From Paludibacteraceae bacterium (GTDB lineage Bacteria; Bacteroidota; Bacteroidia; Bacteroidales; Paludibacteraceae), in NCBI GenBank assembly GCA_017646225.1, contig JAGCMZ010000144.1, positions 1 through 12,228 on the forward strand: DNA of 12,228 bases, given 5' to 3'. Under the pieces are notes generated by a model. It was not told the DNA's origin, did not search any database, and was given only the letters and a program-made list of their open reading frames with translations. The position numbers and the translations under genes are program-made. Shown piece after piece: positions 1 to 12,228 of this stretch (positions within the stretch are counted from its first letter, which is position 1; each line of letters begins with the position of its first letter).

Positions 1-1
1 A

Positions 2-94
2 GTGCGAGAGCAAAAAAGATTGATGTATAATAGAATATACGAAAATCGCTATTTACAAGAAAAGAAAAAGAAAGAAGAAGATTTTTGTTTATAA
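2..94 (+). CDS. possible C-terminal tail of an upstream gene (partial)
   Basis: An open frame enters from the left edge and ends at a TAA at 92-94. It encodes about 30 residues rich in charged and aromatic amino acids (Arg, Lys, Glu, Tyr), ending in a Lys/Glu-rich stretch and Phe-Cys-Leu. It stops 19 bases before the ATG of the next plus-strand gene, which would fit a shared operon. The fragment is too short to assign to a family, and a chance open frame in AT-rich DNA is a real alternative. No other feature is apparent in bases 1-113. Confidence 0.35.
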   Translation: MREQKRLMYNRIYENRYLQEKKKKEEDFCL

Positions 95-113
95 AAACTC
101 AAAAAATCTACCA

Positions 114-1196
114 ATGATGAAAATAAGACTACAGTTAATAAAATGGCAAATCCTCTTGTACGTAGGATTGTTATCGTGTATGTCCCTTACCTACGCTTTA
201 CCTAATGCTGATCATGATCATCGTTTTATGGTAATTATAATAATATCGTCATTACCAACATTAGTAGGGGGAGTTCTATCTGCATTGGTCACTACAGGGT
301 ACAAGCAAGCTAGTATTGCTTATTTAATAACCTTATTAGTAACTTCACCCTTCTGCTATTGCATAAACGAGGATACAGAAAATTTGTGGTTACATATAGA
401 CTTAATATTTAGAATAATATTGTTTGCTGTTTATTCTATCATTGCATATAAAACTGCAAATAGTAATAATCAAGATAAACTTGATTTATGTGCTATAAAT
501 TATGGCAAGTTTCTTAAGTTGTGCGTGATGTTTACAATTGCTATAATTTTATGCTACATGAGCATCATCTATATTTTTTGTTTAACTAAAAACGAATTGA
601 TTATACAACCATTTGCCTATTTAAGAAACTTAACTTGTTTAATAAGTATTGCCTTGCAGGTATTCTTCTTGCTAAAGGGAAAAGATAAATGGGCTTTCTG
701 CACTTTTGTTTTACTATTTTTAGCAAGTACTATTGATAGTTGGAACTACGAAATTTACAAAGAAACATGCTTATGGATTGCGTTGTCTAGTATTATCTAT
801 ACAATAACCTATTTACGCAAAGACGCCATCAGCAATGCCAGCTTAACTCTATTTGTTGTTGATCTCATCTACATTGTGGCAGCATTTTGCATTATCTCAT
901 TGCTGAATGATTACAATCAGAATTTATTGATATTAGCAGAAGCCTTTACATTATGGATAATGATATTGATTACCAATAAACACTTTGTACTAAAATCAAT
1001 TGTATTCTGTTTAGTACTAGCAGTAGACTTTATGGTTATACATTATCTATACGATTCATCGCAATGGCTAAACAAAGAGTTTGTGATTAAATATGGTTCA
1101 ATAAACGGTATCGTTGTTTTGGGTTATTCACTCATTCATGCTTCTATGTTTATTGAACAAAAACATAAAGCAAATAAAATGTTAAGTTGTAAATAA
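114..1196 (+). CDS. polytopic membrane protein of unknown function
   Basis: This 360-residue protein is not one I recognise. It is highly hydrophobic, with about 10-12 likely membrane segments, for example near residues 10-29, 38-61, 66-83, 92-112, 132-156, 170-187, 193-207, 218-233, 243-262, 270-287, 292-312 and 326-345. Connecting loops are short, and the C-terminus is a basic tail rich in Lys. The first segment could instead be an uncleaved signal anchor. I see no catalytic or nucleotide-binding motif. Two adjacent ATGs (114 and 117) are possible starts. The gene is clearly more AT-rich than the genes to its right, with many ATA, TTA and AAT codons, and it is isolated by a terminator from the convergent rsmA. 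That suggests an accessory or horizontally acquired gene. Part of a surface-polysaccharide or O-unit locus lying further left is possible but not shown. Confidence 0.75.
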   Translation: MMKIRLQLIKWQILLYVGLLSCMSLTYALPNADHDHRFMVIIIISSLPTLVGGVLSALVTTGYKQASIAYLITLLVTSPFCYCINEDTENLWLHIDLIFRIILFAVYSIIAYKTANSNNQDKLDLCAINYGKFLKLCVMFTIAIILCYMSIIYIFCLTKNELIIQPFAYLRNLTCLISIALQVFFLLKGKDKWAFCTFVLLFLASTIDSWNYEIYKETCLWIALSSIIYTITYLRKDAISNASLTLFVVDLIYIVAAFCIISLLNDYNQNLLILAEAFTLWIMILITNKHFVLKSIVFCLVLAVDFMVIHYLYDSSQWLNKEFVIKYGSINGIVVLGYSLIHASMFIEQKHKANKMLSCK

Positions 1197-1292
1197 CAAA
1201 GCCCCTATATTAGAAAATAGCATTGGTACACCCCAGGTAATCTTCCAATCGCCCATACTTAAGCATGTAAATTGGCTGTGGAAGTAAAAACC

Positions 1293-1328
1293 AAATCGGT
1301 GACTTAGATTATTCTAAGTCACCGATTT
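1293..1328. terminator. bidirectional hairpin terminator between convergent genes
   Basis: A perfect 16-bp inverted repeat (1293-1308 and 1313-1328) encloses a 4-base TTAT loop. On the plus strand it is followed by TTTTATTTA, and on the minus strand by GGTTTTTAC. Both read-outs look like an intrinsic terminator with a short U tract. It starts 3 bases beyond the rsmA stop codon and lies about 100 bases downstream of the plus-strand membrane-protein gene, so it can end both transcripts. I see nothing else in the gap 1197-1292. Confidence 0.85.
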
Positions 1329-1331
1329 TAT

Positions 1332-2117
1332 TTATGCTTTTTGCTGCGATTCTACCCAACTGGTTAGCTTTACAAACTCTGCTACGCTAAGTTGTTCGGG
1401 GCGTTTGTCTAGCAAGGGCGTGCCTGCTTTGTCAAACTCGGCGCCTAACAAGGGTTTTATAGAGTTGCGAATGGTTTTGCGACGTTGGTTAAAGGTGGTT
1501 TTTACCACTTGCTTAAACAACACCTCGTTGCAAGGAAGTGAGGTAACGCTGTTGCGCACCATTTTGATAACCGCCGATTGTACTTTGGGCGGTGGGTTAA
1601 ACACCCCAGGGGGTACGGTAAACAAATACTCAATATCGTAGTACGCTTGCAATAGCACACTTAAAATGCCGTACGCCTTTTTGCCTGGTTTAGACGCCAA
1701 ACGCTCTGCTACCTCTTTTTGCAACATACCACTAATAAACGGAATTTGCTCTTTGTGCTCTAACGCCTTAAAAAAGATTTGGCTGGATATGTTATACGGA
1801 TAGTTGCCAATTAGGGCAAACGGCTCGCCACCAAAAATAGAAGGAACATCGTATTTTAAAAAGTCGTCGGCTATGATTTTGCCTGCCAACGCTTCAAAGT
1901 TCTGATTCAAATAGGCTACCGATTCGTTGTCAATTTCAATAACAAGCAAATCGATGGGGTTGCGTTGCAACAAAAATTGGGTAAGCACTCCTGTTCCCGG
2001 ACCAATCTCTAGCACCTTAAAGGGGCCTTCGGCTGGCAAGGTATCGGCAATGCGCTTGGCAATGCCCATGTCGGTTAGAAAGTGTTGGCCTAACTGTTTT
2101 TTTGGCTTAACGTACAT
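1332..2117 (-). CDS. rsmA: 16S rRNA dimethyladenosine transferase RsmA/KsgA
   Basis: This enzyme transfers four methyl groups from S-adenosylmethionine to two adjacent adenosines in the 3'-terminal hairpin of 16S rRNA, a late 30S maturation step in the cytoplasm. The 261-residue length is normal. The N-terminus has the family signature KKQLGQHFL (6-14). The SAM-binding motif I is LEIGPGTG (36-43), the acidic residue closing strand 2 is near E61, and a DD pair follows at 84-85. The catalytic motif IV is NYPYNISSQ (105-113). The FNPPPKV segment (173-179) precedes the C-terminal helical domain. The start at 2117 places the signature at the usual distance from the N-terminus. The gene is divergent from the GtrA-family gene, with only 34 bases between their start codons, and ends beside the hairpin terminator at 1293-1328. 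Sequence identity to the family is obvious by eye. Confidence 0.97.
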   Translation of the reverse strand: MYVKPKKQLGQHFLTDMGIAKRIADTLPAEGPFKVLEIGPGTGVLTQFLLQRNPIDLLVIEIDNESVAYLNQNFEALAGKIIADDFLKYDVPSIFGGEPFALIGNYPYNISSQIFFKALEHKEQIPFISGMLQKEVAERLASKPGKKAYGILSVLLQAYYDIEYLFTVPPGVFNPPPKVQSAVIKMVRNSVTSLPCNEVLFKQVVKTTFNQRRKTIRNSIKPLLGAEFDKAGTPLLDKRPEQLSVAEFVKLTSWVESQQKA

Positions 2118-2135
2118 TGTCTAGATTTTTTATTG

Positions 2136-2143
2136 TATCTTCG
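2136..2143 (+). promoter_or_regulatory. weak -7-like box for the GtrA-family gene
   Basis: TATCTTCG differs from TAnnTTTG at one position. It abuts the opposing rsmA -7 box (2144-2151) and lies 8 bases before the first ATG at 2152. If used from here, the transcript would be nearly leaderless for a 2152 start, or have about 15 extra bases for the alternative ATG at 2167. There is no good -33 element. Confidence 0.3.
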
Positions 2144-2151
2144 CAAAGTTA
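2144..2151 (-). promoter_or_regulatory. -7 promoter box for rsmA
   Basis: On the minus strand these bases read TAACTTTG, a full match to the Bacteroidetes sigma-ABfr -7 consensus TAnnTTTG. A transcription start a few bases downstream would give rsmA a leader of about 20 bases. I see no clear -33 TTG at the expected distance, so the assignment rests on the -7 box alone. Confidence 0.5.
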
Positions 2152-2640
2152 ATGATAAAAGTCGAAATGCTTCGCATTTTAACCCACATACTCGATTTTT
2201 TTTACCCTCCGTTTAAGCGCTGGATGAGCAAAGAGGTGTACTACTACCTAGCCTGTGGCACCATCAATACCTGCTGCGATTGGGTAATGTATTTTATTAT
2301 CCATAACTACATTATTCAAAAACAATTTATCGATTTAGGTTTTATGGTGGTATCGCCCCACATTGCCAGCCTTATTTTGGTTACACCCATAACATTTTTG
2401 GTGGGGTTCTGCTTTTCTAAATACATCACCTTTAAGCACTCCAAACTGGAAACTACTAGGCAGGTACTGCGCTATGCATCCATTTTGTGCTGCAATTGGC
2501 TAATTACCTACATCAGCTTAAAACTATTGGTAGAAATGGCGGGTATCTACCCTACTCCTGCCAAAATGATTACCACGGTTATTACCACCTTACTGGGCTT
2601 TATTTTGCAAAAGTACTATTCGTTTAAAAGCAGTAAATAG
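2152..2640 (+). CDS. GtrA-family (DPMS/GtrA) four-TM membrane protein
   Basis: GtrA-family proteins are small membrane proteins thought to help move or use lipid-linked sugars, for example bactoprenol-phosphate glucose in surface-glycan modification. The 162-residue protein shows the family pattern. A short basic N-terminus is followed by YYYLACGTINTCCDW (about 30-44) leading into TM1, then TM2 near 70-88 ending in FSKYITF. TM3 is at about 105-124, and TM4 at about 138-153 ends in QKYYSF. The two paired Lys-Tyr-x-x-Phe ends correspond to the NRxxTF-like ends of the family's half repeats. The start could be ATG 2152 or the in-frame ATG at 2167 (residue 6), which fits the family's short N-terminus at least as well. 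Only 7 bases separate it from the next gene, so the two are probably co-transcribed. The substrate cannot be read from sequence. Confidence 0.85.
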   Translation: MIKVEMLRILTHILDFFYPPFKRWMSKEVYYYLACGTINTCCDWVMYFIIHNYIIQKQFIDLGFMVVSPHIASLILVTPITFLVGFCFSKYITFKHSKLETTRQVLRYASILCCNWLITYISLKLLVEMAGIYPTPAKMITTVITTLLGFILQKYYSFKSSK

Positions 2641-2647
2641 GTAAACG

Positions 2648-3673
2648 ATGCAAAAAGGATGGTTTGACAAGTACTTTACAGCTATCAAGGTAATGATTAT
2701 GCTGGGCGCATACGGCTACCTGGCTTATACGTTGGCTCATTTTGAATATTACCAGCAGTTTGCCCAAAGTTTTAGCCACATTGGTTTGGAACGTTGCCTA
2801 TTTTTAATGACTGCCCTTTTGTTTATTGCCCTAAATTGGGGGCTTGAGGGGCTAAAATGGCAGGTATTGTTAAGGCATTTACACCCCAGTAGCCTTGGGT
2901 GGAGCATCAAAAGCATTTTAATTGGCATTACGGCTGGTTTTTTTACCCCTAACCGCATAGGCGAACCCGTGGGGCGCTCTATTTTATTGCCCGATGGCAA
3001 GCGTAGCCAAGGCGTTGCCTTAATGTTGGTAGGCGTTATGGGGCAAACCTTTGCCTCGCTGGTGTATGGCGTGGTAGCCTGCACAGGATTCTTTAGCCTT
3101 CACCTTAGCACGCAGGTATCGCTTGTTAATTTTTGCCTAATAGCTGGCGGTGCGTTGCTAGCTCTACTAAGCCTTTGCTATTTTACCTTACCCAGTTGGG
3201 GCAAATGCGTAGTAACAGGGCAATTTACTCCTTTTTGGCAATTTTTGTACAATATACGCAGTGGCTTGCTGCGCTTTTCGTGGTTTACCAACCTACTTAA
3301 AAGTGCTATACCCTACCTAAAAGCAGCACTAAGCGTATCATACCCCACCCTGCTAAAAGTAACCCTTTATAGCCTGCTGCGTTACGGCGTTTACTGCTTG
3401 CAATACTTTTTTATGCTGCGTTTTTTTGATGTGCCAATAGACACGCTTACCGCCCTACTGCTTATACCCATTAACTACTTAGCGGTTTCTATTACGCCCT
3501 CCATTGCCTTTGCCGAAATGGGCATTAGAGGCTCTATTGGCATCGCCCTAATAGGTACCTTTACCTCTAATACCGTAGGCGTCGCCCTAGCTGCCATTAG
3601 CGTGTGGCTTATTAACTACGTTATACCCATGTTAGCGGGTTCGGTGTTACTCCTTCTACAAAAAAAACAATAA
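2648..3673 (+). CDS. flippase-like UPF0104 / LPG-synthase TM-domain membrane protein
   Basis: This 341-residue integral membrane protein resembles the UPF0104 group (lysylphosphatidylglycerol synthase transmembrane region, 'flippase-like domain'). I see about 8 hydrophobic segments. The family landmarks are NWGLEGLKWQVLL (about 64-76) after TM2, the GFFTPNRIGEPVGR segment (about 97-110) in the central conserved region, and near the C-terminus PINYLAVSITPSIAFAEMG (about 275-293). No soluble synthetase domain is attached, so it is not an MprF-type aminoacyl-lipid synthase. Related stand-alone proteins are suspected lipid or lipid-linked-sugar transporters. Pairing with a GtrA-family gene 7 bases upstream supports a role in envelope lipid or glycan handling, but that is inference. 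The stop at 3673 is followed by a 47-base gap containing the porX promoter box. Confidence 0.85.
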   Translation: MQKGWFDKYFTAIKVMIMLGAYGYLAYTLAHFEYYQQFAQSFSHIGLERCLFLMTALLFIALNWGLEGLKWQVLLRHLHPSSLGWSIKSILIGITAGFFTPNRIGEPVGRSILLPDGKRSQGVALMLVGVMGQTFASLVYGVVACTGFFSLHLSTQVSLVNFCLIAGGALLALLSLCYFTLPSWGKCVVTGQFTPFWQFLYNIRSGLLRFSWFTNLLKSAIPYLKAALSVSYPTLLKVTLYSLLRYGVYCLQYFFMLRFFDVPIDTLTALLLIPINYLAVSITPSIAFAEMGIRGSIGIALIGTFTSNTVGVALAAISVWLINYVIPMLAGSVLLLLQKKQ

Positions 3674-3708
3674 ACGTTAAACAATAAACAACTTGTAAGT
3701 TTATATCG

Positions 3709-3716
3709 TATTTTTG
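3709..3716 (+). promoter_or_regulatory. -7 promoter box immediately upstream of porX
   Basis: TATTTTTG matches TAnnTTTG exactly and ends only 4 bases before the porX ATG at 3721. A start of transcription a few bases downstream would fall at or next to the ATG, giving a leaderless or nearly leaderless mRNA. No -33 TTG lies at the preferred distance (the nearest, 3693-3695, is too close), so the box could also be chance in AT-rich DNA. Confidence 0.4.
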
Positions 3717-3720
3717 TGAT

Positions 3721-5280
3721 ATGAATCACATTAAAATACTTTGGGCCGACGACGAAATTGAGCTGCTAAAGCCACACATCCTTTTCCTAGAGGGAAAGGG
3801 ATACGAGGTTACGGCTGTAAACAACGGAAAAGAAGCCATAAAAGCCTGCCAAGAAAACAAGTTTGACCTTGTGTTTTTAGACGAAAACATGCCTGGCATT
3901 AGCGGCTTAGAGGCACTGCTCGAAATAAAAAAGATGCTACCTTCGCTACCGGTTATTATGATTACCAAAAGCGAAGAAGAAGACATCATGGACCAAGCCA
4001 TTGGTCAAAAAATTGCTGATTACCTGATAAAACCGGTTAATCCCAACCAAATTATCATGACCATTAAAAAGGTGTTGCAGGCCAACGAAATTATCTCGCA
4101 AAAAACCACAAGAAACTACCAAATGGAGTTTATGCGCATCAGCACGCAAATAAACGACAGTACCGATGCCGATAGTTGGCGCAACATTTACAACCACCTG
4201 GTGTACTGGGAAATGGAGCTTGCCGAAACAGGAAGCACGCTAAACGAAATGTTGCAAATGCAAAAATCAGAGGCCAATAACCTGTTTGTACGCTTTATTA
4301 AAAAGAACTACGAGAACTGGTGGAAGAACACCGAAAACAGGCCCATGATGAGCCCCGACTTGTTTAAAGACAAAGTGTTCCCCCTATTGGACCAGGGTAA
4401 AAAGGTGTTTTTTGTACTCATCGATAACCTGCGATTGGACCATTGGAAGGTGATGCAAAAAGAGTTGGCATCGCTGTACCAATTTGACAGCGACGATACG
4501 TTTTACAGCATCTTGCCTACGGCTACGCAATATTCGCGCAATGCTATTTTTTCGGGATTGATGCCCTCGCAAATTAGAAAAATGTACCCTCATTTGTGGG
4601 TAGACGAAGAAGAAGACGAAGGCAAAAACCTAAACGAAGAGGCGCTTATTCAAACCCAGCTGGATCGTTTTAGAAAGAAATATGCTTTCTCTTACCACAA
4701 AATTAACACCAACGTGGCAGGCGAAAAGCTGAACGAAAACCTAAAGCAGCTGCTTCATAATCCGCTCAATGTGGTGGTGTTTAACTTTGTTGATATGCTA
4801 TCGCACGCTCGTACCGAGGTGAAATTGTTCCGCGAACTGGCACCCGACGAGGCAGCCTACCGATCGTTGGTACATTCGTGGTTCAAACACTCGTCTATTG
4901 CCGAGTTTTTCCGCATTTTGGCCGCGCAAGACGTGCACATTGTGCTCACCACCGACCACGGCAGCATTCGCGTTAAAAACCCCATTAAGGTTATTGGCGA
5001 TAAAAACACCAACGTAAACCTACGTTACAAAGTGGGCAAAAATTTGGCGTACGATAAAAAACAAGTGTTGGCACTTACGCAGCCCGAAGCTTGCTTACTG
5101 CCTACACCCAACCTCAGCTCTACTTATATTTTTGCCGAGTGTGACGACTTTATTGCCTACCCTAACAACTATAATTATTACGTTAGCTATTACAAAGATA
5201 CGTTCCAACACGGGGGTATATCGCTCGAAGAAATGATTATCCCATTGGTAAGTATGCACCCTAAAAAAATAATGCCATGA
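3721..5280 (+). CDS. porX: PorX: response regulator fused to a PglZ alkaline-phosphatase-fold domain
   Basis: PorX is the response regulator of the PorX-PorY pair that controls type IX secretion in Bacteroidetes, acting with the sigma factor SigP. Its C-terminal PglZ domain is a zinc phosphodiesterase active on cyclic oligonucleotides in characterised homologues. The 519-residue length is typical. The receiver domain (about 1-120) has the acidic pair D10-D11, phospho-acceptor D54 in VFLDENMPG, T82 and K104 in YLIKPV. A helical linker runs to about 215. The PglZ domain keeps the expected metal-site residues: D235 (LIDNLR), the threonine nucleophile region PTATQYSR (266-273), D358 and H362 (FVDMLSH), D412-H413 (TTDHG) and H497 (FQHGG). 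The start at 3721 puts ILWADDE at the normal position. The stop overlaps the ldcA start by 4 bases. No sensor kinase lies beside it, consistent with PorY being encoded elsewhere in these bacteria. Confidence 0.93.
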   Translation: MNHIKILWADDEIELLKPHILFLEGKGYEVTAVNNGKEAIKACQENKFDLVFLDENMPGISGLEALLEIKKMLPSLPVIMITKSEEEDIMDQAIGQKIADYLIKPVNPNQIIMTIKKVLQANEIISQKTTRNYQMEFMRISTQINDSTDADSWRNIYNHLVYWEMELAETGSTLNEMLQMQKSEANNLFVRFIKKNYENWWKNTENRPMMSPDLFKDKVFPLLDQGKKVFFVLIDNLRLDHWKVMQKELASLYQFDSDDTFYSILPTATQYSRNAIFSGLMPSQIRKMYPHLWVDEEEDEGKNLNEEALIQTQLDRFRKKYAFSYHKINTNVAGEKLNENLKQLLHNPLNVVVFNFVDMLSHARTEVKLFRELAPDEAAYRSLVHSWFKHSSIAEFFRILAAQDVHIVLTTDHGSIRVKNPIKVIGDKNTNVNLRYKVGKNLAYDKKQVLALTQPEACLLPTPNLSSTYIFAECDDFIAYPNNYNYYVSYYKDTFQHGGISLEEMIIPLVSMHPKKIMP

Positions 5281-6167
5281 TACGCCCACCCTTTTTAACT
5301 GCAGGCAGTAAAATTGCCCTTGTCGCCCCATCGGGCGCAGTAGATGCCGTATGGATAGACGGAGCTATCCAAACACTCGAGAAATGGGGTCTTGAAGTAA
5401 TTATTGGGCAACATGCCAGGGGTAAATACCACCGTTTTTCGGCTACGGATGCAGAGCGCATCGCCGATTTGCAATGGGCCATTGACCAAACCGATATAGC
5501 GGCAATTCTTTGCCTAAGAGGTGGTTATGGATTGGCACGCATCATCGATAAGGTAAACCTGGCTCCATTGGTAAGGTATCCCAAATGGCTGATAGGTTTT
5601 AGCGACGTAACGGTGTTGCACAGTGCTTTATCGGCCGTAGGTATTGAGTCGATACACAGCATCATGGCCAAACAAATTTGCCAAGAGCAAGCCCCCAGCG
5701 AGCAATTGCGAAGACTGCTTTTTGGCGAGTTGCCTTTGTACCAAGTGGCATCACACCCACTCAACAGAGAGGGCGTTACCAGTGGAAAACTGATTGGTGG
5801 CAACCTATCGGTGCTATACGGATTGCGCAACACGCCCTTCGATTTAAAAGCATCGGGCAATATTTTACTGATAGAAGACTTGTGCGAACCGCTTTACCAC
5901 ATAGACCGCATGATGCAAAACCTACGCCTAAGTGGGTTGTTGGAACAAATAAGCGGGCTAATTGTAGGGCAATTCTCTGACATCGATCCCGACACAAGCT
6001 TTGCAGAGGGTGCCTATGGCATCATAGCCGAAGCAGTAAAAGATTACCACTACCCTGTTTGCATGAATGCGCCATTTGGGCATGTAGACCAAAATTATCC
6101 GCTAATAATAGGCGCTAGCACCCAACTAAACGTACAATCTACCACTAGCACAATAGAACAACTATGA
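5277..6167 (+). CDS. LD-carboxypeptidase, peptidase family S66
   Basis: S66 enzymes remove the terminal D-alanine from muropeptide tetrapeptides (the L,D bond) during peptidoglycan recycling, normally in the cytoplasm. The 296-residue protein is of standard length and has no signal peptide. The N-terminal domain contains IALVAPSG (13-20) and the RGGYG loop (81-85). The catalytic triad can be placed: nucleophile S109 in IGFSDVTVLH, E200 in LLIEDL and H269 in APFGHVD. The usual His-Gly-Pro-Met segment appears here as the variant HSIM (127-130). The ATG overlaps the porX stop (ATGA), and its own TGA overlaps the next ATG in the same way, so the three genes are translationally coupled. The function of LdcA type is likely; the exact muropeptide substrate is not visible. 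Confidence 0.92.
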   Translation: MIRPPFLTAGSKIALVAPSGAVDAVWIDGAIQTLEKWGLEVIIGQHARGKYHRFSATDAERIADLQWAIDQTDIAAILCLRGGYGLARIIDKVNLAPLVRYPKWLIGFSDVTVLHSALSAVGIESIHSIMAKQICQEQAPSEQLRRLLFGELPLYQVASHPLNREGVTSGKLIGGNLSVLYGLRNTPFDLKASGNILLIEDLCEPLYHIDRMMQNLRLSGLLEQISGLIVGQFSDIDPDTSFAEGAYGIIAEAVKDYHYPVCMNAPFGHVDQNYPLIIGASTQLNVQSTTSTIEQL

Positions 6168-7075
6168 TACAACTGAAAGGATTATTTGCAGATAGTAAAT
6201 GGTACACCAAAACGGCTTTGCTGTTGGGGATTCCGTTCTTTTTAATGTTGATGTCGAGCGTTATTTGTGTCTTGGTTAGCTTGGTTATGGGCGTAGACCT
6301 ACAGGCATCTAGCACTTCTTCCTTGCTATGGATTCAAGCTGTTCAGTCTATCCTTACTTTTATAGGGGGTGGATGGTTGTATGTGTACCTTATCTCTAAA
6401 CAACCTGTTCGTTACCTCAACCTTCACCACTGTGGAAGCATTTGGCTGTATCTATTGGCAATGACTGGCATGATGGTGCTTTCGCCCATGGTAAGCATTA
6501 CTGCTCTTTGGAACGATGGCATTCAGCTACCCGAATCGTTGCAAATCATAGAACAGCATTTGCGTAGTTTAGAAGACGCTGCCAACGATATTACCCTGCA
6601 AATGATGCAAGGAGAGGGCTTAGGAAGTACAATTGTTGCATTGGTAGTAATGGCATTGATACCTGCCATTGGCGAGGAGTTTTTGTTTAGAGGGGGCATG
6701 CAAAAAGGGATAGAAAACAAAACAGGCAATGCCCACCTTGCGGTTTGGGTCACTGCCTTTGTATTTAGTTTTATCCACTTTCAATTTTACGGATTCATTC
6801 CCCGCTTTATTTTGGGGGTGGTGTTGGGTTATTTTTACCTATATGGCAAATCGATATGGATTCCTATTTGGGCACACTTTGTAAACAATGCCAGCGCTGT
6901 ATTAACCTACCGACTTTTTTACCAACATACCGAAGAAACCAATCTGTCTACCATGGGAATGCCCACCGATGTAGACAACGTTATTTTGTTTTGCATAGCG
7001 GGACTTAGCTTGTTGCTATACATCACCACCATGCTAATCTTCGTCTTCGTCGCCGGAAACAGGAAGTCCCAATAG
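6164..7075 (+). CDS. CPBP-family intramembrane metalloprotease (Abi/CAAX-protease-like)
   Basis: This 303-residue polytopic membrane protein carries the three signatures of the CPBP (Abi, PF02517) family. These are EEFLFRG (171-177), FSFIH (201-205, the FxxxH motif) and HFVNN (238-242, the HxxxN motif). In the family these residues form the glutamate/histidine active site of an intramembrane protease. Hydrophobic segments occur near 18-43, 58-78, 92-112, 153-170, 190-206, 213-228, 234-250 and 272-297. The stretch at 115-150 between segments is more polar. It begins inside the ldcA stop codon (4-base overlap). The C-terminal 42 bases overlap the convergent gene at 7034-7768. The substrate is unknown; in various bacteria such proteins have roles in bacteriocin self-immunity or processing of lipidated or secreted peptides. 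Confidence 0.9.
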   Translation: MIQLKGLFADSKWYTKTALLLGIPFFLMLMSSVICVLVSLVMGVDLQASSTSSLLWIQAVQSILTFIGGGWLYVYLISKQPVRYLNLHHCGSIWLYLLAMTGMMVLSPMVSITALWNDGIQLPESLQIIEQHLRSLEDAANDITLQMMQGEGLGSTIVALVVMALIPAIGEEFLFRGGMQKGIENKTGNAHLAVWVTAFVFSFIHFQFYGFIPRFILGVVLGYFYLYGKSIWIPIWAHFVNNASAVLTYRLFYQHTEETNLSTMGMPTDVDNVILFCIAGLSLLLYITTMLIFVFVAGNRKSQ

Positions 7076-7768
7076 TTTGCGTTCTTTGCGGCGCAAGTAA
7101 TATACAATGCCAAACTCTTTGGATTTTTCTTGCATGCCTTCTACGCCCAAATTGGCAAACGATTCTTCTATCTCGTTCCACAATTGCAAAATAGCTGCAT
7201 CTACCTCTTTGCGCATGCTTTGAATGGTATCCAAATACCTGCCTGCATTCTTTTGCGATACCTTTTTGAGCTGATACGCATCGGCAAACTGATCAAAATG
7301 CACCTTTACTTTGCCAATGGATGGATTGTAGATGGCACCACCGGGACTTTGGCGCAAACGCTCCATTTCACCATCAATAATGTTTTTGCCCCACTCCATT
7401 AGCAAGGCCTCGGTACTCAAATCGGGCACGGTATAATTCTCTGGCAAGAGTTTGTACATCAGTTTCTTTTCGGGCTTAATCTCGTTGCGTTGGCACGACA
7501 AATTAAGCACCTGTATAAAGTGAGAAACGTACATACGTGCCATTCTTACTTGTTGTTGGTACTTGGTGTTTTTTTCCGATTGGGCATTGACTGCCGTTTT
7601 GTAATCGGAAATAGCACGTTCAAAAGTAGGGATAAGACCTCTGATGATATTAGCGGTTCGAGCAGAAAAGGGTACCGAAGAAGCACCTAAACGGTCGTAT
7701 TTTTCTTTGGCAATACGCATGGCACGCAAGCGTGCAGCATCTGTATTGGGCAGGCGTCTATAGGGCAT
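7034..7768 (-). CDS. uncharacterised helical protein with acidic tail
   Basis: This 244-residue soluble protein has no motif I recognise; I have only the impression that similar unnamed proteins occur in Bacteroidetes. It is predicted mainly alpha-helical, with charged Lys/Glu/Gln-rich segments (about 10-90 and 170-235) and no signal peptide or membrane segment. The N-terminus is basic, and the last residues are acidic (Asp-Glu-Asp-Glu-Asp). A conserved-looking stretch, NPSIGKVKVHFDQF, lies near the middle (about 148-161). Codon use matches the neighbours, and ending in the same region as CPBP argues it is a real gene rather than antisense noise: most of it lies outside the overlap. It follows the prenyl synthase gene after an 82-base gap containing an imperfect hairpin. 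No function is proposed. Confidence 0.8.
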   Translation of the reverse strand: MPYRRLPNTDAARLRAMRIAKEKYDRLGASSVPFSARTANIIRGLIPTFERAISDYKTAVNAQSEKNTKYQQQVRMARMYVSHFIQVLNLSCQRNEIKPEKKLMYKLLPENYTVPDLSTEALLMEWGKNIIDGEMERLRQSPGGAIYNPSIGKVKVHFDQFADAYQLKKVSQKNAGRYLDTIQSMRKEVDAAILQLWNEIEESFANLGVEGMQEKSKEFGIVYYLRRKERKLLGLPVSGDEDED

Positions 7769-7771
7769 AAT

Positions 7772-7810
7772 ACGTGATTTTTTAGGTTTTACGCCTTAAA
7801 AATAACACGT
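7772..7810. repeat. imperfect inverted repeat upstream of the helical-protein gene
   Basis: ACGTG plus ATTTTTTAGG (7772-7786) can pair with CCTTAAAAAT-AA-CACGT (7794-7810) around a 7-base loop, with one T:T mismatch and a 2-base bulge. It starts 3 bases before the ATG of the minus-strand gene (7768). It also contains a near -7 box on the minus strand (TATTTTTA, 7797-7804). It could be a weak terminator of the prenyl synthase transcript, a leader structure or an operator. The long A/T runs make chance pairing easier, so confidence is low. Confidence 0.3.
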
Positions 7811-7850
7811 TTTATTGGAACTGCCATACTTTTTTCAACAAAAAATATCT

Positions 7851-8822
7851 TTAGTGCTTTCTGCCCATTAGGTTATTGGCAAAATTGATTAAGATATCTT
7901 TCTTATCTTCAGATAGTTGCAAAGATTTTAAGCTTCCGACTGATTTTTCAAAATATTCATGAATAGCCTCTTCGCAACGAATGTCAATTTGCAAGTTTTT
8001 GTAGATTTTCAGTACAGCTGCTATTTTTTCTTCAAAGCAATCTGGCTGGTTGCAACGCATCCATTCCAGTAGTTCGGCGCGTTGTGTTGCGTCTGCCTCT
8101 TGCAATGCTGTAATCATCAAGAAAGTTTTCTTGTTGCAGCAAATATCGCCCCCAATCTTTTTGCCAAACACAGCCGCATCGCCAAAACTATCCAAATAAT
8201 CGTCGCGCAATTGGAAAGCCAAGCCCAAATTGATGCCGTAATCGTACAAGGCATCGGCATCTTGCTGGCTAGCGCCCCCAATAAGGGCACCCATTTTTAA
8301 TGAAGCCGCTAGCAATACCGCTGTTTTAAGGCGAATCATTTCGATGTACTGAGGCAAGGTAACGGCCAAGTCGTTTTCAAAATCAACGTCGTATTGTTGT
8401 CCTTCGCACACCTCTATAGCGGTTTTAGAGAACAAATCGAGCAACACAGGAAGTTTATCGGCAGGAGCCTGTTGCATGAATTGATAAGCTTTGATAAGCA
8501 TGGCATCGCCCGATAGAATGGCAGTGTTATCGTTCCATTTTTTATGAACGGTAGGTTTGCCCCTACGGGTATCGGCACGGTCCATAACACCGTCGTGCAA
8601 CAACGTAAAATTGTGAAATACCTCAATGGCCAAAGCAGCCGTCATAGCAGGCTGTTCGTTGCCCGAAAAAAGTTTGCATGCCAATAAAGTCAATACAGGG
8701 CGAATGCGCTTGCCACCTAACGACAAAACATAATCGATGGGGCTATACAAACCTGTTGGCTCGGTTATCCATTGGATATTTGCCAACTCTTTTTCTACTT
8801 GTTGTTGCAATTGTTTAATCAT
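7851..8822 (-). CDS. polyprenyl diphosphate synthase (short-chain, GGPP-type) with altered first Asp motif
   Basis: Enzymes of this family condense isopentenyl diphosphate with allylic diphosphates to make farnesyl, geranylgeranyl or longer prenyl diphosphates used for quinones and carriers. The 323-residue length is typical. Visible landmarks are GGKRIRP (36-42), the first aspartate-rich motif region HNFTLLHDGVMD (70-81), RRGKPTVH (86-93), FQLRDDYLD (203-211, an intact second motif) and GGDICCNKKTF (224-234). The first motif reads DGVMD instead of DDxxD: Asp-2 is Gly at residue 78 (codon GGT). The metal-binding first and last Asp remain. Phe at position 72, five residues before the motif, suggests a C15-C20 chain. 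The start lies 15 bases after the stop of the acyltransferase gene, so the two are probably co-transcribed. Confidence 0.9.
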   Translation of the reverse strand: MIKQLQQQVEKELANIQWITEPTGLYSPIDYVLSLGGKRIRPVLTLLACKLFSGNEQPAMTAALAIEVFHNFTLLHDGVMDRADTRRGKPTVHKKWNDNTAILSGDAMLIKAYQFMQQAPADKLPVLLDLFSKTAIEVCEGQQYDVDFENDLAVTLPQYIEMIRLKTAVLLAASLKMGALIGGASQQDADALYDYGINLGLAFQLRDDYLDSFGDAAVFGKKIGGDICCNKKTFLMITALQEADATQRAELLEWMRCNQPDCFEEKIAAVLKIYKNLQIDIRCEEAIHEYFEKSVGSLKSLQLSEDKKDILINFANNLMGRKH

Positions 8823-8837
8823 CGTATGATACTATTT

Positions 8838-9923
8838 TTATCGTCCACCCGTAATAATAGCGGTAAAACGGGGAGAAATTTTATGGAACAAATGATACAG
8901 GCCAACTCCTACTGCTGCTATTAAAACTGGGATAACAAAATAGCCAACTACAAGCGATACCTCGTTTACTGGTTGGAACAATTTGAGCCACACTTTTTGG
9001 CAGAAGAATACGGCCAACAAATGGTAAGCATATACAAAGAAGGTGGCACCGGCAATTTTTTCGCTGATATGTATTTTTTCCAGTTCATTGCCCCTAGCTA
9101 CCCAACCGATAGCGGCTGCCATGCCTACTAGCACATTGATGTTGTGTACAATGTCGTAAATCGGTTTTAAATCGGCATACCACAATGCCATGTTAACACC
9201 TACCAATACTAGGAATACCGCCAATAATACCTTGCGCATGGGCAAGAACAAGGTAGCAAAGTTTACCTTATGGATGCTAAACCAAGCACCTAACGAGAAG
9301 AAGAAGATGGCGGTTAAGCTAAATCCAGTTACAGGCAATGTAATTCCTGCTATCCACAAACATCCTACAAGCGGAATCCATATCCATTTGAGGTAACGCA
9401 CCGCCATATACAACAGCGGGCTAAAGATACCCATCATCATTAAATCGCGAATAAACCAAAACTGACTGGCTACAGGTGCGTCTAATTTATACGACCAAAA
9501 CATGTTCAACCATTCGGTAATGGATTTAGAAGCAAGCAATTGGTTCGATCCAGACGTAAGTCCCGTTAACAATAGGTTGCCCCCTATCATCATGGCCAAC
9601 ACCAGTGCATTCCAAAACAAATAGGGAATTAGCAAGGTATGCACCCTGTTTTTTAGCTTATTTACATAGGTAGTTTGGGTAAAATCGGCTTTGTAGAAAA
9701 AGAGGAAGCCTGCAAAAAAGAAAAAGGTAGTGACATCGAACGATGCCAATTCTTGTTTTACCAAGCAATAAATAAAATCGTAAATAGGATACATGCCCGT
9801 TTGCACATAATCCACGCCATCAATAATGGTTCCTACAAAATTGGTGTGCGATACTACCACCGAAAAGATAAGCGGAAAACGCAAAAAATGGATGGTTTTG
9901 GATAGTAATTGATCGGGCGCCAT
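8838..9923 (-). CDS. acyltransferase family 3 membrane protein (copy A)
   Basis: Acyltransferase-3 (PF01757) proteins are integral membrane enzymes that transfer acetyl or other acyl groups, usually to sugars of surface glycans, peptidoglycan or lipids. This 361-residue protein shows about ten hydrophobic segments. Family features include the TM1 histidine H26 (VVSHTN), the aromatic TTFFFFAGFLFFY segment (65-77), LIPYLFW (98-104), QFWFIRDL with R159-D160 and a late TM histidine H301. It ends in ITGGR, an ending I associate with Bacteroidetes members of this family. Its N-terminus and last 11 residues closely match copy B at 9964-11034, so the two arose by tandem duplication. A TAnnTTTG box lies upstream in the 40-base gap. 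The acceptor is unknown. Confidence 0.88.
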   Translation of the reverse strand: MAPDQLLSKTIHFLRFPLIFSVVVSHTNFVGTIIDGVDYVQTGMYPIYDFIYCLVKQELASFDVTTFFFFAGFLFFYKADFTQTTYVNKLKNRVHTLLIPYLFWNALVLAMMIGGNLLLTGLTSGSNQLLASKSITEWLNMFWSYKLDAPVASQFWFIRDLMMMGIFSPLLYMAVRYLKWIWIPLVGCLWIAGITLPVTGFSLTAIFFFSLGAWFSIHKVNFATLFLPMRKVLLAVFLVLVGVNMALWYADLKPIYDIVHNINVLVGMAAAIGWVARGNELEKIHISEKIAGATFFVYAYHLLAVFFCQKVWLKLFQPVNEVSLVVGYFVIPVLIAAVGVGLYHLFHKISPRFTAIITGGR

Positions 9924-9948
9924 GATAATTGTATTTTATTTTTTTTTG

Positions 9949-9956
9949 CAAAAATA
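9949..9956 (-). promoter_or_regulatory. -7 promoter box for acyltransferase copy A
   Basis: On the minus strand these bases read TATTTTTG, matching TAnnTTTG. They lie 26 bases upstream of the ATG at 9923, in the short AT-rich gap between the two acyltransferase genes. This would let copy A, and the prenyl synthase behind it, be transcribed independently of ddl and copy B. I see no -33 TTG at the right spacing. Confidence 0.4.
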
Positions 9957-9963
9957 AACATTT

Positions 9964-11034
9964 TTATCTACCACCCGTAATAATTGCCGTAAAACGTGGC
10001 AAATATTTACGCAAGCCAAGGTACAAATACACCGCGCCTACGCTTACAACGGTTGGAATCAGCACATAACCGATAATCATTTTGGCATCGGTCATGGGCG
10101 ACAGGTAGGTTACCCACAATTTAGAGGCAAACACCGTTATGGGGTTGTGGATGCAAAACAAAAAGAAAGCAGCATCGGACAAGGTTTTGTTGGCATGTAT
10201 GGTTTGCGTCTGAATGCCCCTGGCTACCCAAGCTACCAAGGTAGCCATACCCAACAAAATACCCAAGCGTTGCAAAAGGGCTATTTGCGCAAAAGAGCTA
10301 GACCAAAGCACCGTATTGAGTACCAATAACGGAAGATATAGTCCTAGCAAATACCACCTGTAGTTGACCAAAATAGGGGTATAGTTTTTGTTGGTTAGCG
10401 CATACCACGCACCCAGTCCAAAAAAGAAAAAAGCGGTAACGTTTACTCCTACCCAGGGTGTTTGGATGCCCATGCACCACAAAATGCCCAGCAGCAGTAC
10501 GCCAAATATTTTTAAGTACCGTACCAAAAAATAGAGCAACGGAGAGCAAACCACTACCACCATCAAGTCGCGAATAAACCAAAACGGACTCATGGGGAAG
10601 GAAAGCCAATAGGCTTTTAGCCAATCTATTAGGGTGTACTCTTTGATGGGCAAATTATTGCCCGATGTAAACGAAGGAAATACCTGTTGTGCCACAAAAA
10701 TCATCAGCAACAGGGCGGATATCCAAAAAAGATAGGGCACCAACAAGGTTTTTACCCGCCTTTTTAGTTTATCGGCATACAATTGTTTTGAAAAGGCTCC
10801 TTGAAAAAAGAACAAGAAGCCCGAAAAGAAGAAAAACAGTGGCACACGCATGCGCACTATTTCGCCATCGAACAAATGGTTGAAAATATCAAAAATAGGA
10901 AACATGCCTCCCTGCGTTACACTATCGCCACCTATGATTACGCTATCCAAAGTGGTATGCACAATAACCACCCCCACCATGAGCGGGAAGCGCAAAAACC
11001 GAATGGTATCCGAAAGTAACTTATCGGAATGCAT
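9964..11034 (-). CDS. acyltransferase family 3 membrane protein (copy B)
   Basis: This is a second acyltransferase-3 protein of 356 residues, paralogous to copy A. Matching landmarks are H26 (VIVHTT), the FFFFSGFLFFF segment (67-77), LVPYLFW (98-104), FWFIRDL with R155-D156, H296 (FCIHNP) and the C-terminal PRFTAIITGGR shared exactly with copy A. I chose the ATG at 11034, not the upstream in-frame ATG at 11061, for two reasons. From 11034 the N-terminus aligns residue for residue with copy A (both reach LLS-x-T-I-x-FLRFPL at the same offset), and the 11061 start would lie inside the C-terminal codons of the full-length ddl frame. With this start, 7 bases separate it from the ddl TAA (11042-11044), so it is in a ddl operon. 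Acceptor and donor are unknown. Confidence 0.87.
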   Translation of the reverse strand: MHSDKLLSDTIRFLRFPLMVGVVIVHTTLDSVIIGGDSVTQGGMFPIFDIFNHLFDGEIVRMRVPLFFFFSGFLFFFQGAFSKQLYADKLKRRVKTLLVPYLFWISALLLMIFVAQQVFPSFTSGNNLPIKEYTLIDWLKAYWLSFPMSPFWFIRDLMVVVVCSPLLYFLVRYLKIFGVLLLGILWCMGIQTPWVGVNVTAFFFFGLGAWYALTNKNYTPILVNYRWYLLGLYLPLLVLNTVLWSSSFAQIALLQRLGILLGMATLVAWVARGIQTQTIHANKTLSDAAFFLFCIHNPITVFASKLWVTYLSPMTDAKMIIGYVLIPTVVSVGAVYLYLGLRKYLPRFTAIITGGR

Positions 11035-11041
11035 GTTTAGT

Positions 11042-12016
11042 TTAGTTGAGCTTGCTTTCAATGATATCGGCCATTACATCTTTGATGTCCAAACCTGCGG
11101 CGCGCACTTGTTGTGGAATAAAGCTGGTAGGCGTCATACCTGGAGTGGTATTGGCTTCTAGCACGTGTGGAACGCCATCGGGCGATATAATATAGTCGAT
11201 GCGCACAATACCTTTGCAACCCTAAATATCGTAATATTTAGCAGTTTGGCGTTGTACCTCGGCGGTAAGTTCGTCGGAGATACGAGCAGGGGTAATTTCT
11301 TTTACCTGACCGTTGTATTTGGCATCGTAGTCGAAGAATTCGTTCTCGGTAACCACCTCGGTAATAGGGAATACCACGGTTTTGTTGTGGGTTTTGTACA
11401 TACCGCAGGTAATTTCGGTTCCTTGCAAAAACGATTCAATAATCACCTCGTCGCCTTCGGCAAAGGCACGTTGGATAGAAGCATCCAACTGACTGGCTTC
11501 TTTTACTTTGGTAACACCAAAACTGCTGCCGCCTACGTTGCTTTTTACAAAGCAGGGCAAACCTACGGCTGCTAAAATTTCGTCACCATTGTAGCTATCG
11601 CCTTTGCGCAACAACACCGATTGGGCAATTTTGGCTCCAAAACCTTGCAAATAGCGGTTGCACACAAATTTGTTAAAGGTTAACGAGGCTGCCAACACAC
11701 CGCAACAAGAGTATTTTAATCCAATCAAATCAAAATAGCCTTGCAAAATACCGTTTTCGCCGGGTGTTCCGTGAATGGTGATGTAGGCAAAATCGAAGGT
11801 TTGTTTAACGCCATCTTGAACAAACGAGAAATCGTTTTTATCGATGGGATACTGCTCTGTTTCGCTCACAACAGCGTTCCACTCTTGGCCAATAATGGTT
11901 ACAATGGTAGTTTTATATACGTTTTGGTCGATAAACGACTTAATGCCTTGAGCACTTTTTAGCGATACAACAACTTCTGACGAGTCGCCCCCCGCAACAA
12001 TTGCTATGTGTTTCAT
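11042..12016 (-). pseudogene. ddl: D-alanine--D-alanine ligase with internal in-frame amber codon
   Basis: Ddl joins two D-alanines with ATP in the cytoplasm to make the end of the peptidoglycan stem peptide. The frame from ATG 12016 encodes 264 residues, then a TAG at 11222-11224. It continues in the same frame for 59 sense codons to TAA at 11042-11044. The first part has E14 (SSEVVVSLKS), HGTPGENG, SCCGVLAAS, a phosphate loop-like GGSSFGVTKV and EITPARIS. The part after the TAG contains GIVRIDYI, then [11 protein letters not shown] and [11 protein letters not shown]. These hold the catalytic Arg, the Mg-binding Asp, Glu and Asn, and the omega-loop that the family needs. With one residue in place of TAG the length is 324, normal for the family. 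The residue before GC is usually Leu in relatives as I recall them, so TTG to TAG is the simplest origin. Translation stopping at TAG would give an inactive ligase. Confidence 0.9.
11222..11224 (-). other. in-frame TAG interrupting ddl
   Basis: Codon 265 of the ddl frame reads TAG, with GAT ATT before it and GGT TGC AAA GGT after it. No frameshift is involved. TAG is an ordinary terminator in this window: it ends the GtrA-family gene (2638-2640), the CPBP gene (7073-7075) and the helical-protein gene (7034-7036). General reassignment of UAG is therefore unlikely. Confidence 0.95.
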
Positions 12017-12036
12017 ACTTGTTTAGTTTTGATTGA

Positions 12037-12044
12037 CAAAGATA
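12037..12044 (-). promoter_or_regulatory. promoter of ddl (-7 box, with weak -33)
   Basis: On the minus strand TATCTTTG matches TAnnTTTG and lies 20 bases upstream of the ddl ATG. TTTC at 12065-12068 (minus strand), 20 bases further upstream, resembles the TTTG-type -33 element. This is the best two-part Bacteroidetes promoter match in the window, and it would drive ddl and acyltransferase copy B. Confidence 0.5.
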
Positions 12045-12126
12045 ATTATTTTTGATGAATCGGTGAAAGTTTGTGCGAGGCGAATAATTTTTGTTTCGGC
12101 GATTCAATCTGACGACATTTGGTGGA

Positions 12127-12227
12127 GGTCGGAAAAAGATTTATATGTGCAAAAACGTTAAGCAAAATGTGTTGTTTGAGCGAAGCGAGTTCACATTTTG
12201 TAGTTTTTGTATGTGTAAATCCCGACC
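12127..12227. repeat. long imperfect palindrome, possible REP/MITE-like element
   Basis: Four nested arm pairs occur in register. GGTCGG (12127-12132) pairs with CCGACC (12222-12227), ATTTA (12139-12143) with TAAAT (12216-12220), CAAAAAC (12150-12156) with GTTTTTG (12203-12209), and CAAAATGTG (12163-12171) with CACATTTTG (12192-12200). The 20-base loop contains GAGCGAAGCGAG. TATGTG occurs in the same orientation on both sides between the second and third arms. I see no coding frame here. The element may extend beyond the window end. Bases 12045-12126, upstream of ddl, hold nothing else I can name. Confidence 0.55.
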
Positions 12228-12228
12228 G

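Follow-up and report, generated by a model that had tools for sequence, protein, structure and literature searches.

The stretch of DNA analysed here, in the following called the window, is the whole 12,228-base contig C87 of a Paludibacteraceae MAG (G000). The MAG comprises 1,405,607 bases in 271 contigs, with a completeness of 78.24% and a contamination of 2.97%. On its minus strand the window carries a ddl gene that is interrupted by a single in-frame stop codon. The features of the window that matter for the following are:

11225 to 12016, minus strand: first piece of ddl, codons 1-264, covering the N-terminal domain and the larger part of the ATP-grasp C-terminal domain
11222 to 11224, minus strand: in-frame TAG at ddl codon 265, where the examined relatives have a sense codon
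11042 to 11221, minus strand: second piece of ddl, 59 codons and the terminal stop, conserved and open
7851 to 8822, minus strand: polyprenyl synthetase, third gene after ddl, with G at residue 78 where relatives have D

Translation of ddl from 12016 to 11042 (minus strand) gave 264 residues, the TAG at 11224-11222, 59 further residues and the terminal stop. Coordinates, strand and frame of the stop are thus exactly those given by the original prediction. In a profile search the Dala_Dala_lig_N domain matched residues 3-105 with 59.4 bits (cut-off 34.6). The Dala_Dala_lig_C domain (PF07478, 204 positions) was covered from position 5 to 147 by the first piece, with 96.8 bits for the whole piece, and from position 150 to 204 by the second piece, with 50.1 bits (E 3.3e-13). 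Because the matches break off and resume at positions 147 and 150, the domain continues across the TAG almost without loss, and the second match cannot be explained by chance. This bears out the claim that 59 open and homologous codons follow the TAG. No single open frame of the window ddl spans the whole ATP-grasp C-terminal domain, with one TAG lying within the match. When searched with NF002527 the pieces scored 291.6 and 53.8 bits, each below the curated cut-off of 310.

Without the stop the protein would have 324 aa, the total length that the family had been said to expect and that is found in 100 of the 120 listed homologs (325 aa in 19, 301 aa in one). Neither a frameshift nor a second lesion was seen in ddl, in agreement with the further claim that the gene is otherwise intact: at columns invariant among the relatives the window ddl departed at 0 of 35 in the first piece and 0 of 14 in the second. 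Apart from the TAG its private residues amounted to 0 singletons (mean 0.9, median 0). The segment after the TAG presumably holds the Arg/Asp/Glu/Asn active-site residues and the omega-loop.

The surroundings of ddl were compared with those in one relative, G006, in which ddl, an acyltransferase gene, the polyprenyl synthetase gene and a gene for a 244-aa protein follow each other. The same order is found in the window, with two acyltransferase genes after ddl instead of one. The shared gene order together with the matching domains identifies the window ddl as an ordinary ortholog at its usual place. The two acyltransferase genes of the window (8838-9923 and 9964-11061, minus strand) are tandem Acyl_transf_3 genes with 41% mutual identity, and both share their last eleven residues, PRFTAIITGGR, with the single gene of G006. 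Further away, at 3721-5280 on the plus strand, the window encodes a 519-aa protein with a response-regulator receiver domain and a PglZ domain. In six of the 22 relatives in which the gene was read to its end, a frame of about 300 codons runs into ddl without a stop: L024 (G010), L025 (G002), L026 (G004), L027 (G003), L028 (G012) and L029 (G001). For the two of these that were tested, L024 and L029, this frame matched a CPBP/Rce1-like protease. It may represent a protease-Ddl fusion or two genes sharing one frame.

We then compared codon 265 with its counterparts elsewhere. As homologs we used the 120 highest-ranking of 7,999 scored proteins from a database clustered at 90% identity, such that another truncated ddl copy could hide within a cluster. 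All 120 carried one and the same aliphatic residue in the column of codon 265, with 0 gaps, and 13 of them were 96-98% identical to the window ddl over the first 264 residues at a length of 324 or 325 aa. When searching 41 genomes, including the MAG itself, ddl matches were obtained in 38 (none in G017, G023 and G024). No stop was present within the best match in any of the 37 other genomes, where the match covers at most the first 264 residues. For 22 of these 37 relatives the frame was followed across codon 265 to its own stop, and it was open in all 22. The nearest named relatives by ddl were Paludibacteraceae MAGs from sheep colon and from the rectum and colon of dairy cattle. In G006, G013 and G008 the sense codon at position 265 differs from TAG by one nucleotide. 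The orthologs of G006 (91% identical to the first piece) and G013 are intact, while the G008 copy lacks its beginning because of a contig edge and is open over the part present. The original prediction had suggested comparing this codon in sister strains. The TAG was seen neither in the 22 relatives followed across the site nor in the 120 listed homologs, so that within the set examined it is confined to this assembly.

The second piece showed a substitution pattern of constraint. Relative to G006, G013 and G008 its dN was 0.030, 0.053 and 0.007 at dS values of 2.26, 1.04 and 1.60, the latter being near saturation. For the first piece we obtained a dN of 0.063, 0.068 and 0.082 and a dS of 0.94, 0.65 and 1.02 (for G008 from residues 80-264 only). 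All 59 residues of the second piece were found identically in 7 of the 120 listed homologs. The second piece is under purifying selection and its decay has not begun. The stop is either very young or absent from the organism.

Lesions of this type were also sought in other genes of the MAG. To this end 21 of its contigs (179,074 bases, window included) were surveyed against 1.10 Mb of G006. From 933 queried G006 genes 100 aligned (at least 65% identity over at least 50 residues; 30,512 aa in total). Among the matches there were 12 internal stop codons, nine of which were no more than 26 residues away from the end of a match. Of these nine, one alignment was viewed (L143, minus strand, with the stop before the Met), and the others were judged by position and local identity. 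The remaining three were clean mid-gene stops, i.e. the TAG in ddl and two TAA codons:

L143 3985-5217 (G000:C195), plus strand: folC with an isolated mid-gene TAA at codon 240 of 411
L133 3915-3148 (G000:C200), minus strand: DUF2520/Rossmann gene with an isolated mid-gene TAA at codon 65 of 256

Frame changes were not seen among the 100 aligned genes. The folC stop was absent from the matched part of 15 other genomes (the matches in G025 and G029 miss codon 240), and the DUF2520 stop from 15 other matching genomes (G029 misses codon 65). Candidate folC stops in G009, G026 and G030 turned out to lie outside the genes, which showed 0 stops when aligned from the Met on. No mid-gene stop appeared in 14 more genes (4,317 aa) from five extra contigs and the prfA locus, where a single stop was located at match residue 5. 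Counting the window, the lesion checks extended to 26 of the 271 contigs and to single loci besides. The substitution class was identical at the three stops in ddl, folC and the DUF2520 gene, a sample too small to be used.

In the reverse survey 91 of 165 genes of the MAG aligned to G006 (29,535 aa). Here as well isolated lesions were detected:

L203 6680-4923, minus strand: G006 gene with one clean mid-gene TAA
L199 6713-4735, minus strand: G006 gene with one frame change

The other stops found in G006 were close to the ends of matches or upstream of a start codon (three alignments viewed). Four mid-match stops in L164 lay upstream of the Met of the matched gene. The load of mid-gene stops was thus 3 of 100 genes in the MAG versus 1 of 91 in G006, which is not a significant difference (Fisher p 0.62). 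Both draft assemblies carry isolated lesions at the per-cent level.

A further lesion was found in the window itself. At residue 78 the polyprenyl synthetase has a G, a position at which all 37 distinct relatives have D. The commonest reading of this region in the relatives is HDDxMD, presumably the first aspartate-rich motif of the family, which is needed for Mg-diphosphate binding. Among 44 columns invariant in 40 loci of the relatives, G78 was the sole departure of the window. Of 38 distinct sequences of this protein, 6 (counting the window) showed a lone departure at some column, and one of them, G6_L178, departed alone at 31 columns and is thus probably a paralog. As other sequences also depart alone, the weight of G78 lies in which residue is affected and not in the count. 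For the six genes or gene pieces of the window with at least four relatives, the only other departure was at 1 of 78 columns, in the LD-carboxypeptidase (four relatives).

The best explanation of the ddl TAG, with a probability of roughly 70%, is in our view an erroneous base in the consensus sequence of this fragmented and incomplete MAG. The source organisms would then carry an ordinary intact D-alanine--D-alanine ligase, and the lesions in ddl, folC, the DUF2520 gene and the polyprenyl synthetase would, as we infer, be errors rather than mutations. A consensus error is favoured by the private nature of the stop, by the purifying selection on the second piece and by the other isolated lesions, including the one on the same contig. 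In most walled bacteria ddl and folC are essential. Several simultaneous hits that include these two genes are more easily reconciled with errors than with a viable cell. Some points argue against a consensus error. The lesion load is small and inseparable from that of G006, and the 14 genes surveyed in addition were free of mid-gene stops. A real nonsense allele would look identical in the consensus. Finally, the window ddl is otherwise free of private residues, and lone departures in the polyprenyl synthetase occur in relatives too.

A very recent nonsense mutation is the main rival, though rather improbable. It may have arisen in the sampled strain or be a minor allele of the population, being either lethal and caught by chance or tolerated due to a second ligase encoded in a region missing from the assembly. 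The undecayed second piece would be expected for such a young allele, and with a completeness of 78% the MAG could miss a second ligase. However, this reading requires that the two additional nonsense codons and the lost invariant residue in other conserved genes are real as well. The second Ddl or related ligase that had been proposed to exist elsewhere was not found in a PF07478 search of the 78%-complete MAG. The three other PF07478 hits were weaker and belonged to the carbamoyl-phosphate synthase large subunit (two) and to PurT (one). Furthermore, each of the 37 other matching genomes contained one strong ddl match, with weak extra matches in G002, G007, G016, G034 and G036 (E 1e-6 to 1e-3).

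The original prediction had listed four alternatives, of which a base-calling or assembly error (now favoured) and a recent nonsense mutation stand, while suppression or read-through and two complementing polypeptides are not supported. Read-through of the stop to give a full-length Ddl, whether it relies on a suppressor tRNA (amber or ochre) or on a programmed signal, appears very improbable. In its favour, the frame downstream of the TAG is conserved and the recovered tRNA set of 15 genes is incomplete. Yet none of these 15 tRNAs has a CTA anticodon, as in the CUA-anticodon tRNA that had been put forward, or a TTA or TCA anticodon. Leu tRNAs with the anticodons taa and tag were dismissed as suppressors, because they read sense codons. 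Loss of RF1 was ruled out, as RF1 was found above its cut-off and free of internal stops. TAG also serves as an ordinary terminator, closing 16 of 81 well-matched frames (TAA 56, TGA 9) with the internal stops of ddl and folC left out; with these counted, the numbers are 57 TAA, 17 TAG and 9 TGA for 83 frames. Since the three lesions include both TAA and TAG, an amber suppressor alone would be insufficient. A programmed signal is further opposed by the absence of the stop from the 22 relatives and 120 homologs examined. Even less probable is a gut Bacteroidota lineage in which TAA and TAG are suppressed at a low level, so that isolated stops in ddl, folC and the DUF2520 gene would be tolerated and the full-length enzymes made in small amounts.

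Least probable is a ligase assembled from two separate products, of which the second would start anew at the GTG at 11206, the first codon of a 54-aa frame five codons past the TAG. No examined relative has ddl split at this place, and the cut falls within the ATP-grasp domain. Like read-through, such a split enzyme is possible in principle and has no positive support.

The stop is thus a correct reading of the sequence but of little biological interest, being most likely an error or one very recent mutation and not new biology. It calls for caution: when a core gene of a draft MAG contains a single in-frame stop, comparable lesions in the rest of the assembly and in the assemblies of relatives should be taken into account before concluding that the gene is read through or lost. 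Should the stop be genuine and translated, Bacteroidota would offer here an uncommon example of core genes in which stops are tolerated.

In comparison with known systems, the two pieces match the D-alanine--D-alanine ligase family (NF002527 / TIGR01205; PF01820 and PF07478) in order and nearly from end to end, and the window copy differs from it by the in-frame TAG at codon 265. The situation resembles that of draft-genome genes truncated by consensus errors, where, like here, isolated lesions occur in conserved genes of a fragmented MAG. For rumen assemblies, protein truncation relative to UniProt hits has been used as a measure of sequencing error (PMC6785717). The passage of that work considered here deals with insertions and deletions in long-read assemblies, whereas the present lesions are single-nucleotide changes.
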